This document shows positions 1 through 64,000 of a DNA stretch of 64,000 bases, in pieces. How positions within the stretch are numbered: the stretch's first letter is position 1; each line of letters begins with the position of its first letter. The translations under genes were made by a program, and so were the position numbers. The notes under the pieces are model-generated. The model was not told the DNA's origin. It saw nothing but the letters and a program-made list of their open reading frames with translations, and made no database searches. Origin of the DNA: a virus. The DNA lies in the IMG/VR virus record IMGVR_UViG_3300046810_000338, positions 1 to 64,000 of that record. One strand, given 5' to 3'.

Positions 1-641
1 TCCGATCTAGTGATCCCGCCCAGGGCATTGGACATACTGGCAAAGGTGTCACCCACTGCATCAGACAGGACGGTGCCGGATGCCGCAATCCCAGAGAACA
101 AGCTCTTACCTTGCGTGGTGCTGTAATCGATGCCGTAGGTGGCCAATTGGCCTACCAGATCTGGCCACGCGTAGATGTCCAGCTCGGAGTCCCGTGCACT
201 GCCCGGATACACGAACCCAACATCGATGGTGCCGCCCGGAATAAAGAACAACGAGGTGTCAGATGCGGTCAGCGTTGTGTTACCCGTCTGGGACAGGTCA
301 CCGGCCACAAAGTCATTGGCAGTAAGCTGTGTGCCGAATGTCTGGTTGAACGTGTCCACCAAACCCGACACCGTGGTGACACCTGCCTTGGGTTTAAGCA
401 AGGTGATGTCTTTGCCGGTCAGCAGGTTACTCAGTGGGAACCGAGTAAAGGCCAAATCCTTGGAACCTTTATAACCCGAGCTGGGCAGCAGGGTAAAGGT
501 GGCCTTGGAGTTGTAACTGCCAGTCACTGCTGCAATGGGGTTGGTGATTGTGAAATCGGCAACCTTCAAGGTCAGCGAGTTCTGGGCGTTGATGGAGTTA
601 GCAATGTGCTGCTTGGCATCCAGTGTGAAAAGGGTGGTCAT
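1..641 (-). CDS. Virion-type paralogue family protein, C-terminus cut by window edge
   Basis: The reading frame opens with ATG at 641 and runs off the left edge, giving 213 residues of a longer protein. GGAG lies six bases upstream of the start. It has the family layout: a strand-rich first domain with a YKGSKDLAFTRFPL segment (matching the YxGS..YxRxDL signature), a helix followed by LTANDF, and a second domain starting near RDSELDIYAWPDLVG that matches the WARDW or SRDFS segment of its neighbours. The function is unknown. Membership in a late structural family is inferred from the tandem minus-strand copies. Confidence 0.75.
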   Translation of the reverse strand, partial: MTTLFTLDAKQHIANSINAQNSLTLKVADFTITNPIAAVTGSYNSKATFTLLPSSGYKGSKDLAFTRFPLSNLLTGKDITLLKPKAGVTTVSGLVDTFNQTFGTQLTANDFVAGDLSQTGNTTLTASDTSLFFIPGGTIDVGFVYPGSARDSELDIYAWPDLVGQLATYGIDYSTTQGKSLFSGIAASGTVLSDAVGDTFASMSNALGGITRS

Positions 642-643
642 GG

Positions 644-1141
644 TTAACTCCAATCAAACGAGGACGAAGTGATCGCCTGATTAACGTTTGGCGTATCCCC
701 AGACTGCACGCTCCCTGTCCCAGTCCAAAACAGAGAACCTGCTTTGGCCTGCAAGGCGATGACGTAGGTGCCATCTCCATTGTCGGTCAGGGGCAAGTCT
801 TCCACATCGGTCTCATCCAACAGGATACCTGTGTAGCGCAGCAGGTACGCAAAGCAATCGTGCGTAGAGTCCGCGCCTGTCAGGGCATGAGAGATGTGGG
901 CTGGGAAGTTACGTTGAACCTCGGTCAGGGGCGTGCGGTCGTATTTGAAGATACGACTGTCGCCATAGTCCGGGTTGTCGGTGGTGGGAGTCAGTCTGAT
1001 CTGGGTGTTACTGCCCCCAGCATCGTTAACCAATGCCAACGGCTGACCAAACTGCCACTTGGTGACATCCCCCACGATCAGGCCATAGAGAATGGACAGC
1101 TGGAGCAGCAGGTTAGCTTTAGAACCTTGTTTCAAGTTCAT
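644..1141 (-). CDS. Short member of the virion-type paralogue family (one domain only)
   Basis: 165 residues, with AGGGG eight bases before the ATG and two bases before the next gene in the cluster. It carries only the first domain of the family: GQPLALVND.GGSNTQIRLTPT, then YDRTPL in place of YxRLDL, then a helix and an LTDNGDGTYVI strand. It ends without the second domain and without the terminal HYN motif seen in the genes upstream of it. It is either a truncated copy or a single-domain form. No enzyme motif is visible. Confidence 0.75.
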   Translation of the reverse strand: MNLKQGSKANLLLQLSILYGLIVGDVTKWQFGQPLALVNDAGGSNTQIRLTPTTDNPDYGDSRIFKYDRTPLTEVQRNFPAHISHALTGADSTHDCFAYLLRYTGILLDETDVEDLPLTDNGDGTYVIALQAKAGSLFWTGTGSVQSGDTPNVNQAITSSSFDWS

Positions 1142-1152
1142 GGGTCAGGCCC

Positions 1153-2028
1153 CTATGCGTTAAAGTGAAGCAGGAACCTGCCTGCAAACCAGCCGCCCGC
1201 TGCCGGCAATGTCACTACCGCCACATGGTTGTAGTCTGTGGAGTTAGCTTCTGGCACAGCTGCATTGGGCAGAGCGTATTGGATAGCGCGCACGCCTGTC
1301 ATGCCGTTGCGTGTTGTAGCTGCAACTGCCAAGTTCAATGGCAGACCACTTACCAGGCCCATGTACTTGATCAACGCTTTGCCGTCCTGATCATTAGCGA
1401 TCGTGGTCAGCGCGGCATAGGTTGACAACTTGTCTTTGAAGGCAGAGAAGTCGCCAGCATAGGTCATGAAGTCAACAACGTTGTCTGACGATGCCTGAGG
1501 TTTAACCCCGGCAGCCAGCACGGTCAGTCCAGCTGTCTGTGCAGGGATCTGGTCGGCCACCGATTTCTTGGTAGCAATCCAGGTCAGAGGGACACTGTCG
1601 ATGTACATGAGGTTGGTGGGTAATGCAACCAGTGCCTTAGCCACACCACCTTCATTAGGTTGCCAGGTGGGCAACGTCATGCCGGAGGCTTCCAAGTTCA
1701 ACCCGTAGCGCTTATTCACACTGGCCAAATAAATGGCGGGTGTAATAGCGGGCAACTGATCAATGTACTTGGAGTAGGTCAGAGGCAGGCTGCGGTACAG
1801 GTACGCCAGGCTGATGCGGGTGTAGGTCAGGTCTTTTGCATCGACATAGGTGCCGGTGCGTTTGGCGGTAACCCGGATCGAGGTGTTACGTCCAGCCACT
1901 GGTTTGTCCAGCGCTTTGGGAATACCGAAGATGAAGTCGGTAGTGTTGATTGGAGAAGGAAGCTGTGGATTGTCTTTGTTGATTTGATCCACTACGTTTT
2001 GCAGCGCGGTACCTGAGTAGTTAGGCAT
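1153..2028 (-). CDS. Two-domain virion-type paralogue family protein
   Basis: 291 residues, with AGGT about eight bases upstream of the ATG. Domain 1 (about residues 1-165) shows FGIPKALD, NTSIRVTAKRTG and a YTRISL variant of the YxRLDL signature. Domain 2 (about 190-291) shows FMTYAGDFSAF, then VPEANSTDYNHVAVVT, and ends GRFLLHFNA, a variant of the family's terminal HYN motif. Both domains are predicted to be beta-rich and no catalytic residues are evident. Tandem position with close relatives suggests a late virion role, but the exact location in the particle cannot be told from sequence. Confidence 0.8.
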   Translation of the reverse strand: MPNYSGTALQNVVDQINKDNPQLPSPINTTDFIFGIPKALDKPVAGRNTSIRVTAKRTGTYVDAKDLTYTRISLAYLYRSLPLTYSKYIDQLPAITPAIYLASVNKRYGLNLEASGMTLPTWQPNEGGVAKALVALPTNLMYIDSVPLTWIATKKSVADQIPAQTAGLTVLAAGVKPQASSDNVVDFMTYAGDFSAFKDKLSTYAALTTIANDQDGKALIKYMGLVSGLPLNLAVAATTRNGMTGVRAIQYALPNAAVPEANSTDYNHVAVVTLPAAGGWFAGRFLLHFNA

Positions 2029-2038
2029 CGTTATTTAC

Positions 2039-2809
2039 CTAGCTTGGGTTGTAATGGAAATAGACAGGACCTACCAGCAGACCGCTGACCACAGACGACT
2101 GAATAACCACCCGTTCGAAAAGCGGGTTGGCATCTGGAACATCGGCAGTCGCCATGTCCACAACAGTGCCCTGCATCCAATCACGGATACCCAGCTTACG
2201 CGTTAGGGTCTGTACAGCCGCCCAGTCGCTGTAGGCGCCTTTGGCCGTAGGTTTGAGTGCAGGGTAGAGACCAGAGAAGTCCATGCCCCACATCGCCACA
2301 CGGGCCGACTGGCGAGTGGCGTCTCGGCTTGGGTGTTGCAAGACATCCAAGTCCGTTACACCCGTGACCGTATCCAACCACTGCTTGCCGTACTCAACAG
2401 TGATCTCAACCAAACCATACCACTGCACCGAGGTTTCAGCCACAGTCAGAATAACTGTCTGTGTTTGACCTTCTGTCAATGGAATCTGATCGAAGGCATC
2501 AATGTCTTCTGGGTTGATTTCAATGTCGCACTTTACTGCCATGGCCTTGACAATGTTGTCATGGGTCAATGGGACATCGCTTCGAAACGTGAAGTCAATA
2601 ACCGACCCTGCAATGTCGCCACGATCATAGTAAACGTCAACGTCGCCAAAATAGCCACGGCCCGGAATACCCGAGACCGTGAGCCGTGTATTACGTCCAT
2701 GTTCATCCACAGCCTCAGGGATAGCGATTTCCAATCGCTTTTGGTTAAACTCCTTGGGCGGTACAAATTGTTCGTTCAGAACAACGAAAAGCCTTTCTGT
2801 GTTAGACAT
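2039..2809 (-). CDS. Two-domain virion-type paralogue family protein
   Basis: I place the start at the ATG at 2809 (MSNTERLF), which has GGTGAT just upstream. A TTG 12 bases earlier would add four residues but lies almost on the upstream stop codon. The 256-residue product has DEHGRNTRLTVSGIPGRGYFG in place of the usual NTEVTxTAKxGSxYxGS block, a WGMDFSGLYPAL segment opening domain 2, a VPDANPLFERVVIQS block, and the terminal GPVYFHYN motif. It is the most diverged full-length copy in the cluster. Confidence 0.78.
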   Translation of the reverse strand: MSNTERLFVVLNEQFVPPKEFNQKRLEIAIPEAVDEHGRNTRLTVSGIPGRGYFGDVDVYYDRGDIAGSVIDFTFRSDVPLTHDNIVKAMAVKCDIEINPEDIDAFDQIPLTEGQTQTVILTVAETSVQWYGLVEITVEYGKQWLDTVTGVTDLDVLQHPSRDATRQSARVAMWGMDFSGLYPALKPTAKGAYSDWAAVQTLTRKLGIRDWMQGTVVDMATADVPDANPLFERVVIQSSVVSGLLVGPVYFHYNPS

Positions 2810-2824
2810 GACATCACCCAAGCC

Positions 2825-3652
2825 TTAAGACTGGTTGTAGTGCAGAACAAGGCTACCCAGCAAACCAGTGCATTGAGCAGGGTCCAATTGCACAGACACA
2901 TAACGAACATAGTCCGTGTTGTACCCGGTAGTCGACGCAGTGGTCCCCACAGCCGTTACAGTGGCATTACCGAGGGAATACTGACCGACACCCGACAAGG
3001 TCCACGCATCGCCTGTAATCGCTGTCAGAGCGGCTTGTACTGCGGCCAATTGAGCAGTGCCTGTTTGAACGGTGTCCAACCCTGCATGCTGGTCGCTGAA
3101 GTCCCGGCTGTAGGAGTAGGCCCATGCATAGGGACGGGTTGACACAGGCGCTGGGTAGTTCAAACCAGTGAGTGCACTGACCGTCAGGTAGTCGGCCAAC
3201 TTGTAACCACCGATTCGTGTAGTCACCTGAGTGCTACCGGTCCAGCCATAGCTGGTAGCCAGTGCCTGCAACGTAATGCTGGAGGGAATGGTCTTCTCAG
3301 CAGTCGTCAGGTCACGAGCAGCAAAGTCTGCGGCTGTGAAGACTGTACCGAAGTTACTGTTGAGAGCACCCCAGACATCGGCAATGGTGAGGATGTTGTG
3401 CACAGGAATGATCAGAGGAGCCTGTACGGCCAGCTCTGACAAATCCAAACGGTGATAGCCAAACGTACGGGAACCCGAGTAGGCACTCTGGGAGCCTTTA
3501 GCAGTCAGCGTAACTTCCGTGTTGATGCCGTTACCGCGAACAGTTACCGCACTGGGCTGACCAAAGTTGTAGTCCCCAGCAATCAGGGCGACATTGTTGA
3601 GTCGGTTGATCGACTCAACGACTTGATCCAAGGGGTTTGTATAAAGCGACAT
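2825..3652 (-). CDS. Two-domain virion-type paralogue family protein
   Basis: 275 residues, AAAGGG seven bases upstream of the ATG. This copy shows the family signature clearly: FGQPSAV, then NTEVTLTAKGS, YSGSRTFGYHRLDL, a helix, FTAADFAARDLT, YGWTGSTQVTT, and the linker LTVSALTGLNYPAP that joins domain 1 to domain 2. Domain 2 begins YSRDFSDQ and ends GSLVLHYNQS. The GLNYPAP linker is the same segment at which the shorter relative at 4649-5188 stops, which marks the domain border. Confidence 0.8.
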   Translation of the reverse strand: MSLYTNPLDQVVESINRLNNVALIAGDYNFGQPSAVTVRGNGINTEVTLTAKGSQSAYSGSRTFGYHRLDLSELAVQAPLIIPVHNILTIADVWGALNSNFGTVFTAADFAARDLTTAEKTIPSSITLQALATSYGWTGSTQVTTRIGGYKLADYLTVSALTGLNYPAPVSTRPYAWAYSYSRDFSDQHAGLDTVQTGTAQLAAVQAALTAITGDAWTLSGVGQYSLGNATVTAVGTTASTTGYNTDYVRYVSVQLDPAQCTGLLGSLVLHYNQS

Positions 3653-3663
3653 GGTCAGACCCT

Positions 3664-4491
3664 TTACGTGAGATTGTAGTGGAAATAGGCGGTACCTTCG
3701 TAGGCCAGGTCGTTAACAATGGTAGGGTTAACCACCGATTGAACAATGACCCGGTCGTAGGTGGGGTTAGCCTGAGGCACGGCACTGGTTGGGTAGTCGT
3801 ACGTGGGGAAGTTGATCCCAGTCGGCCAGGTTGAGAACCCCAAAGAGTTCATCAACGTTACCAGAGCTGCCGGGTTACCTGCAACGTTCAGCACCGAATG
3901 CTTTTGAACGGCCGAGTAGAACTCAGTCCAGTCACGAGCCCAGGTAAAGGTATCTACCTGTTTCTTGTTGCCCCCAGTAGAGCCTGGGAAACGCGTTCTG
4001 TCCAGATCGCCAGTTGGGGTGGCGGTCAGCAGAGCAGGTCTGATGCGGGTGAACTTGATAATGAAAGAGCCGGTGTAGGACAACGATGTAGCAGAGGCAC
4101 GGATGCGAACAAAGGCCTCTTGCAGTTCACCTAACCCTGAGTAGTCGACATCATCAAAATCGATGGGGTCAAGGAACATGCCCAACTTGCGGCCAATCTC
4201 TGGCAGCATTGAGTGCAAAGTGCCACTACTGATAGAACGAATAACAGGAACGATGCTGCCAAAAGCAGCACTCAGATCCATTCGTTGGTAGCCGATGGGC
4301 GCCGCACCTTCGTAAGGAGAACCCGGTAGGGCAATTACCTTGGCGGAAACAGCAGTGGGCTTTTGGGAGGTAGCGGTGCTTTTAGGAGAGGAGATGGCGG
4401 TCTCATCTGCCAGAAGCGGGTACGGTAGAACGTTCTGTTGAGCGACAAGCCCAAGCAAAATGTCCTTACCCTTTCCAGGGACAAGGTACAT
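3664..4491 (-). CDS. Two-domain virion-type paralogue family protein
   Basis: 275 residues, with AGGAG seven bases upstream of the ATG. The N-terminal 45 residues differ from its relatives. The family features follow: VIALPGSPYEGAAPIGYQRMDL, a helix, LDPIDFDDVD, YTGSFIIKFT, then TFTWARDWTEFYSAV opening domain 2, LGFSTWPTGINFPTYDYPTSAVPQANPTYDRVIVQ in segments, and a terminal GTAYFHYN. It is the first gene after the hairpin and TTTATGCC element at 4565-4620, so it probably heads a minus-strand late operon reaching past the left edge. Confidence 0.8.
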   Translation of the reverse strand: MYLVPGKGKDILLGLVAQQNVLPYPLLADETAISSPKSTATSQKPTAVSAKVIALPGSPYEGAAPIGYQRMDLSAAFGSIVPVIRSISSGTLHSMLPEIGRKLGMFLDPIDFDDVDYSGLGELQEAFVRIRASATSLSYTGSFIIKFTRIRPALLTATPTGDLDRTRFPGSTGGNKKQVDTFTWARDWTEFYSAVQKHSVLNVAGNPAALVTLMNSLGFSTWPTGINFPTYDYPTSAVPQANPTYDRVIVQSVVNPTIVNDLAYEGTAYFHYNLT

Positions 4492-4564
4492 GGGGGTTCT
4501 CCTGAAAATCGTATTCAGAGCGTGGGGAGAGAGGCGTGAACAAAAAGATCCACATAGGATTAGC

Positions 4565-4595
4565 CCATTAAAAAATAATACTTAGGGCATAAATG
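4565..4595 (-). promoter_or_regulatory. Candidate late promoter/leader (TATG plus T-rich run), minus strand
   Basis: Read on the minus strand this is ATTTATGCCC, a short spacer, then TTATTTTTT. The same composite recurs downstream of hairpins elsewhere in the window. A TATG motif has been reported for late promoters of the phiKZ non-virion RNA polymerase. Here it sits about 75-100 bases before a structural-type gene. The promoter role is inferred. Confidence 0.45.
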
Positions 4596-4620
4596 AAAGG
4601 GAGCCCAAAGGCTCCCTTTC
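4595..4620. terminator. Strong hairpin between late genes
   Basis: An 11-bp perfect stem (GAAAGGGAGCC with its complement) closes a four-base loop. A T-run follows on both strands: TTTTTT at 4629 on plus, and TTATTTTTT about 20 bases beyond the stem on minus. It most likely ends the minus-strand transcript of the 179-residue gene. Confidence 0.7.
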
Positions 4621-4648
4621 ACACTGTCTTTTTTAGAGACAAGTGGTC

Positions 4649-5188
4649 TTAGACCACCGGCGCAGCAGGGTAGTTCAGACCGCTCAGAGTGGTCACGGTG
4701 ATCACTTCGGACAAAGGAATGTCCTCGGCGTGCAGGGTGATCGACAGAGCGCCTTTGAAGACCAGGGAACCGGCAGTGATTGGCAGCGAAACGACTTTGG
4801 TTTCGTTCGGCTCGCCAGCCCAGGCGCCGATGGCGCTGTCGGTGTAGTCGTCGGCAGTCAGGTTGACGCCCAGACCGGTGTTGACTTCCAGGATCAGGTC
4901 AGCCAGGTTCTCGGCATCGCCAACTGGCAGCGAGAAGGTCTCGCCGAAAGTGAAGCCTTGCAGGTCGAGACGGTTGTATTTGACCACTTCGGAACCGGTA
5001 TAACCGGAACCAGCCTTGGCGGTAACTTCCAGCTCGGTGTCGCCGCTGGCGTCAACGACGGCTGCAACGGTAGGAACGCCCAGGGTGATGGTCTGGTTGG
5101 TGATCGGCTTGGTGGTGTTGTCCGCAGCAATCAGGTCGATGATGATATCGGCCGGTGCTTTGGAGAAGTCACTTACGTGCAGTGCCAT
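4649..5188 (-). CDS. Single-domain virion-type paralogue, strongly expressed codon use
   Basis: 179 residues, AAAGG nine bases upstream of the ATG. It is a clean copy of family domain 1: LGVPTVAAVV, DTELEVTAKAGSGYTGSEVV, KYNRLDLQGF, a helix, LTADDYTDS, and a terminal LSGLNYPA. It stops exactly where two-domain relatives continue. Its codons are strongly biased to GAC, CTG, ACC and GGT, unlike the genes next to it, which suggests a protein made in many copies such as a decoration or sheath-like component. Upstream on the minus strand is CTATGGTATG, a double TATG motif that could be a late promoter. Confidence 0.82.
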   Translation of the reverse strand: MALHVSDFSKAPADIIIDLIAADNTTKPITNQTITLGVPTVAAVVDASGDTELEVTAKAGSGYTGSEVVKYNRLDLQGFTFGETFSLPVGDAENLADLILEVNTGLGVNLTADDYTDSAIGAWAGEPNETKVVSLPITAGSLVFKGALSITLHAEDIPLSEVITVTTLSGLNYPAAPVV

Positions 5189-5281
5189 GACGCGTTACCT
5201 TTCATTAGGGGATGGTAATGGAGGACATGTTAACCCCCACATACCATAGTAAGGTTATAGCTAACCCATTTGGTCCCTATT

Positions 5282-5983
5282 ATGAATGGCAAATTAATCA
5301 CCTTGGAATCTACCGAGGGAGCAGGAAAAGGCACTGCCAAAGAATTTCTGCACGACTGTCTCTCCGGGGTCACCGGCCAAAAAAGAAAGCGCTACGATGG
5401 TATCGCTGGTCCCGTAATGACCCGTGAACCCGGCGGTACTCCTCTGGCCGAAATCATTCGGGAAGTGCTACTGGCCCCCAGAGAAGAGCAAATGTGTGCC
5501 CCCACAGAACTGCTACTTATATTTGCAGCCAGGCAGCAGCATTTGACAGAGCTTATCAGACCCAGGCTGGCAGAGGGGCGTGTCGTTGTCTGTGAACGTT
5601 TTGTGGACAGCACCTACGCCTATCAGCACTACGCCAGAGGTTTGTCTAAGTCACTCATAGACGCCCTTGTAGAACTGCTAAAGCCGCCTGTGCCGGACAT
5701 TACCTTTTTACTGGACATTGATCCAGAGATTGGCATGGCCAGGGCCACTGCTCGTGGGGTATTAGACCGCTTTGAGCAAGAGTCCATGGCCTTCTTTCAT
5801 CGGGCGAGGTCTGGTTTTCTAACACGGATGGCCGAAGATACTACTGGACGCTTCCGACTTATCGACGCAAGTCAGCCACTGGCTAACGTACGTGGCCAAT
5901 TCATTCATCACCTATTGACCGACGGTTTGATTTCTCAAACCACGGTTTCATTAATCGAGGAGAAATACGATGTCACCTATTGA
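5282..5983 (+). CDS. tmk: Thymidylate kinase (dTMP kinase)
   Basis: Phosphorylates dTMP to dTDP with ATP, the last dedicated step to dTTP. The 233-residue protein has the family's normal length. Visible motifs are the P-loop ESTEGAGKGT (residues 9-18; the usual form is GxEGxGKTT), TREPGGTPLAE (47-57) for dTMP binding, CERFVDSTYAYQHYARG (104-120, replacing the common DRY/F with ERF), and a LID-like segment near FEQESMAFF. I use the ATG at 5282; a TTG 12 bases upstream is also in frame. There is no strong ribosome binding site. It heads an operon with DHFR and overlaps the next gene by 14 bases. Confidence 0.93.
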   Translation: MNGKLITLESTEGAGKGTAKEFLHDCLSGVTGQKRKRYDGIAGPVMTREPGGTPLAEIIREVLLAPREEQMCAPTELLLIFAARQQHLTELIRPRLAEGRVVVCERFVDSTYAYQHYARGLSKSLIDALVELLKPPVPDITFLLDIDPEIGMARATARGVLDRFEQESMAFFHRARSGFLTRMAEDTTGRFRLIDASQPLANVRGQFIHHLLTDGLISQTTVSLIEEKYDVTY

Positions 5984-6794
5984 AAAAGCTATTAGCATTC
6001 TGGCACCGCTGTTGGAAGATGGGGATGACGGCTCCCTGTTGGTTGACAACTACCCTACTCTCAAAGCAGTGCTGGATGAACTCACCGAATATGTTAACGT
6101 TCAGTACCGGGCTAAAATCGCTGAGGCCAACATCCGTCCCAAGTTGCCCTTTGATTTGGAAGCTGCCCACCAGCGCATTGCAATTATCGCCGGTCTGAAG
6201 GGCTTTTTGAATCTGGACTATGAGTTGGGTTCTAATCCTATCCCAGCGACAGTGGCCGAACCCGCGCGCGCCTGGATCAAGGAAGTTCTGGCCTACGCTG
6301 AAGATACTCAAGGTCGGCGTGAGTCCATCAACGGCGACAACCTGGTTGAAAGCCAAGGCGTAACCGTTGGCAGTTCCAAGCCTGCTGAAGAGGTGCTCAC
6401 CGTGACCCTTGAGGACAGTGACCTTAAGGCCGCCGCCGACAAACTGGTAGACAGCGTGTATGATCGTTTAAAGAGCGCTACGTTCGACCCCACCTTTGAG
6501 CCGGGGCCTCACAATGCCCTTGAGTTCATGCTCAAAGCTGAGGATGAAAGAATTCGCGCCGATGCCCAGATTCAGCTGGAACGCTATGCATCCATTCTCG
6601 GTCTGGATCTGAAGAAAGCACTGGCCGAACACGAATACGCTCCAAGTCCTCTAACCAAGGCCTTCACCGCACTGCTCGACCTTCGCGACCGCCTGCTCGC
6701 TCGCACCGGCAGCTTTGTCCACCCTGATGAAACAGTTGCTTCCATCGAGAACCTGGTGGTTCAATTCACATTGTGGGCCGGGGCCAAGCCATGA
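5970..6794 (+). CDS. Unknown protein between tmk and DHFR genes
   Basis: 274 residues, GAGGAG eight bases before the ATG, starting inside the end of tmk and overlapping the DHFR start by four bases. The protein is largely helical and acidic, with a low-complexity linker near residues 115-150 (EDTQGRRESINGDNL and onward) between two helical halves. No family is recognised. Translational coupling on both sides suggests it works with the thymidylate genes, perhaps as an accessory or regulatory subunit, but that is inference from position only. Confidence 0.75.
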   Translation: MSPIEKAISILAPLLEDGDDGSLLVDNYPTLKAVLDELTEYVNVQYRAKIAEANIRPKLPFDLEAAHQRIAIIAGLKGFLNLDYELGSNPIPATVAEPARAWIKEVLAYAEDTQGRRESINGDNLVESQGVTVGSSKPAEEVLTVTLEDSDLKAAADKLVDSVYDRLKSATFDPTFEPGPHNALEFMLKAEDERIRADAQIQLERYASILGLDLKKALAEHEYAPSPLTKAFTALLDLRDRLLARTGSFVHPDETVASIENLVVQFTLWAGAKP

Positions 6795-7477
6795 AAGACC
6801 TGACACTGCTTTACGCTTGCAACAACAACGGCACCATCGGGCATGAGGGCAAGATCCCTTGGCACCTGCCCGATGACCTGGAACGCTACAAGCGTCTCAC
6901 CACGGGCAATACGCAGATCATGGGTCTCAATACCCACCTGTCGTTGCAACATCTCCACCCGAAGGCTGTGGCGGCTTACGAGCGGCGTTTGGTGGAAGTC
7001 AATGCCCAGTTCGATCGCGAGATCAAAAAGATCCTCGACGATCCCAAAGCAGTGGGTAAGAAACGGCGTACTGGCAGTCTGGAACTGAAACGCCCAGCTG
7101 CCCTGTTGGCAGTTACCAAACCCTCCGACGTTTATACCCTACCCAATCGACTGACCATCGTGGTGTCCACCACCATGGACCCACCGCAAATCCCTAACCC
7201 GGATCTGTTGATTGCCAGGTCTGCGGTGGAAGCAGTGAACCTCTATGCCGAGTTTGGTCGGGGCTCATTGTTCGTGGTGGGCGGTGTCAGGATCTTTGAA
7301 GAGTTCTTTGACTACGCCACTCGGCTGTTGATCACTCAGGTTAACAATGACTTTGTGGGCGATACGGTTTACGCCCCCAAGCTTGAAGACCATGTGTGGA
7401 AGGTCGCCGCTCACTTGAAAGTGAGCGACGGGGACGGAAAGCTCTCCCATGCCTACACCTCACTTGTGCGTAAGTGA
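6791..7477 (+). CDS. folA: Dihydrofolate reductase with a large insertion
   Basis: Reduces dihydrofolate to tetrahydrofolate with NADPH, regenerating the cofactor used by thymidylate synthase. The 228-residue product is longer than the roughly 160 residues usual for the family. Clear motifs are ACNNNGTIGHEGKIPWHLPDDL (residues 9-30, with the catalytic acidic residue at D29), the NADPH-contact segment VVGGVRIFEEF (162-172) and the terminal strands. The extra 50-65 residues fall at about 51-117, where typical enzymes have the NADPH-binding helix region; this stretch is helical and basic. The ATG at 6791 overlaps the upstream stop as ATGA and is preferred to the GTG at 6773. Confidence 0.9.
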   Translation: MKDLTLLYACNNNGTIGHEGKIPWHLPDDLERYKRLTTGNTQIMGLNTHLSLQHLHPKAVAAYERRLVEVNAQFDREIKKILDDPKAVGKKRRTGSLELKRPAALLAVTKPSDVYTLPNRLTIVVSTTMDPPQIPNPDLLIARSAVEAVNLYAEFGRGSLFVVGGVRIFEEFFDYATRLLITQVNNDFVGDTVYAPKLEDHVWKVAAHLKVSDGDGKLSHAYTSLVRK

Positions 7478-7932
7478 GGATTTGGACGATTCAGCTTGCG
7501 CAGTGGAGGGTGGCCAAGGCTGAAGGGATTCCTCTAATCGATACTACGTTCGCCGCTCAGCCCCCGTATTTGTCACCGACTCGTGAGATCGTGATGAACT
7601 ACAAGGGCGATCGTATTACCGAGGCCGAGTACACCACCCACTTCATTTCGATTCTGGCTCAAAGACAGATCGACTACCCTGTGCAGTGGACCGCCTTCCT
7701 CCAGATGGAGGAAGTCTGTGTTGCCTGTTATTGCAAGGCTGGGAAGTTCTGTCATAGACACCTGTTGATTGAAATCATTCGCAAGCGCTGTGAGCTCGAC
7801 GGTATTCCCTTCGAGCACATGGGAGAGATAACCAAGGAGTTCAAACGTGAACAGGCTTACACAAATAAAGAAAATACTCCCTCCATCGTTACTGAGCTTC
7901 CTAGAGAGCTGCCCGTCGAGTTCTTCGATTAA
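7474..7932 (+). CDS. DUF488-like cysteine-rich protein
   Basis: 152 residues from a GTG that overlaps the DHFR stop codon (GTGA). The signature is CVACYCKAGKFCHRHLL (residues 82-98), the cysteine/histidine block seen in DUF488 (YeaO-like) proteins, a family of unclear biochemical role. The N-terminus (MRIWTIQLAQWRVAKAEG) also fits proteins of that type. The last 86 bases encode the start of the next gene in another frame, a long overlap for this genome. It is part of the thymidylate operon. Confidence 0.72.
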   Translation: MRIWTIQLAQWRVAKAEGIPLIDTTFAAQPPYLSPTREIVMNYKGDRITEAEYTTHFISILAQRQIDYPVQWTAFLQMEEVCVACYCKAGKFCHRHLLIEIIRKRCELDGIPFEHMGEITKEFKREQAYTNKENTPSIVTELPRELPVEFFD

Positions 7933-8362
7933 CGATGTGCTGGCTGAGTTCGTGTGTGATTTGAACTTGGCCATTGGCTCAACCCCTCGTTATCGACATG
8001 TGGACTATGTTGATAACTGCCTGCAACATGGCCTGACCATTCGTATCAGCATGGCCAGCGGGGTTACCATCGCGGCACATTCAGCCGATCCTTTTCTGGG
8101 CAAGCAAACTACCTGCTATCCAAGACAGCAGGGCGAGGTCTGTCAAGAAACGTTGCGGGCCAGTCTGTTGTTCTTCTTTCGCATGGCACTGATCCATCTG
8201 GTAAAGGACGCACCTACTGGTACGCCCGGCTGGACGACCACGATGGCCGTAGAGTTGACCAAGTCGGCCATGCAACAGTTTGACACCGAGCACAAGGTGG
8301 GTATTCGTTTGCATCCCAATGACATCACCATCTTAAACGGTGGTTTCGCAATCCAATGGTAA
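7847..8362 (+). CDS. Unknown protein, long overlap with upstream gene
   Basis: 171 residues from GTG at 7847, with AAGGAG eight bases upstream inside the coding region of the DUF488-like gene. The overlap is 86 bases in a different frame. The protein has a serine-rich segment (SCPSSSSIND) near its start, followed by a domain with mixed strands and helices. No family is recognised. It is the last gene of the operon and is followed by a hairpin shared with the convergent late genes. Confidence 0.7.
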   Translation: MNRLTQIKKILPPSLLSFLESCPSSSSINDVLAEFVCDLNLAIGSTPRYRHVDYVDNCLQHGLTIRISMASGVTIAAHSADPFLGKQTTCYPRQQGEVCQETLRASLLFFFRMALIHLVKDAPTGTPGWTTTMAVELTKSAMQQFDTEHKVGIRLHPNDITILNGGFAIQW

Positions 8363-8365
8363 ACC

Positions 8366-8415
8366 GGCATAAATCCCAGTCCACCCCTAAAGGCGGACTG
8401 GGATGACCTTATGCC
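8366..8415. terminator. Bidirectional hairpin between convergent genes, flanked by GGCATAA/TTATGCC
   Basis: A 9-bp stem TCCCAGTCC (8374-8382) pairs with GGACTGGGA (8395-8403). The outer arms GGCATAA (8366-8372) and TTATGCC (8409-8415) are also complementary, so TTATGCC can be part of the stem. It separates the plus-strand thymidylate operon from the minus-strand late pair and probably serves both. Confidence 0.7.
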
Positions 8416-8810
8416 ACCGGTTCAGCTGGAGCATCTTCGACCGCGGCATCGGCTGCCACAACTTTGGCAGCGTAGCCTTCAGGCATGGACAGAGTCACTT
8501 CCACCTTCAGGCTCATGGGACTGTCGCCCCAAGGAGAGTCGCCGCTAACACGCATGTTGCCAGTGTCTGTCTCGGCGAACACGTACAGCGCCAGAGTGCC
8601 ATCCAGCGCCAGAGTGAAGCTGTTGGCGAGGGTGTACTCGTCCAGCACCGTCAGGTTCTCGATGGCATCAGGAATGCCTGACTTCTTCAAGTCCACGAAA
8701 GTAATACCGGTGATCACCAGATTGGGATCGATGGCCTGTTGTTGGCGAACCAACGAGAACAGGTCAACTTCGGTACGGCCGATGAGCGAAGCAATAACTT
8801 GGATCTGCAT
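8409..8810 (-). CDS. Probable virion protein, strongly expressed codon use
   Basis: 133 residues, GAGG six bases upstream of the ATG, directly after the 380-residue gene. It is a beta-rich protein with an alanine/glutamate/proline tail (about 115-133). Codons are biased to GAC, CTG and GTG as in the other late genes of this window. It does not show the YxRLDL signature, so it is not clearly a member of the paralogue family. A structural role is inferred from strand, codon use and its operon with the next gene. Confidence 0.75.
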   Translation of the reverse strand: MQIQVIASLIGRTEVDLFSLVRQQQAIDPNLVITGITFVDLKKSGIPDAIENLTVLDEYTLANSFTLALDGTLALYVFAETDTGNMRVSGDSPWGDSPMSLKVEVTLSMPEGYAAKVVAADAAVEDAPAEPVA

Positions 8811-8824
8811 GGTCTACCTCTGAG

Positions 8825-9967
8825 TTAAGCAGGTTGTACTGGAGTTGCGTGGACCACGATGGTGGATTTCACCAAAGGGGCGATCGAGTTCAAACGGCGA
8901 GCCGTCAGAGTCAGATCGTAGACGCCGGTCAGGGCGCCTGCGGTGTTGACCACTTCGCCTTGGAAGAACTGAGCGAAGAACTTCAGACGCATGATGTTCT
9001 GGGTAACCAGGCCATCGGTGGACACAGCGTCGTCGGTGATGATGACGGTGTTGTCTTCATCGGCCACCCACTGATAGCTAGAACCTTCAGCCGTCACGGG
9101 TTGCAGGGTGAATGTCACCGACTGCTCGGTCTGGTGGGACTTGATTTCCAGCGCCACAGCGTAGCGGCTGGTGATCGGGTTGATGCCTGGGTTAGCCAGA
9201 TCCAAACCTATCGAGTAGGTGTAGTTCCAGTCGCCAGCGTCTGGGATGTCCAGCAGGTATTCGCCCTCGATAGGCTCAACCACGTCAGTGGAGCGATACA
9301 CGCGGGCAACCAGACCCAACGAGATCTCGCTGTTGGTGGCCACAGTGAAGCCACCGGCTGGGTTACCGGTACCGGCCAGCAGAGTGCCGTCTTGTTTGAC
9401 AGCACCGCCTTGCAGTGCTTCAACTTCAGTCGCCGGAGGAGTCAGAGCACTGGTATCCATCAGCGGATAGTTCAGGCCATTGAGTACCTTGACGGTCAGG
9501 ATGTCGCCCAGAGGAATGGATTCAACTGGCAGAGGCGATACGGCCACCTCAATGCTGCCAGAGAAGACGTAGGAGGTATGCGAGGCTACCAGGTTAACAG
9601 TGCCGTTGCCGTCGTCCAAGCGCACGATAGGCTCGTCCACGATGTCGTCTGCAAACAGCGTCAGACCGTAGGCGTCGCGGATGGCTTCAACCAACTCAAC
9701 CGAGGTGGTTGCGTTGGTGGCGACCGACAGCGTGGTGATGTCGGCAGTAGCGAACAGCGTGGTGAAGTCCAGGCGGTGATACGGGTGAGTGGAGCTGCCG
9801 GTGTACTTCAATGGAACGGTGGAGGTGAAGGTGACTTCGGTGTCGCCGTCGTCGCCAGTGATGGCGGTAGGAGGACTCACCGTTACTTCGGAGAAGGCAA
9901 CGTGCGAGTTGTTCTCAGCGTTTGCCAGGTCAAGCAGTAATTCTGGGTGCGGTTTAAACGTCGACAT
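8825..9967 (-). CDS. Fusion member of virion-type paralogue family with extra C-terminal domain
   Basis: 380 residues, GGAG eight bases upstream of the ATG. Residues 1-175 align with the 179-residue family protein at 4649-5188: GDTEVTFTSTVPLKYTGS, PYHRLDFTT, a helix, LFADDIVDE, YVFSGSIEVAV, and the linker LNGLNYPL. In place of the usual HYN-ending second domain it carries about 190 residues of a different beta-rich domain, with blocks like VARVYRSTDVVEPIEGEYLL and GVYDLTLTARRL. This is a domain swap within the family. TTTATGCG stands upstream on the minus strand as a candidate late promoter. Confidence 0.8.
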   Translation of the reverse strand: MSTFKPHPELLLDLANAENNSHVAFSEVTVSPPTAITGDDGDTEVTFTSTVPLKYTGSSTHPYHRLDFTTLFATADITTLSVATNATTSVELVEAIRDAYGLTLFADDIVDEPIVRLDDGNGTVNLVASHTSYVFSGSIEVAVSPLPVESIPLGDILTVKVLNGLNYPLMDTSALTPPATEVEALQGGAVKQDGTLLAGTGNPAGGFTVATNSEISLGLVARVYRSTDVVEPIEGEYLLDIPDAGDWNYTYSIGLDLANPGINPITSRYAVALEIKSHQTEQSVTFTLQPVTAEGSSYQWVADEDNTVIITDDAVSTDGLVTQNIMRLKFFAQFFQGEVVNTAGALTGVYDLTLTARRLNSIAPLVKSTIVVHATPVQPA

Positions 9968-9990
9968 GGGGGTTCTCCGTGGTTGTCGTT

Positions 9991-10000
9991 CGCATAAATG
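9991..10000 (-). promoter_or_regulatory. Candidate late TATG promoter, minus strand
   Basis: Minus-strand CATTTATGCG lies about 25-35 bases upstream of the 380-residue late gene. It matches the TTTATGC element found beyond hairpins elsewhere, but no hairpin accompanies it here, so the motif is not explained as a stem extension at this site. Confidence 0.45.
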
Positions 10001-10103
10001 GCCTGGCGAAAAGCATTACCTTTCTAACCAGATCACATACAATCTCCTTGAAGTCTGAAAGCCAGTCGCAATATATCAGACCACTACTTTCTTGGAGACG
10101 ATA

Positions 10104-10763
10104 ATGTCAGCTCTTTCCGATATTTCAATCAACGCTTTGTGCAGTGTATTTCCACTGGACATGCAACATAGCCCCACAGAGCATGTAGTGCATGGTAGTG
10201 GCATGATAAGGCCCTACATCAATCACTCTGTTAAAACAGAAAAACGCGAAGCAGTCGGCGACAACGCCAACGTTGCCGTGTTCTCCTACGGCCTGTCCAG
10301 CTACGGCTACGACGTCCGACTGGCCGACGAGTTGGAAATCTTCAGCGCCATCAATAACATCAGCGGCGACGCCAAGCGTCCCTCTAAGGGCAACAAGGTC
10401 AAAGCCAACATTCTGACCGACGAATATGGTGGCCGATTTGCGTGGTTACCTGCCGGTGGGTTCATGCTAGGGCACACCGTGGAATACTTTCGTATTCCTC
10501 GTGACATCATTGTTATCTGCCTGGGCAAGAGCAGCTATGCTCGTGAGGGTATCATTGTCAACGTGACCCCTCTGGAACCAGAATGGGAGGGTAACGTGGT
10601 CATTGAGATCTCGAACACCTCTGGCGTCCCGCAGAAGATCTATGTTGACGAAGGCATTAGCCAATTCGTCTTCATTAAAGGCGACGAACCCTGCCACACG
10701 TCCTACAAAGACCGTGGTGGCAAATATCAGGGCCAGCGTGGGATCACTCACGGGAAGGTGTAA
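10104..10763 (+). CDS. dcd: dCTP deaminase
   Basis: Deaminates dCTP towards dUTP/dUMP, feeding thymidylate synthase. Family motifs in the 219-residue protein are SSYGYDVRL (65-73), [25 protein letters not shown] in pieces (141-165) with the GKSS.AR nucleotide-binding segment, the catalytic-type glutamate at 168 within VVIEISN, GISQFVF (184-190) and YQGQRGIT (208-215). It is somewhat longer than the bacterial enzyme (about 190 residues), with extra residues at 80-105. The ATG at 10104 has GGAG seven bases upstream and is preferred to an in-frame TTG at 10092. It begins the long plus-strand early region. Confidence 0.93.
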
Positions 10764-10764
10764 C

Positions 10765-11016
10765 ATGCCTGAAGTTAAGCTGATACACAATCGCGGGATG
10801 GTGCTGCACTTTACTGACAGCAACGGTACCAATCGCATGCGGTTCATTGTAACCGCCTGCGCACCTGATGATGTGGTAGACCAGATAAAGGCCTATCACC
10901 GCAGTAGTCACAAGATCGGTGTGAAGGAAGCGTTGCTCTGGGCACAAGGTAAGAACTGGGGAGTTCTGGCCGATGGGGTAACGACCACTCTGACTCACGA
11001 CCTACATCCCCTCTAA
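10765..11016 (+). CDS. Small unknown protein after dcd
   Basis: 83 residues beginning MPEVKLIHNRGMVLHF, with GGGAAGGTG just upstream of the ATG and one base after the dcd stop. It is predicted to be a compact alpha/beta protein, with strands at both ends and a helix near DDVVDQIKAYHRSS. No family is recognised. A longer in-frame extension exists upstream, but it overlaps dcd and has no ribosome binding site. Confidence 0.72.
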   Translation: MPEVKLIHNRGMVLHFTDSNGTNRMRFIVTACAPDDVVDQIKAYHRSSHKIGVKEALLWAQGKNWGVLADGVTTTLTHDLHPL

Positions 11017-11059
11017 TCGTATTGGGGAAGATTTCCCCACCCATCAAAAGGTAGCTATC

Positions 11060-11854
11060 ATGATTATCGCTAACACCCCAGAATTCAAAGCCTTCATCGA
11101 CAAGTTCGCGCTTGGCTGGCTGGTTCACTTTGCTCAGGACACCGTCTCGCAAAAGAACCCCTACCACAACCCTTATCACTGCTACTGGGTGGCAGGGGTG
11201 GCCTGGTCGATCTACCAGGACATGATCGAGCAGGGTCAGGTTGAGCAGGCAGCTGTCCCAGAGGTCGATGACAAGGTCCTGTTCATCACCCAGAACGATC
11301 GTCCGGCGATCGCTCTGGTTATTGCTGGTCTGATGCACGACTACGGTCACATGGGCGGCGAGCAAGAGAACGATGCTCAAAACATCGCTCTGGCTCTGCG
11401 TGGTCTGGCTGAGATCGGCCACATTGTCAAAGAGCGTTACGGCGAAGATGTTCTGACAATGGCAGAGCGTCTGATCGCTATCACCGAATACCCGTTCGTG
11501 AAAGACCCGCGTACTCCGACCGAGAAAGCGCTGCGCGATGCTGACCTGTTGTTCTCCTTCTCCGAGGACAGCCCTAACGTCATCATGCAGAAGCTGCGTC
11601 GTGAAATGACCCTGGTGCTCAAGAAGCCTATTTCCTATCAGGAAATGTACGCGGGTCAGCTCAAGTTCCTGAGCGAAGCGGTTATGTACACCGATCAAGG
11701 CCGTGCACTGATGGACGCCGAACGCGATGCTTCTCTGGAGCGCATGCGCATTCTGTCCATCAAACCGTATCCAGACGGTGCCTCTCCTGAAGGCCTGCGC
11801 CAGGCTCGTCGTGACACTCCAACCAACCCTGCTGACCTGGGTAAACTGGAATGA
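11060..11854 (+). CDS. HD-domain phosphohydrolase
   Basis: 264 residues. The metal-binding set of the HD superfamily is visible: the first histidine in YHNPYHCYWVA (36 or 40), HD at 93-94 within AGLMHDYGHMGG, a further histidine at 97, and the distal aspartate in RDADLLF (160 or 162). The pattern HN.YH...V and HDYGH is close to cyclic-nucleotide phosphodiesterase-type HD enzymes, so the substrate may be a nucleotide or cyclic nucleotide. Its place beside dcd makes a dNTP or second-messenger hydrolase equally possible. A small GGGGAA hairpin precedes the gene. Confidence 0.85.
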   Translation: MIIANTPEFKAFIDKFALGWLVHFAQDTVSQKNPYHNPYHCYWVAGVAWSIYQDMIEQGQVEQAAVPEVDDKVLFITQNDRPAIALVIAGLMHDYGHMGGEQENDAQNIALALRGLAEIGHIVKERYGEDVLTMAERLIAITEYPFVKDPRTPTEKALRDADLLFSFSEDSPNVIMQKLRREMTLVLKKPISYQEMYAGQLKFLSEAVMYTDQGRALMDAERDASLERMRILSIKPYPDGASPEGLRQARRDTPTNPADLGKLE

Positions 11855-12126
11855 CGCAAGTCTCGACATTCGAACGCAGCGAATGGCCGGCTAAGGTGAC
11901 CGTTACTGTACGGTCATTGCTCAACACCGGCATTGGTGGTTCCAGCGGCGAGTTTACCACTGCAACCCACGACCTGAATGTGACAGGTCTTTGTTCCGAC
12001 TCGGTTATCCGTAAGGTCAAAGATTACTACATTCAGCAAGAAGGCGCTAACCTGATCTCGATCGTTATCGATCGAGTCTGGTGGTACCAGGCCAGTGAAG
12101 TGCCGGGCGTGGTTGTAGACCTCTAA
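11851..12126 (+). CDS. Small unknown protein coupled to HD hydrolase
   Basis: 91 residues, starting at an ATGA overlap with the HD-domain gene, so translation is likely coupled. The sequence is strand-rich at the start (WPAKVTVTVRSLL), has a helix around SVIRKVKDYYIQQEG and ends in strands with a VWWYQ motif. No family is recognised. It may be a partner of the hydrolase. Confidence 0.7.
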   Translation: MTQVSTFERSEWPAKVTVTVRSLLNTGIGGSSGEFTTATHDLNVTGLCSDSVIRKVKDYYIQQEGANLISIVIDRVWWYQASEVPGVVVDL

Positions 12127-12140
12127 GGGTCCGCCAGATA

Positions 12141-12166
12141 TATTGACCACAAGTATACAGGGATGC
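12141..12166 (+). promoter_or_regulatory. Weak match to the phage early promoter motif
   Basis: TTGACCACAAGTATACAGGG resembles the GACCTgAAGTAT core found at 34231 and elsewhere, but lacks the TTTCA leader. It precedes a small exported protein gene by a few bases. It is weaker than the nine strong copies. Confidence 0.3.
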
Positions 12167-12170
12167 GCTA

Positions 12171-12395
12171 ATGCGTAGTCGAACTTTACTTGCGACCGGC
12201 TTACTTGCACTGTCGATATCATTGGCCCCTACAGTGCTCATGGCGGTGACCGCTGCTGATCTGCGGGATTGTTCTGTGCAAACAGTTATCAATCCCGCCT
12301 TCAGTACGTGGTTAACCGCCCGCGACGGTAAGCCTGGCGCAGCATCATCTGGGCGTGAATCGCCTACCCCCGAGGCTAAGGGCCAGGTCAGGTAG
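12171..12395 (+). CDS. Small exported protein with signal peptide
   Basis: 74 residues. Residues 1-26 form a typical Sec signal (MRSRTLLATGLLALS then a hydrophobic stretch ending LMAVTAA), with probable cleavage after an AxA-like site near 25-28. The mature part is about 45 residues, polar, with one cysteine and a PT/GR-rich tail. The ribosome binding site is weak (GGGA). The function is unknown; it would act in the periplasm. Confidence 0.6.
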   Translation: MRSRTLLATGLLALSISLAPTVLMAVTAADLRDCSVQTVINPAFSTWLTARDGKPGAASSGRESPTPEAKGQVR

Positions 12396-12491
12396 GCAGC
12401 CACTCCATAAGCCGATAGAACCGTGGTAATTATTGACTTGCCAAAACCTCTAACCCCCTACTGAGATGCTAGCATCGTACGACTGCTTTGG

Positions 12492-12674
12492 TTGATTTCG
12501 ATCATCGTTGTTGGTCGTCTGCACAAATTCCCACCGCCAGGCAAACGCTACTTCGGGCCACGCCGCGTATTGCGCCGCGATGCCCAGATCGAAGACGTTA
12601 CCCCGTGGATGGAACGATTTGCAGATAAGGTGTGGCACGACCATAAGGCGGTCGTAAGCCCTCCTCCCCAATAG
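12492..12674 (+). CDS. Possible small membrane-anchored protein, start uncertain
   Basis: 60 residues from a TTG; the frame is open back to 12465 without an ATG. A hydrophobic start (LISIIVVG, or LLWLISIIVVG if a CTG at 12483 is used) is followed by a basic, proline-rich stretch (FPPPGKRYFGPRRVLRR) and a helix with WMERFADKVWHDHK. Codon use looks coding. No clear ribosome binding site is seen, so it may be a degraded gene. Confidence 0.4.
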   Translation: MISIIVVGRLHKFPPPGKRYFGPRRVLRRDAQIEDVTPWMERFADKVWHDHKAVVSPPPQ

Positions 12675-12998
12675 CCGATGGCACACATGGCGCCTCGCCG
12701 ACCACGGGTTTAAATGGACCCAATTAGAGCATGCCCCAATTGCTCTGTTTACCTGCACAGACGGTTCATGGTTGGATCAGGAGTAAACGACCTGGCTGGC
12801 CGTAGATCCTAGATACCTACCCAATCGCTAGGCAGTGACCCCGCAGTGACACCCTTCTTCCAAGTGACACCTCTTTTCCCGTAGGGGATAACGGGTGGCT
12901 TCCCTGACTCTTGCTAGCACCTATGAAGAGTCTTGAGAAGCCTTGAGTAGAATGGGTGGTCCTGCGTACCTATTTATTTATGCCCTTAAATCAACTTA
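12675..12998. other. Non-coding stretch with a nested hairpin
   Basis: No supported gene. A two-tier stem is visible: GGCTTC (12897-12902) with GAAGCC (12937-12942), enclosing GACTCTT (12906-12912) with AAGAGTC (12926-12932). CCCGT/ACGGG makes a small hairpin just before it, and a repeated AGTGACAC (12845 and 12863 area) lies upstream. TTTATGCCC occurs at 12977-12984, shortly before the next promoter motif. It could hold a small RNA or a terminator. Confidence 0.4.
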
Positions 12999-13027
12999 AT
13001 TTCAGACCTAGAGTATCCAAGTGAGAT
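12999..13027 (+). promoter_or_regulatory. Putative phage early/middle promoter motif
   Basis: ATTTCAGACCTAGAGTAT followed by CCAAGTGAGAT. A strong copy of the recurrent motif, about 60 bases before the start of the 154-residue gene. The TTTCAGACCT block is identical at 34231 and nearly so at 61127. Confidence 0.65.
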
Positions 13028-13083
13028 AGCATACCGATGTTCTCTGTATGTGGTCCATTCTTATCCTTAAGCTGGAGATTCAA

Positions 13084-13548
13084 ATGGGTATTATCAATAC
13101 ACGTATCATTGACCCTGCGTTCAATGATATCGCCATCGAACGTATTCGAGTCACCTTCGATAACGTTGACTACGATGTCAATCAACAAGTTGCCCCTATG
13201 CGTTGGCCAGAAGATCTGCCCAACCTTGTAGCCAGTCTGGCCAATAACGGCGAGTTCTGGTATGGGATTACTGAAGAAGGCGTTGAAGGCTATGCAGCCA
13301 ACACCGATCGCGGCCTGGTGCTGTGCCTGCGCACTGGCGAATTCACCTACGAAGACGGCGTAAGTCCTCCTGAGTTCGACGACTCGGTGGATGAGTACGA
13401 CATCTTCTACACGCAGTTGGCGGACATCATCCCCCACCTGCAAATGCCTGACAAGATTCTGGAACCACTCGATGACGAGATCGATGTGGAAGAAGGTTTC
13501 GGTGATGCCGATCTTGACGGCGAACCAGTGGAACCCGAAGAGCTCTAA
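13084..13548 (+). CDS. Acidic unknown protein, first gene after a promoter motif
   Basis: 154 residues from the ATG at 13084, which has GGAG seven bases upstream; the upstream in-frame ATG at 13048 lacks one. The C-terminal 60 residues are strongly acidic (EPLDDEIDVEEGFGDAD and onward), a feature of DNA mimics and of proteins that bind basic partners. The N-terminal half is mixed alpha/beta (MGIINTRIIDPAFNDI). No family is recognised. First position after a promoter motif suggests early expression. Confidence 0.75.
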   Translation: MGIINTRIIDPAFNDIAIERIRVTFDNVDYDVNQQVAPMRWPEDLPNLVASLANNGEFWYGITEEGVEGYAANTDRGLVLCLRTGEFTYEDGVSPPEFDDSVDEYDIFYTQLADIIPHLQMPDKILEPLDDEIDVEEGFGDADLDGEPVEPEEL

Positions 13549-13598
13549 CTCTTCTTTCCATCTGCTAATTGATACACTTCCCTAAAAGGGCCGAACTC

Positions 13599-14066
13599 GT
13601 GAATAAGAAGTATCCATTTCGTTTAGCTGGTCGTCGTCTTTATGTTCCAGGCGTTGGCACACTGCCATACATTCGTGGATTGCAACTTCTGAAGAAAGGA
13701 GACCGTTACACGTTCAAGGCCAAGTTGGGAGATTCCTACTGCACCTGGATTGTGTACGGCGAAGATTATCGTACTCCGTTGTTGGAAGCTCTGGCGATGC
13801 TGGAGCGTAACTTGGGGGCACTGCAAACTTGTAAGAACCTGCATGCGGTGGAACGCTCTGATAAACAAAACCCAACGGGTTACGTGGGGGTGTTTAAAAC
13901 CAAGAGCAGCTACATGCCGTATCAGGTAACCTGTCCCGAAGAGACAAATGAATTAACCGGTAGTCTCATGCGCGCTGTAAACATTCGCGAACAGGCCAAA
14001 GAAGAATACCTGCGTAAACATCAAGTCTCTCTGAGGCAGGTCCTTAGTCAGGCATCACTCGGCTAA
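13599..14066 (+). CDS. Possible AP2-like DNA-binding protein
   Basis: 155 residues from a GTG with AAAAGGG about ten bases upstream. The C-terminal segment NPTGYVGVFKTKSSYMPYQ (about residues 100-118) and the following helix resemble AP2/ERF-like domains found next to phage homing endonucleases (TGYxGV..... strands, then a helix). No HNH motif is seen. DNA binding is inferred from this short similarity only; the N-terminal half (GRRLYVPGVGTLPYIRG) is unassigned. Confidence 0.6.
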   Translation: MNKKYPFRLAGRRLYVPGVGTLPYIRGLQLLKKGDRYTFKAKLGDSYCTWIVYGEDYRTPLLEALAMLERNLGALQTCKNLHAVERSDKQNPTGYVGVFKTKSSYMPYQVTCPEETNELTGSLMRAVNIREQAKEEYLRKHQVSLRQVLSQASLG

Positions 14067-14078
14067 GGTAAATGGATA

Positions 14079-14103
14079 GGCCTGCTTGCATTACATGCAG
14101 GCC
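14079..14103 (+). terminator. Hairpin before NADAR gene
   Basis: GGCCTGC (14079-14085) pairs with GCAGGCC (14097-14103). No T-run follows, so it may act as an RNA-stability or attenuation element and not as an intrinsic terminator. Confidence 0.4.
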
Positions 14104-14124
14104 GACCATGAAGGAACGAATATA

Positions 14125-14685
14125 ATGGCTAACAAGTCTGTAGTTGAGGTTATTCGAAAAGGAGTAGTTCTTGATATTTCCCAGGACGGTGTCACCCACA
14201 TTAATGTCTACTCGGGCGGGAATACCGAGCTTGGGCGTAGTCTTTCCAATATGTCAAAATTCCCCACCGTTTCTGATCGAGTCGTCAGACGTACGGCAGA
14301 AGACGGCGGGGAACAGCAGTTTGTCATTGGCCACTTTAATTCCATCGAGGGGTGGTGGTGGTGGTTGTCTTCTGGGATGGTCAACGATCGTCTCAGAACC
14401 TGTACAGGGTTCGATGCGCGTCGGCTAGGGCTAATGTTGCCCAGGGTTCCCCTAGCTACGTTTGAGCACGAGGTGCGTTATGCAATTGCCCTCAAGCTTA
14501 CGACTTATCCCAAACTGCTGATAGCACTGACCAAATCAACGCTTCCCCTAGTGCACTATTACGCTTATGGCAAAAGCTCATCGCAACCGAAGATAATTCC
14601 GGCCGATAGAAGCATGTGGGTCATAGACTTTTTAGAGCTGGTGCGTAGCACCCAGGGCGAGGCACTTACCGAATATTTTGCGTGA
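14125..14685 (+). CDS. NADAR-family (YbiA-like, DUF1768) ADP-ribose/nucleotide enzyme
   Basis: 186 residues, AAGGA about ten bases before the ATG. NADAR-type features are INVYSGGNTELGRSLSN (26-42), GHFNSIEGWWWWL (69-81; the EGYWYWL-type core), an LRxxxGxxARRLG segment (90-102), and LPLVHYYAYG (140-149) with a tryptophan at 165. Known NADAR enzymes act on N-glycosidic bonds of riboflavin intermediates or of ADP-ribose, including removal of ADP-ribose from guanine in DNA. In a phage, reversal of a DarT-type ADP-ribosyl defence is an attractive but unproven role. Confidence 0.78.
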   Translation: MANKSVVEVIRKGVVLDISQDGVTHINVYSGGNTELGRSLSNMSKFPTVSDRVVRRTAEDGGEQQFVIGHFNSIEGWWWWLSSGMVNDRLRTCTGFDARRLGLMLPRVPLATFEHEVRYAIALKLTTYPKLLIALTKSTLPLVHYYAYGKSSSQPKIIPADRSMWVIDFLELVRSTQGEALTEYFA

Positions 14686-14725
14686 CGACCTGGCCATTAC
14701 ATGCCAGTGTCGACGGAGATGCTGG

Positions 14726-15610
14726 ATGAACGCACAACCTGTGATTCTGTTGAACATTGAAACCCCCATCGATGTACTGGAGGGCCTTAAGCTCTACGTG
14801 CTGGCAGATGGCAACGATAACTCCCAAAAGATCGACAACTACGAAAGCTGCATGAAGTTTCAGGTGGTGACCACCAACACCACCAACGGCGATCGGGTCA
14901 AAAAGAAGTTCGCTCTGCACGGTCGTCTGACCTCTCGCAAGGGCGTAAGCATTGACCACGGTTTTGTGGTCCAACGCATCTGGGATACATTGCGCACTTA
15001 CCTGGAAAGCAAGAAGCTTATCATCTCTGATAATGCAGAACCAGGCGTGTTCATGACCCGTGCCATCTGGCGCTACATCTTCGCTGCCGGTACGCGGGTA
15101 GCGGACTTTGCTAATGGTGTGGGTATCTTTTCTCAACCGGCTAACACCAACTTCGTTATCGGCGAGCATTCGCTGGACATGTTGGAAAACTCTCGTGGTA
15201 GCTTTACACTGGCCGTATCCAATGGCAAGATGGTAAAGTTCTACCTGGGCGAAGACTTCCCTCTGTGGGGGATGTCTGATGAAGTGGGTGAGGGCGGTGA
15301 GCCTCCACGTACTTGGTTGCCTTGCAAGAAGAAGGTAACTCCCGCAATCATCGACGCGTGCCTGGTGCACTTTGTCGAATACATCAACCAGGATAACGAC
15401 GTGCTGGAGGTGTTCACTGCCGACAAGGTAGAGGACATGGTTGACTTCATCAAAGCGCGCAATCCTAATTGGGCCAAATCCCTGGAGACCAAACCCGAGA
15501 AGCCTTTCGTTGAGCGCGTGCCGGTTCCAGAAGAACCACCAGTCTCTCGTGGCCTGGTGTCTCGACTGAAATCTGCACTGATGGGCGAAGAGCTTAAACT
15601 GCGGGATTAA
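14726..15610 (+). CDS. Unknown 294-residue protein
   Basis: Starts at the ATG with GGAG seven bases upstream (MNAQPVILLNIETP). Visible parts are an N-terminal strand-rich segment, a basic stretch (DRVKKKFALHGRLTSRKG), a central helix-rich region and a C-terminal linker rich in proline and glutamate (about 255-275) before a short amphipathic helix (SRGLVSRLKSALMG). No family is recognised. A strong hairpin ends the transcription unit just after it. Confidence 0.75.
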   Translation: MNAQPVILLNIETPIDVLEGLKLYVLADGNDNSQKIDNYESCMKFQVVTTNTTNGDRVKKKFALHGRLTSRKGVSIDHGFVVQRIWDTLRTYLESKKLIISDNAEPGVFMTRAIWRYIFAAGTRVADFANGVGIFSQPANTNFVIGEHSLDMLENSRGSFTLAVSNGKMVKFYLGEDFPLWGMSDEVGEGGEPPRTWLPCKKKVTPAIIDACLVHFVEYINQDNDVLEVFTADKVEDMVDFIKARNPNWAKSLETKPEKPFVERVPVPEEPPVSRGLVSRLKSALMGEELKLRD

Positions 15611-15617
15611 TCGTTAT

Positions 15618-15655
15618 GCAGACGGGGGAGCAATCCCCCTACTGCTTATTTTTTT
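15618..15655 (+). terminator. Intrinsic terminator with long T-run
   Basis: GCAG..GGGGGA (15618-15629) pairs with TCCCCC..CTGC (15634-15645), closed by a four-base loop, then TTATTTTTTTG. The same T-rich tail precedes a TTGG ribosome-binding context at other sites, so the element may also be the leader of the next gene. Confidence 0.7.
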
Positions 15656-15667
15656 GTTGGGGTAAGC

Positions 15668-16231
15668 ATGTCCAATTCACTGTACAAGAAAATTGCAGGC
15701 ATCAAACCTACCATGGGTCCCATCACGGGTACTCTATTGGGCGTCTGTAAAGCGGCTGGGTGGGAGAATGCTTTCATTTGGTTATTCTCCAACTTCACGG
15801 ATGAGGGTAAAATGTTTCGTCGCTACCAGTCGATTGCACTGGATAGCCAAAAAAGAATACAATCCATCATTGACAACAGCCCTGTACTGAGGGCTTGGGA
15901 AAAGACTGTAAATGCGGCAACTGAAAATAGCAATGAGCGGATGGTGTGGTGGGTGTTGTTTGACCTGTTCACTGTTGAGCAGATGGTTCGGTTACACAAT
16001 AATTGGCTGTCTTGTGTTCGTCGACAAGATGTGCTTGTGATCCTGAATACCTGTAATGAGATCTTCAATCTCCTACAGGAAAACTCCATGGCCGCTAAGA
16101 ACGGTCTGGTATTGAAGGAGAAGGAATATCTTCAGTGCATGGCCAGAACTTGGATCGCTCAAGCCATCTTCAGCTTCAACCCAAACAACGGATCGGTCAG
16201 CCAGATAGCTCACCGATTGGCGCGGGCATAA
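15668..16231 (+). CDS. Unknown helical protein
   Basis: 187 residues; GGGG lies about eight bases upstream of the ATG. Predicted to be almost entirely helical, with several tryptophans (GWENAFIWLFSNF, MVWWVLFDLF). No signal peptide or continuous membrane segment. No family is recognised. It stands alone between two hairpins, directly behind the TTATTTTTTTG leader element. Confidence 0.72.
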   Translation: MSNSLYKKIAGIKPTMGPITGTLLGVCKAAGWENAFIWLFSNFTDEGKMFRRYQSIALDSQKRIQSIIDNSPVLRAWEKTVNAATENSNERMVWWVLFDLFTVEQMVRLHNNWLSCVRRQDVLVILNTCNEIFNLLQENSMAAKNGLVLKEKEYLQCMARTWIAQAIFSFNPNNGSVSQIAHRLARA

Positions 16232-16236
16232 ATTCT

Positions 16237-16262
16237 CCCCTCTGGCTTTAGGGCCAGGGGGG
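16237..16262 (+). terminator. Hairpin followed by TTTATG
   Basis: CCCCTCTGGC pairs with GCCAGGGGGG across a short loop, flanked by CATAAA on the left and TTTATG on the right. A run of T (16281-16287) leads into the promoter motif that follows. Confidence 0.6.
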
Positions 16263-16285
16263 TTTATGTCCATTAGTTAACTTTT

Positions 16286-16313
16286 TTATAGACCTAGATT
16301 ATCAACACGAATG
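16286..16313 (+). promoter_or_regulatory. Putative phage early/middle promoter motif
   Basis: TTATAGACCTAGATTATC followed by AACACGAATGG. A strong copy of the motif, upstream of the SspB-like gene, the 110-residue gene and thymidylate synthase. Confidence 0.65.
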
Positions 16314-16359
16314 GCTATCTTGTCTGTTACTGGATAGAACTTTAACGGTGGTTAAGCAC

Positions 16360-16794
16360 ATGCAGAAATACACATCCTTCCTCCCGCCTTTGTTTGACAC
16401 CTATCTGACATGGGCCGAAAGTAACCAGGGTATCCTGGAGGTAATGCTGGTTGTTCATCTGGAAGAAATCCAGGTGAGTGGCGTTGATTTGCATCCATAC
16501 GGCACAGTAATTGATGGTAAGACTCGGGTACCGCTGACTCTGCCTAAGTCGGTAAACATCAAGCGGACGTCTCGGGGCATTGAGATCATGCACGAGTTTG
16601 ACCGGGGTCCGATCTTCATCGGTATTCCTTGGAGGGCCATGGTTGCACTTGCAGCAATTGATGGCCACGAGGCGGTTATCAACGATATCCACTTACTGAA
16701 TATGTTTGATACGCAGATTCTGCCGGATAAGTCAGATGAGTATATTCAAGTTCCTCCCCGTATCGATGCGCCAACTTTAAAGGTGGTTACCTAA
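16360..16794 (+). CDS. Possible SspB-like (ClpXP adaptor fold) protein
   Basis: 144 residues from the ATG at 16360, with GGTGG upstream; a GTG 12 bases earlier is possible. The layout resembles SspB: an N-terminal helix (PLFDTYLTWAESN), a strand ending in a V.GVDL segment, a DGK..VPLTLPKSV block where SspB has DGxxVLNIxPxAV, and FDRGPIFIGIPWRAMVALAA where SspB has FGG..xxxxVPxxAVLAIYA. SspB hands ssrA-tagged proteins to ClpXP. The similarity is by pattern only; a fold search would decide it. The acidic C-terminal tail that SspB uses to dock ClpX is not evident. Confidence 0.55.
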   Translation: MQKYTSFLPPLFDTYLTWAESNQGILEVMLVVHLEEIQVSGVDLHPYGTVIDGKTRVPLTLPKSVNIKRTSRGIEIMHEFDRGPIFIGIPWRAMVALAAIDGHEAVINDIHLLNMFDTQILPDKSDEYIQVPPRIDAPTLKVVT

Positions 16795-16795
16795 C

Positions 16796-17128
16796 ATGAA
16801 CCGGTGGCAGATATTTGTCCACAACTTCAAGCGTTACAGACGACTGCGTAAAACCATTCGTCTGGTAGAAGCCGTTGCCGTACGGTACGGTTGTAATTAC
16901 CAGAAGAGTCTGTCCAAGCGCATCTTGGATTTACATCTGGCTGGTGAATACCTGGGTGAGAAAACGGTCAAAGACATTGATCGGATTATGACTCACCTAC
17001 ATCCTCGTGTTTGCGCGTTTGAGTTCCTTTCGCACAACTACGATCTATCCTACCATGTTACTCGCACGGTCACCAATGACCTGCGTCGCGTGAGTGGGCA
17101 ATATGAATGGTTAACAGAAGAGATTTAA
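16796..17128 (+). CDS. Small basic helical protein
   Basis: 110 residues, starting one base after the previous stop codon. The first 20 residues are strongly basic (NFKRYRRLRKTIR), followed by helices. This composition suggests nucleic-acid or membrane-surface binding, but no family is recognised. It lies between the SspB-like gene and thymidylate synthase in one operon. Confidence 0.7.
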   Translation: MNRWQIFVHNFKRYRRLRKTIRLVEAVAVRYGCNYQKSLSKRILDLHLAGEYLGEKTVKDIDRIMTHLHPRVCAFEFLSHNYDLSYHVTRTVTNDLRRVSGQYEWLTEEI

Positions 17129-17129
17129 C

Positions 17130-18434
17130 ATGGAATCTGAAAAAGTAATGCTGCGTCACATCTTGGACAACGGCACCGAGAAAGATGATCGCACAGGTAA
17201 GGGCACTCATTCGGTGTTCGGCTACCTGCAACGCTATTCACTGGAAGGCACGTTTCCGGCTGGCACTCTGCGCCGGATTCCTTTCATGGCCTCGGTGCAT
17301 GAAATGGTTTGGATTGTGTCGGGCAGTGGTCGTTTGAAATACCTGATCGACAACGGTGTCACCTTCTGGAACAAGTGGGTAAAACCAGGTACCGAAGTCT
17401 GGGGTCGTGAGCTGTCGCTTGAAGAACGCGAAGCGATATTCAATCGTCAATGCCAGGACGAAGATATCGATAAAGCTGAGCTCCGTCTTTACAAGGACGA
17501 GCATTGCGTTCTTAAAGAAAATCAGGCCGGTGTCCCTCTGGTGCCAATGTTGGATCACTTCAAGATCCCCACATACGAGCTGTTGGATGGCGATCTGGGC
17601 GCGGTGTACGGTGTGCAGTGGCGCAACATCGTGGACACCCGGCTGGTTGAAACAGAAGCCGAGGTCGAGGCCCTGAAAGGCCGTGGGTTCAAATGCCTGG
17701 GCGGCATGGAGCCTTTGGGTGAAGATTACTGCACCCACTTTGTGGTGCAGCGTAAAATCGATCAACTGGCCAATGCGATCGAGTTGCTCAAGAACAACCC
17801 AGACGACCGCGGTATTATCATCAACGCCTGGCATGTGCCTGCGCTGGACGAAATGGCACTGCGTCCTTGCCACACGCTGTTCCAGTTCAACACTCGCAAG
17901 CGTGGCTGGGAAGACGTTCTCAACGACATCGCCTTCTCTGAAGATGATTTCATGATCGGGCATGAGTTTGAAGAATCGGTCAAACACATGCGTTCCAGCG
18001 AACCGCAGTATGGTTTCCTGCCAGCCGCCAACGGTGGTAGCGGTTTCCGTCATCCGGACTACTACCAGGCCATCTACGACTTTGCGGAAGAACACGGGAT
18101 TGCCACTCGCTATCTGGACTGCATGTTGACCATGCGTTCGAATGATGCCCCGATTGGGCGGCCTTTCAACATCATCGGCTACTCGGTGTTGACCATGGTG
18201 CTGGCTCAGATTGTCGGCATGGTGCCAGGCGAATTCGTTCTGTCCAACGGCGACCTGCACATCTACAAGAACCAGGTGGATGCTGTTAACAAGATGTTGG
18301 CTCGCGACCCCATGCAGCCTGGGCGCGTCATGGTCAACCCAAAGCTTATCAACATCGACGACTTCGTGGCGTCCGATGTGCGACTGGTTGGCTATGAAAG
18401 CCATCCAGCCATTAATATTCCGGTAGCCAAGTAA
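17130..18434 (+). CDS. thyA: Thymidylate synthase (ThyA type), enlarged by insertions
   Basis: Methylates dUMP to dTMP with methylene-tetrahydrofolate, making dihydrofolate for the DHFR encoded upstream. At 434 residues it is about 170 longer than E. coli ThyA. Core motifs are intact: DDRTGKGTHSVFGYLQ (19-34), DLGAVYGVQWRN (155-166), NPDDRGIIINAWHVPALDEM (223-242), catalytic Cys247 in RPCHTLFQF, RSNDAPIGRPFNIIGYS (336-352) and NGDLHIYKNQ (373-382). The extra length lies mainly at about 92-148, 170-208 and 258-325. The last insertion is acidic and glycine-rich. The gene ends an operon begun by the promoter motif at 16286. Confidence 0.95.
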   Translation: MESEKVMLRHILDNGTEKDDRTGKGTHSVFGYLQRYSLEGTFPAGTLRRIPFMASVHEMVWIVSGSGRLKYLIDNGVTFWNKWVKPGTEVWGRELSLEEREAIFNRQCQDEDIDKAELRLYKDEHCVLKENQAGVPLVPMLDHFKIPTYELLDGDLGAVYGVQWRNIVDTRLVETEAEVEALKGRGFKCLGGMEPLGEDYCTHFVVQRKIDQLANAIELLKNNPDDRGIIINAWHVPALDEMALRPCHTLFQFNTRKRGWEDVLNDIAFSEDDFMIGHEFEESVKHMRSSEPQYGFLPAANGGSGFRHPDYYQAIYDFAEEHGIATRYLDCMLTMRSNDAPIGRPFNIIGYSVLTMVLAQIVGMVPGEFVLSNGDLHIYKNQVDAVNKMLARDPMQPGRVMVNPKLINIDDFVASDVRLVGYESHPAINIPVAK

Positions 18435-18443
18435 GGGGGCCAC

Positions 18444-19007
18444 ATGTCACTTGAGTTGTTGGGCTGGGAAGAGTGCAGGGCGTTGCTTGAAAAGCGTCAA
18501 GGTGGCAAGGTTGAGGTTGAGGTGGTGTTGGAGCCAAGACCTTTTGGCAACATCATCTCAGTGAAGGACGGTGTTTCAACCATCCATTGCGTGGTGCCTG
18601 GGGTTAATCTCCTTGTAGCACCATCGGAGGAAGCTGCCGAACGCGCATGGCGTCATGCGTACGCAGCTGTATTCGATCATCTGCCGTACGCGGACCCCCT
18701 TGTTCTGACGGCTGCTCAAATAAAGGTAGCATTGGTTCGACAAGGCGTTGCTTCCCAGCAACGCTTTGATCGGGCTGGCAGCATTGAACACTGCCACTGG
18801 ATTGTCGATCAGGTTCTGGCAGGGGGCGGGGATAAGTCCCCCCTCATCCGGGAAGGCGTCATGGCGGAAAACAGAGAATGGGCCGCTGGGCAGGTTCTCG
18901 GAATAAACGTTAACTATGCTTGGGCACTTGCAACAGTCTATTTAAACGCCCAAGCAATCGCGTACATCGATCCACCATTGTTCGGTGGCAAACAAAGGAA
19001 GGTGTAA
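18444..19007 (+). CDS. Unknown protein downstream of thyA
   Basis: 187 residues, AGGGGG five bases upstream of the ATG. A strand-rich N-terminus (KVEVEVVLEPRPFGNIISV) is followed by helices. The region AAERAWRHAYAAVFDHLPYADP and the glycine-rich QVLAGGGDKSPLIREG stretch are distinctive but match no family I know. Followed after one base by the next gene. Confidence 0.7.
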   Translation: MSLELLGWEECRALLEKRQGGKVEVEVVLEPRPFGNIISVKDGVSTIHCVVPGVNLLVAPSEEAAERAWRHAYAAVFDHLPYADPLVLTAAQIKVALVRQGVASQQRFDRAGSIEHCHWIVDQVLAGGGDKSPLIREGVMAENREWAAGQVLGINVNYAWALATVYLNAQAIAYIDPPLFGGKQRKV

Positions 19008-19008
19008 T

Positions 19009-19368
19009 ATGCGTACCAGTGTACTGTTGTTTGACGGGTATCGTCCAGCCGAAGGTATCCTTGTTTCTATCAGCGACAAGGCTGCTGGCGAGCTGATCAA
19101 GAATGGACTCAGCGACTACGAATCGGGCGAGACTTACGTTCCTGATCTGAGCGCCATCGACTTGCGCCGCTGCCGTCCTGAGATCGAGGACATCTTTGCA
19201 GCGTGTCGTACTCAGATGCCTCAGAAAGATCAACTGGCCCGTGCGCTGGGACAGTTCGATTACCTGGCCTTTGGCAAGGACATCGAAGATCTGCTGAGTA
19301 AGGCCGAGGCCTCGGCTGCTCATGGCGAAGAACCTGATGATGGCGACCAGGCGAAACTCGACCTATGA
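19009..19368 (+). CDS. Small unknown protein, first of a tandem pair
   Basis: 119 residues; AAGGAAGGT precedes the ATG. Its start (SVLLFDGYRPAEGILVSIS, then AAGELIKNGL) aligns with the start of the next gene (DLLIFDGQIDKEGPVGGV, then GFKALIETGL), so the two are diverged tandem copies. The C-terminus is acidic. No function is evident. Confidence 0.7.
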   Translation: MRTSVLLFDGYRPAEGILVSISDKAAGELIKNGLSDYESGETYVPDLSAIDLRRCRPEIEDIFAACRTQMPQKDQLARALGQFDYLAFGKDIEDLLSKAEASAAHGEEPDDGDQAKLDL

Positions 19369-19646
19369 GTATCGATCTCCTCATCTTTGATGGGCAGATC
19401 GACAAAGAAGGACCTGTCGGTGGGGTGACTATTGGTTTCACCACCGATGGGTTTAAAGCTTTGATCGAAACAGGCCTGTTTAATATTCCGATGGTTGACG
19501 TTTCTGGCGGTTACCGCGGTATCAATCTGCGGGAACATCGCGGTTTCGTAATATCTATCTTTAGCAGGTATTCGCCGCTACCCGATCCAACCTTACCTGA
19601 AATCGTACGGGCTCTGAACCGGTATGCTTTCTTAATTCATCTTTAA
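19365..19646 (+). CDS. Small unknown protein, second of a tandem pair
   Basis: 93 residues from an ATGA overlap with the previous gene. It shares the LxFDGxxxxEG, (A/F)xxLIxxGL and INLR pattern with its neighbour, followed by a short hydrophobic segment (GFVISIFSRY). The pair may form a heterodimer, which is inference. Confidence 0.68.
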   Translation: MSIDLLIFDGQIDKEGPVGGVTIGFTTDGFKALIETGLFNIPMVDVSGGYRGINLREHRGFVISIFSRYSPLPDPTLPEIVRALNRYAFLIHL

Positions 19647-19656
19647 GGAATTAGTT

Positions 19657-19896
19657 ATGTCGTATTTGCTGTTTACCGCTATGACGATGACTTCGTCGAC
19701 GGGTTCTACATCCAGTTCGTCTAACCAAGCCGCTGTTCCAGATCGTTCCACCTGCACCAGCCTGCGTAAAGATTACGTGGGCAACGTAGGTGCTGCTCAC
19801 TATAACGACAAGAGCACGTCAACCGTCAAAACCAAGGACGGCAACATCATCTTTACCACCAAGAAGACTGCCGAGTGTAAGTCTTTGGGCGAGTGA
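19657..19896 (+). CDS. Small serine/threonine-rich protein
   Basis: 79 residues, AAGGA seven bases upstream of the ATG. The first 12 residues are weakly hydrophobic (SYLLFTAMTM), too short for a clear signal peptide, and are followed by a serine/threonine-rich stretch. Two cysteines flank the polar core (RSTCTSLRK and TAECKSLGE) and could form a disulfide. Possibly exported. Confidence 0.6.
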   Translation: MSYLLFTAMTMTSSTGSTSSSSNQAAVPDRSTCTSLRKDYVGNVGAAHYNDKSTSTVKTKDGNIIFTTKKTAECKSLGE

Positions 19897-19912
19897 TTAA
19901 ACTCAAGTTCAT

Positions 19913-19939
19913 TGCCAATATCTAAGTAGGGTATTGGCA
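19913..19939 (+). terminator. Hairpin before membrane-protein genes
   Basis: TGCCAATA (19913-19920) pairs with TATTGGCA (19932-19939), loop of 11 bases, with no T-run. It may be a weak terminator or a processing site. Confidence 0.4.
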
Positions 19940-19961
19940 TTAACTGCATTAGGAACTTATC

Positions 19962-20966
19962 ATGGTCGCAATTGTAAATCCAAACATTCCCAAAGGCACT
20001 GTTCAAGTGGACGTCCATCGTGGTTACACGCGGTGGGAACGTTACGAGCTGGTTGATCCAGATAACTTGGATGCTGGCGGTGCATTGCCCAACGTCGGTG
20101 ATTGGGTCACCGACTACCATCCCAGCGGTAAAGACAAGGAGGATATCCACGGGATCATCTCCGCGGTTAACATGGTCGACCTTACGACCTATCGTTTTAC
20201 CACCATTCCTGTCCCACTGTCTGTAGTTGCCGGGCAGGAAACTCTGGACATCGTCGAGGAGTTGGAAGCCTCTCAAGCTCCGGTTACTGAGTCCGTAGAA
20301 GTATTTAGACTATCGCCTGGTGAGATTCCTATTCGTAATGAAAAGGGTGATCTGATAGGCAACGCGCATGTGGGCGCCGAGTTCCAGATGGAACCTCCTA
20401 ATCCCAACGATCTTAAGCCGCGATTCCTGGGTGGTCCTGGTCGCCCTGATCCGGCCATTTTGGCCAAGGCTAAGCTGGCAGCTCGTGTAGCGACGCGTGC
20501 GACGCTTAAAGCCATTCGCTGGACCATCGCATCGATTATCAGTTTGGTGATCATCGTGGTGGTTCTGACGGTCACCTATGGCTACAAACACATGAAGACC
20601 GATAACTTTACCTACGAGCGCAGTTGTTCCATGGCTCTGGATAAAGATCTGGTGATCACCGGCAAGCGGTCCTACACCTACAAGTATCAAGAGGTGTTTG
20701 GTTATCGCTTTACCGACACGTCAACTTCTTTCGAGAAGACCACCCTGGACGTGCGCAATATCGAAATGACGGTGGTGGGTCAGTACACCAAGCCCAAACC
20801 GATCGATCCAACTACCGGCGTCGCTCCTCCTGGGGAGGAACGCTGGTGGGCAATTCAGACTGGCATCGGTGACAAAGATGCTCGTGTACTCAAAGGTGCC
20901 GACAACTATACGTTCGTTGTAGGCAAGCGCGTGGGGGTAGTGACGTATGACTCATTCTGTCGATAG
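19962..20966 (+). CDS. Single-pass membrane protein, unknown role
   Basis: 334 residues, AGGA seven bases upstream of the ATG. There is no signal peptide. About 185 soluble residues are followed by a basic stretch (KAKLAARVATRATLKAIRW) and one strong membrane helix (about 186-208, IASIISLVIIVVVLTVTYG). About 125 residues follow on the other side with two cysteines (SCSMALD and the terminal FCR). By the positive-inside rule the N-terminal domain is cytoplasmic and the C-terminal domain periplasmic. The gene overlaps the next membrane protein gene by 20 bases. Confidence 0.75.
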   Translation: MVAIVNPNIPKGTVQVDVHRGYTRWERYELVDPDNLDAGGALPNVGDWVTDYHPSGKDKEDIHGIISAVNMVDLTTYRFTTIPVPLSVVAGQETLDIVEELEASQAPVTESVEVFRLSPGEIPIRNEKGDLIGNAHVGAEFQMEPPNPNDLKPRFLGGPGRPDPAILAKAKLAARVATRATLKAIRWTIASIISLVIIVVVLTVTYGYKHMKTDNFTYERSCSMALDKDLVITGKRSYTYKYQEVFGYRFTDTSTSFEKTTLDVRNIEMTVVGQYTKPKPIDPTTGVAPPGEERWWAIQTGIGDKDARVLKGADNYTFVVGKRVGVVTYDSFCR

Positions 20967-21432
20967 ACCCAAACCCAATCCAAACGCCATTCGTCCACCG
21001 GTTATTATGGACAACAGCGACGACGGTAAAGCTTATCCGGAATGGTTGAGTGTTTCATGGTTGCTGACGGCTGGTTTAAAGAAGGTCTGGGGGTTCGTTG
21101 AGGAGCACCACTTCGGCCTCTCCATGGGCGCTATAGCTGCGGCAATCATTTACGGTTGTTTTTTGGCCGTCCAATACAAGGCCTTGGACGATTACAAGAA
21201 TTACGCCATCAATCCAATCTACCTAGAAGTCAATCACGTCCGTGCCCATCGTGAATGGGTATTGGATTGTGTTCGCGGCGCTACCGGTGGGTGGCCGGGA
21301 TCAGGCACTGCCACACAAGGGGTGGTGGAAGGGTGCACTGCCACAGGTAAGGAACTCTATCCAGACAAAGACTGGGTCGAGATTGCTCGCCGTAACCACA
21401 AGCCAGAAATGGATGCAAGACTTTCCAACTAG
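20947..21432 (+). CDS. Single-pass membrane protein, partner of upstream gene
   Basis: 161 residues starting inside the end of the previous membrane-protein gene. An N-terminal cytoplasmic tail of about 50 residues leads to one membrane helix (SMGAIAAAIIYGCFLAV, about 59-75). The periplasmic-side domain has a glycine-rich stretch and two cysteines (DCVRG and EGCTATG). Matching topology and coupled translation suggest a two-protein envelope complex. No family is recognised. Confidence 0.72.
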   Translation: MTHSVDRPKPNPNAIRPPVIMDNSDDGKAYPEWLSVSWLLTAGLKKVWGFVEEHHFGLSMGAIAAAIIYGCFLAVQYKALDDYKNYAINPIYLEVNHVRAHREWVLDCVRGATGGWPGSGTATQGVVEGCTATGKELYPDKDWVEIARRNHKPEMDARLSN

Positions 21433-21442
21433 GAGAACCCTC

Positions 21443-21757
21443 ATGGGATTCACTACAGAACAAGCTAAACGACTGCGCGAAGTAAAAGACACTGCTAAAT
21501 GGCCGGAAGGTTATCTCAGTCGTCACGAGATCTGTCAGCAGTTGAACAGTCATTTCAATGCGGTGGTCAATGTTGTTATGGGTACCGGGCCGCAGGAGGA
21601 TGGCAAGGCGCATGCTGTCACGGACGACGATCAGGTGGTCGTCTTTGTGGCAATTGACCTGACCACGGAAAGCCTGCTCAGTGGCCAAGCAGACATCGAT
21701 GCCTGGCTGGAAGCGTACCGGATGATTTTCGAACGCGAAGCAAGAATCGAACACTAA
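21443..21757 (+). CDS. Small unknown cytoplasmic protein
   Basis: 104 residues from the ATG at 21443, with AGGAG seven bases upstream. A longer open frame upstream lies within the previous gene and is ignored. A helical N-terminus (TTEQAKRLREVKD) is followed by an alpha/beta part with a hydrophobic strand (DDQVVVFVAIDL) and a C-terminal helix. No family is recognised. A perfect long hairpin follows. Confidence 0.7.
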   Translation: MGFTTEQAKRLREVKDTAKWPEGYLSRHEICQQLNSHFNAVVNVVMGTGPQEDGKAHAVTDDDQVVVFVAIDLTTESLLSGQADIDAWLEAYRMIFEREARIEH

Positions 21758-21766
21758 CATTTTCAT

Positions 21767-21803
21767 CATAAATGCCCAGGCTTCTTAGGCCTGGGCATTT
21801 ATG
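21767..21803. terminator. Long near-perfect hairpin CATAAA...TTTATG
   Basis: A 15-bp arm CATAAATGCCCAGGC (21767-21781) pairs with 21789-21803. The TTTATG element is here fully part of the stem, a useful counter-example when judging whether TATG is a promoter. Confidence 0.7.
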
Positions 21804-21820
21804 CCATTGGGAGATAAATC

Positions 21821-22249
21821 ATGAACCAGCCAGTTGGAATTGATCGGCTTATTTGGCTGCACCGCAACTATCTGCAAACACAGGCAGCTTTCTGGAAAGA
21901 GGGTGAGATTTATAAGGCCCATATGGGGCAGATTGGAATGCCATCCGGCTATGGTCAACCCTTCAGCCAACCCACCATGGGTCAGCCTGCCCAAACATAC
22001 GGCCATTGGCCGGCTGGGGGACAGAGGTTGTTCATTATGGTCTCGCGGTTCAGCCAAGTAGAACTGCCAGGACCCCATCCACAAGCTCACATGCAACCGC
22101 CTATGCCGGCAGGCATACTCTGCTACGGCATTCTATTGGATGAAGACGGTCTTGTGTACCGGAGCAACCAGTTGCTTAATCCGGTGCGTGTCAGTGATGG
22201 GATGGAATTGAATGTACAGCACCAACGCCAAAGGCAAGAGCTACTCTAA
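21821..22249 (+). CDS. Unknown protein with proline/glutamine-rich middle
   Basis: 142 residues, GGGAG eight bases upstream of the ATG. An N-terminal helix (IDRLIWLHRNYLQTQAAF) is followed by a proline-, glycine- and glutamine-rich linker (about 42-66), then a strand-rich domain (GGQRLFIMVSRF, GILCYGILLDEDG). No family is recognised. The next gene starts inside its last 38 bases. Confidence 0.68.
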   Translation: MNQPVGIDRLIWLHRNYLQTQAAFWKEGEIYKAHMGQIGMPSGYGQPFSQPTMGQPAQTYGHWPAGGQRLFIMVSRFSQVELPGPHPQAHMQPPMPAGILCYGILLDEDGLVYRSNQLLNPVRVSDGMELNVQHQRQRQELL

Positions 22250-22643
22250 CAAATCGATCAAGGCAGGTAAAAAGACAGATGAGGTTAAAATCGGATGTCT
22301 TGTTATTGAGCATGTACCCACGGGCAAGTTCATCGCTAGTGCTTCCAAAAGTGTCAGCGCTGATGTTGGGGTGGTGTTACAAAACCTCCCTCCAAAAATG
22401 CAGGCCTTGTGTAAGCACGAAGATGACTTGAGGGTGTATGAGTATTCTACTAAGACTGTCCGGGAGGCCGAAAAGGTTCTCCGTGAAATCAAAGACAGCG
22501 TGGAGCCAAAGTATCTTTTTCTAGGGGATAACTCATTGGAGAAGAAACCATGCCCAGTAAAAGTGAAAAGCAAGCCCGCACCATGCGCGGTGCCGCCCAC
22601 AACAAAGAGTTCGCGGACAAAGTCGGTATCCCCCAAGACGTAG
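22212..22643 (+). CDS. Small lysine-rich unknown protein
   Basis: 143 residues. The N-terminal 25 residues are lysine/serine-rich. The middle has an alpha/beta part (KIGCLVIEHVPTGKFIASAS) and a helix (KTVREAEKVLREIKDSV). The last 30 residues are basic and disordered, and their DNA also encodes the start of a separate small gene in another frame. Domain 30-95 resembles GIY-YIG-like spacing only weakly, so I do not assign it. Confidence 0.6.
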   Translation: MYSTNAKGKSYSNKSIKAGKKTDEVKIGCLVIEHVPTGKFIASASKSVSADVGVVLQNLPPKMQALCKHEDDLRVYEYSTKTVREAEKVLREIKDSVEPKYLFLGDNSLEKKPCPVKVKSKPAPCAVPPTTKSSRTKSVSPKT

Positions 22644-22696
22644 CTAAAGAGTACGTGGAGGCGGATAAGGCTGCCGCTAAATCCAAACGCAAATAA
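22550..22696 (+). CDS. Small basic DUF3008-like phage protein
   Basis: 48 residues in a frame overlapping the end of the previous gene by 94 bases. GGAG is nine bases before the ATG. The sequence starts MPSKSEKQARTMRGAAHN, followed by VGIPQDVAKEYVEADK and a lysine-rich tail, the pattern of the small MPxKSxxQxRxM proteins common in phages (DUF3008-like). Their role is unknown. Similarity and ribosome binding site support it as a real gene. Confidence 0.68.
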   Translation: MPSKSEKQARTMRGAAHNKEFADKVGIPQDVAKEYVEADKAAAKSKRK

Positions 22697-22705
22697 CTAA
22701 GGGAT

Positions 22706-22727
22706 CGATGCCGGGAAACCGGCATCG
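22706..22727 (+). terminator. Perfect hairpin followed by GTTTATGG
   Basis: CGATGCCGG and CCGGCATCG close a GAAA tetraloop. GTTTATGG follows at once, without CATAAA on the left side, so TTTATG here is not part of the stem. Confidence 0.65.
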
Positions 22728-22741
22728 GTTTATGGTCATGT

Positions 22742-23131
22742 ATGTTGATGTTAAGCAATCGTGAACAGGTGGCCATCAGTGCCTTCCAAATCAATTCTGT
22801 TACTTTTAAGGATGGGACTTATTCTGGTCCTAACTTTGCAGGTGATCCCACTCACACCTGGATTCAGGACGCCATTCGTGACAAGGTGCTCTGCGTCTCG
22901 ATTGGTAGCACTGAACAGGAAGAAGTTGAATGGGTAGTCAAGTATCCAAACGGTGATTCTTATCTTGCGTGCGCGGGTGATTATCTGGTACTCCTGACCA
23001 ACGGGAGCATCCATGTAATCCCAGCGGGCTTTCTTGAGGCGGTGTTCTTCATTCCGTCTGAAGAACAAGCCGCCGTAGGCAAAGCCTTAGTTGATCAAGC
23101 CACAACCAACGGAAATACCCATGGCACTTAA
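22742..23131 (+). CDS. Small unknown protein with GDYLV...P..F segment
   Basis: 129 residues. The C-terminal part GDYLVLLTNGSIHVIPAGF (about 80-98) matches the short domain often fused to small phage accessory proteins (GDWIVxxxDGxxxVxPxxFExxY). The same domain type appears in the protein at 49647-50027. The N-terminal half is strand-rich. The ATG lies only 14 bases after the preceding hairpin, with no clear ribosome binding site. Confidence 0.62.
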   Translation: MLMLSNREQVAISAFQINSVTFKDGTYSGPNFAGDPTHTWIQDAIRDKVLCVSIGSTEQEEVEWVVKYPNGDSYLACAGDYLVLLTNGSIHVIPAGFLEAVFFIPSEEQAAVGKALVDQATTNGNTHGT

Positions 23132-23414
23132 CTACGCTTACAAGCCACAGGCCTTTGTTGACCGGGCCCGTGATAAGGTTACCTGGTCCATCTCAGAGGT
23201 GTATCGGGACGGGTTTAATCAGTCCGGCCACTTCCCTAACCCGAACGACCTGATCGTCACTACCGGTAACACACCGCGTACTGGCAAACGGTTTTGCATG
23301 ACCGATCGAGTAGTCTCTGTGGACTACGATCGACTGGTTTACACTGTCGAAGAAGTTGAGCTGAAAGAGTTCGATCAGCAGCCAATCCCCGACTTCCAGA
23401 CACCTACTACCTAA
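23121..23414 (+). CDS. Small unknown protein
   Basis: 97 residues from the ATG at 23121, overlapping the previous gene by 11 bases. Composed of strand-rich segments (RFCMTDRVVSVDYDRLVYTVEEVELKEF in pieces) with a conserved-looking PRTGKRF block. No family is recognised. A strong hairpin follows two bases after the stop. Confidence 0.65.
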   Translation: MALNYAYKPQAFVDRARDKVTWSISEVYRDGFNQSGHFPNPNDLIVTTGNTPRTGKRFCMTDRVVSVDYDRLVYTVEEVELKEFDQQPIPDFQTPTT

Positions 23415-23422
23415 CACGGCAT

Positions 23423-23451
23423 AGAGCCTTGTCCAAAGAGGACAAGGCTCT
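23423..23451 (+). terminator. Strong hairpin
   Basis: A 12-bp perfect stem AGAGCCTTGTCC (23423-23434) pairs with 23440-23451. ATAATTTTTTGG follows about ten bases later, a relative of the T-rich leader seen after other hairpins. Confidence 0.7.
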
Positions 23452-23507
23452 GTTGTCAAGTATAATTTTTTGGCAGTATAGTAAAAACCATCTGGGAGAA
23501 TGTTGTA

Positions 23508-23921
23508 ATGAAAACCCCTTTGCTAACTTTCAACACTGTTACCCGCAACGGTACTCGTTATGAAGTAACCGATGCATTGCCGGCGCTTATCGAGCGCATT
23601 AATGCCCGTGGACAACTGAGCGGTGGTGTTCCTATCGCTAACAAGATCCGTCTCAACGAGAACGGCCGTATCTCGACTGTGGCCAGCGGCGACGTCGTAG
23701 GACACGTTCTGGACGTGGAGCTGGTTGAAGACGAACATGGTATTCGCCTGATGGGCGAAGTCGTTCTGAATGCAGTTGGGGCGACCATGCGCCTGGATTT
23801 GCAAACCGACATCTGCCCTGCGGCCATTATCTCTTCGCGCCTGGTTGACCGGGTGCGGATCAAGGCACTCAAGGAGGTTCCATACTTTTCCGTATGGGGG
23901 TCTCCGACTCTTCGTCGTTAA
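23508..23921 (+). CDS. Unknown protein with beta-barrel-like pattern
   Basis: 137 residues, GGGAG about ten bases upstream of the ATG. Alternating strands dominate (RISTVASGDVVGHVLDVELVE in pieces, GIRLMGEVVLN), compatible with a small barrel such as OB or SH3-type. A basic patch (RLVDRVRIKALKEV) lies near the end. Nucleic-acid binding is possible, but no family is recognised. Confidence 0.68.
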   Translation: MKTPLLTFNTVTRNGTRYEVTDALPALIERINARGQLSGGVPIANKIRLNENGRISTVASGDVVGHVLDVELVEDEHGIRLMGEVVLNAVGATMRLDLQTDICPAAIISSRLVDRVRIKALKEVPYFSVWGSPTLRR

Positions 23922-23930
23922 GGAAAGACC

Positions 23931-24857
23931 ATGTCTGACAACATTGCACAATTGCAGGGCTTGATTAAAGTCCTGCGTAAGAAGAGCGATCAAATCGCCT
24001 TGCTGTTTCTGGGGGTATTAGCCAAGTGGTTGGAAACTGATAAAACCATCTGGGCTAACAACGTTGAGACTTCCTACCACAACTCTCGTAAGGAGGGTAC
24101 GACAGTTGCTGTGTTCAGCAACATGTTGGGCAAGGTTGGAATGCAATCCGATGATCTACCATTCTTTCAAGTGCAGGCAGAGCGCCGAGGTAAACGATTG
24201 CCAGAGAGTGTTGTTCTGCCCATGTTTGGATTGGCCGAGTATTTTGGCGAACACTACGACCTGGGCGGCAATCCGGCGAGGCACAGGGCTACTCTGGGAC
24301 AGATGCTGGTTCCTTTTATAACCTTTGCCAGCGTCATGCTCAGAAGCCGGAAGATGAAGCTGTGGTCAGTGGAAGTGGGGGACTATAAAAAACGCGAGCC
24401 TCTGGTGCTCACGTTCACCTCCTCTACTTCTGTTCTACGCCTTGCATTGTTCGGCCACATCCTGGTGCATGAGAGCGAGGTGATTCGAGCACACTACGCC
24501 CCTCGCATTCCTTTGTATCTGCCAGACGGTGAAATCTGTAAGATCGAGGACTGGACCGAAGAGCGCCTCGTTAAGCACCTGGATGCCAAAGTTGAGCGAG
24601 TGCTCTACACGCCCTTTGAAGGGGGCTTGGTTCCCATTGGTAACTACGGCAATGTCTTTCTCTCAGCAGGCTCTGTGCGAGCCGACGTGAGTCTGCATAA
24701 CCAGGATGCTATCCATGGGCATCTGATGGAACTGTCTCTGGATTCTTATCTGGAGGAAGACCCACAGCGCAGTAAAACGAAATACCGACGTGGCTTCATT
24801 ACTCGGCAGCGTTCCTACCGATTGGTTGCCACACTTGTTCCCGCTGAGGACGCCTGA
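23931..24857 (+). CDS. Unknown 308-residue protein
   Basis: AAGGA lies about seven bases upstream of the ATG. The first 30 residues are a helix (IAQLQGLIKVLRKKSDQIALLFL), followed by a mixed alpha/beta body with basic segments (RSRKMKLWSVEVGDYKKREP, DPQRSKTKYRRGF). No nuclease, kinase or helicase motif is present. The stop overlaps the next start (TGATG). Confidence 0.72.
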   Translation: MSDNIAQLQGLIKVLRKKSDQIALLFLGVLAKWLETDKTIWANNVETSYHNSRKEGTTVAVFSNMLGKVGMQSDDLPFFQVQAERRGKRLPESVVLPMFGLAEYFGEHYDLGGNPARHRATLGQMLVPFITFASVMLRSRKMKLWSVEVGDYKKREPLVLTFTSSTSVLRLALFGHILVHESEVIRAHYAPRIPLYLPDGEICKIEDWTEERLVKHLDAKVERVLYTPFEGGLVPIGNYGNVFLSAGSVRADVSLHNQDAIHGHLMELSLDSYLEEDPQRSKTKYRRGFITRQRSYRLVATLVPAEDA

Positions 24858-25309
24858 TGAACACTACCGTCATACGAGTGGCATGTTCTGCACATGCCAT
24901 GATTGCTAAGTTGACTACGGCAGAGATTGCCGAACAACTGCGGGCTTCTGCTTATCGAGCAGTGCATCCCGATGTAGGTTGGAACAACGAAGACCTGACA
25001 CTGCTGGGGCAGGTTGTGGACGCACAGGAGGAAGATGGTGCTCTTAAGGTAACCATCTCTCACCCTGATCCAGATCTCTTCACCAGCAACCTGGTAGAGC
25101 CTACGCTGGTCACTACCATGCAGCCAGGTATCCGTGCAGGTGAGGCCGGGGTTTACATCTACCGGATCGTGTTGCAGGTGACCTCTGTACGCGGCAATAC
25201 CCATCACATCGCCACGGGTACCAAGGTTTATGCTCAGGGATCTTTCGATCGCCAGACCAATTACGGAAGTGATGGTCCGGCAGTTATTCGTCCGCTCAAG
25301 AAACGGTGA
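24857..25309 (+). CDS. Unknown protein, translationally coupled
   Basis: 150 residues starting within the stop codon of the previous gene. A helical N-terminus (HAMIAKLTTAEIAEQLRAS) is followed by strands (EEDGALKVTISHPDPDLF, VYIYRIVLQVTSV). No family is recognised. Three bases separate it from the TraB/EreA-like gene. Confidence 0.7.
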   Translation: MNTTVIRVACSAHAMIAKLTTAEIAEQLRASAYRAVHPDVGWNNEDLTLLGQVVDAQEEDGALKVTISHPDPDLFTSNLVEPTLVTTMQPGIRAGEAGVYIYRIVLQVTSVRGNTHHIATGTKVYAQGSFDRQTNYGSDGPAVIRPLKKR

Positions 25310-25312
25310 TGT

Positions 25313-25816
25313 ATGCTTTACATTTACGGGGAAGCACACTTTCAAAAAGAGTCGGTGGACTTCATTGCTAAAGAGATCCGCCGTCTCAAACCCATCGTTC
25401 TGATTCATGAGTTACTGGGCGATGCGGTATTGTCCAAGCCTGATGTGAAAGCCCAACTGAAGATCTGTGATGGCCAACAATGGTGTGATCCTCAGACCAA
25501 CAAAGACATCTTCGAGTTAGCAGCCAGTATGGGCATTGTCCTGTTCGGCTGCGATCTCAGCGAGGGAGACAAACTGCTCAACGCCAAGTTGTCCTTGGCT
25601 AAGCAGTTCGAGGCTCGTGAGCGACGAATGCTTGAAGTCATGCGTACGGTCCCTAACACCCGTTTTGCTACAGTGGTGGCGGTGGTGGGCGACATTCACC
25701 TGCGGGACAAGGTGGTTCCAGAGTTGGGGGCGATTTCTGCAATTACCTTGGCGGTAAAATCTGGTCGATTGAAGGCAGACATTATTCGCTGTGATGAAAA
25801 ATTCAGGGAGGCGTAA
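25313..25816 (+). CDS. TraB/EreA/ChaN-superfamily-like protein
   Basis: 167 residues. The superfamily's spaced histidine/glutamate motifs are visible: GEAH (6-9), HE (32-33, IHELLG), GCD (79-81), and VVGDIHLRD (124-132), the GxxH-type C-terminal motif. Members include erythromycin esterases, haem-binding ChaN and TIKI-like metalloproteases, usually longer than this. Whether this small form binds haem, cuts a peptide or hydrolyses an ester cannot be told. A phage metalloprotease against a host signal is one idea. Confidence 0.65.
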   Translation: MLYIYGEAHFQKESVDFIAKEIRRLKPIVLIHELLGDAVLSKPDVKAQLKICDGQQWCDPQTNKDIFELAASMGIVLFGCDLSEGDKLLNAKLSLAKQFEARERRMLEVMRTVPNTRFATVVAVVGDIHLRDKVVPELGAISAITLAVKSGRLKADIIRCDEKFREA

Positions 25817-25817
25817 C

Positions 25818-26369
25818 GTGGGTGAGATAGTAGAACAAAAGATTCTAGTGCGCGCAAGGCAAGCTGGCAAGCATCACGAGGCCATGGAAACGTTTGAACG
25901 CATGGTTACGGTCCTAGCCGAAAACTGTGAAGTGGCCGGCTATTTGCTTATGGCCATTCGTTCGGCAGGTAAGCGACTTACCGCTTCTCAAATGACCCGA
26001 CTGTGCTTTGAGATTATGCCCAATGCCGAGGATGAAACCCTCATGGATGGTTTCATCTTTGGTTATCGGTTTACCGCGGAGAAGGTCACTGAGATCCTGC
26101 GACTGGAAACCATTGGTCTCCAGGCCAGTAATGTGGTTGACCTGTTTGACCCGGTAAAACGTTTGGTCAATAAGAGCATTCTGGTCGGTGGGCTCAAGCA
26201 TTACGAGTCCATTGTGTTCGCTTCTCTAGCGGGTGCCTTTGTCAGAGATCTGGTGAAGAACCCAAGCAAAGCTTTAAGCTATTCCGAGATTAACGATCGG
26301 GCAGCGGTAACCATGCGTCGTCGTAATCAGAACGGCTGTCTCAGGCTGACTTTATCTACGAGGTTGTAA
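25818..26369 (+). CDS. Unknown helical protein
   Basis: 183 residues from a GTG with GGGAGG seven bases upstream, directly after the previous stop; an ATG 27 bases earlier lies inside the previous gene and lacks such a site. The protein is nearly all helical, with a leucine-rich middle and a basic end (NDRAAVTMRRRNQNG). No family is recognised. Confidence 0.68.
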   Translation: MGEIVEQKILVRARQAGKHHEAMETFERMVTVLAENCEVAGYLLMAIRSAGKRLTASQMTRLCFEIMPNAEDETLMDGFIFGYRFTAEKVTEILRLETIGLQASNVVDLFDPVKRLVNKSILVGGLKHYESIVFASLAGAFVRDLVKNPSKALSYSEINDRAAVTMRRRNQNGCLRLTLSTRL

Positions 26370-26371
26370 TC

Positions 26372-26740
26372 ATGGCAAAGAACAAACCGTGGGTTACCCA
26401 CACACCGAAAGACCCCAACGACACGATGGAGAAATATCGCCGTACGTGTCGGGTGGTTCGCCAGACCCGCATCTTTCACCTGGTATCTTGGGCAAAGATC
26501 AAGGCTACATTGTTTGCCCAGGCTACAAAGGTTGGGTTGACGGCCAACGAGATTGGCCTTTTTAGCTGCACGCATTGTGGGTCACAGTCGTGTAAGCACG
26601 AAGCCAAGATCAAATACTTCCAGAAGCGGTGGGTTCTTCTGCTACGCGATCGGGTGGCAATGGATGACCATTACGACGAAGCCCGTCGAATACTCAAGAT
26701 CCGCTTTAATAACCTCAACGAGGCAGCGCACGCAGCGTAA
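26372..26740 (+). CDS. Small basic protein with Cys/His cluster
   Basis: 122 residues. The segment FSCTHCGSQSCKHEAK (about 63-78) contains three cysteines and two histidines and could bind zinc. The rest is helical and basic (KYRRTCRVVRQTR). GAGG lies ten bases before the ATG. DNA or RNA binding is possible; no family match is claimed. Confidence 0.68.
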   Translation: MAKNKPWVTHTPKDPNDTMEKYRRTCRVVRQTRIFHLVSWAKIKATLFAQATKVGLTANEIGLFSCTHCGSQSCKHEAKIKYFQKRWVLLLRDRVAMDDHYDEARRILKIRFNNLNEAAHAA

Positions 26741-26756
26741 TGCGACGAGGTGAGGT

Positions 26757-27362
26757 ATGGGTCGGACTTATGCTTGTATCGGTTCCAGGCAGACACCTCA
26801 ACCTATCCTAGACATTCAGTTTCGCATTGGTCGGGTGATGTGCGACTTGGGATGGAGGGGATTTAGCGGCGAGGCCCCAGGGTCGGACAAACGGTACCAT
26901 GACGGCGCGCGTTCTAGCCCGCGCTACCGTGAGGTAGGGTTTTGTGCGATCATTCCTTGGGGAGGCTTTGAGGGGGTTTGGCATGACCCTAGCCGAAACA
27001 TCTACGACCTGCGCCAAACCGATTGTTATCGGCGGGCGCATTGGTTAGGACTTGGGGCCAGGGGAACCACCGCTGGGTTAAAGCAGGGTGGGATGCTTTT
27101 GCATGCTCGCAATGCTTGTCAGATCCTGGACCTAGATCTGTGTCACCCGGTAAAGTTTGTTTCTTGTTGGGCCGAACCTATCGGCAAGAAAGGTAAGGTA
27201 AAGGGCGGTACAGGCACAGCAGTAGCGTTGGCACTACATTTTGGTATCGACGTCATTAATCTTGCAACCGCTGAAGGTCTCGAAAGAGCATTGGCCTTCC
27301 TCGAAAAACACGAGGGAGTAACTGAACATGTATCGACCAAAACCTTGCACACCGATTCCTAA
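26757..27362 (+). CDS. SLOG/DprA-like Rossmann-fold protein
   Basis: 201 residues. It opens with TYACIGSRQTP (4-14), then a helix and GWRGFSGEAPGSDKRYHDGA (32-51), the pattern of SLOG-type folds (IGSRxTP ... GGAxGxDxxxxxGA) found in DprA, LOG and TIR-associated sensors. Further on GGTGTAVALALHFGIDVINLATAEG gives the second half of the fold. SLOG domains bind nucleotides or nucleotide-derived signals. A role in nucleotide handling or defence interference is possible but not shown. Confidence 0.7.
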   Translation: MGRTYACIGSRQTPQPILDIQFRIGRVMCDLGWRGFSGEAPGSDKRYHDGARSSPRYREVGFCAIIPWGGFEGVWHDPSRNIYDLRQTDCYRRAHWLGLGARGTTAGLKQGGMLLHARNACQILDLDLCHPVKFVSCWAEPIGKKGKVKGGTGTAVALALHFGIDVINLATAEGLERALAFLEKHEGVTEHVSTKTLHTDS

Positions 27363-27852
27363 ACCGAATCCCAAACCACATGTTCCACCTGTTAAAGAGG
27401 CGGTAATGTCTGACGAAATAATTGAACTGCATTCGGCCAAAATGAAGGGCAATAGCCGAAAGGCGAAGCTGGCAAGGCTCATTGACCCGTACATAAAAAG
27501 GGCCGGAGAACAGTATGTTTCCGCAAGGGGCGCAGACGTTCGTAGACCATGTATTGGCAAAGTAGGTCCGACGGTTATTCGTGGGACATACCGGTTATTG
27601 GAAAGACAAGAAGCGACCGTAAACTTCGCCATGAGTGGGGCAGACCTGACCCTAACGTTCTCTACGTTTAAGGGCCTACCCCTCGAACTGAAGACGTGGG
27701 ATTTCCGTCTTGGTCGTGGGGCCTTGTCCTATGCGGCAGTGGGTAGGTTGTTGGCCGCCTTTATATGGGCCATCAACTCCATTTCCATCACCACAGAAGT
27801 TGATCGATTGGTGAGTAAAAAAGTTGCCGTAAAGGAGGCGCCCGATGACTAA
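27328..27852 (+). CDS. Unknown protein with proline-rich start
   Basis: 174 residues if started at 27328 (GGGAG nine bases upstream, inside the SLOG-like gene). An alternative ATG at 27406 (MSDEIIELH) has AGAGG six bases upstream and would give 148 residues. The extra N-terminus is PKPCTPIPKPNPKP, a lysine-proline repeat. The body is mixed, with basic helices and a hydrophobic helix (YAAVGRLLAAFIWAI). No family is recognised. Confidence 0.62.
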   Translation: MYRPKPCTPIPKPNPKPHVPPVKEAVMSDEIIELHSAKMKGNSRKAKLARLIDPYIKRAGEQYVSARGADVRRPCIGKVGPTVIRGTYRLLERQEATVNFAMSGADLTLTFSTFKGLPLELKTWDFRLGRGALSYAAVGRLLAAFIWAINSISITTEVDRLVSKKVAVKEAPDD

Positions 27853-28189
27853 GTCCTCGATCGAACCTTACTCGACTGTTCTGTTGAGATTGCCAATTGA
27901 AGGACTAGTCCCTAGTCCGGAACAATTTCAGCAGTGGGTCGACCAAGGACCGCATCATCTCGAACTCGATGGCCGAGCTGACGATCCTTTCATCCGTAGC
28001 AAAAAGGTTTGTGGTTACATCAATGAACCTTTCGTCCACTTCTACTACGACGTTGGACAAGTTTTGTTCTGTGGGGAACTTCGCCCCACTGGACCAAAGC
28101 GTGATGCATTGAAAGAGAAACCCATCATTCAATTGATTCACACGCCTCAAGGACGAATCCTTAAGGCGATTGTGATAACCGAGGTTTGA
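27845..28189 (+). CDS. Small unknown protein
   Basis: 114 residues, with a strong AGGAGG six bases upstream of the ATG and an eight-base overlap with the previous gene. Strand-rich (TVLLRLPIEGLVPS, FVHFYYDVGQVLF, GRILKAIVITEV). No family is recognised. It precedes the DnaB-like gene with two bases between. Confidence 0.68.
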   Translation: MTKSSIEPYSTVLLRLPIEGLVPSPEQFQQWVDQGPHHLELDGRADDPFIRSKKVCGYINEPFVHFYYDVGQVLFCGELRPTGPKRDALKEKPIIQLIHTPQGRILKAIVITEV

Positions 28190-28191
28190 TC

Positions 28192-28866
28192 ATGACTGTA
28201 GATGTAATCAAAACTAACCATGCATCGGTAGATGACCTGCTTAGTGAATATGGTGGCCTACGTTTGGGGGCATCCTATCTGTTGCATCATTTCGAAGATG
28301 CTCCTCGAATCGCTGAGCGGTTGTGTTACCTGGTGGATGAAGAGACTATGAAGTTTGACTTCGTTCAGAATCTTGACCCTACCTGCCCCAGTATTGTTGG
28401 TGTTTCCTGGTCAACGCCTGCGCCTCGCGGGTTGATGACCAAAGAGCGCTTCATGGTGACCATCGACACCTTTGAAGTAACGTTTGTTGAACAGGTTACA
28501 CGCCCTGATCGAGGGGCAGTGAAACTGGTAATTGTTGACGGCCATCTGTTGGATAAAACCGAAACCTACCAACAGATCAGAAGACTTCGAGCCGTGGCAG
28601 AAGAAGGCCACTTCGTTTTGCTGATCACTGGGCAGTTCAAGCGAATTGCCAGCGTGATGCGGCGAGCGGTTGTTGGTCAGCCTGATTACCTCAAACCGTT
28701 TTCCTATCAGGGCCATAGCAAACTGGGATTGCACATCGAAGCCGAATTCGATGGCGTCTTTGTTGCCGACCAGGCGTTTGGCAATGCAATGCCAGCGGAA
28801 ATCGTTCTGGTTAAGCACCGCGGCTATATCGGTGAGTTTAACCACAGTCAAGTTTCTTTCAGCTAA
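28192..28866 (+). CDS. DnaB/RecA-like ATPase fold lacking a Walker A motif
   Basis: 224 residues from the ATG with GAGG seven bases upstream. The C-terminal two thirds follow the order of hexameric DnaB-type helicases: KLVIVDGHLLD (about 111-121, Walker B-like), LRAVAEEGHFVLLITGQFKR (motif H3-like, ending in the LSQxxR-type position), and AEIVLVKHRGYIGEFNHSQV (about 200-219) matching AEIIxAKxRxGxxG. No GxxxxGKS/T is present, so ATP hydrolysis in the usual way is unlikely. It may be a pseudo-ATPase loader or inhibitor of a true helicase encoded outside this window. Confidence 0.55.
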   Translation: MTVDVIKTNHASVDDLLSEYGGLRLGASYLLHHFEDAPRIAERLCYLVDEETMKFDFVQNLDPTCPSIVGVSWSTPAPRGLMTKERFMVTIDTFEVTFVEQVTRPDRGAVKLVIVDGHLLDKTETYQQIRRLRAVAEEGHFVLLITGQFKRIASVMRRAVVGQPDYLKPFSYQGHSKLGLHIEAEFDGVFVADQAFGNAMPAEIVLVKHRGYIGEFNHSQVSFS

Positions 28867-28876
28867 GGAGGTAGGT

Positions 28877-29080
28877 ATGAACACCTGTGCTCGTTGGCAA
28901 CAAATCTGTGAAGGCTGTGAGCATCTTCGCTTTCGGTCTACAGAGCAACACTGCTACATGTTCCGGGCAGAACCTTCTGACAGCTGCGCGCAAAACTCGC
29001 AGCTGATGGCCAAGGCAAAGCAGGACGGCACCCTTCTTACGCTCGATCAAGTGCGTAAGCTGGATCTATCGGATGCATAA
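28877..29080 (+). CDS. Small cysteine-rich protein
   Basis: 67 residues with a near-perfect AAGGAGG upstream of the ATG. Five cysteines (CARWQQICEGCEH, HCYMF, SCAQ) lie in the first 40 residues and could hold a zinc ion or iron-sulfur cluster. The C-terminal half is a helix. The ORF begins 10 bases after the DnaB-like gene and precedes the proteasome-like gene. Confidence 0.68.
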   Translation: MNTCARWQQICEGCEHLRFRSTEQHCYMFRAEPSDSCAQNSQLMAKAKQDGTLLTLDQVRKLDLSDA

Positions 29081-29093
29081 CTGAGATCATCGC

Positions 29094-29732
29094 ATGACAA
29101 CTGTAGTATTTGACGGCACCTATCTGGCTACCGACAGTCAGACGACTGTCACCCGCTGTAACCACCGTGGCGACATGTGTCCAAAATGTTCCACGGACCT
29201 TGGCACCATGCATCAGTTTCACAACAAACTGAAGGTCATCCGCCGCGAGCGCAACCCGACGTCTTTTAAAGCCTCCCCAATTGTAGCCTATGCCGGTGCC
29301 GGGTCCAAAGACAGTATCTATGCAATCGGCCTTGGGCTGGAGAACAACGTCCGTACTGACGTGATCGGCAAAATGATCAGTCATGCGCGCGGTGATTCAA
29401 ATGCAGGTCGCGAGTGTTCCTTGCTGGTTGTAACGGAAGCTTCCGTTTGGCACCTGTCGTTGGGCAAGATGATAATCAAAGTAAAGGAGATTACCTCTTT
29501 TCCTTTTGCCATCGGTAGCGGAACCTCTGTTACCAAGTTTGCCATGGAGAACATGGGGGCCACAGCCTTTGGGGCTGTGGCTTGTGCCATCAACGCAGAC
29601 AAGTCTTCGGGCGGCAAAATCAACCTTTATAATTGTCGGGAACCAGATCGGGCACCGCGTTCAGAAGAACACGATGTAACCGCAGAAGACTTCCTGGCCA
29701 TCATGGCAGAACTCAAAGCCTACAAGGAATAA
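29094..29732 (+). CDS. Proteasome/HslV-like Ntn hydrolase
   Basis: 212 residues. The start MTTVVFDGTYLATDSQTT has the proteasome-beta/HslV pattern: Met removal exposes Thr2 as the N-terminal nucleophile, with Asp14 and Lys45 (NKLKVI) at the positions of the supporting acid and lysine. IVAYAGAG (63-70) and FAIGSGTSVTKFAMENMGA (about 137-155) match the strand-turn and the IGSGxxxAxxAxxxGA block. An insertion at about 20-40 carries CNHRGDMCPKC (three Cys, one His), possibly zinc-binding. The expected activity is a threonine peptidase in the cytoplasm. The partner ATPase is not in the window. Confidence 0.8.
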   Translation: MTTVVFDGTYLATDSQTTVTRCNHRGDMCPKCSTDLGTMHQFHNKLKVIRRERNPTSFKASPIVAYAGAGSKDSIYAIGLGLENNVRTDVIGKMISHARGDSNAGRECSLLVVTEASVWHLSLGKMIIKVKEITSFPFAIGSGTSVTKFAMENMGATAFGAVACAINADKSSGGKINLYNCREPDRAPRSEEHDVTAEDFLAIMAELKAYKE

Positions 29733-29733
29733 C

Positions 29734-30315
29734 ATGAAAAACGATACTGAGTTGTTAATTGAAAACATGGGTCTGGCACAGTTCATGACCCGTCGGGCAA
29801 TATCGCTCTATACGCCAGGCTTTACTTCCAGACGAGAAGTCTGTGACTCAATGTTCATGGAATGCACCGCCTTCTTTGTTGACCATGATGGCGGGGATAG
29901 TAACAGCCAGCAGTTCGCCGAGATCCTAACTCGCATCCTGGGCTGCTGCGGCGATTGGCTCAACATCAATCTGGGGCAGGCAATGTACGCTGCTGCTAAC
30001 CAGCACCGCAGTGGCTCCACCGAAGAGATCATTTCGGCACCGTCTCCGTGGCGAATGGCTCGCCTGCGTTTTCCAGAGCCGAAGTCTGACCATACTCGCG
30101 CCATGCGTATAAAAGCAATGGGGCGGATTGCCAAGGCACTGGAATCCCATGACCACCTGGAAGACTATCCTTCCCGCGCGGTCTTGGACACCGAGTTCCC
30201 GGTGATCGCCACGTTGTTGTTGGCAATGGTAACGGATGATGATGTGACCAATTTCCGTCTTCAGCATCATCCATGGGTTAACGTCCTGTTTGTAGACGGC
30301 TGGGGTCAGCGTTAA
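29734..30315 (+). CDS. Unknown helical protein after Ntn hydrolase
   Basis: 193 residues, AAGGA six bases before the ATG and one base after the Ntn hydrolase stop. Helical throughout with several cysteines (EVCDSMFMECTAFF, LGCCGDW). No family is recognised. Tight linkage makes it a candidate partner or substrate adaptor of the hydrolase; this is position-based inference. Confidence 0.7.
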   Translation: MKNDTELLIENMGLAQFMTRRAISLYTPGFTSRREVCDSMFMECTAFFVDHDGGDSNSQQFAEILTRILGCCGDWLNINLGQAMYAAANQHRSGSTEEIISAPSPWRMARLRFPEPKSDHTRAMRIKAMGRIAKALESHDHLEDYPSRAVLDTEFPVIATLLLAMVTDDDVTNFRLQHHPWVNVLFVDGWGQR

Positions 30316-30322
30316 TTAACTG

Positions 30323-30351
30323 GATCTTAAAACTAAACTATTAATCTGATG
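30323..30351 (+). promoter_or_regulatory. Putative phage early/middle promoter motif (diverged)
   Basis: ATCTTAAAACTAAACTATTA then ATCTGATG. The AAACTAAA block replaces GACCTAGA, as it also does at 44015. Both diverged copies precede genes for large unknown proteins (573 and 529 residues), so they may form a subclass. Confidence 0.5.
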
Positions 30352-30385
30352 TACTCTCGTTAATCATGTTCCTAGGAGGAACACA

Positions 30386-32107
30386 ATGTCCGAGCAATCT
30401 AGTTCTACCGCCCGCATAACAGCTTTGTCTGTCGCTGCCGCCGACTTCATTACTCCGGTGCAGATCGTTGACAGCGCCGAGCGGTTGTTTGTTTCTGGCA
30501 GTTACAAATCCGAGGGTGAGTTCCACCCACTGATCCAACTGCTGTCCCACATCGCCACCGTTTGGCGCCCTAACGTTTACTCCGTGTATCTGGAACGCCT
30601 GGGCATCGGTACTGTAGGTGACGTCCTGCGTGAACTGGAACCCGTTGTTACTGCCGATGACTTTCGTAAAGTCATCGATCAGAATGGCGAGTGGCTGACC
30701 AGTGCCTGGTGGAACCGTGAAGACGTACAGCGCGGGCTGTCTTTCTTCTGGGCCCCATCTTACTTCACGCCGGACATGTCGGCACTCAGCACAATCTTTT
30801 CGCGCACCAATGCCACGGGTATGGTCATTGGCCTGGACCCAGGGGTTAATAATGCAACGGTGTCCATCGGCGGAGAGTTGTTTTCATTAAACCCAAAATT
30901 CGGTCCCATTAAACAGACTCCTGATCAGGAGTCTGACCTGTTCCAACTCTACATGGAGAACCTCAATCAGGCCTTCGAAGATGAGGCCAAAGAAGGCTTC
31001 CCTAGCATGAGACGCTTCCTTGGCCGCCGTCGCATTCTAGGCGATCCGAAAACCTGGCCGACCATTGGTTGGGCGCTGGCAGGTCAGTCGGACGATGCTT
31101 CTGATAAAGCACCTCTTCAGTTTGATCAGATGGCTTTCTATCGGCAGCGGTTACCGCATCCTCCGATAGGAAGGACCTATGGGTTGGATCTGGTTTTTCT
31201 AGACGACATGAACAGTCCGGAAAACGCCTTATTTCGTGATGAGCGTAGTGGCCGTTTAACCTTGTATGCCCCAGTATCCAAGGTGGTCAAATTGGATGAC
31301 GTCACCGACGAGTTGTTGGCCGATGTGATGGGGTTGCCGCCTGCTATGCCCGGCGAAAGCAAGCGTGATACGTTGGCCAGGGTGAGTTCTGAGTATCACC
31401 TGGAGTGGGTGGCTAGCTGCAATTCGGCCACCAGGGCTCTGGTGGTATCCGGGCAGTTGCCTGTGCATGAGGTGATTGGTGCTCAATTGATTGTTGTTCA
31501 CAGGCCTGTCGGCGTTAAGATTCGGAATTCCGGTATTTCTGGCATGACAATACCAATGGGTTCCGAGGCTAAAACCTATATGTCCAAAGTCCTGGCGGGC
31601 TTTCTCGGAAAAGAACGGAGTGACCATCCCCTGGACAAGTTGTTGATGAACCAGAACGAGTCGGACGTTAACCCAATCACCGAACTTCGGGAACAGGCCA
31701 TTCCACTGGACGCTAAGAAAGGCAGGGCGGGCATGTCCACGATACGGTTGCACCCTCGCTTGGAACATGGTCCCATTTCGGAAGCCACAGTGCATTCCGG
31801 GGAGTATGGAAACGCTCCGATTTTCCCGGCGTACTTCACCACGAGGATGGTTACATGCAACGCCTACCAGATCTGGTCGCTGAGCAAAGAAGGGTTGATC
31901 ACTCCTGATCAAGTTGAGCCGTCGTCGGTCGGTGGGTTTCTTCTAACCTACAAGCAAGATCCTGGTGGCCTGATCACGAGTCACCTGATAAAGATCGCCG
32001 AATCTTTCCCTGGCGAACCCCGCAACAGCGACGGGATGTCCCCAAGCATGACCTACCAAATGGTCAAGCTGTTGATGGGCATCCAGGACAAGGTTGAGGG
32101 CGAGTAA
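30386..32107 (+). CDS. Large unknown protein (573 residues)
   Basis: AGGAGG seven bases upstream of the ATG, directly after a promoter motif. The protein starts with a serine-rich segment, then helices, a central GMVIGLDPGVNNATVSIGG strand-turn-strand (about 145-163), a glutamate-rich helical stretch and a C-terminal alpha/beta part. I find no polymerase, helicase, nuclease or protease motif. It is the longest unassigned early-region protein here. Following genes run on without a terminator. Confidence 0.78.
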   Translation: MSEQSSSTARITALSVAAADFITPVQIVDSAERLFVSGSYKSEGEFHPLIQLLSHIATVWRPNVYSVYLERLGIGTVGDVLRELEPVVTADDFRKVIDQNGEWLTSAWWNREDVQRGLSFFWAPSYFTPDMSALSTIFSRTNATGMVIGLDPGVNNATVSIGGELFSLNPKFGPIKQTPDQESDLFQLYMENLNQAFEDEAKEGFPSMRRFLGRRRILGDPKTWPTIGWALAGQSDDASDKAPLQFDQMAFYRQRLPHPPIGRTYGLDLVFLDDMNSPENALFRDERSGRLTLYAPVSKVVKLDDVTDELLADVMGLPPAMPGESKRDTLARVSSEYHLEWVASCNSATRALVVSGQLPVHEVIGAQLIVVHRPVGVKIRNSGISGMTIPMGSEAKTYMSKVLAGFLGKERSDHPLDKLLMNQNESDVNPITELREQAIPLDAKKGRAGMSTIRLHPRLEHGPISEATVHSGEYGNAPIFPAYFTTRMVTCNAYQIWSLSKEGLITPDQVEPSSVGGFLLTYKQDPGGLITSHLIKIAESFPGEPRNSDGMSPSMTYQMVKLLMGIQDKVEGE

Positions 32108-32108
32108 C

Positions 32109-32789
32109 ATGGGCGCTAAGAAGTTCTTTCTTCAAGCACAAGAGCAGGGCAAAGTAAAACTTGCCCTGGTAAAGGCCGAGGAAGAAAAAGAGCAAGCTCG
32201 TCTTCAGGCTTTGGAGGATGCAAAACCAAAGCCTTGGGACACCGATCCGTTCTCCACTCTCGACACACTGTTGATCCTGGCTCTAGCTGAGAAGTTTCAT
32301 CCAGGCAAAGGCTTCCATGAAGTTCTGTCCGGTAAACCTAAAAAGTTTCTGGACGTTACTTATCGGGTTGCTACCTGCGTCAGGCAGGCTGTTTACGATA
32401 CTGTCATCAAGCCGATTATGGCCGACCCTCGCCCGTTCAAGAAACTGCAAGAGCGGGTGGATACCTATCTGACACTGGAAGCTGCTACCGAAGAGTTTTC
32501 AGAACAGGGGTATCACGGTGTTCTGATTTACCAAAGCGTCATCTACCCTGTCAAGCTTTATGGTGAGGATAGTGAAGCCATTCTGTGGGGTCGAGAAAAT
32601 GAAACCCATGTCATGCGAATGACTGCCCATGTGGCAGCCACCGCGTGGGGATTGGATGGGATTAACTGTCACATTCTGTTGTTTGCTAGTTGGGGTTTCT
32701 CAGGTCTGATGACCACCATCGGACATGCAGTAACCGACATCCGGGCAGCCTTCCCAGATCATGAAGATCCGAAGGCTGTTAATTCGTAG
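32109..32789 (+). CDS. Unknown protein with N-terminal coiled coil
   Basis: 226 residues from the ATG at 32109, one base after the previous stop. Residues 8-42 form a charged helix likely to be a coiled coil (VKLALVKAEEEKEQARLQALEDA). The C-terminal half has mixed strands and two hydrophobic helices (HILLFASWGFSGLMTTIG) too polar for a sure membrane call. No family is recognised. Confidence 0.7.
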   Translation: MGAKKFFLQAQEQGKVKLALVKAEEEKEQARLQALEDAKPKPWDTDPFSTLDTLLILALAEKFHPGKGFHEVLSGKPKKFLDVTYRVATCVRQAVYDTVIKPIMADPRPFKKLQERVDTYLTLEAATEEFSEQGYHGVLIYQSVIYPVKLYGEDSEAILWGRENETHVMRMTAHVAATAWGLDGINCHILLFASWGFSGLMTTIGHAVTDIRAAFPDHEDPKAVNS

Positions 32790-32803
32790 GAGATGTTTCA
32801 CCC

Positions 32804-33211
32804 ATGCCAAAAGTAATTCTCGCTCACCACTGTACGGGCAAGTCTCGTTACATTCGTGAAGTCAATGCCGCCGGAGGCAAGGCGCTGGAGTTAAAACACA
32901 AAGCACTAATCGTCAGTGACGTGGTCTCTGTATTAAACAACGGTTGGGACGTAGTTGTAGAGGCCTCTGTGGAAGCCGGGGAGATTCTCTCTGCACAGGG
33001 CATTGAGTATTATTTGGTCTATCAAGATCCGACGATCTCAAAACAGCAATACCTTCCTGCACTTACCCGGTCGGGTAGACGCTTGAAGGAAATCCACGAC
33101 ATCCTAAAGACCTGGGTAGAGGACATTAATACTCTGCAAGGCCTTACTGGTTGTATTCACATCAAGCTCGGCGCGAATGAATTCATCGCCGATAAAGTGG
33201 GAGCAGTCTAA
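32804..33211 (+). CDS. P-loop protein, nucleotide-kinase-like
   Basis: 135 residues, AGGAG about 11 bases upstream. It opens VILAHHCTGKSRYIREV: a hydrophobic strand followed by HHCTGKS (8-14), a shortened P-loop in which the usual GxxGxGKS glycines are lost before CTGKS. WDVVVEAS (49-56), then GIEYYLVYQD and RSGRRLKEI resemble the phage kinase-like family with a vVxPx strand and an arginine-rich lid. An active nucleotide or polynucleotide kinase is possible; substrate unknown. Confidence 0.6.
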   Translation: MPKVILAHHCTGKSRYIREVNAAGGKALELKHKALIVSDVVSVLNNGWDVVVEASVEAGEILSAQGIEYYLVYQDPTISKQQYLPALTRSGRRLKEIHDILKTWVEDINTLQGLTGCIHIKLGANEFIADKVGAV

Positions 33212-33212
33212 G

Positions 33213-33878
33213 ATGGACAATGTAGTAGATTTCAAAGCCGCGGCATTGCGTATTCGTGATCACCATCGCCCTGGTAAACTGGTAGGACTGGTTCGTAGTC
33301 TGCGCAAAGCGCACACTCACGCAACCGTGGCTAAGCAAGTATCTGTTTCTCTGTTGACCGCCAACATCCTCGGCAAGATGGTCGGTCACGGCAGCAAAAT
33401 GTGGTGGGACATTGTTGATGTCAATCTTCATCCCGCCATGTTGAAACTCTTCCCTGAAAGCGACTCGCTGGGTATTCGTACCCTGGCCGGTCAAGTTGAA
33501 CTGGGTCGCCCTAGCGACGACTTCATCTACTGTCACGCACACCGTGAAGTGACGATGCCGTATTTCGAAGGCGCGTGGTTGGATGTGGGTCCAAAAGACC
33601 TCACTGCATTGATCGTGTCGGGCGCCGACAAATTTGGCCTGGTGTCTGGTGGGGTCATGCCAATGCTTCAACGAGTGGAAGAAGCTATCGTTGAAACCGG
33701 CCTGTCCATCCGAGCAGTGCGGGCACAGAGCGGCAAGGTTCTTGCGGTGCTGGCTGACCCAGAAGAAAACCATCGTCCGGATGCGTTTGAGCGTACCTGG
33801 TACATGGTCACCGTTAACCTGGAAGTGCTCAACAACGACATCGAGATCATTCGTAGTTCGTTGGCACGTTCCAACTGA
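33213..33878 (+). CDS. Unknown protein (221 residues)
   Basis: Starts at the ATG two bases after the previous stop (MDNVVDFKAAALRIR). A basic helical N-terminus (LVGLVRSLRKAHTHATVAKQ) precedes an alpha/beta body with several histidines (FIYCHAHREVTMPYF). No metal-site pattern is clear enough to assign. The last part is strand-rich (YMVTVNLEVLNNDIEII). Confidence 0.7.
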   Translation: MDNVVDFKAAALRIRDHHRPGKLVGLVRSLRKAHTHATVAKQVSVSLLTANILGKMVGHGSKMWWDIVDVNLHPAMLKLFPESDSLGIRTLAGQVELGRPSDDFIYCHAHREVTMPYFEGAWLDVGPKDLTALIVSGADKFGLVSGGVMPMLQRVEEAIVETGLSIRAVRAQSGKVLAVLADPEENHRPDAFERTWYMVTVNLEVLNNDIEIIRSSLARSN

Positions 33879-33887
33879 GGACTCATC

Positions 33888-34154
33888 ATGGGTCTCAGTG
33901 CAGCAGAGCTGGAGCAAGAAATTCGTTTGGTTGAAGAGATCCAGGTGATGGTCAACCATCAGCGGGATCGCAATGACTTCCAATCGTACCGTACCCGCTG
34001 GCCTAATCCGCTAGCAGACGATCGGACAATGTCTGCCTTAAAGCGACGTGTGTCTATGATCATTCCTGGTGTCAGTTTTACTGTCATCAAGCCATCTGGT
34101 ATCAAAGCGGTATATCCGCAAGTAAAGCTTTCTGTGTTACGCGGTAAAGAATAG
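33888..34154 (+). CDS. Small unknown protein ending the operon
   Basis: 88 residues, GAGGA seven bases upstream of the ATG. A helical first half with acidic residues is followed by a basic strand-rich end (SMIIPGVSFTVIKPSG, VYPQVKLSVLRG). No family is recognised. A perfect TTCG-capped hairpin follows within ten bases. Confidence 0.66.
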   Translation: MGLSAAELEQEIRLVEEIQVMVNHQRDRNDFQSYRTRWPNPLADDRTMSALKRRVSMIIPGVSFTVIKPSGIKAVYPQVKLSVLRGKE

Positions 34155-34163
34155 ATCGCATAA

Positions 34164-34189
34164 GCTCCCCCATCTTCGGATGGGGGAGC
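34164..34189 (+). terminator. Perfect hairpin with TTCG tetraloop, then TTATGCC and T-run
   Basis: GCTCCCCCATC (34164-34174) pairs with 34179-34189 around TTCG. TTATGCC (34197-34203) and a T-run (TTACTTTTTTG) follow: hairpin, TATG and T-rich parts are all present. A left-hand GCATAA (34158-34163) could pair with the TTATGC. Confidence 0.75.
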
Positions 34190-34230
34190 ACTTCTATTAT
34201 GCCTTACTTTTTTGTCTTGTCATTTAAATG

Positions 34231-34259
34231 GATTTCAGACCTGAAGTATCGAACTGGAT
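34231..34259 (+). promoter_or_regulatory. Putative phage early/middle promoter motif
   Basis: GATTTCAGACCTGAAGTATC then GAACTGGATG. A strong copy, 35-60 bases upstream of the second HD-domain gene and just beyond the TATG/T-rich element of the previous unit. Confidence 0.65.
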
Positions 34260-34292
34260 GTAGTATCTGTATTCATCAACTGTGGAGTTTTT

Positions 34293-35021
34293 ATGGCTGA
34301 GTTAAAAGATGTGCTGCACAACCGGGCCCTTGAACTGGTTAGCTTTCTGCCTACTGTCGTCATTGATGACGTGTTGCTCAATCTGCAACGCAATGACCGT
34401 GCTCATCGCTGGGATCATGTCCTGGGCGTTGTACTGGAAGCCGAGAAGATCATTGCTGCTAACCCAGAACTGGATCGCTATAAACGGGTTATCTACGTAG
34501 CGGCCCTCATGCATGACACCATGTGTCACAAGGGTCGAGACAACCATAACGTGCAAGGCGCCATCCATGCCTGTGCAACGATCAGCACCTACGTGCCGTC
34601 GCTGTTCAACGCTGTGGAAATGGATCTGCTCTACTGGGCAATTGTTGAACACCGGGCGTCCTGGAAGTTGGCTCGCAGTAGCCATGTGTCCGACGCGGTT
34701 GCCAGCGCCGATCGCGGCTGCCCTGACCTGTACCGTTTCCTCAAGCGTGCGGTATTGTACCGTGTCAGTAAGTTGCCAGACAACTATGTGATTTCGGTAG
34801 AAACCATCAATGTAATCTGCATTGATTCGCTGGACCACATCCATGACAAGTATGGTCCGAATGGCTATGCCTGGGATACCATTCCCCAGTACGGCCAGGA
34901 GCTGTACGATAAAGAAATCCAGGCGATCAAAGAATCGTTGTCGGGTGATCCTGCCGAGGTCCTGAACGAAATGAAAGATCGTTTCTCCATGTGGACCGAC
35001 GATCTCTATCAGTACGCCTGA
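34293..35021 (+). CDS. HD-domain phosphohydrolase (second copy type)
   Basis: 242 residues, GGAG six bases upstream. HD-superfamily residues: HRWDHVLGV (histidine 37-41 area), AALMHDTMCHKGRDNH (HD at about 74-75), IVEHRASWK and the distal aspartate in VASADRG. The spacing is closer to YfbR/RelA-SpoT-type small HD hydrolases than the first HD protein at 11060, so the two are not recent duplicates. Likely a nucleotide phosphohydrolase in the cytoplasm; substrate unknown. Confidence 0.8.
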   Translation: MAELKDVLHNRALELVSFLPTVVIDDVLLNLQRNDRAHRWDHVLGVVLEAEKIIAANPELDRYKRVIYVAALMHDTMCHKGRDNHNVQGAIHACATISTYVPSLFNAVEMDLLYWAIVEHRASWKLARSSHVSDAVASADRGCPDLYRFLKRAVLYRVSKLPDNYVISVETINVICIDSLDHIHDKYGPNGYAWDTIPQYGQELYDKEIQAIKESLSGDPAEVLNEMKDRFSMWTDDLYQYA

Positions 35022-35105
35022 TTAAGTAATACCTCCAGTATTCAGTAAATGCCCTGAAGTATTTATTGTCTACTTACACTACCCACAACTTTAAGGTAAG
35101 TTGCC

Positions 35106-35366
35106 ATGTTGAACAAAGTTGCATTGATTGCTTTCGCTGTTCTGCTGTCCACCCCCGTAGTGGCTAGCACCGCTGCACAAGAACCCCGTCTTCCTTATCG
35201 CGTCCAAAAGATGCTGGACGATGGCTACATGGTTGCCTACTGCAAGGACAATACTTGCTGGGACGTGGTGACCGATCGAATCGTACACCTGCAAGACTCT
35301 GTCAAGAACGGCTACTGGACCTACGAACATGGTCCGGCAGACGAGCGCACCGCCGCTTCGAATTAA
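35106..35366 (+). CDS. Small periplasmic protein with signal peptide
   Basis: 86 residues. Residues 1-20 are a clear Sec signal (MLNKVALIAFAVLLSTPVVA, cleavage after AxA or VAS). The mature 65-residue protein has two cysteines (YCKDNTCWDVV) that could form a disulfide. AAGG lies nine bases before the ATG. A phage periplasmic protein may act in exclusion or lysis control; no family is recognised. Confidence 0.7.
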   Translation: MLNKVALIAFAVLLSTPVVASTAAQEPRLPYRVQKMLDDGYMVAYCKDNTCWDVVTDRIVHLQDSVKNGYWTYEHGPADERTAASN

Positions 35367-35370
35367 CCAG

Positions 35371-35399
35371 AATTAAAGCCTGAATCATACAGGTGAGCC
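35371..35399 (+). promoter_or_regulatory. Putative promoter motif (partial match)
   Basis: AATTAAAGCCTGAATCATAC then AGGTGAGCCGG. It keeps CCTGAATCATA, identical to the chmA copy at 61127, but has AAAG in place of TCAGA. A further fragment CCTGAAGTATTTAT lies at 35053. Confidence 0.45.
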
Positions 35400-35435
35400 G
35401 GTGTTGCTTTTAAAACCCTTTTATGGACCATTGAA

Positions 35436-36461
35436 ATGAACCTACCTTTAAGGACAGGCATAGCACCCACGCAAGCTGCAAGGCATGCAGTGTGTCAAGA
35501 GATGGATCGTGCTGTCCATCTCATGACACGTCCGGAAGTGTTTCGCATGTTGGGGTTTAACGACCCCGACGCGATGATGAACTTTTCCCAGCGCATCCGC
35601 ACCAACCTGGACCCGATGGTCTACAGCTACGTCGAAAACGGGGCAAAGCGGCTGCCTCCGATGGAGAGCATCTTTAATCCAGAGATGACCTGGATTAACA
35701 TGTTCCTGTACATCATCATCACTCGTGCGAATTTGACGTACCGTGATCTTGGGCGAGCGGTTAGCAACCTTCACCAAGCCGATGGTCGCATCGAGCGAGT
35801 AATCGCTCTTATGCTCGACTACGTGAACTGTCCGGAATACTGGGACGGTCATACCGAGATGACTACGGCGGTGTTGAAGGAAGCTAACATGCGCCCTAAT
35901 CACCGCGTGAACTTCGATGGCGATGACCTTCGCTGTGTGGCCAACCTTTACGGGTTTGGCCGGGTGCGGGTAATGAATGCCCGTAACGTTGACATGGTGG
36001 TTGCCGAAGATCTGGTGAAAGAGGTGGAAGAAGCATTACCTCCTCTTAGCCTGGTTTCGATCCGTCCCAAAGATCACCAGATGCTCTTCAAAGCGTTTGC
36101 GATCAACCGGGCCAACCGTAACTCGGGTAACTCGACGTACTACTCTGTACCAGCCAGCGATGAGCGCTGCGCCGAGGTGATCCATGATTACCTGGTCGCT
36201 ACTCGCAAGCTGGCATTGGGGGAAGTCTCTCTGGATGCAATGCCAGCGATTGGTGTGTATGTAGATTGGCATCGTCGCTCTTTGATTGGGATGATCCCTC
36301 AACCTCGGGAAGGTCATGCTATTGACTTGTTCAAAAGCAAACTGGGGTTGGACTTGGCCAATGTTGGCACGGCTCATCCTCAAGACCAAGCCATTATCAC
36401 CGTTACTTCGTTGTTGACTGTAACCCTGATGCCCAGGACGCAGCTCAACGTATTGCATTGA
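35436..36461 (+). CDS. Unknown 341-residue protein
   Basis: No strong ribosome binding site; the ATG (MNLPLRTGIAPTQAARH) follows TTTTATGGACC. Helical N-terminal half (VFRMLGFNDPDAMMNFSQRI, MFLYIIITRANLTYRDLG), then an alpha/beta part with FDGDDLRCVANLYGFGRVRVM. No catalytic motif is recognised. It is followed by an AlpA-like regulator gene. Confidence 0.72.
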   Translation: MNLPLRTGIAPTQAARHAVCQEMDRAVHLMTRPEVFRMLGFNDPDAMMNFSQRIRTNLDPMVYSYVENGAKRLPPMESIFNPEMTWINMFLYIIITRANLTYRDLGRAVSNLHQADGRIERVIALMLDYVNCPEYWDGHTEMTTAVLKEANMRPNHRVNFDGDDLRCVANLYGFGRVRVMNARNVDMVVAEDLVKEVEEALPPLSLVSIRPKDHQMLFKAFAINRANRNSGNSTYYSVPASDERCAEVIHDYLVATRKLALGEVSLDAMPAIGVYVDWHRRSLIGMIPQPREGHAIDLFKSKLGLDLANVGTAHPQDQAIITVTSLLTVTLMPRTQLNVLH

Positions 36462-36471
36462 GGTAGTCAGT

Positions 36472-36714
36472 ATGGCCACGCCAGAAGACGATATCAACAT
36501 CGACACTTTCCTCCAAGACTACATCACTCGAAAAGAAGTGCTAGCCATCTTGGGGGTTAGTTCAACTACCCTTGCTCGATTGATGGACACTGAAAAGCAA
36601 CAGTGCCCATTTCCAGGCCACGCCATTAAGTTGGGTGGTGTAAAACGCTGGCGACTGACCGATATAAAAGAATGGTTGGCCAAAGGCGGCAGTAAGCCAT
36701 GGAGCAACTCGTGA
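36472..36714 (+). CDS. AlpA/excisionase-like helix-turn-helix regulator
   Basis: 80 residues. The segment YITRKEVLAILGVSSTTLARL (17-37) and KLGGVKRWRLTDIKEWL (about 53-69) give the MerR-like winged helix of AlpA, Cox and Xis proteins: helix-turn-helix, wing with a G..RW/RF motif, then the helix ending IxxWL. Such proteins bind DNA as small regulators. In a lytic jumbo phage with no integrase it is more likely a transcription regulator than an excisionase. The stop overlaps the next GTG start. Confidence 0.8.
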   Translation: MATPEDDINIDTFLQDYITRKEVLAILGVSSTTLARLMDTEKQQCPFPGHAIKLGGVKRWRLTDIKEWLAKGGSKPWSNS

Positions 36715-37088
36715 TTAAAGTTCATCTGATACTCACCCCCACCCGTGAGACCATTCAACAGGGTGGGACGGTGGACGTGCTGATGCTGCTGCACAATGAA
36801 TCTGGCATTTCTGAATACGCCATTATTCAAAAGCAGTTGCTGACTGGCAAGTGGCACGACATGGTTGTGGAGGAGATCACTCAACAGCGGTTGGTTGGGG
36901 CTCGCATTCCAGTGGTTGGTACGCTGTTGACTTCGATCAATCTGTGCAATCGGCGGCGGGTGTTTGAAACCAACCGTGGGGCCGTGCGAATTATCAATTC
37001 GACAGGCACCCCCGAATACGAGGTCATTGCTGATCCAAGGAATGACCCAGGTTTCCAGGACTTCATCACCAAACTCGGCCAACTCTGA
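36711..37088 (+). CDS. Unknown protein coupled to AlpA-like gene
   Basis: 125 residues from a GTG that overlaps the upstream stop (GTGA), with GGAG six bases before it; an ATG 12 bases earlier (MEQL) is possible. Strand-rich N-terminus (VIKVHLILTPTRETI) and a basic middle (NLCNRRRVFETNRG). No family is recognised. Confidence 0.68.
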   Translation: MIKVHLILTPTRETIQQGGTVDVLMLLHNESGISEYAIIQKQLLTGKWHDMVVEEITQQRLVGARIPVVGTLLTSINLCNRRRVFETNRGAVRIINSTGTPEYEVIADPRNDPGFQDFITKLGQL

Positions 37089-37146
37089 CAGTCTTTTAAA
37101 CTGAGCAGGTTGGACCCTTACTCTCTATCTCCTAAAGGGGAATAAC

Positions 37147-38214
37147 ATGAATTTGAACGGCTTTCTTGGATCTTCTTTCCAGGCCAAGTACAACCTGTCT
37201 GACCGTGACGTCAGTACACTGGAATTCTTCATCTCGGTGCTACGCGAAAATTACGAGGTGCGGTTGAAAGGCAGCTCGCTGCTTGAACGATTCGACAGCC
37301 TCAGCGAAGTGGCTTACTTCAACCGCGTGCAGAGCAGCGAGGGTGTGTTTGGTGGGTTCCTGCAATTGCACAACACTCGTGTGCACCCTCGGGAGATTAC
37401 CGAAATCTTCCACGAGTGGCTGACCGAACAACGCGGGCTGGACAGGGTTGCATTGGTGTTGATCACCGAGATTGACGTTCGGTGGCTTAGCGCCGGCGAA
37501 GATCTGGCCGAAGCCGAAGAGCCGGTCGAAGGCGGCGAGGATGAGCCAAGCGAAGCGCGTGCCGAGATGTCTCGTGGTACTTGGTTGCAGAGCGGGCAGT
37601 ATCCATACGACAACCAGTTCCACGACCTGAACACCGTAAACGTCAATGAACCAGGTGTGCCAGTTCCGGTGCAAGTGGCGGCGATGTTCTACAGTGCCCG
37701 CAATAAGGACGGCGATCTGATTCCTTCCTTGCTGGAACAGGTATCGGACATGTTGGGCCAGGCCCTCGTTGCAGAAATGCATAAGGCAGCGAGTCCTAAT
37801 CGTCCCACCTCTGCACTGTGGCCGACCAACACCGAGCATTGGATCTTTGGCGATGAAGCTTTCAATCTCCATCCAGTCTGGCCTGTCCCTGCTGGCACCC
37901 CGCTGCGCGATAAACTGATCGAAGACATTCGTACTGCTGCGAAGTTCTCCCTGGCGCGTACCAGTGGTCAAGGCACTACGCGGATCTTCAATCTGGAAGG
38001 CTTTATCAGCAACATGATCTTCGGCCTGATCGGCAGTGGCGCTCCTGGCGACGTTGCTTACGACTGGCGGGCGATGGTTGACCAGTACCTACCGGTGGCC
38101 GAAGCTGTCGTCGCAGAAGATGTAACCGCAGGCACCAACATCGAACTCGGCGTTGGCGATAATGGGGAAGACGAGGCTGTTGATACCCGCTTTGTTAGTG
38201 ACCCCGAAGACTGA
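37147..38214 (+). CDS. Unknown 355-residue acidic protein
   Basis: AAAGGGG is eight bases before the ATG. The N-terminal 120 residues are helical, followed by an acidic linker (about 120-142, EDLAEAEEPVEGGEDEPSEA) and a C-terminal domain with W-rich segments (TEHWIFGDEAFNLHPVWPVP), ending in another acidic tail. Codons are mostly of the preferred type. A virion-associated or injected protein is possible, but so is an early regulator; no family is recognised. Confidence 0.72.
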   Translation: MNLNGFLGSSFQAKYNLSDRDVSTLEFFISVLRENYEVRLKGSSLLERFDSLSEVAYFNRVQSSEGVFGGFLQLHNTRVHPREITEIFHEWLTEQRGLDRVALVLITEIDVRWLSAGEDLAEAEEPVEGGEDEPSEARAEMSRGTWLQSGQYPYDNQFHDLNTVNVNEPGVPVPVQVAAMFYSARNKDGDLIPSLLEQVSDMLGQALVAEMHKAASPNRPTSALWPTNTEHWIFGDEAFNLHPVWPVPAGTPLRDKLIEDIRTAAKFSLARTSGQGTTRIFNLEGFISNMIFGLIGSGAPGDVAYDWRAMVDQYLPVAEAVVAEDVTAGTNIELGVGDNGEDEAVDTRFVSDPED

Positions 38215-38225
38215 TACGTAACCCA

Positions 38226-38254
38226 CCCACTCTCCTAGCAGCTAGGAGAGTGGG
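38226..38254 (+). terminator. Perfect hairpin followed by TTATGCC
   Basis: A 14-base arm CCCACTCTCCTAGC (38226-38239) pairs with 38241-38254. CTTATGCC follows directly, with no CATAA on the left side, so the TATG element is not part of the stem. Confidence 0.75.
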
Positions 38255-38327
38255 CTTATGCCGTCATTGGAGCTCCTGTAAGGGCGTCTGAGCGGTTTAA
38301 ATAGATAACCGAAGAAAGGATAAGGCA

Positions 38328-39368
38328 ATGTTTACAACCCGTCTCGTGAGCGATCTGGGGAATGCTATCTTGGATTTCTCCAAGACCCATGGTCGTACTA
38401 CTCTGACTGCTGATCATCGCCAACTGTTTGTTAGCGATTATTGCAACCGTGAAAGCATGGCTCGGTTGCCGTGGCGGTTGATGAATTCCAACTCTGTTGA
38501 CCAGGTGTTTAAAATCGCCAAACAGTTGCACGGCGAATTCAAAGGCCCGTTCGAACTCCCCTACACTCAAGGTTGGTTGGACAACGTTCTGGCTAGCTGG
38601 AACTTTGGTGGGGTCAACCAACCGGTTGTTGTTACCTTGGCCGAAAGCCTGTGGTTTAACGATGTCATCGAACACTACGACGTGGGCACCAGTAACCCAA
38701 ACAAACGCTTCATGGTGTTGTTGCAGAAGCGGTTGGTCAAAGACGTGCAGAAGGCTACCAGCACCGCTCACGGCGACCGCATGACGAATGCGGCGATGGT
38801 GTCGGCTCAGAGCTGCATTCATTGCGGTCTGGACAAAGTTCTGGTCGGTACCTACGATCAAGACCTATGTCGTCTATTGGGTCTGCCTTTGATTATGGAA
38901 GAAGGTATTCCTGACTGGAGCGGCAATCCGTGGCTGGAAGAGCAGGTTGGCAAAGTGCACGGTATCGGTGTAGTGGGTGGCCCTGGCTGGACCAGCATGA
39001 ACAACCTGTGCAACCTGATGCACTGGGCTATCTACAATTCGTACAGTCCTCTCAACATCAACCTCAATGCAACAAAAATTGAAGAGGACGATTCGGCTGG
39101 TCGCGTATTGGACATAAGCTGGTTGAAGGTTTTCATCCGACATCCGCCATCCATGATCTTGAGCACATTCATGGGGGACGCTCTGGATACGGTTATCCGT
39201 ACCCCGATCGATCTCGAAATGTTGGGCAACATGAACGGCGTCAATCGGGATATGGTCGCGGTTGTTCTGGCCTGTGTTGCTCATGTCCAGGATGAGTTTC
39301 ATCCTATCATCCGTAAACATTTTCCTATGCGGTTGAATACCGGCAAGGATAAAGGGGAAGCAAAATGA
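38328..39368 (+). CDS. Unknown 346-residue protein
   Basis: AAGGATAAGG precedes the ATG. It is helical with a cysteine pair (SCIHCGLDK, about 164-172) and a glycine-rich turn (VHGIGVVGGPGWTSMNN). No catalytic motif is recognised. The stop overlaps the next start as ATGA, and three unknown genes of similar size follow one another here. Confidence 0.72.
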   Translation: MFTTRLVSDLGNAILDFSKTHGRTTLTADHRQLFVSDYCNRESMARLPWRLMNSNSVDQVFKIAKQLHGEFKGPFELPYTQGWLDNVLASWNFGGVNQPVVVTLAESLWFNDVIEHYDVGTSNPNKRFMVLLQKRLVKDVQKATSTAHGDRMTNAAMVSAQSCIHCGLDKVLVGTYDQDLCRLLGLPLIMEEGIPDWSGNPWLEEQVGKVHGIGVVGGPGWTSMNNLCNLMHWAIYNSYSPLNINLNATKIEEDDSAGRVLDISWLKVFIRHPPSMILSTFMGDALDTVIRTPIDLEMLGNMNGVNRDMVAVVLACVAHVQDEFHPIIRKHFPMRLNTGKDKGEAK

Positions 39369-40534
39369 GTAAAGACATGTTCATGGCCAAGGTCATTGCA
39401 GGCCTGGCCGATTTGGCCATGGCGGTGTATAAAGAAGCCATGGAGGAATATGCAACCGAATACGGGCCCGGTGACCAGGAGATGGATACCGTTGACACCG
39501 ATGCGGGCTACGCATGGCGCGACAATGCTCTCAGGGTAGCGCTTGAGCAGCAGATCCAATCTGGCAGGCTGTCGGCATTGCTGCGGGTACCCAGCGTCGC
39601 ACTCACTCCACGGTTCATTAACCAGCTGTGTCGTTTTGTACTGGATTCTTCATTGCACGACATCAATGAGGGATATATCGATATCCATCTGGAACAGAAG
39701 CTGCGGGAGGACATGCGGGCCTACACCTGGAACCCAGAGATGCGCCGGCTACTGATAACTCAAAGGACAAAGATGGCGCTGTACTTGATCGATCGTTTGT
39801 TCAAGTTCTCGTCGGTGCACGATGACCGTAAGTACATCGACGATCAGCACTTCCAATACATGCACATCTGGTCCTACGGGTTTCTGAGTTACCAGCTACG
39901 TATGCAGGCTCTGGTTAACGATGTCTTCTCCCCAGAAGAATCGTGCATGTTCCAGGAAAGAACCTCGGTTGGCCAAGAGCGGGTTGCTGAACTGGCTGCC
40001 TTTGCCTGCCTGCCCAAATGGGTGGTGATGGAATATGGGCGGCACCAAAAAGATGCTGGGCGGTTAAACAATTTGCAGGTGATGGATGGAACGGCAGAGA
40101 ATCTGTCCACTCCAACCAAACTGATGCTTTTGTATTGGGGCTTCCCAATCAAAACGCGTGACGAACGGCTCAAGGAAGACGAGCTATATCTGTTCCTTAA
40201 CCAAGTCCCTGGTCGTTTCTTTGACGGTAGTAACGACGATACCGTAAAGAAGATTGCCATTCGCGCAGCCTACAATCTTTTCCTGGCCCGCGCTGCGGAT
40301 CATCTGGAAAGTAAAGTGCTGTGGAACGGGCTCAATCTGCGCGAGTGTCACTTTGAGGACGAGGACGTAGACTTCACCTTGGATGCCGTGCCCATTTATA
40401 TCTGGATGGGTGGCGACAAGCAACAAATTGGTCGGTCCTATCACCATGCTCAATTGAACCGACTCTCTTATCTGATCACAGCCATCACAGAAGTGGTGCG
40501 CGAAGATCTGGATGCTCGCGGCTACATCTGCTAA
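39365..40534 (+). CDS. Unknown 389-residue protein, paralogue of the next gene
   Basis: AAAGGGG lies upstream of the ATGA overlap. Helical throughout. Two blocks recur in the following gene: VALTPRFINQLCRFVLDSSL (here about 77-96, there LEPRFIAGLVSVSLNLI) and YMHIWSYGFLSYQLRMQALV (about 168-187, there TYLKIWAMRFVGAEHFLEQV), at similar spacing. The two genes are therefore likely old duplicates. No family is recognised. Confidence 0.74.
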   Translation: MSKDMFMAKVIAGLADLAMAVYKEAMEEYATEYGPGDQEMDTVDTDAGYAWRDNALRVALEQQIQSGRLSALLRVPSVALTPRFINQLCRFVLDSSLHDINEGYIDIHLEQKLREDMRAYTWNPEMRRLLITQRTKMALYLIDRLFKFSSVHDDRKYIDDQHFQYMHIWSYGFLSYQLRMQALVNDVFSPEESCMFQERTSVGQERVAELAAFACLPKWVVMEYGRHQKDAGRLNNLQVMDGTAENLSTPTKLMLLYWGFPIKTRDERLKEDELYLFLNQVPGRFFDGSNDDTVKKIAIRAAYNLFLARAADHLESKVLWNGLNLRECHFEDEDVDFTLDAVPIYIWMGGDKQQIGRSYHHAQLNRLSYLITAITEVVREDLDARGYIC

Positions 40535-40543
40535 ACCCACAAC

Positions 40544-40570
40544 GCCTGTGAGCAATTTCTGCTCACAGGC
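40544..40570 (+). terminator. Perfect hairpin followed by TTTATG
   Basis: GCCTGTGAGCA (40544-40554) pairs with TGCTCACAGGC (40560-40570). TTTATG follows at once, and the next gene's ribosome binding site GAGGAG comes ten bases later. No CATAAA on the left arm. Confidence 0.72.
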
Positions 40571-40594
40571 TTTATGACATTTGAGGAGTTACAC

Positions 40595-41734
40595 ATGTAC
40601 AACGATAAAGTTCGCAACTTTGAACTGTTGGTAAACAATCTCTGGGCAATCGTCAAGAACATTCGCAAGATCGCCACAACGTGGCCGATCAACGTGGCCA
40701 ACATCGAACAAGAGATACTGCATCCCAAGAACGACGACAAACTCTACATGAACTGGTTGCTGTTGCCTTACTCGGCGCTGGAACCACGGTTCATTGCAGG
40801 GTTGGTGTCGGTCAGTCTCAACCTCATTCCAGATCACCTCGTGCACCTGAACGAATCAGAGTTCCTCCATCGGAGTGGTGGGGTAATCCTCTCTCCGGCC
40901 GAACGACTGGAGATGGCTAAGCTCGATTTTAAACTCTTTCTGGATGACTTCGCGGCCGAGAAGTTTATCCTGGACGACGAGATTGAGTTCACCGGCGGGA
41001 TGTGGACTTACCTCAAAATCTGGGCAATGCGTTTTGTTGGCGCCGAGCATTTTCTTGAACAGGTCTTTGCCCTGAAAGTGATGCAGCCCGACGATGCTTT
41101 AAGGAACAACGATCTGCCAAGCGAAGCGGTGCGGGCAATCAACATTAACTTTGCTGCCGAAACGTTGCTCGATGCAGCGGGTGCCGACATCATCTCCAAA
41201 GAAATGGCGATTGCGCTGATTGAATCTGGCAGGGACCCGTACAGAACACGGCAGGAGGTTAGCAACCACACCTACGTCATGGCAAACGTTGCCAGGGGTT
41301 GGGGGAATGATCTAGGTCGGTACGAAGGCAGTTCCGATAGCAAAATCCTCGCACTGCCGATGGTTCGTACCTTGTTGATCGAACTCTTTGACGAGTCCTA
41401 TTATCAGGAAAATCAGCAAACCCTGCTGCGGTTGATCCACGACTGTCTGGTGGCGTTTGCTCTGCCTGTGCCTCATTGGGAGACGTTCGGCGGCCTCTCG
41501 GACGAGACCAGAACTCGCGCCATGTTGCTGGTTGAAGAACTGGGCTACGACACCGACTCCCATCGGTGGGGCTTCGGTGGTGCCGAGGTAACGCTGTTCA
41601 AACTGATGGCCGGTGACCCAATGGCTATTACTCGATTGAAAGCCTGCCGTAAATCAGCAGACTACCACTGCGAGCTTTACAACATCCTGACCATCTACAA
41701 TGAAGTAGCTCGTCTGGTTGGCCACGAGGCGTAA
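40595..41734 (+). CDS. Unknown 379-residue protein, paralogue of the previous gene
   Basis: The ATG at 40595 has GAGGAG eight bases upstream; an ATG 21 bases earlier sits within the hairpin tail. Helical. It shares the LxPRFIxxL and (Y/T)xxIWxxxFxxxxxxxxxxV blocks with the gene before it, as noted there. The TTTATG element between the two would allow the second copy to be transcribed separately. No function is recognised. Confidence 0.74.
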   Translation: MYNDKVRNFELLVNNLWAIVKNIRKIATTWPINVANIEQEILHPKNDDKLYMNWLLLPYSALEPRFIAGLVSVSLNLIPDHLVHLNESEFLHRSGGVILSPAERLEMAKLDFKLFLDDFAAEKFILDDEIEFTGGMWTYLKIWAMRFVGAEHFLEQVFALKVMQPDDALRNNDLPSEAVRAININFAAETLLDAAGADIISKEMAIALIESGRDPYRTRQEVSNHTYVMANVARGWGNDLGRYEGSSDSKILALPMVRTLLIELFDESYYQENQQTLLRLIHDCLVAFALPVPHWETFGGLSDETRTRAMLLVEELGYDTDSHRWGFGGAEVTLFKLMAGDPMAITRLKACRKSADYHCELYNILTIYNEVARLVGHEA

Positions 41735-41750
41735 ACCAACAGCATACAGC

Positions 41751-41776
41751 CACTCTCTCCCATGTGGGAGAGAGTG
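41751..41776. terminator. Convergent hairpin followed by TTATG and T-run
   Basis: CACTCTCTCCCA pairs with TGGGAGAGAGTG across a two-base loop. ACTTATG and then TTACTTTTTTG follow on the plus strand, although the genes beyond run on the minus strand, so the TATG/T-rich element here has no obvious downstream gene to serve. Confidence 0.7.
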
Positions 41777-41784
41777 ACTTATGT

Positions 41785-42063
41785 TTACCCATTACTTTTT
41801 TGTTCCACCACTTCTGGAGCGTAATACACTGCCATGACCACCTGACCGGCAGCGCCTGCATTAGCAAAGAAACCATGCACCTGGTCAACCCGATAGTCAA
41901 CACCCACATGCATGGTCATCTTGGCCTCAGAAGGCCCTGAGGCTGCGACCACGGCTTCTTTGAGCATGCCGGGCACTGCCTTGGAGGTAAACACTCGATA
42001 CACGTTCAGCGGCTTACTAGGCGCTCGGTTACGAACGTTAAAGTCTGGATGACATTCGCTCAT
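41785..42063 (-). CDS. Small unknown protein
   Basis: 92 residues, GGAGGG four bases upstream of the ATG, which overlaps the preceding stop (ATGA). Strand-helix mix with VYRVFTSKAVPGMLKEAVVAA and a hydrophobic strand QVVMAVYYAPEVV. No family is recognised. Last gene of a four-gene minus-strand set. Confidence 0.66.
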   Translation of the reverse strand: MSECHPDFNVRNRAPSKPLNVYRVFTSKAVPGMLKEAVVAASGPSEAKMTMHVGVDYRVDQVHGFFANAGAAGQVVMAVYYAPEVVEQKSNG

Positions 42064-42521
42064 TGTCCCTCCAGTGCCGACAGCATGGCATTGACGTGCA
42101 TGTAGGTGGCACCCAGCGATTCCAGACCAGCATTGTGGTGAATGCTGAAGAATGCAATCGTTGGATAGGACTTGGGCATCTCTGGCATCTCGCCTTCCTC
42201 AGGCTTGCCCCAGAATTGCTTGACGGCCTTACGAAAACCTGCCTGAGTGCGCAGCAGAAAGATGTTGCTACGCAGGTGTACGCAGTTGGGTCTTTCTGCT
42301 TTGGGTTTGGAGTCTGCCATTGCCTTTTTCAACCTCACCTTGATAGGCCACCCAGCATCCATCGATGGAGTGGCGACGACGATACCACGGGTAACTGAAT
42401 CGGGCGTGTAAAGAGCCAGTGCCTCTTCTTTACTTTTAGCCATGACCAGTTGTCGGATATGTCTTTCATTAACGGCCGTTAAGCCCGTGTGAACAAACGT
42501 GTACAGCCGACGCTTACCCAT
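42060..42521 (-). CDS. Unknown basic protein
   Basis: 153 residues from the ATG at 42521 (GTGG just upstream); a TTG five codons earlier is possible. Basic, with a helix-rich N-terminus (RHIRQLVMAKSKEEALALY) and several lysine-rich turns. The segment FVHTGLTAVNERHIRQLVMAKSKEEALALY suggests a small alpha/beta fold such as those found in DUF-type phage proteins, but no family is claimed. Confidence 0.66.
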   Translation of the reverse strand: MGKRRLYTFVHTGLTAVNERHIRQLVMAKSKEEALALYTPDSVTRGIVVATPSMDAGWPIKVRLKKAMADSKPKAERPNCVHLRSNIFLLRTQAGFRKAVKQFWGKPEEGEMPEMPKSYPTIAFFSIHHNAGLESLGATYMHVNAMLSALEGQ

Positions 42522-42675
42522 GGGTCCACCACTCAATGAATCGCCTCAGGAACGATTTAGGAGGCGCTCGTCGTTTAGTCTGAACATGCGTCAGTTTGGT
42601 AGGGCTGTAGCCTTTAGGCAAAGTTCTGGCCAAAGCAGCTTTGATTCTCTTTGGATCGTTTCGCGGGTCGGTCAT
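42514..42675 (-). CDS. Very small basic protein
   Basis: 53 residues (start MTDPRNDPKRIKAALART). It overlaps the next gene's start by eight bases, and TATGGAA stands about seven bases upstream of the ATG. Strongly basic with a KRRAPPKSFLRRFIEWW end. The open frame fills the gap between its two neighbours exactly, and codon use agrees with a real gene. Function unknown; nucleic-acid binding possible. Confidence 0.58.
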   Translation of the reverse strand: MTDPRNDPKRIKAALARTLPKGYSPTKLTHVQTKRRAPPKSFLRRFIEWWTHG

Positions 42676-42694
42676 GGGAGTTCCATATGCGTGT

Positions 42695-43189
42695 CTACTT
42701 AAAGACTATCTCATACCCGTTCTTTTTTAACCACGGACCCATCTCCACTGGCACTGCAATGTAGCACTCAATGGAGTGAGTGGTTTTCCATTCGGTAGTG
42801 ATGTTGTTGAATGGGTTGTTGTTCTTATACCAGCCGTCACGCGTGGTAGTCGGGATGGTGTACATCCACACTGTCTCAGCCTGGAGTCTCTTCAGAGTGA
42901 CTGCCTTTGGCGCCCCTCTGACTCCTGTGTCCAGTGTGATCTCCACAACGCCGTCACCGGTTCCGAAGCGCACGCTGTTGTGTTTCTTTTCAACCAGACT
43001 ACCAAAGCCTAGAAGGATTGCTTCCTGGGCCACGCTGGTGGCGTAGAGGAACTCGTTGGTTTCAAGCTTTCCATCCCAGGTGGTCAACTCCCCAGTGTAA
43101 TGGATGCCTGGCATGAGGGACCTGCCCTCGTTGTTAAACATTGAGCCGTGATACAGATACTTGGGCGGAGGAGGGAGTTGTTTGGGCAC
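42695..43189 (-). CDS. Possible ADP-ribosyltransferase-fold protein
   Basis: 164 residues from a GTG (weak ribosome binding site). KYLYHGS (about 10-16), then LMPGIHYTGELTTWDGK and EFLYATSVAQEAILLGFGS follow the order of ART-like and RNA 2-phosphotransferase-like folds: H-G/S near the start, then a YAT(S) strand and a helix, with a C-terminal glutamate-bearing strand (SIECYIAVPVE). If active it would transfer ADP-ribose from NAD to a host target. The match is by pattern and needs a structure prediction. First gene of the minus-strand set. Confidence 0.5.
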   Translation of the reverse strand: MPKQLPPPPKYLYHGSMFNNEGRSLMPGIHYTGELTTWDGKLETNEFLYATSVAQEAILLGFGSLVEKKHNSVRFGTGDGVVEITLDTGVRGAPKAVTLKRLQAETVWMYTIPTTTRDGWYKNNNPFNNITTEWKTTHSIECYIAVPVEMGPWLKKNGYEIVFK

Positions 43190-43219
43190 GGTTGTTTGCT
43201 CTGGGGAGGAGGTAACTAA

Positions 43220-43250
43220 GTTTTAGACCTAGATCATAAAATTGAAATGG
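43220..43250 (+). promoter_or_regulatory. Putative phage early/middle promoter motif
   Basis: GTTTTAGACCTAGATCATAA then AATTGAAATGG. A strong copy, 25-50 bases before the 123-residue gene. On the minus strand the same DNA reads TTTTATGATC, so a TATG element for the divergent genes overlaps it. Confidence 0.65.
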
Positions 43251-43271
43251 ATTAGATTAAGGTCGCCAACA

Positions 43272-43643
43272 ATGACACCTCTACAGCTACAAGTATTCCA
43301 TACAGACAAAGTTATCATCCACATCGATCACCACCCATTGGTAATCATTCCAAAGTATCCCTATACCAACCCACTCAAAAGAAATGCGAAGATGGTTAAG
43401 TTTATCAAGAGGATGGATACATGGCTCTGTCCCACGTCGGCATGGTTCCTTGAGAGCTTTGACAAAATGGGGCTGCCTGCACCGACTTGGAAAATGTTCG
43501 ACGGGCAGTTTAGGCTCATTGATAAACTCAATGAGTCTCTCTACATTGGAGAGGTCCACAGAACCATTGCCACGTTAACCACCTACGAGATAAAAGAGAT
43601 ATTCGGAAAAATCGATTCTCGCCTTAGAAGGGTGGACGATTGA
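43272..43643 (+). CDS. Small unknown protein directly after a promoter motif
   Basis: 123 residues from the ATG at 43272 (AAGG upstream). Strand-rich N-terminus with HIDHHPLVIIPKYP, a basic middle (NPLKRNAKMVKFIKRMD) and helices. No family is recognised. It forms a single-gene unit ended by a TTC-loop hairpin. Confidence 0.68.
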   Translation: MTPLQLQVFHTDKVIIHIDHHPLVIIPKYPYTNPLKRNAKMVKFIKRMDTWLCPTSAWFLESFDKMGLPAPTWKMFDGQFRLIDKLNESLYIGEVHRTIATLTTYEIKEIFGKIDSRLRRVDD

Positions 43644-43672
43644 ACCCTTCTGTTTACCTCGCGCGAATAAAT

Positions 43673-43695
43673 ATAGCCTTCGGCTATCTTTTCTT
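43673..43695 (+). terminator. Intrinsic terminator
   Basis: ATAGCC (43673-43678) pairs with GGCTAT (43682-43687), followed by CTTTTCTTT. A classical short hairpin plus T-rich tail ending the single-gene unit. Confidence 0.7.
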
Positions 43696-44014
43696 TCAAT
43701 CCAGCCCGATCGGTACTCCTAGCGTAGTCCCTCAGGGGGCGTAGCGCTCTCTACTCGTATCCGCTCACTTCGTTCCCTACTACTCCTAGCTAGTGCTACT
43801 ACGCCAATTAACTCTTTATAACCTGGCGGAGACCAGTTGAGTTTAAATACATTGTTCTTTGGATGATTGTTGGCTAAGTTACCAAGACGATCGGATTCTT
43901 AGGGAATCCTCTCTTAGCACTACCCTTTTCCAAGCAGAGGGATTTTTAGGGAAAGAGAAGCCTTGGCCCTTACACAGTTAGTTAGTGCGCGCGCCGTGGC
44001 GCCGTAAGTAACCA
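43696..44014. other. Non-coding stretch with long-range pairing
   Basis: No supported gene. GGCGTAG (43738-43744) can pair with CTACGCC (43799-43805), enclosing a CT-rich 54-base loop region. Further on, GCGCGCGCCGTGGCGCC (43987-44003) can fold on itself. The stretch ends at a promoter motif. It could hold a small RNA; I see no tRNA. Confidence 0.35.
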
Positions 44015-44043
44015 GATTTCAAAACTAAAGTATACAAGTGAGT
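44015..44043 (+). promoter_or_regulatory. Putative phage early/middle promoter motif (diverged)
   Basis: GATTTCAAAACTAAAGTAT then ACAAGTGAGTT. It shares AAAACTAAA with the copy at 30323 and TCCAAGTGAG-like flank with the copy at 12999. It lies about 120 bases before the 529-residue gene. Confidence 0.5.
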
Positions 44044-44164
44044 TACATGCCTTATGTAACGCTCTGTGAATGCTTCTGTGGGATCTTCTCCCGGCAAGCA
44101 CACCAATCCTCAGTATTTGACTAGTGAGGCTACAAAGCGCTCACAGTCGGTTTAGGAGATGTAC

Positions 44165-45754
44165 ATGACTAACGAAGTTTCCATCTTTTCCATCAGTTCC
44201 GATCTAGGCATTACTCTGGTCAACACCAGACTCAAACGGGTTGACCATTTCGATCAAGCCGTTATTGAAAAATTGCCAGCTAATCTTTACTGGGTTGGCA
44301 CCGACGCCCTGGGGCTTTCTCCAGAAGCGTTGGAAAGCTACTCGATGAGCACGCTATATCAACCGGGCCTGAAGCTCCTGACGAAGGACCAAGTCTTCAG
44401 TTCGGTCATGATCGAAGAAAGGCTATCTGTTTTCGGCATTCACCAGACCGAAGGGTGGAGCATTTACAGTTACAGGACCATGATGGCAGCAGACCGATAT
44501 GAGGTGCGTAACCGACCGCTGTATCTGCTTCGCTTGGTCACCAACGTCCTGTGGAGCGAGTTCTTTCGTATCAACAAATCGATCACCAACCAGATACTGT
44601 GCCTGCCTGCCGCACTGGCTCAGGACAGTGACATTGATGTCAAAACCTTTGTTGAAATCGCTATCGATTTCTTTTCCAAGCAGGCTGATCCTACTCAGTG
44701 GATTACCATGTTGCCGGCGGTGATTGACATTCTTGAAGGTCGGGACCCTCAACCTGGTAAGCTGGCGGTCACAGAAGAACCTATCGAGTATGTTCCAACG
44801 GGTCAGGCTCAAGCCAAACCTACCTTCCTGGATCTGATGCAGAATCGCAGTGGCGTGACTTCGATTAACATTGCCGACCTGCCACTGGTCAATAACGTTG
44901 CGGGCATGCCACAAAGAATCTCTGGGCTGGTACCGGTGGACCTGCGCAAGATGTTTCCAGACGACCTGGTAATCAACAGCGCTGGTCAGGTATTCGTCAG
45001 TTCGGGCATCGACCTCGTCGCCTTGCAAGAGGAAGTCAATTCCTGGGACCTGCCAGGCTTCGATGGTCCAGGTTGGTTCGATGCTGGCCGGGCTTATCTG
45101 GCCGTTCGTGACCACATCGGGGTTGATCAAAACGATATCAATAACTTGGTAGAGTACGCAGCCTTGCAGGGTTGGGTTAAAGACAAGGACTATGACCCTG
45201 ACCAACAAGTGACCTACGCGGTACCGATTCAATTGGTTGACCCACTGGCAGTGTTCTTTGAAGAACACATTTGGTTCAAGCTGCGTGAATCGACTGAGCT
45301 TGACCATGAAGTCGGTGATGATCATTCGGCGCAATACCGGTACTACTACGGGTTGACCAAACTGGGTATCGATCCAGCGTCTCCAGAAGCGGTGTCTGTT
45401 GAAACCGCTCTGAAGCTGGGTAATACCTGTACCACCGTTGAAAGCCTGCCCAAATACTTCCCGATCCATTTGGGTAAGATGGCAGCGCTGGGCAAACAGG
45501 TGGAAGAAAGTGATCAAGGCAAATCGCATGACTTCCTGGGTTGGTGGGCAAACATCATGGAAGAACCTGCCACTAGCAACAATGTTCAAGAGTTGATGAC
45601 CGAAGTTGCGGCTGTCTTGAAAGACAAGCAACTTGCTTCGGAGATGTTCGAGGCCATCAAAGCAGTTGTTGAAACCCTGACACCTGCAACTGCCCAAGCC
45701 TACTTGCGGATCACCCTGCTTGGCCTCACTGGCGAAGCACCGGTCCAGGAATAA
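44165..45754 (+). CDS. Large unknown protein (529 residues)
   Basis: AGGAG stands six bases before the ATG at 44165; an in-frame ATG two codons earlier abuts the same site and is less likely. The N-terminal 180 residues are mostly helical, a linker at about 200-215 (PIEYVPTGQAQAKP) follows, then a second large domain and a helical end. Hydrophobic residues are evenly spread, with no membrane segment. No enzyme motif is visible. It shares its promoter subtype with the 573-residue gene at 30386, and the two may be expressed together. Confidence 0.77.
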   Translation: MTNEVSIFSISSDLGITLVNTRLKRVDHFDQAVIEKLPANLYWVGTDALGLSPEALESYSMSTLYQPGLKLLTKDQVFSSVMIEERLSVFGIHQTEGWSIYSYRTMMAADRYEVRNRPLYLLRLVTNVLWSEFFRINKSITNQILCLPAALAQDSDIDVKTFVEIAIDFFSKQADPTQWITMLPAVIDILEGRDPQPGKLAVTEEPIEYVPTGQAQAKPTFLDLMQNRSGVTSINIADLPLVNNVAGMPQRISGLVPVDLRKMFPDDLVINSAGQVFVSSGIDLVALQEEVNSWDLPGFDGPGWFDAGRAYLAVRDHIGVDQNDINNLVEYAALQGWVKDKDYDPDQQVTYAVPIQLVDPLAVFFEEHIWFKLRESTELDHEVGDDHSAQYRYYYGLTKLGIDPASPEAVSVETALKLGNTCTTVESLPKYFPIHLGKMAALGKQVEESDQGKSHDFLGWWANIMEEPATSNNVQELMTEVAAVLKDKQLASEMFEAIKAVVETLTPATAQAYLRITLLGLTGEAPVQE

Positions 45755-45763
45755 CAACCCTCG

Positions 45764-45799
45764 CCTAGTCACTACCTTTTCGGGCAGTGACTAGGTTTT
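45764..45799 (+). terminator. Hairpin with T-run
   Basis: CCTAGTCACT (45764-45773) pairs with AGTGACTAGG (45786-45795), then TTTTAA. No TATG element follows. Confidence 0.68.
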
Positions 45800-45816
45800 A
45801 ATCGAAAGGACAACAC

Positions 45817-46608
45817 ATGCACTCTTTAGTAACTATCCTGGCCCCTGCTGGTTGGGACAAAATGGTACGCCCAGAAGAAGTTGAACTGAGCATTCGTTTT
45901 AACCCGAGGTCTCCTCAAACCGTGACACTTGAGCCATTGTTCGGTTACGTCTCTGACGACCCTCGCCCATCGCTGCCATCCACCCCAAGCGTTCCTTTGG
46001 CAATGGACCTGCATGTACTGGTTACGCATGTCGAAGAGAAAATCTTCATGTTCACCGCCCCTCTTTACGAGCAGGCTCAACGTGAGCGCCGTGCTACTCA
46101 GAACATCTACGTACCCAAGGGGTATGGTCAATACCTCCATGCCAGGCTTCGCGCACAGAACTTCGTCTACGGAAAAGTACCCACCTTCGTCACTCCAACC
46201 ATGACGTTGTTGGATTACATTATCCAAGACTCGTTTTACAGCCGGATCAAACCAGACTGGTTGTTTAACCCGCTGCTGTCGTTAGAGGAGCTCAAACAAA
46301 AACTGGGCTTTCTGCCAGAACCGGTGGCGCCCAATGCTGAACCCTCGGCTGGGCCAGACGCTCGGCGGGCTACCGACGAAGCAGCGAAGCATGGAAGTAA
46401 CCATGGTTGGGAACGCATGGCTGCCAGAATGGAAGAGCGGCTTAACCAGAGTGCCAACGAACAGCCTCGTAGCCGCCGGCACCATCCGGGCGAAGAGAGC
46501 ATTCCTGTAAACTGGTACGCGATTGCTACCGACCAATTCCCCGTCATGGACTGCCGTGAGTTCCTCGACATGCCCATCGGCACTCTGGCCATTTACGGCT
46601 GCTTCTAA
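45817..46608 (+). CDS. Unknown 263-residue protein
   Basis: AAAGGA lies seven bases before the ATG. N-terminal part strand-rich (VELSIRFNPRSPQTVTLEPLF), then helices, then a long polar linker with R/E-rich sequence (about 168-230, ending RSRRHHPGEES), and a short C-terminal domain (VNWYAIATDQFPVMDCREFL). Domains joined by such a linker suggest an adaptor, but no family is recognised. Confidence 0.7.
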   Translation: MHSLVTILAPAGWDKMVRPEEVELSIRFNPRSPQTVTLEPLFGYVSDDPRPSLPSTPSVPLAMDLHVLVTHVEEKIFMFTAPLYEQAQRERRATQNIYVPKGYGQYLHARLRAQNFVYGKVPTFVTPTMTLLDYIIQDSFYSRIKPDWLFNPLLSLEELKQKLGFLPEPVAPNAEPSAGPDARRATDEAAKHGSNHGWERMAARMEERLNQSANEQPRSRRHHPGEESIPVNWYAIATDQFPVMDCREFLDMPIGTLAIYGCF

Positions 46609-46622
46609 GAGACACTGCATCG

Positions 46623-46801
46623 TGCACCCTAACACTTCCAAACTCAAACCCACCCCGCAGGCTAAAGACTTCGACAAGCTCTTTGACGAGGTTTTCACCA
46701 GCGGCATAAACCAGCCTGGCCCAAGGACCAGGCCGGTAAAAGTCACAGCAAGCCACCCACGATCGACTGGATGTGGTCCAAGTGTGACAAAGGGTCGCTG
46801 A
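46623..46801 (+). CDS. Doubtful small gene overlapping a convergent gene
   Basis: 59 residues from a GTG (VHPNTSKLKPTPQAKDF). The first 30 codons look genuine (helix KDFDKLFDEVFTSGI). The second half runs through a hairpin and 59 bases of the convergent virion gene and looks like a shadow of it. The ribosome binding site is poor. Either a short real protein with a read-through tail or a gene remnant. Confidence 0.3.
46714..46733 (-). terminator. Hairpin ending the minus-strand virion gene
   Basis: GCCTGG pairs with CCAGGC around an eight-base loop. Read on the minus strand it is followed by TGGTTTATGCC, the usual TATG element beyond hairpins. Confidence 0.55.
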
Positions 46802-47567
46802 GGATAGCGACTTTCTGCCACTTGTTCATTTGCTCCTCGTACAGCTCGTTGGCGTCAGAGTATCCGTCCACCACTGAACGGAACGTACCCAGACTCATAC
46901 CGCCAGAGATCTGTGCCTCGTCCATCGAGATGTTGATGTTGTTGTAGATATACGCTTTGACCGCGTATTCAACCAACTTCTTGAAGTGCTTCCATGCAGA
47001 TGCAGGAATGTGCGACAAGGTGTTGTTGTTCTCCAGCTGGCAGTCAAGATACAGCGTCCCTGCAAGACGAAGCGGCGAACGGATGAGGAGAGTGTTATCG
47101 CCAATGAGCTGAATGTTGGCATCGCTCATCAATGGCATTTGGGCGCGGGACAATTGGTTGGCCCGTAAGGCGTCAATCAATCCGCTACCATAGCCACCAC
47201 TTTGCATGGACACACTGCCCCCCAGTGCACCTGTAGGCGTACCGGTTACCATGGCATACACCGCGGTAATCGATCGCCCATCAGTGCGGTCTTTGGGAAT
47301 CTGAACAACCAGGCTCCAGTCTGGTTGTTGTTCCTGAATCAACCCGAACAAGGGAATCAGTTCCCGCTGTCCGCTAATCAAATTCATCCCAGGGATAACT
47401 CGCCCTTCGATGACTTTGTCGCGGATAACATGGTCGATACTGACCACGGGAGCATGGCGTCTTCCCCATGTCTCTTGACGGATAAGGTCGTTCAAAAATG
47501 CCTCTCGCAAGATCGGCATTGGAATGACGTGCTTCAATTCATTGAGTGCGTGCTGAATAGCATTCAT
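46743..47567 (-). CDS. Probable virion protein (late strand)
   Basis: 274 residues, GGGA about eight bases upstream of the ATG. An N-terminal helix (NAIQHALNELKHVIP) precedes a mixed body with glycine-rich turns (TPTGALGGSVSMQSGGYGSG) and a C-terminal helical region. The gene stands alone on the minus strand, facing PhuZ, and carries the same strand bias as the structural genes. No family is recognised; a head or tail component is inferred from orientation only. Confidence 0.65.
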   Translation of the reverse strand: MNAIQHALNELKHVIPMPILREAFLNDLIRQETWGRRHAPVVSIDHVIRDKVIEGRVIPGMNLISGQRELIPLFGLIQEQQPDWSLVVQIPKDRTDGRSITAVYAMVTGTPTGALGGSVSMQSGGYGSGLIDALRANQLSRAQMPLMSDANIQLIGDNTLLIRSPLRLAGTLYLDCQLENNNTLSHIPASAWKHFKKLVEYAVKAYIYNNINISMDEAQISGGMSLGTFRSVVDGYSDANELYEEQMNKWQKVAILSDPLSHLDHIQSIVGGLL

Positions 47568-47666
47568 GTTTAATTCCCATTAGCTGACACATGCTTTGAC
47601 CACAACATGTCGATCAATAGCATGTCGGTATTGCAATACCCAATTTTTGAATGGAGTAAAGTCGGT

Positions 47667-48707
47667 ATGAGTAACAAAGTAAACATCGTTGCTTGCGGTG
47701 GCTTCGGTCAAAACATCATGATCCTTTTCTCGGAGCGTGAAGTCTTCAGACAGCTGCACGAACATCTGAACCTCATCGCCCTCGACACCAGTCCTTCTAA
47801 CCTGAAGCGCTTTGCTGGCAAGCCGATCGACGACGTCGTCACCAAGATCCTGGTCCCCAACGTTAACGGCTCCGGTAAATACCGGGCCGAGAACTACGAA
47901 CAGATCGTTTCCATGACCACCGAACTCGTCAACAGCGACCAGCTGTCCGAGGGCCTGACTATCCTCATCTCGTCGGGGTCCGGTGGTTCGGGTGCAGTAA
48001 CGGCTTCCGAGCTGCAACAGCTTCTGGGCGATCGCGGGCGTCCTGTGTTGGCCATGATGCTGGGCACTGACGAAGATGCGACGGCGGTGGAAAACACTCT
48101 CAAGTCCGTCAAGACCTTGCAACACAAGGCTGGCCAGGGCAAGAAGAACTTCACCTTGTTCTATGGCAGCAACCGCTTCCCAGACCCGAAAGACGAAAAG
48201 AAAACGGTCATCGACGAAGTCAAGGCCGATACGCTGTTCGTCACCAACCTGGAAGACCTGGTCATGGTTGGCCATCCAACCAACGAAGATCTGGACAGCA
48301 AGGACATCTACAACTGGCTGAACTTTCCGATCAAACAAACCGAGCCAGGCACCGTTCGTTTCCTGTCCCTGACCAGCCGCCGCGAGAGCGAAGATTTCCC
48401 GACCACCGGCGAAGCTCCAATCACTGCACTGTCCCTGCTGTCCAAGCGCGGTATCACTCCCCAGTTCCCAGAAGGTGCTGGTTGGACAACTCGCGGCTAT
48501 GTGACCGAAGGCCTGGCGTTCGTTGACGACGTGGTCGAAGTTCAGTACCAGCTCTTCGCCGGCAAATCGGCTAAGCTGACCAACCAGCTGGAACAAACCC
48601 TGAAGACCTTCGCCGGCATTCAGGAAAAGCAAGCCGAAGCTGCGGCGGGCGACAAGCTCAAGACGTCTGAAAAGGACAAAGTGTCCGACAGCGGTACGTT
48701 CCTGTAA
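47667..48707 (+). CDS. phuZ: Tubulin/FtsZ-like cytoskeletal GTPase (PhuZ)
   Basis: Forms GTP-dependent filaments that centre and rotate the phage nucleus and carry capsids in nucleus-forming phages. The 346-residue protein has the tubulin order of motifs: T1 loop ACGGFGQNI (9-17), an aspartate strand-end IALDTSPSN (37-45), the signature T4 loop ISSGSGGSGAVTASE (101-115), a E.ATAVENTLKSVKTL helix (136-151), and EDLDSKDIYNWLNF (207-220), aligning with the LDVHDVANWVRF T7/catalytic segment of phiKZ PhuZ (acidic residues D210, D213). The C-terminal tail is charged. The T4 loop (GSGGSGA) differs from the usual GGGSGS. The ATG at 47667 has GGAG ten bases upstream. Codons are highly biased, pointing to strong expression. 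Confidence 0.87.
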   Translation: MSNKVNIVACGGFGQNIMILFSEREVFRQLHEHLNLIALDTSPSNLKRFAGKPIDDVVTKILVPNVNGSGKYRAENYEQIVSMTTELVNSDQLSEGLTILISSGSGGSGAVTASELQQLLGDRGRPVLAMMLGTDEDATAVENTLKSVKTLQHKAGQGKKNFTLFYGSNRFPDPKDEKKTVIDEVKADTLFVTNLEDLVMVGHPTNEDLDSKDIYNWLNFPIKQTEPGTVRFLSLTSRRESEDFPTTGEAPITALSLLSKRGITPQFPEGAGWTTRGYVTEGLAFVDDVVEVQYQLFAGKSAKLTNQLEQTLKTFAGIQEKQAEAAAGDKLKTSEKDKVSDSGTFL

Positions 48708-48717
48708 GTAACAGATC

Positions 48718-48746
48718 GGTCACCGGGGAAACCCGGTGACCTTTTT
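48718..48746 (+). terminator. Intrinsic terminator after phuZ
   Basis: GGTCACCGGG (48718-48727) and its complement (48732-48741) close a GAAA tetraloop, followed by TTTTT. TTTATTTTTTTG and a ribosome binding site come 12 bases later, as in other hairpin-leader elements but without TATG. Confidence 0.8.
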
Positions 48747-48778
48747 ACTCACTGCTTTATTTTTTTGTTGGAGCAGAC

Positions 48779-48940
48779 ATGGAACGTAAAGACTTGAACG
48801 ACATTGTTTCCGGTGACACTTTTGCTCTTGTTAAAAAAGCCAAGCGGCTTAGCGAAAGACTGAAGGAACAAGAGCCAATCTCTGGCCTCCAGACCTTGGT
48901 TTCTACAATGGGCCGTGTTAAGCGACCACGCACTGACTGA
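48779..48940 (+). CDS. Small basic protein downstream of phuZ
   Basis: 53 residues (MERKDLNDIVSGDTF and onward). GGAG six bases before the ATG, in the TTTTTTTGTTGGAG leader context shared with the CYTH gene and the RNA polymerase gene. One amphipathic helix (ALVKKAKRLSERLKEQ) and a basic tail. Too short for the usual gene-length cut, but well supported by its leader. Function unknown. Confidence 0.7.
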   Translation: MERKDLNDIVSGDTFALVKKAKRLSERLKEQEPISGLQTLVSTMGRVKRPRTD

Positions 48941-49021
48941 TAGTATTGAGTAGAGGATGGTTGCAGCCAACCATTGGAAGTCTAAGGACAGACTCCTACT
49001 TGCATCTCCAGGTGCTCAAGT

Positions 49022-49041
49022 CCCGCCCTTTCGGGGGCGGG
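49022..49041 (+). terminator. GC-rich hairpin followed by ATTTATGCC
   Basis: CCCGCCC pairs with GGGCGGG; CATTTATGCCC follows with no pairing partner on the left. The preceding 80 bases (48941-49020) contain further short hairpins (ATGGTTG/CAACCAT) and no gene. Confidence 0.7.
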
Positions 49042-49042
49042 C

Positions 49043-49070
49043 ATTTATGCCCAACTGCTTAATTTTTGGA
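49043..49070 (+). promoter_or_regulatory. Candidate late promoter/leader (TATG plus T-rich run)
   Basis: ATTTATGCCC, seven bases, then TTAATTTTTGGAGG leading straight to the ATG of the next gene. One of the clearest copies of the composite, as TATG lies outside the hairpin stem. Confidence 0.5.
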
Positions 49071-49077
49071 GGATTAC

Positions 49078-49494
49078 ATGCCGATCATCAGTACAGAACC
49101 CCTCGTTAACATTGACTTCGACCCAAGCTGTCAGAAACGCAATGACATGCTGGGGAAATGGAGGGGCAGTTCTAATCGGCTGGAACTGCATGGACTCTAT
49201 TCCCTGCGCCAGTTGGTCACGGCTAACAGCTCTACCAGCGACATGTTTTCGCATGACCCAACCAACGGTGGCGGTGCCAATAATTTCCTGATGTTACAGT
49301 ATCGGGGAACCAGACCAATGGCCAGGAACGATGCCGGCAAATTGGTCCACGCTATGGAGGCAGTCTTCCTTCGTTGCCTGCCTGCCGGGCGCCACTCGTT
49401 TACCCAGGAAAACTACTGGGTTGTTCCAATGACTGAGGAGAACATGTCTGGACTGTTCTTTTCACCTTTTCCTCTTACTCCGGTAAATGATTAA
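49078..49494 (+). CDS. Unknown protein behind a TATG leader
   Basis: 138 residues, GGAGG seven bases before the ATG. Mixed alpha/beta with a polar loop (TSDMFSHDPTNGGGANN) and a histidine-bearing helix (KLVHAMEAVFLRCLPAGRH). Residues GGGANNFLMLQYRG could form a nucleotide-binding turn, but this is not a recognised motif. No family is assigned. Confidence 0.68.
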   Translation: MPIISTEPLVNIDFDPSCQKRNDMLGKWRGSSNRLELHGLYSLRQLVTANSSTSDMFSHDPTNGGGANNFLMLQYRGTRPMARNDAGKLVHAMEAVFLRCLPAGRHSFTQENYWVVPMTEENMSGLFFSPFPLTPVND

Positions 49495-49599
49495 CCAGTA
49501 CCACTACTCTATGCGGAAGTACATCTTCCGAATAGGACAGGCGGATACGTTGAGCGAATAGGGTCTTGAGTCCAATCAGCTGCAACCCCGCTAAAACCG

Positions 49600-49624
49600 A
49601 GCCCACCTTCGGGTGGGCTTTTTT
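49600..49624 (+). terminator. Intrinsic terminator with TTCG loop
   Basis: AGCCCACC, TTCG, GGTGGGCT and then TTTTTT, running directly into TATGC. The TATG core therefore lies at the end of the T-run. The 100 bases before it hold CGGAAG/CTTCCG and no gene. Confidence 0.8.
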
Positions 49625-49646
49625 ATGCAGTCATTAGGATACGACC

Positions 49647-50027
49647 ATGACCCAGTCTTACATCGGTACCAAACAAGTCCTGGCCTGGGCTCAGGCAGGT
49701 CTACAGGACAAAGAAGGCCAGCCAGGCTACGCAGTTAAATACGCCAATGGCCATGTCAGCTGGTCGCCCAAAGATGTGTTCGAGGCAGACTACATCGCCA
49801 TCGGTCACGTTGGCCACCTCCCCCCATACCAGCAAACCATCATTGGCGAACTGGCCCAATTGCGCGCCCGCATCGAAGCCTCCAACAAGTTCATCGCCGG
49901 CGAGATCCATGCAAGCCTTGATCCACTCGATCAGGAACTGATGGCACAGCAAGTGGTCTGCATGACGCAACTGGCCAGCATCCTCAACTCCCGGCTGGAT
50001 CGACTGGTCCAAAAGACTGAACAATGA
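49647..50027 (+). CDS. Acb2-like anti-CBASS candidate (cyclic-nucleotide sponge)
   Basis: 126 residues. The N-terminal 50 residues (YIGTKQVLAW, GYAVKYANGHVSWSPKDVFEADY) are the short domain often fused to small phage accessory proteins. Residues 62-120 (two helices: QTIIGELAQLRARIEASNKFIAG and LDPLDQELMAQQVVCMTQ onward) have the layout of Acb2/Vs.4-type proteins: a helix with an E..I..L..FI pattern, a short L.P.EQ.LM..Q turn, and a second helix. Acb2 hexamers bind cyclic di- and trinucleotides and block CBASS. Ligand-binding residues cannot be confirmed by eye. The gene is coupled to a zinc-ribbon gene. Confidence 0.62.
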   Translation: MTQSYIGTKQVLAWAQAGLQDKEGQPGYAVKYANGHVSWSPKDVFEADYIAIGHVGHLPPYQQTIIGELAQLRARIEASNKFIAGEIHASLDPLDQELMAQQVVCMTQLASILNSRLDRLVQKTEQ

Positions 50028-50239
50028 GCGGCGTGTTCAGATGCACTCGATGTAACTACGTCGACCACATGGACATCGTTTACTTTCTGGGCAACGATCG
50101 AGACGTAGACAATCGACCGATCAATTTGTTGTGTACGGTCTGCCACGGGCTGCCTTGGCATGACCGCATGCTGCGACTGAAATACAACCCAGAAATACAC
50201 GAGGTGGTCAATCCTCCCCCAGAACTTATTCAAACCTAA
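50024..50239 (+). CDS. Small zinc-ribbon protein
   Basis: 71 residues from an ATGA overlap with the Acb2-like gene. Two CxxC knuckles (FRCTRCNY at 6-13, LLCTVCHGL at 35-43) probably bind one zinc. Many phages carry such a ribbon protein next to small accessory genes; nucleic-acid or protein binding is likely. Confidence 0.75.
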   Translation: MSGVFRCTRCNYVDHMDIVYFLGNDRDVDNRPINLLCTVCHGLPWHDRMLRLKYNPEIHEVVNPPPELIQT

Positions 50240-50531
50240 CCAGGCTGCGTAAGTTATTGATAAGACTCTGCCGGTTGTACTCCTTACGGCTGAGTTAATC
50301 CGAGGCTTTCACTGAACACTCTTTGGGGAGAGGGTTTGCGTGGTAGGCTTCATGTGTGGGCGATCCACCCCTGTCCTCCTCACGGACGGACAGGGGCTTT
50401 ATGCCTAATGTTTAGTCGAGCTTCTGTAAGCCACCTAGAAGAGCAATTAAATTGAAACTGCAACGGGATATCCTGTAGGAGGCCATCGCCTCTTAGACGC
50501 GATTCTAGAGCCGCCTGAGATCCATACGACG
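50240..50531. other. Non-coding stretch with hairpins
   Basis: No supported gene. It contains a CTCTttggGGAGAG hairpin near 50319-50332, the terminator at 50368-50396, TTTATGCC at 50398-50405, and GAGGC/GCCTC (50479-50492). Beyond the terminator about 130 bases of leader precede the next promoter motif. A small RNA is possible. Confidence 0.35.
50368..50396 (+). terminator. Hairpin followed by TTTATGCC
   Basis: CCCCTGTCC (50368-50376) pairs with GGACAGGGG (50388-50396); CTTTATGCC follows with no left-hand partner. No gene lies within 170 bases downstream, so the TATG element here would drive a long leader. Confidence 0.7.
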
Positions 50532-50561
50532 GATTCTCAGACCTAAATTATCTACGTGATC
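50532..50561 (+). promoter_or_regulatory. Putative phage early/middle promoter motif
   Basis: GATTCTCAGACCTAAATTATC then TACGTGATCTGG. Only about 30 bases separate its ATTAT core from the ATG at 50581, so the message must have a very short leader. Confidence 0.65.
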
Positions 50562-50580
50562 TGGGTTCTGGTGTCGTACT

Positions 50581-50913
50581 ATGAATATCAACCATATACC
50601 AGGGTTGCATTCTTCGATTCTTTTCCATGTAACCGAGTGGCGACATGAGCTCTTTCAAGTTGGAGTTTACGTCAACTTGGCAGACTACATTGCTTGGATT
50701 TTGATCAACCTTGGCTATCCTGTCCTAACCCCATTTGGGTCAGAGCCTGCGTTGACTGAAAACGGCAAGGCGGTAAGGTATCACCATGAAAAGGATATTC
50801 TCCTATTCATGAATGAAACGCTATCGCATGCCGGATATAACGGGGAAGAACTGTGGGTGACATCTCGCGGTAGCAGCTTATGTGCGATAAGCTTTATAAG
50901 GAGTGCTGTCTGA
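50581..50913 (+). CDS. Small protein heading a cluster of diverged paralogues
   Basis: 110 residues, no clear ribosome binding site, start 30 bases after the promoter core. A hydrophobic helix (LADYIAWILINLGYPVL) is followed by a polar part and a strand-ending tail (ELWVTSRGSSLCAISFIRS). The tail resembles that of the next gene (ELWTVTTVGNSLIFSYVCHR), the first hint that this set of genes is one diverged family. Confidence 0.66.
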   Translation: MNINHIPGLHSSILFHVTEWRHELFQVGVYVNLADYIAWILINLGYPVLTPFGSEPALTENGKAVRYHHEKDILLFMNETLSHAGYNGEELWVTSRGSSLCAISFIRSAV

Positions 50914-51539
50914 TGAACCGAATCTTTGACATGGGTGAGCAGTTGGCAGAACTGACCATGTTCTCCAACGAGTGTAAGGTCCCAGGTGTAAATCTGATGA
51001 CCACTCGCCATTGGGCAAAGTTCATGTTTGAATGCGCCAAAGATATGTTACGATCCGGCCAATACGTGCCGGGTAGTGGTCCTCGCCAGATCAAGCGTTT
51101 GCTGGACACGATGAAGGAAGAGTGTGGCATTATCGTTGACAACGGATACAGTGACGATGGTCGGAATGCTTACGAGCGTACCTTGGAACTTAAAACGTTC
51201 TTGGATGCAATCGATCTGAAAGCAACCGAACCCGAACCACTGCCCGATGATACGACAGCGCGCCTTAGCCCAACACAGCTCAAGAAGCGCTGGATTCAGC
51301 AAGAAAGTTTCCAATACACTGCTGCCCTGGAAGACTTCCTGGACAACAGTTACTACGATCCCCACAATGAAGTTCACGAGTTCATCGACCACACCGTTCG
51401 CTCAGGCGAACTGTGGACGGTAACTACGGTGGGGAACTCTCTGATCTTTTCTTACGTATGTCATCGGGCTTCTGTGGAAGCAGCCGTCCGAGCATCGGGC
51501 GGAAACATGAATGACTTCGTGAGGCACCTAATCGCTTAG
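50913..51539 (+). CDS. Cluster protein, diverged paralogue family
   Basis: 208 residues from the ATG that overlaps the previous stop (TGATG), AAGGAG nine bases upstream. Helical body with an acidic middle (TEPEPLPDDTTARLSP) splitting two similar halves: each has a helix of about 20 residues followed by a polar turn. It ends GELWTVTTVGNSLIFSYVCH. It may be two family units fused. No function is known. Confidence 0.68.
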   Translation: MNRIFDMGEQLAELTMFSNECKVPGVNLMTTRHWAKFMFECAKDMLRSGQYVPGSGPRQIKRLLDTMKEECGIIVDNGYSDDGRNAYERTLELKTFLDAIDLKATEPEPLPDDTTARLSPTQLKKRWIQQESFQYTAALEDFLDNSYYDPHNEVHEFIDHTVRSGELWTVTTVGNSLIFSYVCHRASVEAAVRASGGNMNDFVRHLIA

Positions 51540-51547
51540 GGGTTTAC

Positions 51548-52063
51548 ATGAGTGGCCTTCAGCAAGCTTCATACAACCAGGGTAATCCCGATTTTCACAT
51601 TGTGATTACCCTGGGAGAAATCATCGGTCAGTTTTATATTGACCTGGACGATCCTGTATTCAACAATGTGCAGGAACAGTTCACCAGCGACACCGTGGGT
51701 TATCTGACCCGCGGTTTGATCCACAGCTCGTTGAGAATACCGGGCGGTCTCAAGCTTAACGAATGTGTCCAGTTCTTTCCCAGCCATGCTCAAAGAGCTG
51801 GTCGTGAAGTGCTGGACAATGTTTGGAAAGCATTGCAGAGTGAGATCGCCAGGGCTGAACTCATTATTGAGACAGCCCACCCACACCGCAAGTTTGCAAT
51901 CTGTACCTTTCCTGCACCCATGATCGATGGCTACTACACGTTGACGTTGTGGTACCGTTGGTTGTCGTACGAGGAAGTGGTTGCGTCCAACTATGAGGAG
52001 TTATCCGAAGAGTTGGAGAATAGCGGCATTGCATTGCCGGCGATTCAAGCGCTGGGTTTCTAG
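51548..52063 (+). CDS. Cluster protein, diverged paralogue family
   Basis: 171 residues; the ATG has AGGGG-type sequence eight bases upstream. Helix (AGREVLDNVWKALQSEIARAEL, about 82-103), then strands (RKFAICTFPAPMIDGYYTLTLWYRWL). The helix-then-L-x-L-W-x-R ending is shared with the genes at 52074 and 52463. Function unknown. Confidence 0.68.
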   Translation: MSGLQQASYNQGNPDFHIVITLGEIIGQFYIDLDDPVFNNVQEQFTSDTVGYLTRGLIHSSLRIPGGLKLNECVQFFPSHAQRAGREVLDNVWKALQSEIARAELIIETAHPHRKFAICTFPAPMIDGYYTLTLWYRWLSYEEVVASNYEELSEELENSGIALPAIQALGF

Positions 52064-52073
52064 GGAGACTTCT

Positions 52074-52463
52074 GTGCCTTACCTAACGATCAATCATGAC
52101 ATGGCTGAAATTGTGGCCGAGGTCAAGATGAGTTACCCAGGCATCGTTAAACTGTTCCCTAATTTCACCGAGATGGTTAACGACCTAGCGGCGTTGGCCA
52201 TTAAGGACAGATCTTCTGGGTACGGCAGTTGTCTGGAAGAGTTTATTGCAAGCAACCTAGGGAGTGCTTTCCATTACCTAGAGTTGTTCTTCAGGGCGCA
52301 GTCTGGTAGGTGGTATACCGAGATCATCCAATTCGTTAGCAACACAACGAGCGAATACGATGAGTTCTTCATCGAGGATGTCTGGCAGATTACGCCTAAC
52401 CTTTTAAGTGTCAGAATCTGGGCGGAGTACCGGATCGATGACAGGATATTGGGAGTCATGTGA
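52074..52463 (+). CDS. Cluster protein, diverged paralogue family
   Basis: 129 residues from a GTG with GGGAG seven bases upstream; the longer upstream frame lies inside the previous gene. Helices at about 10-75, a segment EYDEFFIEDVWQI and the ending NLLSVRIWAEYRIDD. The final strand pattern (LxVRIWAxYR) resembles its neighbours. Overlaps the next start by one base. Confidence 0.66.
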   Translation: MPYLTINHDMAEIVAEVKMSYPGIVKLFPNFTEMVNDLAALAIKDRSSGYGSCLEEFIASNLGSAFHYLELFFRAQSGRWYTEIIQFVSNTTSEYDEFFIEDVWQITPNLLSVRIWAEYRIDDRILGVM

Positions 52464-53074
52464 TGTACGGGAATTATCGTTTACGATTGAACCTGGACGA
52501 AGCAATCGGTGAGATCTCCAGGATCTTGTCGGCTGTGTCCAACTGTAACATGGACTACAAAACGACTTCGATGGCATGTGCACACTACAAGCAATTGGCG
52601 CTTGTGTGTGCATGTGCATTTATGATGTCGCCTGTTGCAAGGGTGCTCAAAGACCGCACAGCCCACGCCAAAGTAAGGCGGGTGCTGTTTGATGAGGTGG
52701 ATGCGGTTTATGCCGTCTTCGCTCAAGAATCTGGGCGCTGGGGCAAGGATGCAACAATGGCAGTTGTGGTTGAATTGGCTTACCACATCCTGTTGGAAAT
52801 CATTCATTCCATACCGAACCTTGAGAATACTCTAGGCGTGCCTACGCTGTACAACTTCACCCCAACGCAGGTGGGCAATCAGGCTGGAGAATACCAGGCT
52901 CAACGTATTCAACCTGTAAATCCAATTCTGTTGGACTACGTGGATGATCCCACTGGGCCCATCCCCGAAGAGTTCAGACTGGGTTACGACAGCAAACCTC
53001 CGCCCGAACACAACAACATTCTCACCTTCACACTGTGGGTCCGCACACCGCCTGCTGTACGTCGGTTAAACTAG
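52463..53074 (+). CDS. Cluster protein, diverged paralogue family
   Basis: 203 residues. GGGAG stands seven bases before the ATG at 52463; a GTG one codon earlier is possible. Helices dominate the first 120 residues (LDEAIGEISRILSAV, AVVVELAYHILLEIIHSI), then a proline-rich part and the ending NNILTFTLWVRTPPA. Two cysteines in CACAFMM are notable. Function unknown. Confidence 0.66.
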   Translation: MYGNYRLRLNLDEAIGEISRILSAVSNCNMDYKTTSMACAHYKQLALVCACAFMMSPVARVLKDRTAHAKVRRVLFDEVDAVYAVFAQESGRWGKDATMAVVVELAYHILLEIIHSIPNLENTLGVPTLYNFTPTQVGNQAGEYQAQRIQPVNPILLDYVDDPTGPIPEEFRLGYDSKPPPEHNNILTFTLWVRTPPAVRRLN

Positions 53075-53075
53075 G

Positions 53076-53525
53076 ATGTCTCATCCAATGACAACATCAC
53101 AGGCTGTTCCGACCATTCTGAGGATCAAGCGGGCTTTCTTACCCAACACAATCCTCTTGAGAATAGATCGTGAAAGCGACTACTTCGATCTGGGGATTGA
53201 AGCAGGCAACTTAGACCTCTATTGCCAAACCCTGATAGAGTTTGTAATGGAGGCCTTTGTTACTGATAGCCGCAGCTGGACTTACGACTCCGGACACGTT
53301 CAGGCTATCGACATCCTGTCTACCTACGAAGAATGTGTGGCTAGATTTGCTTTCATTCTAGGCAGGTCTTTTGACATAGAAAAAATCAGAGACGATCTGA
53401 TCATGATCTACACTAACCTAATGGGTGCTCTGGATAGTCAGTACCCCAGATGGAGACAATCCTGCCCTGGGTCATTCAAATTCCGTTTGACTCCTGGGTA
53501 TTACGATTTTCTGGTGGACGTATGA
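53076..53525 (+). CDS. Cluster protein, diverged paralogue family
   Basis: 149 residues from the ATG right after the previous stop; an in-frame ATG at 53088 (MTTSQAV) has better spacing to AGGA and may be the real start. Strand-rich N-terminus (NTILLRIDRESDYFD), then two helices and an ending GSFKFRLTPGYYDFLV. Overlaps the next gene by four bases (ATGA). Confidence 0.64.
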   Translation: MSHPMTTSQAVPTILRIKRAFLPNTILLRIDRESDYFDLGIEAGNLDLYCQTLIEFVMEAFVTDSRSWTYDSGHVQAIDILSTYEECVARFAFILGRSFDIEKIRDDLIMIYTNLMGALDSQYPRWRQSCPGSFKFRLTPGYYDFLVDV

Positions 53526-53962
53526 ACACAACCCTGCAACGCGTTATTATCTTGAACATGTCTGAAGAGATCCAAGAGTACCGCACAGGTCTCATCGCAA
53601 ACTACGGTTGCGAGGACGACGATCTCTACAACGAGTTCGGTCCGCCAGAGGACATTGTGACACTGGCCGCCTCGACTTTCTTTGGTGATATCGATGAATG
53701 GGGCATTGATGGGGCCATCGATTCATTGGGCCCCGGTCAGTGCAGTGCACCTGAAGTGGCCGATGCCTTTTACTTCGATGTGCTTAATACTCTGAACAGT
53801 TTTACGCCACAACTTCGGGGCTTGGGGCTAAGTCATTTGATTGACTACACCTTCAGATCCCCAAATTTGACATTGGTCGTGGCAAGTCAGGCCGCGGTTG
53901 ATGAATCCAACCAAAAGGATATGACGAACTATCATGCCAACCTCCAGCCACCAAGAAGCTGA
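53522..53962 (+). CDS. Cluster protein, diverged paralogue family
   Basis: 146 residues starting at the ATGA overlap (MNTTLQRVIILNMSEEI). Acidic helices in the middle (GCEDDDLYNEFGPPEDIV), a hydrophobic helix (VADAFYFDVLNTLNSF) and a final strand SPNLTLVVASQ before a polar tail. The strand follows the same N-L-x-hydrophobic pattern as the others. Confidence 0.64.
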   Translation: MNTTLQRVIILNMSEEIQEYRTGLIANYGCEDDDLYNEFGPPEDIVTLAASTFFGDIDEWGIDGAIDSLGPGQCSAPEVADAFYFDVLNTLNSFTPQLRGLGLSHLIDYTFRSPNLTLVVASQAAVDESNQKDMTNYHANLQPPRS

Positions 53963-54404
53963 TGAGAGCATAGCCAAGGACCCTCACAAAGCCTCTTGGC
54001 AGCACGACGATCAGATCGAACCCGTGTACGACGCTGATCAAACCGCTGGGGTGGTCACCGTCGAGTCCGAGACCCTTGCACTGGCCTATCAGGTAGCCAG
54101 CAAAAGCTACATACGTGATAACTACGGGGAAGAGCCACCTAAACACTGGTACGACACCGTTGGCCAGAACATCGTCAAACGCTTCAACGTTTTTCTACAG
54201 CTCGACCATGATCACATGATCTTTGATGCACACCCTCTTGGTCGGCTGATTCTAATGAACGTTCTGGATGACCTGAAAGATGGGTTGTCTGCCACAGATC
54301 TGTACTGGGAGGACGTGATTGGTTTCTCGTTGATTCCAGGCACGGTCAAGATTAACCTGCACTTTTCGATTGAGGGTTTGGACAATGGCGGTATCACTCC
54401 GTAG
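53934..54404 (+). CDS. Cluster protein, diverged paralogue family
   Basis: 156 residues, starting 29 bases inside the previous gene, ribosome binding site poor. Polar N-terminus (DESIAKDPHKASWQHDD), helices around 65-120 (LGRLILMNVLDDLKDGL), then WEDVIGFSLIPGTVKINLHFSIEG as the closing strands. Function unknown. Confidence 0.62.
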   Translation: MPTSSHQEADESIAKDPHKASWQHDDQIEPVYDADQTAGVVTVESETLALAYQVASKSYIRDNYGEEPPKHWYDTVGQNIVKRFNVFLQLDHDHMIFDAHPLGRLILMNVLDDLKDGLSATDLYWEDVIGFSLIPGTVKINLHFSIEGLDNGGITP

Positions 54405-54798
54405 CGTTGCTCCTGAAACACGGATCAACTTTACCACCACAACACAGGTGGGTAACAAGTCGCGTTTCAACAACTACGCCTTTCAAGGTGAAGTTGGTTA
54501 CGCAACTGCCAAGCTGGCACCGGGTGACATTGTTCAACTGGTTGCAGCCACCAAGGCGTACTTCCGGGAGGGCAGTCAAACTGACCCCACCCGGATTACC
54601 TACATCCTGATCAAGCAATCGGACACCCAGCCGATCGTTGTGATCCCAGAACCCCTCATCAACCTTAACTCGGTTGAAGTGGCAGGCACTCAGGTATTGA
54701 CAGCGGTGGTCAGGGATGCAATCTCTGAGCAACAGTTGCAAGCAATCCTGATCGGTAATGGCGTTCTCGATTTCTCTATCACGTCTAGCCAGGTGTAA
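54385..54798 (+). CDS. Beta-rich unknown protein
   Basis: 137 residues from the ATG at 54385 with GAGGG eight bases upstream; it overlaps the previous gene by 20 bases. Strand-rich throughout (TRINFTTTTQVGNKSRFNN, ITYILIKQSDTQPIVVIP) with one helix near the end (ISEQQLQAILIGNG). Unlike the genes before it, it is not helical, so it marks the end of the diverged cluster. No family is recognised. Confidence 0.66.
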   Translation: MAVSLRSVAPETRINFTTTTQVGNKSRFNNYAFQGEVGYATAKLAPGDIVQLVAATKAYFREGSQTDPTRITYILIKQSDTQPIVVIPEPLINLNSVEVAGTQVLTAVVRDAISEQQLQAILIGNGVLDFSITSSQV

Positions 54799-54799
54799 C

Positions 54800-55150
54800 A
54801 TGGCCAGACTACTGCGATTGGACGGGCCCCTGAAGTTATTCAAGGGTCCAGGCTACATCGATGTATCGCCCTACCTGGACCCCGCAGCTTTGGCTGCCGG
54901 GTATCAGTTGTCTTTCAAAATGGTTGGCATGTTGTTTGATGATGAGGAATGGACATTTGACCATCTTCCATTACAGACCATGAACAACCAAGGCGTGCGC
55001 GTGTTGGAGTATGATTACTGTTTGGGTAATGCTCCTGTCATACGTCGGCTAGAGTTCACCCTGGATGACAACCACCACCTCTGCTTAAGTGCCTCGTGCA
55101 ACTGGGTGGAGGAGGTGCGTTTGTTATTCGTCGACATCTCCCCTCTTTAA
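54800..55150 (+). CDS. Unknown protein
   Basis: 116 residues from the ATG right after the previous stop; a longer frame upstream has no ribosome binding site. Beta-rich: LLRLDGPLKLFKGPGYIDV, LSFKMVGMLFDDEEW, VRRLEFTLDDNHHLCLSAS-like pieces and a closing VRLLFVDISPL. No family is recognised. Followed by a T-rich leader. Confidence 0.66.
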   Translation: MARLLRLDGPLKLFKGPGYIDVSPYLDPAALAAGYQLSFKMVGMLFDDEEWTFDHLPLQTMNNQGVRVLEYDYCLGNAPVIRRLEFTLDDNHHLCLSASCNWVEEVRLLFVDISPL

Positions 55151-55176
55151 TTTTTTTTTTGTTCCAAGGAGCAGTT

Positions 55177-55791
55177 ATGAGTCCTCGTTTTCGTATACGT
55201 ATGGCGCTGGAAGACATCCTGGGTGAGGATACCTCAGGCAAAGCCGAGCAGGAAATAGAACACGTCTTCTATGGCCGCATTGCCGATCCAAAACAACTGG
55301 ACCAATTGGCCGGCCAACCTTTCGTGGTCAAGCTACTGCAAGAGCAGTCTCAAGGTTGCCTGATGCCTAGCGGTGCCGGTCAACGTGGCCCTACCATTCG
55401 TGTACGCCGTCTGAACCGTCAGGGCGTGGTCATGACTACCAAGAAGTTCGTGGAAGGTCAGGCAGGTATGGATGAAACCAACCTCGAAGCCACCAACGAA
55501 ATCTACGACATGATATCCAAGGCCATCGGCACCGGCATTGCCAAGATGCGTTACACCATCAAGCCGGATGAATATCCGAAGAAGCTTGAGCTGGACGTGT
55601 TCTTGGACGCCAATGGCCACCCTACCGGCTACGCCAAGTTCGACTACGAGGTCACCTCGGCAGATGAGACTCCTCCTCCGCTGCCACTGATCCTGACCGA
55701 CCTCAAGCACGTCAACCCGTTCAACGCATCCGACGCCGACTTGGCGCTGCTGCGTGAGTTCATGCAAAACCAATCGTTCCAGATTCATTGA
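55177..55791 (+). CDS. CYTH-fold protein (triphosphatase/adenylyl-cyclase-like)
   Basis: 204 residues, AAGGAG seven bases upstream, behind a TTAATTTTTTTTTTG leader. CYTH-type layout: an opening acidic strand (EQEIEHVFYG, the usual form being ExExK), PTIRVRRLN (72-80; the RxR pair), VVMTTKKFV (84-92; TxK), an acidic helix region, IAKMRYTIK (121-129; KxR), LELDVFLDANG (137-147; ExDxF), and YAKFDYEV (152-159; xxExE-like). Such tunnel-fold enzymes cleave triphosphates or cyclise ATP using metal ions. The first glutamate pair is altered, so activity is uncertain. Confidence 0.72.
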   Translation: MSPRFRIRMALEDILGEDTSGKAEQEIEHVFYGRIADPKQLDQLAGQPFVVKLLQEQSQGCLMPSGAGQRGPTIRVRRLNRQGVVMTTKKFVEGQAGMDETNLEATNEIYDMISKAIGTGIAKMRYTIKPDEYPKKLELDVFLDANGHPTGYAKFDYEVTSADETPPPLPLILTDLKHVNPFNASDADLALLREFMQNQSFQIH

Positions 55792-55793
55792 CC

Positions 55794-56450
55794 ATGGCTG
55801 CCCGTAAAGGTCATCTGGCGATGGTCCTCGAAGCCATGAACAAGAACGAACAGATCTACCATTACTCGACCGCCCAGTTTGCCCGATTGGAAACCCCGCG
55901 TCATCGTGGAACCAGTAATGACAAGATCAAGAAGTCTGAGGAAATGGCTAAGAAGTATAATCTGGTTGGCCCGTACTGCGACCACATTAGTTTCTTCTTC
56001 GACCCCATCCCTTTGGATCTTCTGGGCAAGCTCTACGGCAAGGATCATGGTGCCTGGGTTTCTGGTAACAAACTCTACGAACACGTCGTACACGTTCGTG
56101 GGTTGCCGGAGATTCCATTTGAGGTAGTAGAGACTGCTACCGATCTGGAAATCATGGACTCCATTGAATGGGAGGAGGAAGGAGATAACTCTGCCAACAC
56201 CTCTCAGTTCTTTAAGCGACAGCGTCGTGCCAAGTTGCTCAATGGGGAGATTGGTTCTTCCAATCTCCAGCTACTGAAACAGATCGAACGTTACAAAGGT
56301 GGTACCCGAGACGCCTACCTGGCTGCCAGCAAGCGAGATGACTTCGAGTTCAATTTCGCTAAATACGCATCCTGTGTACCGCATCTCATGATCTATCCGC
56401 CTGACGGCTATTTGGAGGTTAATTCCTCCAAGCTGGTAACGATCAAGTAA
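55794..56450 (+). CDS. Unknown phage protein with VPHLMIYPPDG ending
   Basis: 218 residues from the ATG at 55794. Features: IYHYSTAQFARLETPRHRG (about 23-41), PYCDHISFFFDPIPLDLLGKLYG (about 62-84) with an aromatic core, and KYASCVPHLMIYPPDGYLE (about 191-209). I recall the same block order from uncharacterised proteins of other phages, but not a function. A lysine-rich helical region (FFKRQRRAKLLNG) lies between. Not clearly linked to the CYTH gene other than by position. Confidence 0.66.
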   Translation: MAARKGHLAMVLEAMNKNEQIYHYSTAQFARLETPRHRGTSNDKIKKSEEMAKKYNLVGPYCDHISFFFDPIPLDLLGKLYGKDHGAWVSGNKLYEHVVHVRGLPEIPFEVVETATDLEIMDSIEWEEEGDNSANTSQFFKRQRRAKLLNGEIGSSNLQLLKQIERYKGGTRDAYLAASKRDDFEFNFAKYASCVPHLMIYPPDGYLEVNSSKLVTIK

Positions 56451-56457
56451 CTGGTAG

Positions 56458-56487
56458 GGCAGTCCATGGGAATTCCCATGGACTGCC
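56458..56487 (+). terminator. Perfect palindromic hairpin followed by CTATGCC
   Basis: A 15-base arm GGCAGTCCATGGGAA pairs with its complement with no loop. CTCTATGCC follows at once, so TATGCC recurs without a left-hand partner. Confidence 0.72.
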
Positions 56488-56549
56488 TCTATGCCGTCGA
56501 TTAGAATTACCCGGAGACATTAGATAGTCCCCCACGCAAGATTTAGACC

Positions 56550-56978
56550 ATGTCCAGTCCAGCCATTGCGATCATTAACCTAGAAGAAATGATAGCTGAC
56601 TTTAGAAACTATCTCCGAGAAGATTGCGGTCAATCAGAGATGGCAGCACAGTTTCCAGACCATTTCTTGGTCCAAGAATTAGAATACCTTGCCAGAGTGG
56701 CTGTCAACAGAAACCACCTGAATGTTCACCCGCGACTGCGACGTACTCGCCACATCTTCAAAATGTTCGACCCAACCTTTTCTAAAGACCAGATCAATGA
56801 ATGGGCGGATGAAATGTACATGCGGGTACGTGAAGAATTGCCTACCCGTATTGCTGAAGCTGGACATATTTTCCAAACCCAGGCTGTCGGCAAAACGCTG
56901 TATATCAGATTACTTGTCTCCGCCGACGCATTTGGCTACGGCATCGACCCCCACTCGATTATTGACGCGGTGATCTAA
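56550..56978 (+). CDS. Small protein preceding the DNA polymerase gene
   Basis: 142 residues; weak ribosome binding site. Helices (LEEMIADFRNYLRE, HRLVQELEYLARVA-like, QINEWADEMYMRVREEL) and a closing strand IFQTQAVGKTLYIRLLVSAD that follows the diverged-paralogue pattern of 50581-54404. Its stop overlaps the polymerase start (TAATG), so the two are coupled. Confidence 0.68.
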   Translation: MSSPAIAIINLEEMIADFRNYLREDCGQSEMAAQFPDHFLVQELEYLARVAVNRNHLNVHPRLRRTRHIFKMFDPTFSKDQINEWADEMYMRVREELPTRIAEAGHIFQTQAVGKTLYIRLLVSADAFGYGIDPHSIIDAVI

Positions 56979-59239
56979 TGGATCATTTCCTTTTACACCC
57001 GGACCAGTACGTCCGAGATCTAAACGTAGTTGCCACCTACTTTCGCGACAATGCTTTCATGTTGGGCAAACTACGGAACATGCCGTGGGAGCCTGCTGTT
57101 GAGTTTGTTCGCCGCAAGGTGGGTAAAGATGGCGAGTTCCCCATCAAGAATCCACTGGTTACCATCATCGACAAAGATGAGAATGGTGACCGGTTTGTTC
57201 GCAAGGTAGGTTACCTCAACTATCTCAAGAACATCGTGGCGAAAGATCTTATCTGCTCGCCTAGCATGACCACATACCTGCGACCAAAGACCCTGCAAAG
57301 CGAAATGGGTCTGTACATCAACGGCAACCTTGGCCTGCGTAACGAAGCCAAAGAAGAAGGTCTGGTAGCAGAGCTTTCGGCTAACGGCTACGGCGCTCAG
57401 ATTCAGGATCTGATTGGCGACAGGAGTAAAGAAGGCTGGGTTATGCCCCCACTGACCCCTGCCTTGCAAGCTCGACTAGCCGACTTGGAGATCGAGTTCA
57501 AGAAACACGATCAGGTTGCCGGCATCAAGCACAACGAACAGACCTCGCACAAGATCTTCAACAACGGGATCTCTGGCATGCAGACCATTGGGTCTACGCC
57601 GTTTGTGTTGGTATCTGCCCACTCATCGCTGACCAGTGGGTGTCGTTCTGCAACCAGTTATGGTAACGCCACTATTGAGCGCTTTGTAGCCGGCTCAAGA
57701 CATTATTGGTCGCCAGAAGTAGTGATGACCCAGATCACTACGATCGTCACTCATACCGACTATGTCGAGTTTGAAAAGGTGATGACCAAGTACAACCTGA
57801 AATACCCCAACGTGGACGAGATCTACAAACTCATCAAGTACAGCACTGACCTTTATTGGCACAGTGAAGTTGAGATGGAGTTGATCATCGAGTACGTGCA
57901 AACGCTCAATCCATTGGAGCGTGCAGCCTTTGCCTACACAGGCGACATGTACCACCTGCGTAAGTTCAACCCAGAGTTCATGACCGTGTACCTGGACGAG
58001 CTTTCCATGGCGGTTAAGGGCGATCATCCTGATCCACTGACGGCCATCAAGAAAGTTAAAGGCGACCATCGGGCCCTGGCATTGATTCTGTGTGCCGAGG
58101 TTACTGCCGGTAAGTCCATTGACGACTTGAAGAACGAAGGGAACATGGAAGCCCTGTCCATGATCGTGTTGACCTTTGAACACATCATGGCTACTTTGGA
58201 TAAATACGCTGACCTGATCAAAGTGTTCTGGACGACGCTTAACGTGCCGCCTAACATTTCCAGGACGCGTGATATCCGTAGGCGCTCTGTGGTAGGTTCT
58301 GATACTGACTCCTGCCTCTTTGGGGTGCGTGAGTGGGTCAAGTGGAAGAACGGCTACGCCAAGTTCGACCAGCCATGTCAGGCAACCTGGCACACTGTGG
58401 TGTTCATGGCCTGTCAAACCGTGACACACGCATTGGCTTGCTTGTCGGCAGGTATGGGTGTAGAAGGGGATGATGTTAAGAAGCTGGCAATGAAGAACGA
58501 GTTTGCATTCTCTGTCTTCGGTCTGACCAACATCGCCAAACACTACATTGCCTCCATGATTGCAAAAGAAGGCAGTGTGTATAAGAAAGCCAAGAAGGAG
58601 ATCAAAGGAGTTCAGTACAAAGACTCCAACAGCCCACCAGAGATCATCGATGAGTCTAACGACAATATCGTGTCTGTGATGGACCAGATCTACCAACATG
58701 GCTCGTTTGAGATCATGCCGATCATCCGCGGTATGGCTGATACCGAACGGGAAGTTACCGAGTCGATCAAGAAGGGAAATACCAAGTACCTTAAGTCGGC
58801 GTATGTGCGGCCCAAGGAAGACTACAAGAAACCGATGTCGTCTAACTACTTCCATTACGAGCTGTGGCAAAAGGCATTCGCTCACCGAGGCGCGGTGCCT
58901 TCTCTGCCATATCGAGCGGTAAAGATTTCTGTGGACCTGCCTAACAAGACAGCCATTCGCGAGTGGATTGCTAACATTGAGAATCCAACCTGTAAGGCTG
59001 CCCTGGAAGACTTCTACATCCATGGTATTGATGGGGATAAACCAAAAGCTGCAATCACCTCGTTCCTCATGCCGCTTGACATTGTGCAACGTGATGGTAT
59101 CCCGCCAGAGATCTTAGAAGCCGCTGGTATCCGCAGACAGACCTACGCAGCAGTTAGTCCATTCTACCTGTTCGCAGAGACGCTAGGATTGCCTATGGTG
59201 AATAAGAACCTGACAACCATGCTGTCGGATAGTTTGTAA
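56978..59239 (+). CDS. Family B DNA polymerase, C-terminal (motif B and C) subunit
   Basis: 753 residues. Motif B is HNEQTSHKIFNNGISG (185-200; usual KxxxNxxYG) with a long following helix (SSLTSGCRSATSYGNATIERF in segments, 216-236). Motif C is VVGSDTDSCLFG (438-449; xxDTDS), carrying the two catalytic aspartates D442 and D444. Thumb-like helices follow. No motif A (DxxSLYPS), no exonuclease motifs and no N-terminal domain are present, so this is one half of a split polymerase. As I recall, other phiKZ-relatives such as SPN3US encode the polymerase in two genes. The partner is not in this window. Confidence 0.82.
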   Translation: MDHFLLHPDQYVRDLNVVATYFRDNAFMLGKLRNMPWEPAVEFVRRKVGKDGEFPIKNPLVTIIDKDENGDRFVRKVGYLNYLKNIVAKDLICSPSMTTYLRPKTLQSEMGLYINGNLGLRNEAKEEGLVAELSANGYGAQIQDLIGDRSKEGWVMPPLTPALQARLADLEIEFKKHDQVAGIKHNEQTSHKIFNNGISGMQTIGSTPFVLVSAHSSLTSGCRSATSYGNATIERFVAGSRHYWSPEVVMTQITTIVTHTDYVEFEKVMTKYNLKYPNVDEIYKLIKYSTDLYWHSEVEMELIIEYVQTLNPLERAAFAYTGDMYHLRKFNPEFMTVYLDELSMAVKGDHPDPLTAIKKVKGDHRALALILCAEVTAGKSIDDLKNEGNMEALSMIVLTFEHIMATLDKYADLIKVFWTTLNVPPNISRTRDIRRRSVVGSDTDSCLFGVREWVKWKNGYAKFDQPCQATWHTVVFMACQTVTHALACLSAGMGVEGDDVKKLAMKNEFAFSVFGLTNIAKHYIASMIAKEGSVYKKAKKEIKGVQYKDSNSPPEIIDESNDNIVSVMDQIYQHGSFEIMPIIRGMADTEREVTESIKKGNTKYLKSAYVRPKEDYKKPMSSNYFHYELWQKAFAHRGAVPSLPYRAVKISVDLPNKTAIREWIANIENPTCKAALEDFYIHGIDGDKPKAAITSFLMPLDIVQRDGIPPEILEAAGIRRQTYAAVSPFYLFAETLGLPMVNKNLTTMLSDSL

Positions 59240-59245
59240 TCCACA

Positions 59246-59271
59246 GCCTCTCCAGAGCGATCTGGAGAGGC
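59246..59271 (+). terminator. Hairpin after the polymerase gene
   Basis: GCCTCTCCAGA (59246-59256) pairs with TCTGGAGAGGC (59261-59271) around a four-base loop. No T-run or TATG follows; the promoter motif comes 14 bases later. Confidence 0.68.
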
Positions 59272-59284
59272 CACAGACAAGTGA

Positions 59285-59312
59285 ATTATAAACCTAGATC
59301 ATTGTAATGAAT
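59285..59312 (+). promoter_or_regulatory. Putative phage early/middle promoter motif
   Basis: ATTATAAACCTAGATCATTG then TAATGAATC. AACCTAGATCAT differs from the copy at 43220 in one base. It lies about 50-75 bases before the small protein pair. Confidence 0.6.
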
Positions 59313-59361
59313 CTCTGGCTAGGTCAGTCAAAGGTTCAACTCAATCTGTGGAGAAATCGCT

Positions 59362-59637
59362 ATGAATGCATTTTACCATTGGTCTCAGATTAAAAGCTTA
59401 ACCATCGGCCAAGCCCTCACAGGTGAACGCACCCCGATGTTCAACGTGGTGCTGGAACGGGATAGAACTCCGGCCAGTAGCGCAGACGTGGCGGGTCCTA
59501 ATAAGGATCAATACCTTTACGTGTTTGAGGAGAAGTATTCGTACCTGCAAGGGGACGACTGCGATGACAAGGCGGCTTACCGCGAGGTAATGTCGGAGCA
59601 CCTCAAATACAAAATGCGACGCAAGGAGACGGCATGA
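59362..59637 (+). CDS. Small unknown protein
   Basis: 91 residues, GGAG ten bases before the ATG. Polar, with an acidic stretch (YLQGDDCDDKAAYREVM) and a basic end (KYKMRRKETA). Overlaps the next start as ATGA. No family is recognised. Confidence 0.68.
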   Translation: MNAFYHWSQIKSLTIGQALTGERTPMFNVVLERDRTPASSADVAGPNKDQYLYVFEEKYSYLQGDDCDDKAAYREVMSEHLKYKMRRKETA

Positions 59638-59810
59638 GAGAACTTCTTGTTCTTTTTTCCGCAATAGCACTGATGGGCGAATATCTCGCCAAGATCGCAG
59701 GCGTCATGATCATTGTCATTGCAATCTTTTACTTTCCATTGTCCTGGCCATTCGTGGTTGGATTTGCAGTGGGTTACCTGTACCGCAAGTGGTGTCGAAG
59801 GAAGAAGTGA
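59634..59810 (+). CDS. Small two-helix membrane protein
   Basis: 58 residues with AAGGAG six bases before the ATG. Nearly all hydrophobic: about residues 3-35 and 38-50 can span the membrane, ending in a basic tail RKWCRRKK. It is too short for common gene cut-offs but has a good start and a coupled position. A holin-like, anti-holin or superinfection role is possible; none is shown. Confidence 0.7.
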   Translation: MRELLVLFSAIALMGEYLAKIAGVMIIVIAIFYFPLSWPFVVGFAVGYLYRKWCRRKK

Positions 59811-59842
59811 ACAATTGCGATAGCGTTAACTTAACGGCATAA

Positions 59843-59873
59843 CTCTCCTCTTCCCGTAAAAGGAAGAGGAGAG
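59843..59873. terminator. Convergent hairpin with GCATAA/TTATGC arms
   Basis: CTCTCCTCTTCC pairs with GGAAGAGGAGAG; outer GCATAA and TTTATGC arms can extend the stem. It separates the plus-strand pair from the minus-strand gene, whose stop codon lies inside the TTATGC. Confidence 0.7.
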
Positions 59874-59876
59874 GCT

Positions 59877-60971
59877 TTATGCGGTGGTTCGCACAACAAG
59901 GTCTTCCAGTTTGTCCTGTACATTAGATCGTACAGCGCTGCCTAATGCTACACTCAAACCTCCATCGTTGATCATTCGAAAGATAACTCGACGAATGTCG
60001 TTGACAGGATATCGCCCGGCTCGACTGGCATCCATCCGCGTCAGTGCCCAGAGGTAACGCAGGGCATTGTAACGGGAGAGTACCAGCGCCCATGTGTTCT
60101 GTCGGGTGGGCAAACCTTCTGGCAACGTCAATACGTCAGCCAAGGTTTCAGACATAGGAACAGGCAGCATCCCTAAGAGAAACTCGAAGGTGACATCGCG
60201 TCCGAGGATTATTTTAGAAATGCTCTCAAGGATACTTTGACCGCCCTGCGTTCTGTTGACATACGACTGACTCAGGCGGTAGTAGACATCGCTGACTGGC
60301 AAGCCCTCAGCGATGGCCGTAATGCGATTCATCATGGCAATGGCGTACTGGCTGGCTTTGAGTTTGGGCAGTACGTGCATGCCTACAAAGATCTGTGGCG
60401 TACGCAGATCTGTTTCACCCGATGCCAGTTGCTCTCTGGTCCACAACGTGTACTGGAGCATCAGCAAACCAAGGTCAATCTCAATCGAGTCCAGACCCAA
60501 GCCAATCCGCGATTCAGCGATTGCCTTGCTGCCCATCGTAAGGTTGGTGGAGTCGTGACTGAGATACCGAATGGCAATGATGTCGGTGTAAGGCGTGTTG
60601 CGGGTAACGCCAAGACGTCTGGGAGATTCGCCCACCAGGTAAATCGTTGTGTTACCCTGATCGCCGATGTGCAGTCTGCCAGCATTGGCGGACGTAGTAA
60701 AGCCAAAGGTTGAGGATATCTCGCGGGTTAGAAAAGCCACGCGTCGATAGATGTCCTCCACAGTTCGATCCAGGTCGTAACCGAGCTTTTGACCCAGCTC
60801 CAAGATAAGGCTTACCATCCAGTGATCTGCTGGCACAAAAGCAATGTCACGGTTGCGCCAATCAATGTAGGTACGGATGTCCAATTCGTAGTTTGTCACG
60901 AACTGGGTAGACGAGCCTACTGGCGTTGGCTTTGCATCTACTCTTAGCTTTCCGCCAATTAGGTCGAACAT
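59877..60971 (-). CDS. Probable virion protein (late strand, 364 residues)
   Basis: Start at the ATG 60971 (MFDLIGGKLRV), with AAGGACA ten bases upstream; a longer in-frame extension to 61118 has no ribosome binding site and reaches across the region shared with the chmA promoter side. Mostly strands and helices, with leucine-rich helices (IEIDLGLLMLQYTLW) and a TFEFLLGMLPVPMSETLADVL segment. Minus-strand location and codon use match the structural genes. No family is recognised. Confidence 0.68.
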   Translation of the reverse strand: MFDLIGGKLRVDAKPTPVGSSTQFVTNYELDIRTYIDWRNRDIAFVPADHWMVSLILELGQKLGYDLDRTVEDIYRRVAFLTREISSTFGFTTSANAGRLHIGDQGNTTIYLVGESPRRLGVTRNTPYTDIIAIRYLSHDSTNLTMGSKAIAESRIGLGLDSIEIDLGLLMLQYTLWTREQLASGETDLRTPQIFVGMHVLPKLKASQYAIAMMNRITAIAEGLPVSDVYYRLSQSYVNRTQGGQSILESISKIILGRDVTFEFLLGMLPVPMSETLADVLTLPEGLPTRQNTWALVLSRYNALRYLWALTRMDASRAGRYPVNDIRRVIFRMINDGGLSVALGSAVRSNVQDKLEDLVVRTTA

Positions 60972-61126
60972 TTTGAATGTCCTTGAGGTGGTAAAATGAG
61001 GGTCAAAAGATAGCGGTGATGTTTTCTTCCACTGCCATGTGGATATGGTATAGCAGAAAATGCGACGGCGTCGAGAGACGCAATGGACTATAACGTCGGT
61101 TCGAAAAATTGATGACAAATAAGATC

Positions 61127-61156
61127 TTTTCAGACCTGAATCATAAAGGGAATCAT
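61127..61156 (+). promoter_or_regulatory. Putative early promoter motif of chmA
   Basis: TTTTCAGACCTGAATCATA then AAGGGAATCATGG. A strong copy, 55-85 bases before the ribosome binding site AAGGAG of the chmA candidate. Expression of the shell protein from an early promoter fits the known biology of nucleus-forming phages. Confidence 0.7.
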
Positions 61157-61210
61157 GGTTGGGATCTTGATTTATTTGGCCAAATGTAACATCCCCTAAG
61201 GAGACGGCAC

Positions 61211-63262
61211 ATGCCCGTTAAGAAAACTGGCGATGGTGGAAACATCATGGCGGCGGCTTTGTTAGCTGCCGGTGTGAAGCCTTCCACCGAACCAACCCCG
61301 GCACCTGCCGCAGCGTCTTCCGCTGCTCCAGTTCAGCCGGCAGCAGAATCAGTGGCGCCCACCCCGGCACCAGTGAAACCAGAACCTGTGCAACCAGCGA
61401 CGCAGCAACGCGCTAACCCTGCACCCGTTCAACCAACCCCCGTACAAAAGGATACAGTGCAAATGTCTCAGAACACTCAGGACTTCTCCAACTCCCGTCG
61501 CGACCAGGCCCCTAACGGTCAGTTCACGCTGGAATCTCTCGGTGCTCGCCGCGTCCGTCCAATCGGTCGTTCGGCAGGCTCCGTGCGCGCCAAAGCCCTC
61601 GAAGAGGTGCTGATCAAAGAAATGTCCCGTTCCCTGCAACAGGACACCGTTTCCAAATTCGCTATCCAGACTCTGGACGCCAACTCGCTCGGCCTGCCAG
61701 TGCCTGCCGTTCTGATCATCCAGACCGTTGTTACCCAGGGCATCGACAACCTGTCGGTCTTCTCGATCCTGCTCGACGGCGACGATGTTCGTCTGCCTAA
61801 CCGCATCGACAAGGTCGAAGGCCGCTCCATCGAAACCCCAACCGTCGTCGGCGACATCTACAACAGTCAGGAATACCTGACTCGCATGACCGAACTGGTA
61901 ACCATGGCTCGCCCTGGCCGTCAGCTGAAAATCATCGACGCCGGTTGCATCGTGCTGCCGAAAGACTTCAACCTGGAACAGAGCGATATCCACGGCCTGC
62001 TGCACAAGTCCACGCTGGCCGCCTGGAACGCCATGAACCAGAACGTAGTCCTGGACGATACCCCTGCTTACACCCTGGTCGGCCGTAACAGCAACCAGGA
62101 ACAACTGATCGGTCGCATCAACACCACCGGCGAGAACTACCTCGACGAAGTGGGCATGCCAATCCGTTCCGACTTCGTCCTGGAAATGGACTCGTCCCGC
62201 CATCAAGCGGGCCGTGAATTCCTGACCAGTTCGAGCAACATCGTCAAGGTTGCTGGTTACGTTGAACCGGTTTACACCCAACCGGTCCAAGACCCGAATG
62301 CGCCGAACAACCAGCCGTTCCTGGCTCAGATCGTTCTGACTCGTCTGGCTACTGGCTACGACGCCGCCGACACCGAAATGAACATCCTCAGTCTGGTGAC
62401 TGCGGCGATGATCCAGGTGCAAAACGGCTGGGCGGACATGTTCCGTCCACGCTACAACAAGAAAGATGGCGATGTTGATTACCGCGACATCGGTGCTCTG
62501 GGTTACTGCACCGAGAAAGCTGCCAAGATCGACAGCCGTAGCGACAGCTTCAAGAACAACTTCCCGGCCTTCATGCGCGACTACTTCCGCCTCAATCAAG
62601 GCGTGGTCTTCGCTCTGGACATTCCTGAAGTCGGTCCTGACGTACTGAACCTCGACATCTTCCGCGCTGTGGCCAGCGGCAACGCCAACGCAATCGCTGC
62701 TTTCATCCGTGCCTGCGACAACCTGACCGGTGGCATCTACAGCAAGAAAGCGTCGATCATCGGCGATTTCTCGATGATCATCGATACCGGCAACCGCATC
62801 CACAACGGCTACTACCCAACCGACACCGGCACTGCGGCGATCCGCGATATCCGCGACATCGATCTGCTGGCCGTTGCCAACCTGTACGGCAAAACCAACC
62901 CTGCGGCAATGATGCAGTGGGCTGACTCGTTCTCGCCGAACACCGCTCCTGCGGCTGTACGCATGGCGAACCGCCTGGCCATCATCGACGACGCTCTGAA
63001 CGGTCGTCAGGTTATCACTGGTTACTCGGGCCGTTACTTCATCGGTCCAAAATGGTTCGAAGTGATCACCTCGGCGTGCCGTGAAGCTGGTCTGGTGGTT
63101 AACCCTGCCAACATGGTTCACGGTCTGGGCTCCGGTCTGATCATGGGCGGCTACGACTACTCGCAGTTCACTGCCGGCCAAGCTGGTCAGTCGATCTACG
63201 GTGGCGCTACCGCTGCTGGTCCAGGCGCAGCATTCAACGGCCGTCCTGGCGGTCGTTGGTAA
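61211..63262 (+). CDS. chmA: Candidate nuclear shell protein, chimallin (ChmA)
   Basis: Chimallin forms the single-layer shell that encloses phage DNA and shields it from host nucleases. The 683-residue protein has an N-terminal Ala/Pro-rich disordered arm (about 18-88), a folded body from about 100 with LIKEMSRSLQQ, SVFSILLDGDDVRLPN and RLNQGVVFALDIP, and a glycine-rich tail from about 640 (SQFTAGQAGQ and onward). Codons are the most biased in the window. AAGGAG lies eight bases before the ATG; an internal ATG at residue 85 also has AAAGGAT and would give 599 residues, close to known ChmA lengths. Identification rests on length, arm-body-tail layout, early promoter, and position before an RNA polymerase beta'-like gene, as in phiKZ gp54-gp55. 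A major capsid protein is the alternative. Confidence 0.72.
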   Translation: MPVKKTGDGGNIMAAALLAAGVKPSTEPTPAPAAASSAAPVQPAAESVAPTPAPVKPEPVQPATQQRANPAPVQPTPVQKDTVQMSQNTQDFSNSRRDQAPNGQFTLESLGARRVRPIGRSAGSVRAKALEEVLIKEMSRSLQQDTVSKFAIQTLDANSLGLPVPAVLIIQTVVTQGIDNLSVFSILLDGDDVRLPNRIDKVEGRSIETPTVVGDIYNSQEYLTRMTELVTMARPGRQLKIIDAGCIVLPKDFNLEQSDIHGLLHKSTLAAWNAMNQNVVLDDTPAYTLVGRNSNQEQLIGRINTTGENYLDEVGMPIRSDFVLEMDSSRHQAGREFLTSSSNIVKVAGYVEPVYTQPVQDPNAPNNQPFLAQIVLTRLATGYDAADTEMNILSLVTAAMIQVQNGWADMFRPRYNKKDGDVDYRDIGALGYCTEKAAKIDSRSDSFKNNFPAFMRDYFRLNQGVVFALDIPEVGPDVLNLDIFRAVASGNANAIAAFIRACDNLTGGIYSKKASIIGDFSMIIDTGNRIHNGYYPTDTGTAAIRDIRDIDLLAVANLYGKTNPAAMMQWADSFSPNTAPAAVRMANRLAIIDDALNGRQVITGYSGRYFIGPKWFEVITSACREAGLVVNPANMVHGLGSGLIMGGYDYSQFTAGQAGQSIYGGATAAGPGAAFNGRPGGRW

Positions 63263-63274
63263 GTAATTCGGTAA

Positions 63275-63535
63275 GGCGCTTCGTTTAGACGCAGCGCCAT
63301 GCTGGATGTGAGCAAAGCCCTTTGGGGCAATAGGGTCATGGGATAGATCCCCTAATTCCCAATTGTGGAAAAGTCCTGCTCACCCCTTGTCGGATGCCCG
63401 AAACAAACTGTGTCGTTACACGGAGCTGACTCTCCATCGGGATAAACATCTGGCGGAAGATAGGGTGACACAAATGCTTCCTGACCGTAGGTTGGGAAAA
63501 GATCATGGGTAGGCTGCCCAGTGTTCACCCGGTAT
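63275..63535 (+). ncRNA. Candidate structured RNA after chmA
   Basis: No coding frame fits. Helices visible: GGCGCT/AGCGCC (63275-63280 with 63293-63298), GTGAGCA/TGCTCAC (63308-63314 with 63377-63383) enclosing GCCC-TTTG-GGGC, and GTGT/ACAC with a four-base loop (63410-63421). It is bounded by chmA and a terminator, so it could be a stable 3' RNA of the abundant chmA message or a separate transcript. Confidence 0.4.
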
Positions 63536-63555
63536 AGCCCTCCTTCGGGAGGGCT
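63536..63555 (+). terminator. Hairpin with TTCG loop
   Basis: AGCCCTCC, TTCG, GGAGGGCT, then TTTACTTATGCC. It probably ends the chmA transcript. Confidence 0.75.
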
Positions 63556-63559
63556 TTAC

Positions 63560-63590
63560 TTATGCCCTCACTTACATTTTTTGTTGGAGG
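63560..63590 (+). promoter_or_regulatory. Candidate late promoter/leader of the RNA polymerase gene
   Basis: TTATGCC, nine bases, then TTACATTTTTTG-type sequence and TTGGAGG before the start codon. Full composite: hairpin, TATG, T-rich run, ribosome binding site. Confidence 0.5.
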
Positions 63591-63596
63591 ATTATC

Positions 63597-64000
63597 GTGG
63601 GATTAGTTGCGTATATTCTTGACCATAAACAGGTCATGGAAGATTTGCCGACCCCTCCTCTTATTGTCAATGACCTGAATTTGGACTTGGGTACCAAAGA
63701 AGGTCGCGATCAGTTGGCACTGTATTTGTCCTGTTCGTTCGAGGGCGATACGATTCCCACTATTCCAAGTTGTTTGGGTGGGCACATTACTGGCGAGCGT
63801 TACCTCGGCCGGTACTGTAAAAAGTGTAACACCAAAGTTACTAACCTGGTTGACCGGGCGATTGACAGTGGTGTTTGGATTGCTCCGCCAACTGGAGTAA
63901 AAGGGTTCATTCACCCAGAAGTGTGGAACGTTCTGTCCCCACGGCTGACGCCGCTCAAGTCGTTCTCCATGCTCAGTTGGATCTGCGATCCGTTCTATCC
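63597..64000 (+). CDS. Non-virion RNA polymerase beta'-like subunit (N-terminal part), cut by window edge
   Basis: The frame starts at a GTG with GGAGG six bases upstream and stays open to the edge, giving 134 residues. A zinc-ribbon-like block is visible: C46, C59 in PSCLGGHITG, then C74 and C77 in YLGRYCKKCNTKV. This is the arrangement near the N-terminus of multisubunit RNA polymerase beta', followed by VWIAPPTGVKGFIHPEVWNVL. phiKZ splits its non-virion polymerase over several genes, and as I recall gp55 is the beta' N-terminal part and lies next to chimallin gp54, as here. The rest of the protein lies outside the window. Confidence 0.7.
   Translation, partial: MGLVAYILDHKQVMEDLPTPPLIVNDLNLDLGTKEGRDQLALYLSCSFEGDTIPTIPSCLGGHITGERYLGRYCKKCNTKVTNLVDRAIDSGVWIAPPTGVKGFIHPEVWNVLSPRLTPLKSFSMLSWICDPFY

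Follow-up and report, generated by a model that had tools for sequence, protein, structure and literature searches.

Chimallin (ChmA or PhuN), the nuclear shell protein of nucleus-forming phages, is known from phiKZ (gp54), 201phi2-1 (gp105), PhiPA3 (gp53) and Goslar (gp189), and is represented by the families PF25677 and phrog_4795. In the 201phi2-1 protein, residues 1-47 are dispensable, shell incorporation being not significantly reduced, and residues 48-61 are required for in vitro assembly (PMC9365700). How the shell acquires its special sites (capsid docking, import, export, membrane contact) is a largely open question; it is also poorly understood how mRNA is exported from this nucleus and how the most abundant early message is regulated. 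Two phage ncRNAs were reported in a Grad-seq study of phiKZ, neither of them in the gap between genes 54 and 55; the 3' UTR of PHIKZ298 yields an RNA of about 100 nt that was detected in infected cells (PMC8545117).

The DNA analysed here (the window) comprises bases 1 to 64,000 of a virus record of 228,499 bases. The best explanation of its last part as a whole, to which we attach a probability of roughly 85%, is a chmA-gp55 core in which chmA would give two forms of its product and would be followed by a structured RNA in its 3' UTR.

Genes of the locus and lineage of the phage

The genes on which the assignment of the locus is based are the following:
47667-48707, + strand: PhuZ tubulin homologue (phrog_4733, E=1e-37)
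56978-59239, + strand: divergent family B DNA polymerase (PF20286, E=2.8e-205)
59877-60971, - strand: gene for a phiKZ gp52-like virion protein, a conserved upstream neighbour (phmmer E=1e-14; phrog_3938)
61211-63262, + strand: chmA, chimallin or nuclear shell protein, 683 aa, ATG start
63597-64000 in the window and on to 65087, + strand: non-virion RNA polymerase (nvRNAP) beta' N-terminal subunit, homologue of phiKZ gp55, GTG start

From the letters of the sequence, the initial annotation had taken the 683-residue ORF with extreme codon bias for the nuclear shell gene, and had proposed profile and AlphaFold/Foldseek searches as the check. Both were run and both pointed to chimallin. The protein matched Pfam PF25677 (E=4.5e-49, with a cut-off of 27 bits), the PHROGs nuclear shell protein phrog_4795 (E=1.2e-66) and the PDB sequences 8fne, 7sqq, 8igg and 7sqt; hhalign against the ChmA of 13 named phages gave a probability of 100% over 519 columns (E=3e-66). 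A first AlphaFold model made from five sequences was unusable (pLDDT 33); the one made from an alignment of 59 ChmA sequences of related metagenomic loci reached a pLDDT of 79 and a pTM of 0.76. Foldseek matched the latter to nine chimallin chains from Goslar, 201phi2-1 and PhiPA3 (E from 1e-27 to 1e-31, TM to target 0.80-0.86). The model has the two-domain fold with a GNAT-like C-terminal domain, and weak matches to GNAT toxins were also obtained. The lengths of its N- and C-terminal segments would suit docking (50 residues for the latter), model confidence being low at 636-652 and 664-683. The whole record has 73 predicted genes with 300 codons or more, and of these chmA has the highest codon bias (0.369, against 0.302 for the runner-up); the PhuZ gene ranks third. 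Such a bias would suit any abundant protein, but an HK97 capsid or other abundant structural protein has next to no chance of being the right identification: the significant fold matches are chimallins without exception, the sequence profiles concur, and the best non-chimallin match in the PDB had an E value of 0.14, with no HK97 fold.

The second gene, described beforehand as a beta'-like zinc-ribbon gene, encodes 496 aa in full, with a Cys-rich N-terminus and a NADFDGD motif. Its product matched phrog_2987 (E=1e-30), phiKZ gp55 (phmmer E=1.7e-68) and the phiKZ nvRNAP chain 7ogp_A; the adjacency of phiKZ genes 54 and 55, which had been cited in support, was verified. We regard the identities of both genes as virtually certain.

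The window order (DNA polymerase, inverted gp52-like gene, chmA, gp55) is identical in the named nucleus-forming phages compared, and a ChmA frame lies upstream of gp55 in 78 of 80 related metagenomic gp55 loci. Relatives were recovered from the viral_contigs collection by means of the DNA polymerase, a ChmA alignment and gp55; patterns derived from ChmA only retrieved no relative from it. Judged from its sequence, the locus belongs to a nucleus-forming phage, whose chmA-gp55 core it represents. Of the further Chimalliviridae core genes, the genome has PhuZ, PicA, the remaining nvRNAP subunits, terminase and sheath, with phmmer matches to phiKZ gp68-75 and to the PhiPA3 terminase and sheath; a helicase was found as well. 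The window ChmA is 55-60% identical to that of four metagenomic relatives and 22-28% identical to that of named phages. Because PhuZ and PicA homologues were found and ChmA is less than 30% identical to that of any named phage (maximum about 28%), the phage is, by these sequence comparisons, a new and divergent lineage of Chimalliviridae.

Variations of this arrangement were seen in other loci. Just upstream of the chmA of one close relative (L013:4735-5355) is an ORF that looks, by eye, like a GIY-YIG homing endonuclease and that the window lacks. In five other loci (L094, L111, L114, L126 and L133) ChmA and gp55 are 1.2-1.9 kb apart, and additional genes are therefore inserted there.

Transcription signals and the RNA between chmA and gp55

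The 334-base gap between the two genes and the region upstream of chmA contain these features:
61127-61158, + strand: early-promoter-like motif TTTTCAGACCTGAATCATAAAGGGAATCATGG, with the form CAGACCTRA.TAT at 61131
63263-63309, + strand: hairpin at the start of the 3' UTR, immediately past the chmA stop (MFE fold; counterpart aligned by inspection in L014, L015 and L020)
63308-63383, + strand: extra stem-loop with GTGAGC/GCTCAC boundaries, present in this phage only and absent from four relatives
63386-63567, + strand: conserved structured RNA (model R1)
63536-63567, + strand: terminator, a UUCG hairpin followed by TTTACTTATGCCC

The early promoter motif announced upstream of chmA is indeed there, in a region conserved in relatives. 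Its extended form CAGACCTRA.TAT is found at six further sites, and the seven intergenic + strand copies of the record (13003, 34236, 50538, 61131, 112266, 169665 and 213780) are probably the early promoter set of the phage. At the other end, a strong GC hairpin followed by TTATGCC, and often preceded by CATAA, constitutes a signature common to 26 intergenic sites of the 228-kb record (e.g. 8372, 49045, 59842 and 63560). TTATGCC was considered as a late promoter of the phiKZ TATG type and rejected. It is terminator-associated, since a strong hairpin precedes virtually every intergenic copy, 21 of the 26 share the strand of the gene before them and 10 face an opposing gene. The chmA terminator of Erwinia phage Ea35-70 is likewise trailed by TTTATGCCC.

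The 182-base RNA is very probably a conserved structured element. It is 68-76% identical in the four relatives, as against 50-52% at the third codon positions of chmA, and a coding role is unlikely because its indels are not multiples of three. The structure drawn by hand (a 5' domain, a junction with two hairpins and a candidate pseudoknot, then the terminator hairpin) agrees with the independent RNAalifold consensus. Of its 45 pairs, 21 are changed on both sides, and 97% of the cells can pair, versus 33-51% in slid controls. The claim of structure rests on this covariation and not on folding energy because the z-score, -4.75 with the folding tool, was weaker with a simpler shuffle (-2.0). 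In L020, whose ChmA is 90% identical to that of L014, the 5' domain has nevertheless been lost or swapped.

Within the clade there is one copy of the RNA per genome. Weak full-length matches to R1 (about 15 bits) away from chmA, at L015:2339-2494 (G002:61826-61981) and G003:161595-161749, could be due to chance or represent a second copy. The RNA was not found in the whole genomes of seven named chimalliviruses, nor, beyond terminator-level matches, in 73 further metagenomic loci; the matches in LucasX, L128, L117 and L080 were essentially to the terminator hairpin. No Rfam family reached its gathering score at 63386-63567, and only chance-level partial matches appeared at E<=10. A degenerate RNase P RNA, to which GGAAAAGUCC and GGGUAGGCUGC bear some likeness by eye, was discarded: the CR-I-like part is unconserved in the relatives and there was no match to any Rfam model. 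A pattern used to look for bacterial homologues of the RNA occurred in three actinobacterial MAGs; these occurrences were treated as chance because the surrounding sequence reads as coding (arginyl-tRNA synthetase by inspection).

Since the terminator closes it, the RNA is expected to make up the 3' UTR of the chmA mRNA. There, it would stabilise or regulate a very abundant mRNA, or be released separately. According to the latter proposal it is an independent small RNA, which is produced by processing of the chmA 3' UTR and acts in trans on mRNAs of the host or the phage. The strong covariation, the conserved loops, the terminator end and the precedent of the PHIKZ298 3' UTR RNA (PMC8545117) speak for such a small RNA, while several chimalliviruses have a terminator alone in that gap; we judge it tentatively conceivable, at somewhat below even odds. 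A little less probable still is a cis-acting switch that sets transcriptional read-through past the terminator into gp55: the RNA, terminator included, immediately separates the chmA stop from the gp55 ribosome binding site, but this site is outside the conserved core and no alternative antiterminator pairing was found. Whichever way a 3' UTR element of chmA would act, it is relevant both to mRNA export and to the control of the early message.

The content of the gap varies among the other phages. It holds little beyond a terminator in Noxifer, Eowyn, Ea35-70, RVTF4 and D6, and a long insert in phiKZ, PA1C, PhiPA3, 201phi2-1, Phabio, Viktualia and Psa21, some with annotated small ORFs. In phiKZ the unannotated 54-55 gap (NC_004629 47529-47922; L041:3530-3923) folds strongly. 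It is 83% identical in sequence to that of PA1C, compared with 56% (DNA) and 49% (protein) for chmA, and the RNA shows eight compensated pairs. The PA1C RNA had no Rfam match, and no description of the phiKZ one was found in open-licence papers. The contrasting conservation of gap and chmA, between phiKZ and PA1C as between L014 and L020, could be explained by strong selection, horizontal exchange or both.

The N-terminal arm and a candidate second start in chmA

Three features at the 5' end of chmA are concerned:
61198-61203, + strand: Shine-Dalgarno (SD) sequence AAGGAG of start 1, 7 nt upstream of the ATG; AAGGAGACGG is invariant in five relatives
61241-61270, + strand: N-terminal motif NIMAAALLAA, with a predicted helix at residues 12-19 (motif recurrence; low-confidence model)
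61448-61465, + strand: candidate internal start AAGGA-N10-ATG at Met85

The Ala/Pro-rich arm and the in-frame ATG at residue 85 are both present as first described. The arm had also been thought longer than in known chimallins. This holds against phiKZ-like and most other phages, the stretch ahead of the N-terminal domain being of 106-121 aa in the window clade versus 33-74 in most named phages (the median N-tail among 78 metagenomic ChmA is 61 residues), but not against Ea35-70 (114 residues) or one metagenomic ChmA (143). The long-armed proteins have in common M[AG][DE]A[LF]..A near the N-terminus, a pattern absent from all other predicted proteins of the window genome. A similar M..A[LF]..A is seen at residues 11-15 of three short-tailed ChmA of other lineages (L076, L119 and L125).

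Over the arm of chmA (84 codons), the strong codon optimisation of the remainder is missing, with a switch at Met85. In all five clade members the arm scores below body segments of the same length (z from -6.7 to -16.9), and AAGGA[CT]-N10-ATG, an SD-like arrangement, precedes the internal ATG. The codon change-point was placed at residue 87 in the window (support 87-92, for Met85) and at residue 83 in L013 (for Met82); it was broader in the other three members and not sharp in L014 (support 41-80). No change-point was detected in the ChmA of phiKZ, 201phi2-1, PA1C, Noxifer or Phabio. When ChmA sequences were clustered at 50% identity into 35 lineages, the four with tails of at least 99 residues were exactly the four with a codon shift of LLR >=14, a cut-off picked after inspection of the data; the association is partly mechanical, because the likelihood ratio necessarily increases with the length of an unoptimised tail. 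Besides that of the window, two of the long-tailed lineages, L078 (M124) and L112 (M80), contain an internal ATG in frame that likewise encodes MSQN, preceded by an SD-like signal and with a large codon shift nearby; their ChmA bodies are only 21-25% identical to that of the window. SD-like signals are ahead of all these internal ATGs and of 9 out of 101 (9%) other ATGs in ChmA tails.

From these sequence features we lean towards ChmA being made as a long and a short form. The preference is kept slight because the SD of start 1 is the stronger one and because Ea35-70 has no internal ATG. A less probable account is that the 683-aa protein is the sole product: the arm would be a low-complexity segment under relaxed selection, hence with codons that never became optimised, and the signal before Met85 would simply result from the coding of a conserved peptide, K-D-x-x-x-M. 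AAGGA is naturally spelled by Lys-Asp codons, the best SD belongs to start 1, and in Ea35-70/L127 a codon shift arises where the only nearby candidate is a GTG with a weak signal. Against this account, the tails of phiKZ, 201phi2-1 and PA1C are equally A/P/Q-rich yet show no shift, and the L063 group, the best control, has tails of 85-97 aa and LLR values of 0.3-7.3 only. In the window and L013, moreover, the codon change coincides with the internal ATG, and the arrangement occurs in two distant lineages with differing upstream residues.

If two forms are made, the packaged polymerase would transcribe chmA from the early motif early in infection, and ribosomes would initiate at both ATG1 and ATG85, so that a scarce protein of 683 aa and an abundant one of 599 aa result; the stronger SD of start 1 means that the long form could instead dominate. 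The short form would keep about 33-37 residues of tail, comparable to the 33 of PhiPA3 ChmA and enough for the lattice. Both would co-assemble, and the helix motif of the long form, borne on a flexible linker, would offer a docking or tethering handle at low stoichiometry. We have little confidence in any role, whether for the long form or for the intergenic RNA. If the lattice protein does have a long form as a minor species, the origin of the special shell sites would find a simple answer. We put at even odds the wider proposal that several unrelated lineages make two ChmA from one frame, with the long-form helix as a docking, tethering or membrane handle, and that a 3' UTR RNA is added here and, separately, in phiKZ relatives.

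Comparison with known systems

With known chimallins the window ChmA shares the two-domain fold, a C-terminal segment of about 50 residues, a disordered N-tail and a place ahead of gp55; it differs by an N-tail about twice as long, a codon bias that starts at the internal Met85 and the N-terminal helix motif. The ChmA of Erwinia phages Ea35-70 and vB_EamM_RAY (711 aa) is distinguished by a shift without internal ATG, a tail that is Q-rich rather than A/P-rich and a gene not followed by a long RNA; it resembles that of the window in its long N-tail, its motif (MGDALLQA) and its codon-bias shift. For the second gene, homology to phiKZ gp55 (PDB 7ogp chain A) is full-length, with the NADFDGD motif and the same neighbour; the HNH endonuclease/group I intron that trails the phiKZ gene does not interrupt that of the window. 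As to the RNAs, the phiKZ-type one is about twice as long, with no detectable similarity in sequence or model. Position, strong folding and an end in a UUCG terminator are nonetheless common to both. As phiKZ itself bears a highly conserved, unstudied RNA in its chmA-gp55 gap, laboratory tests are feasible now.
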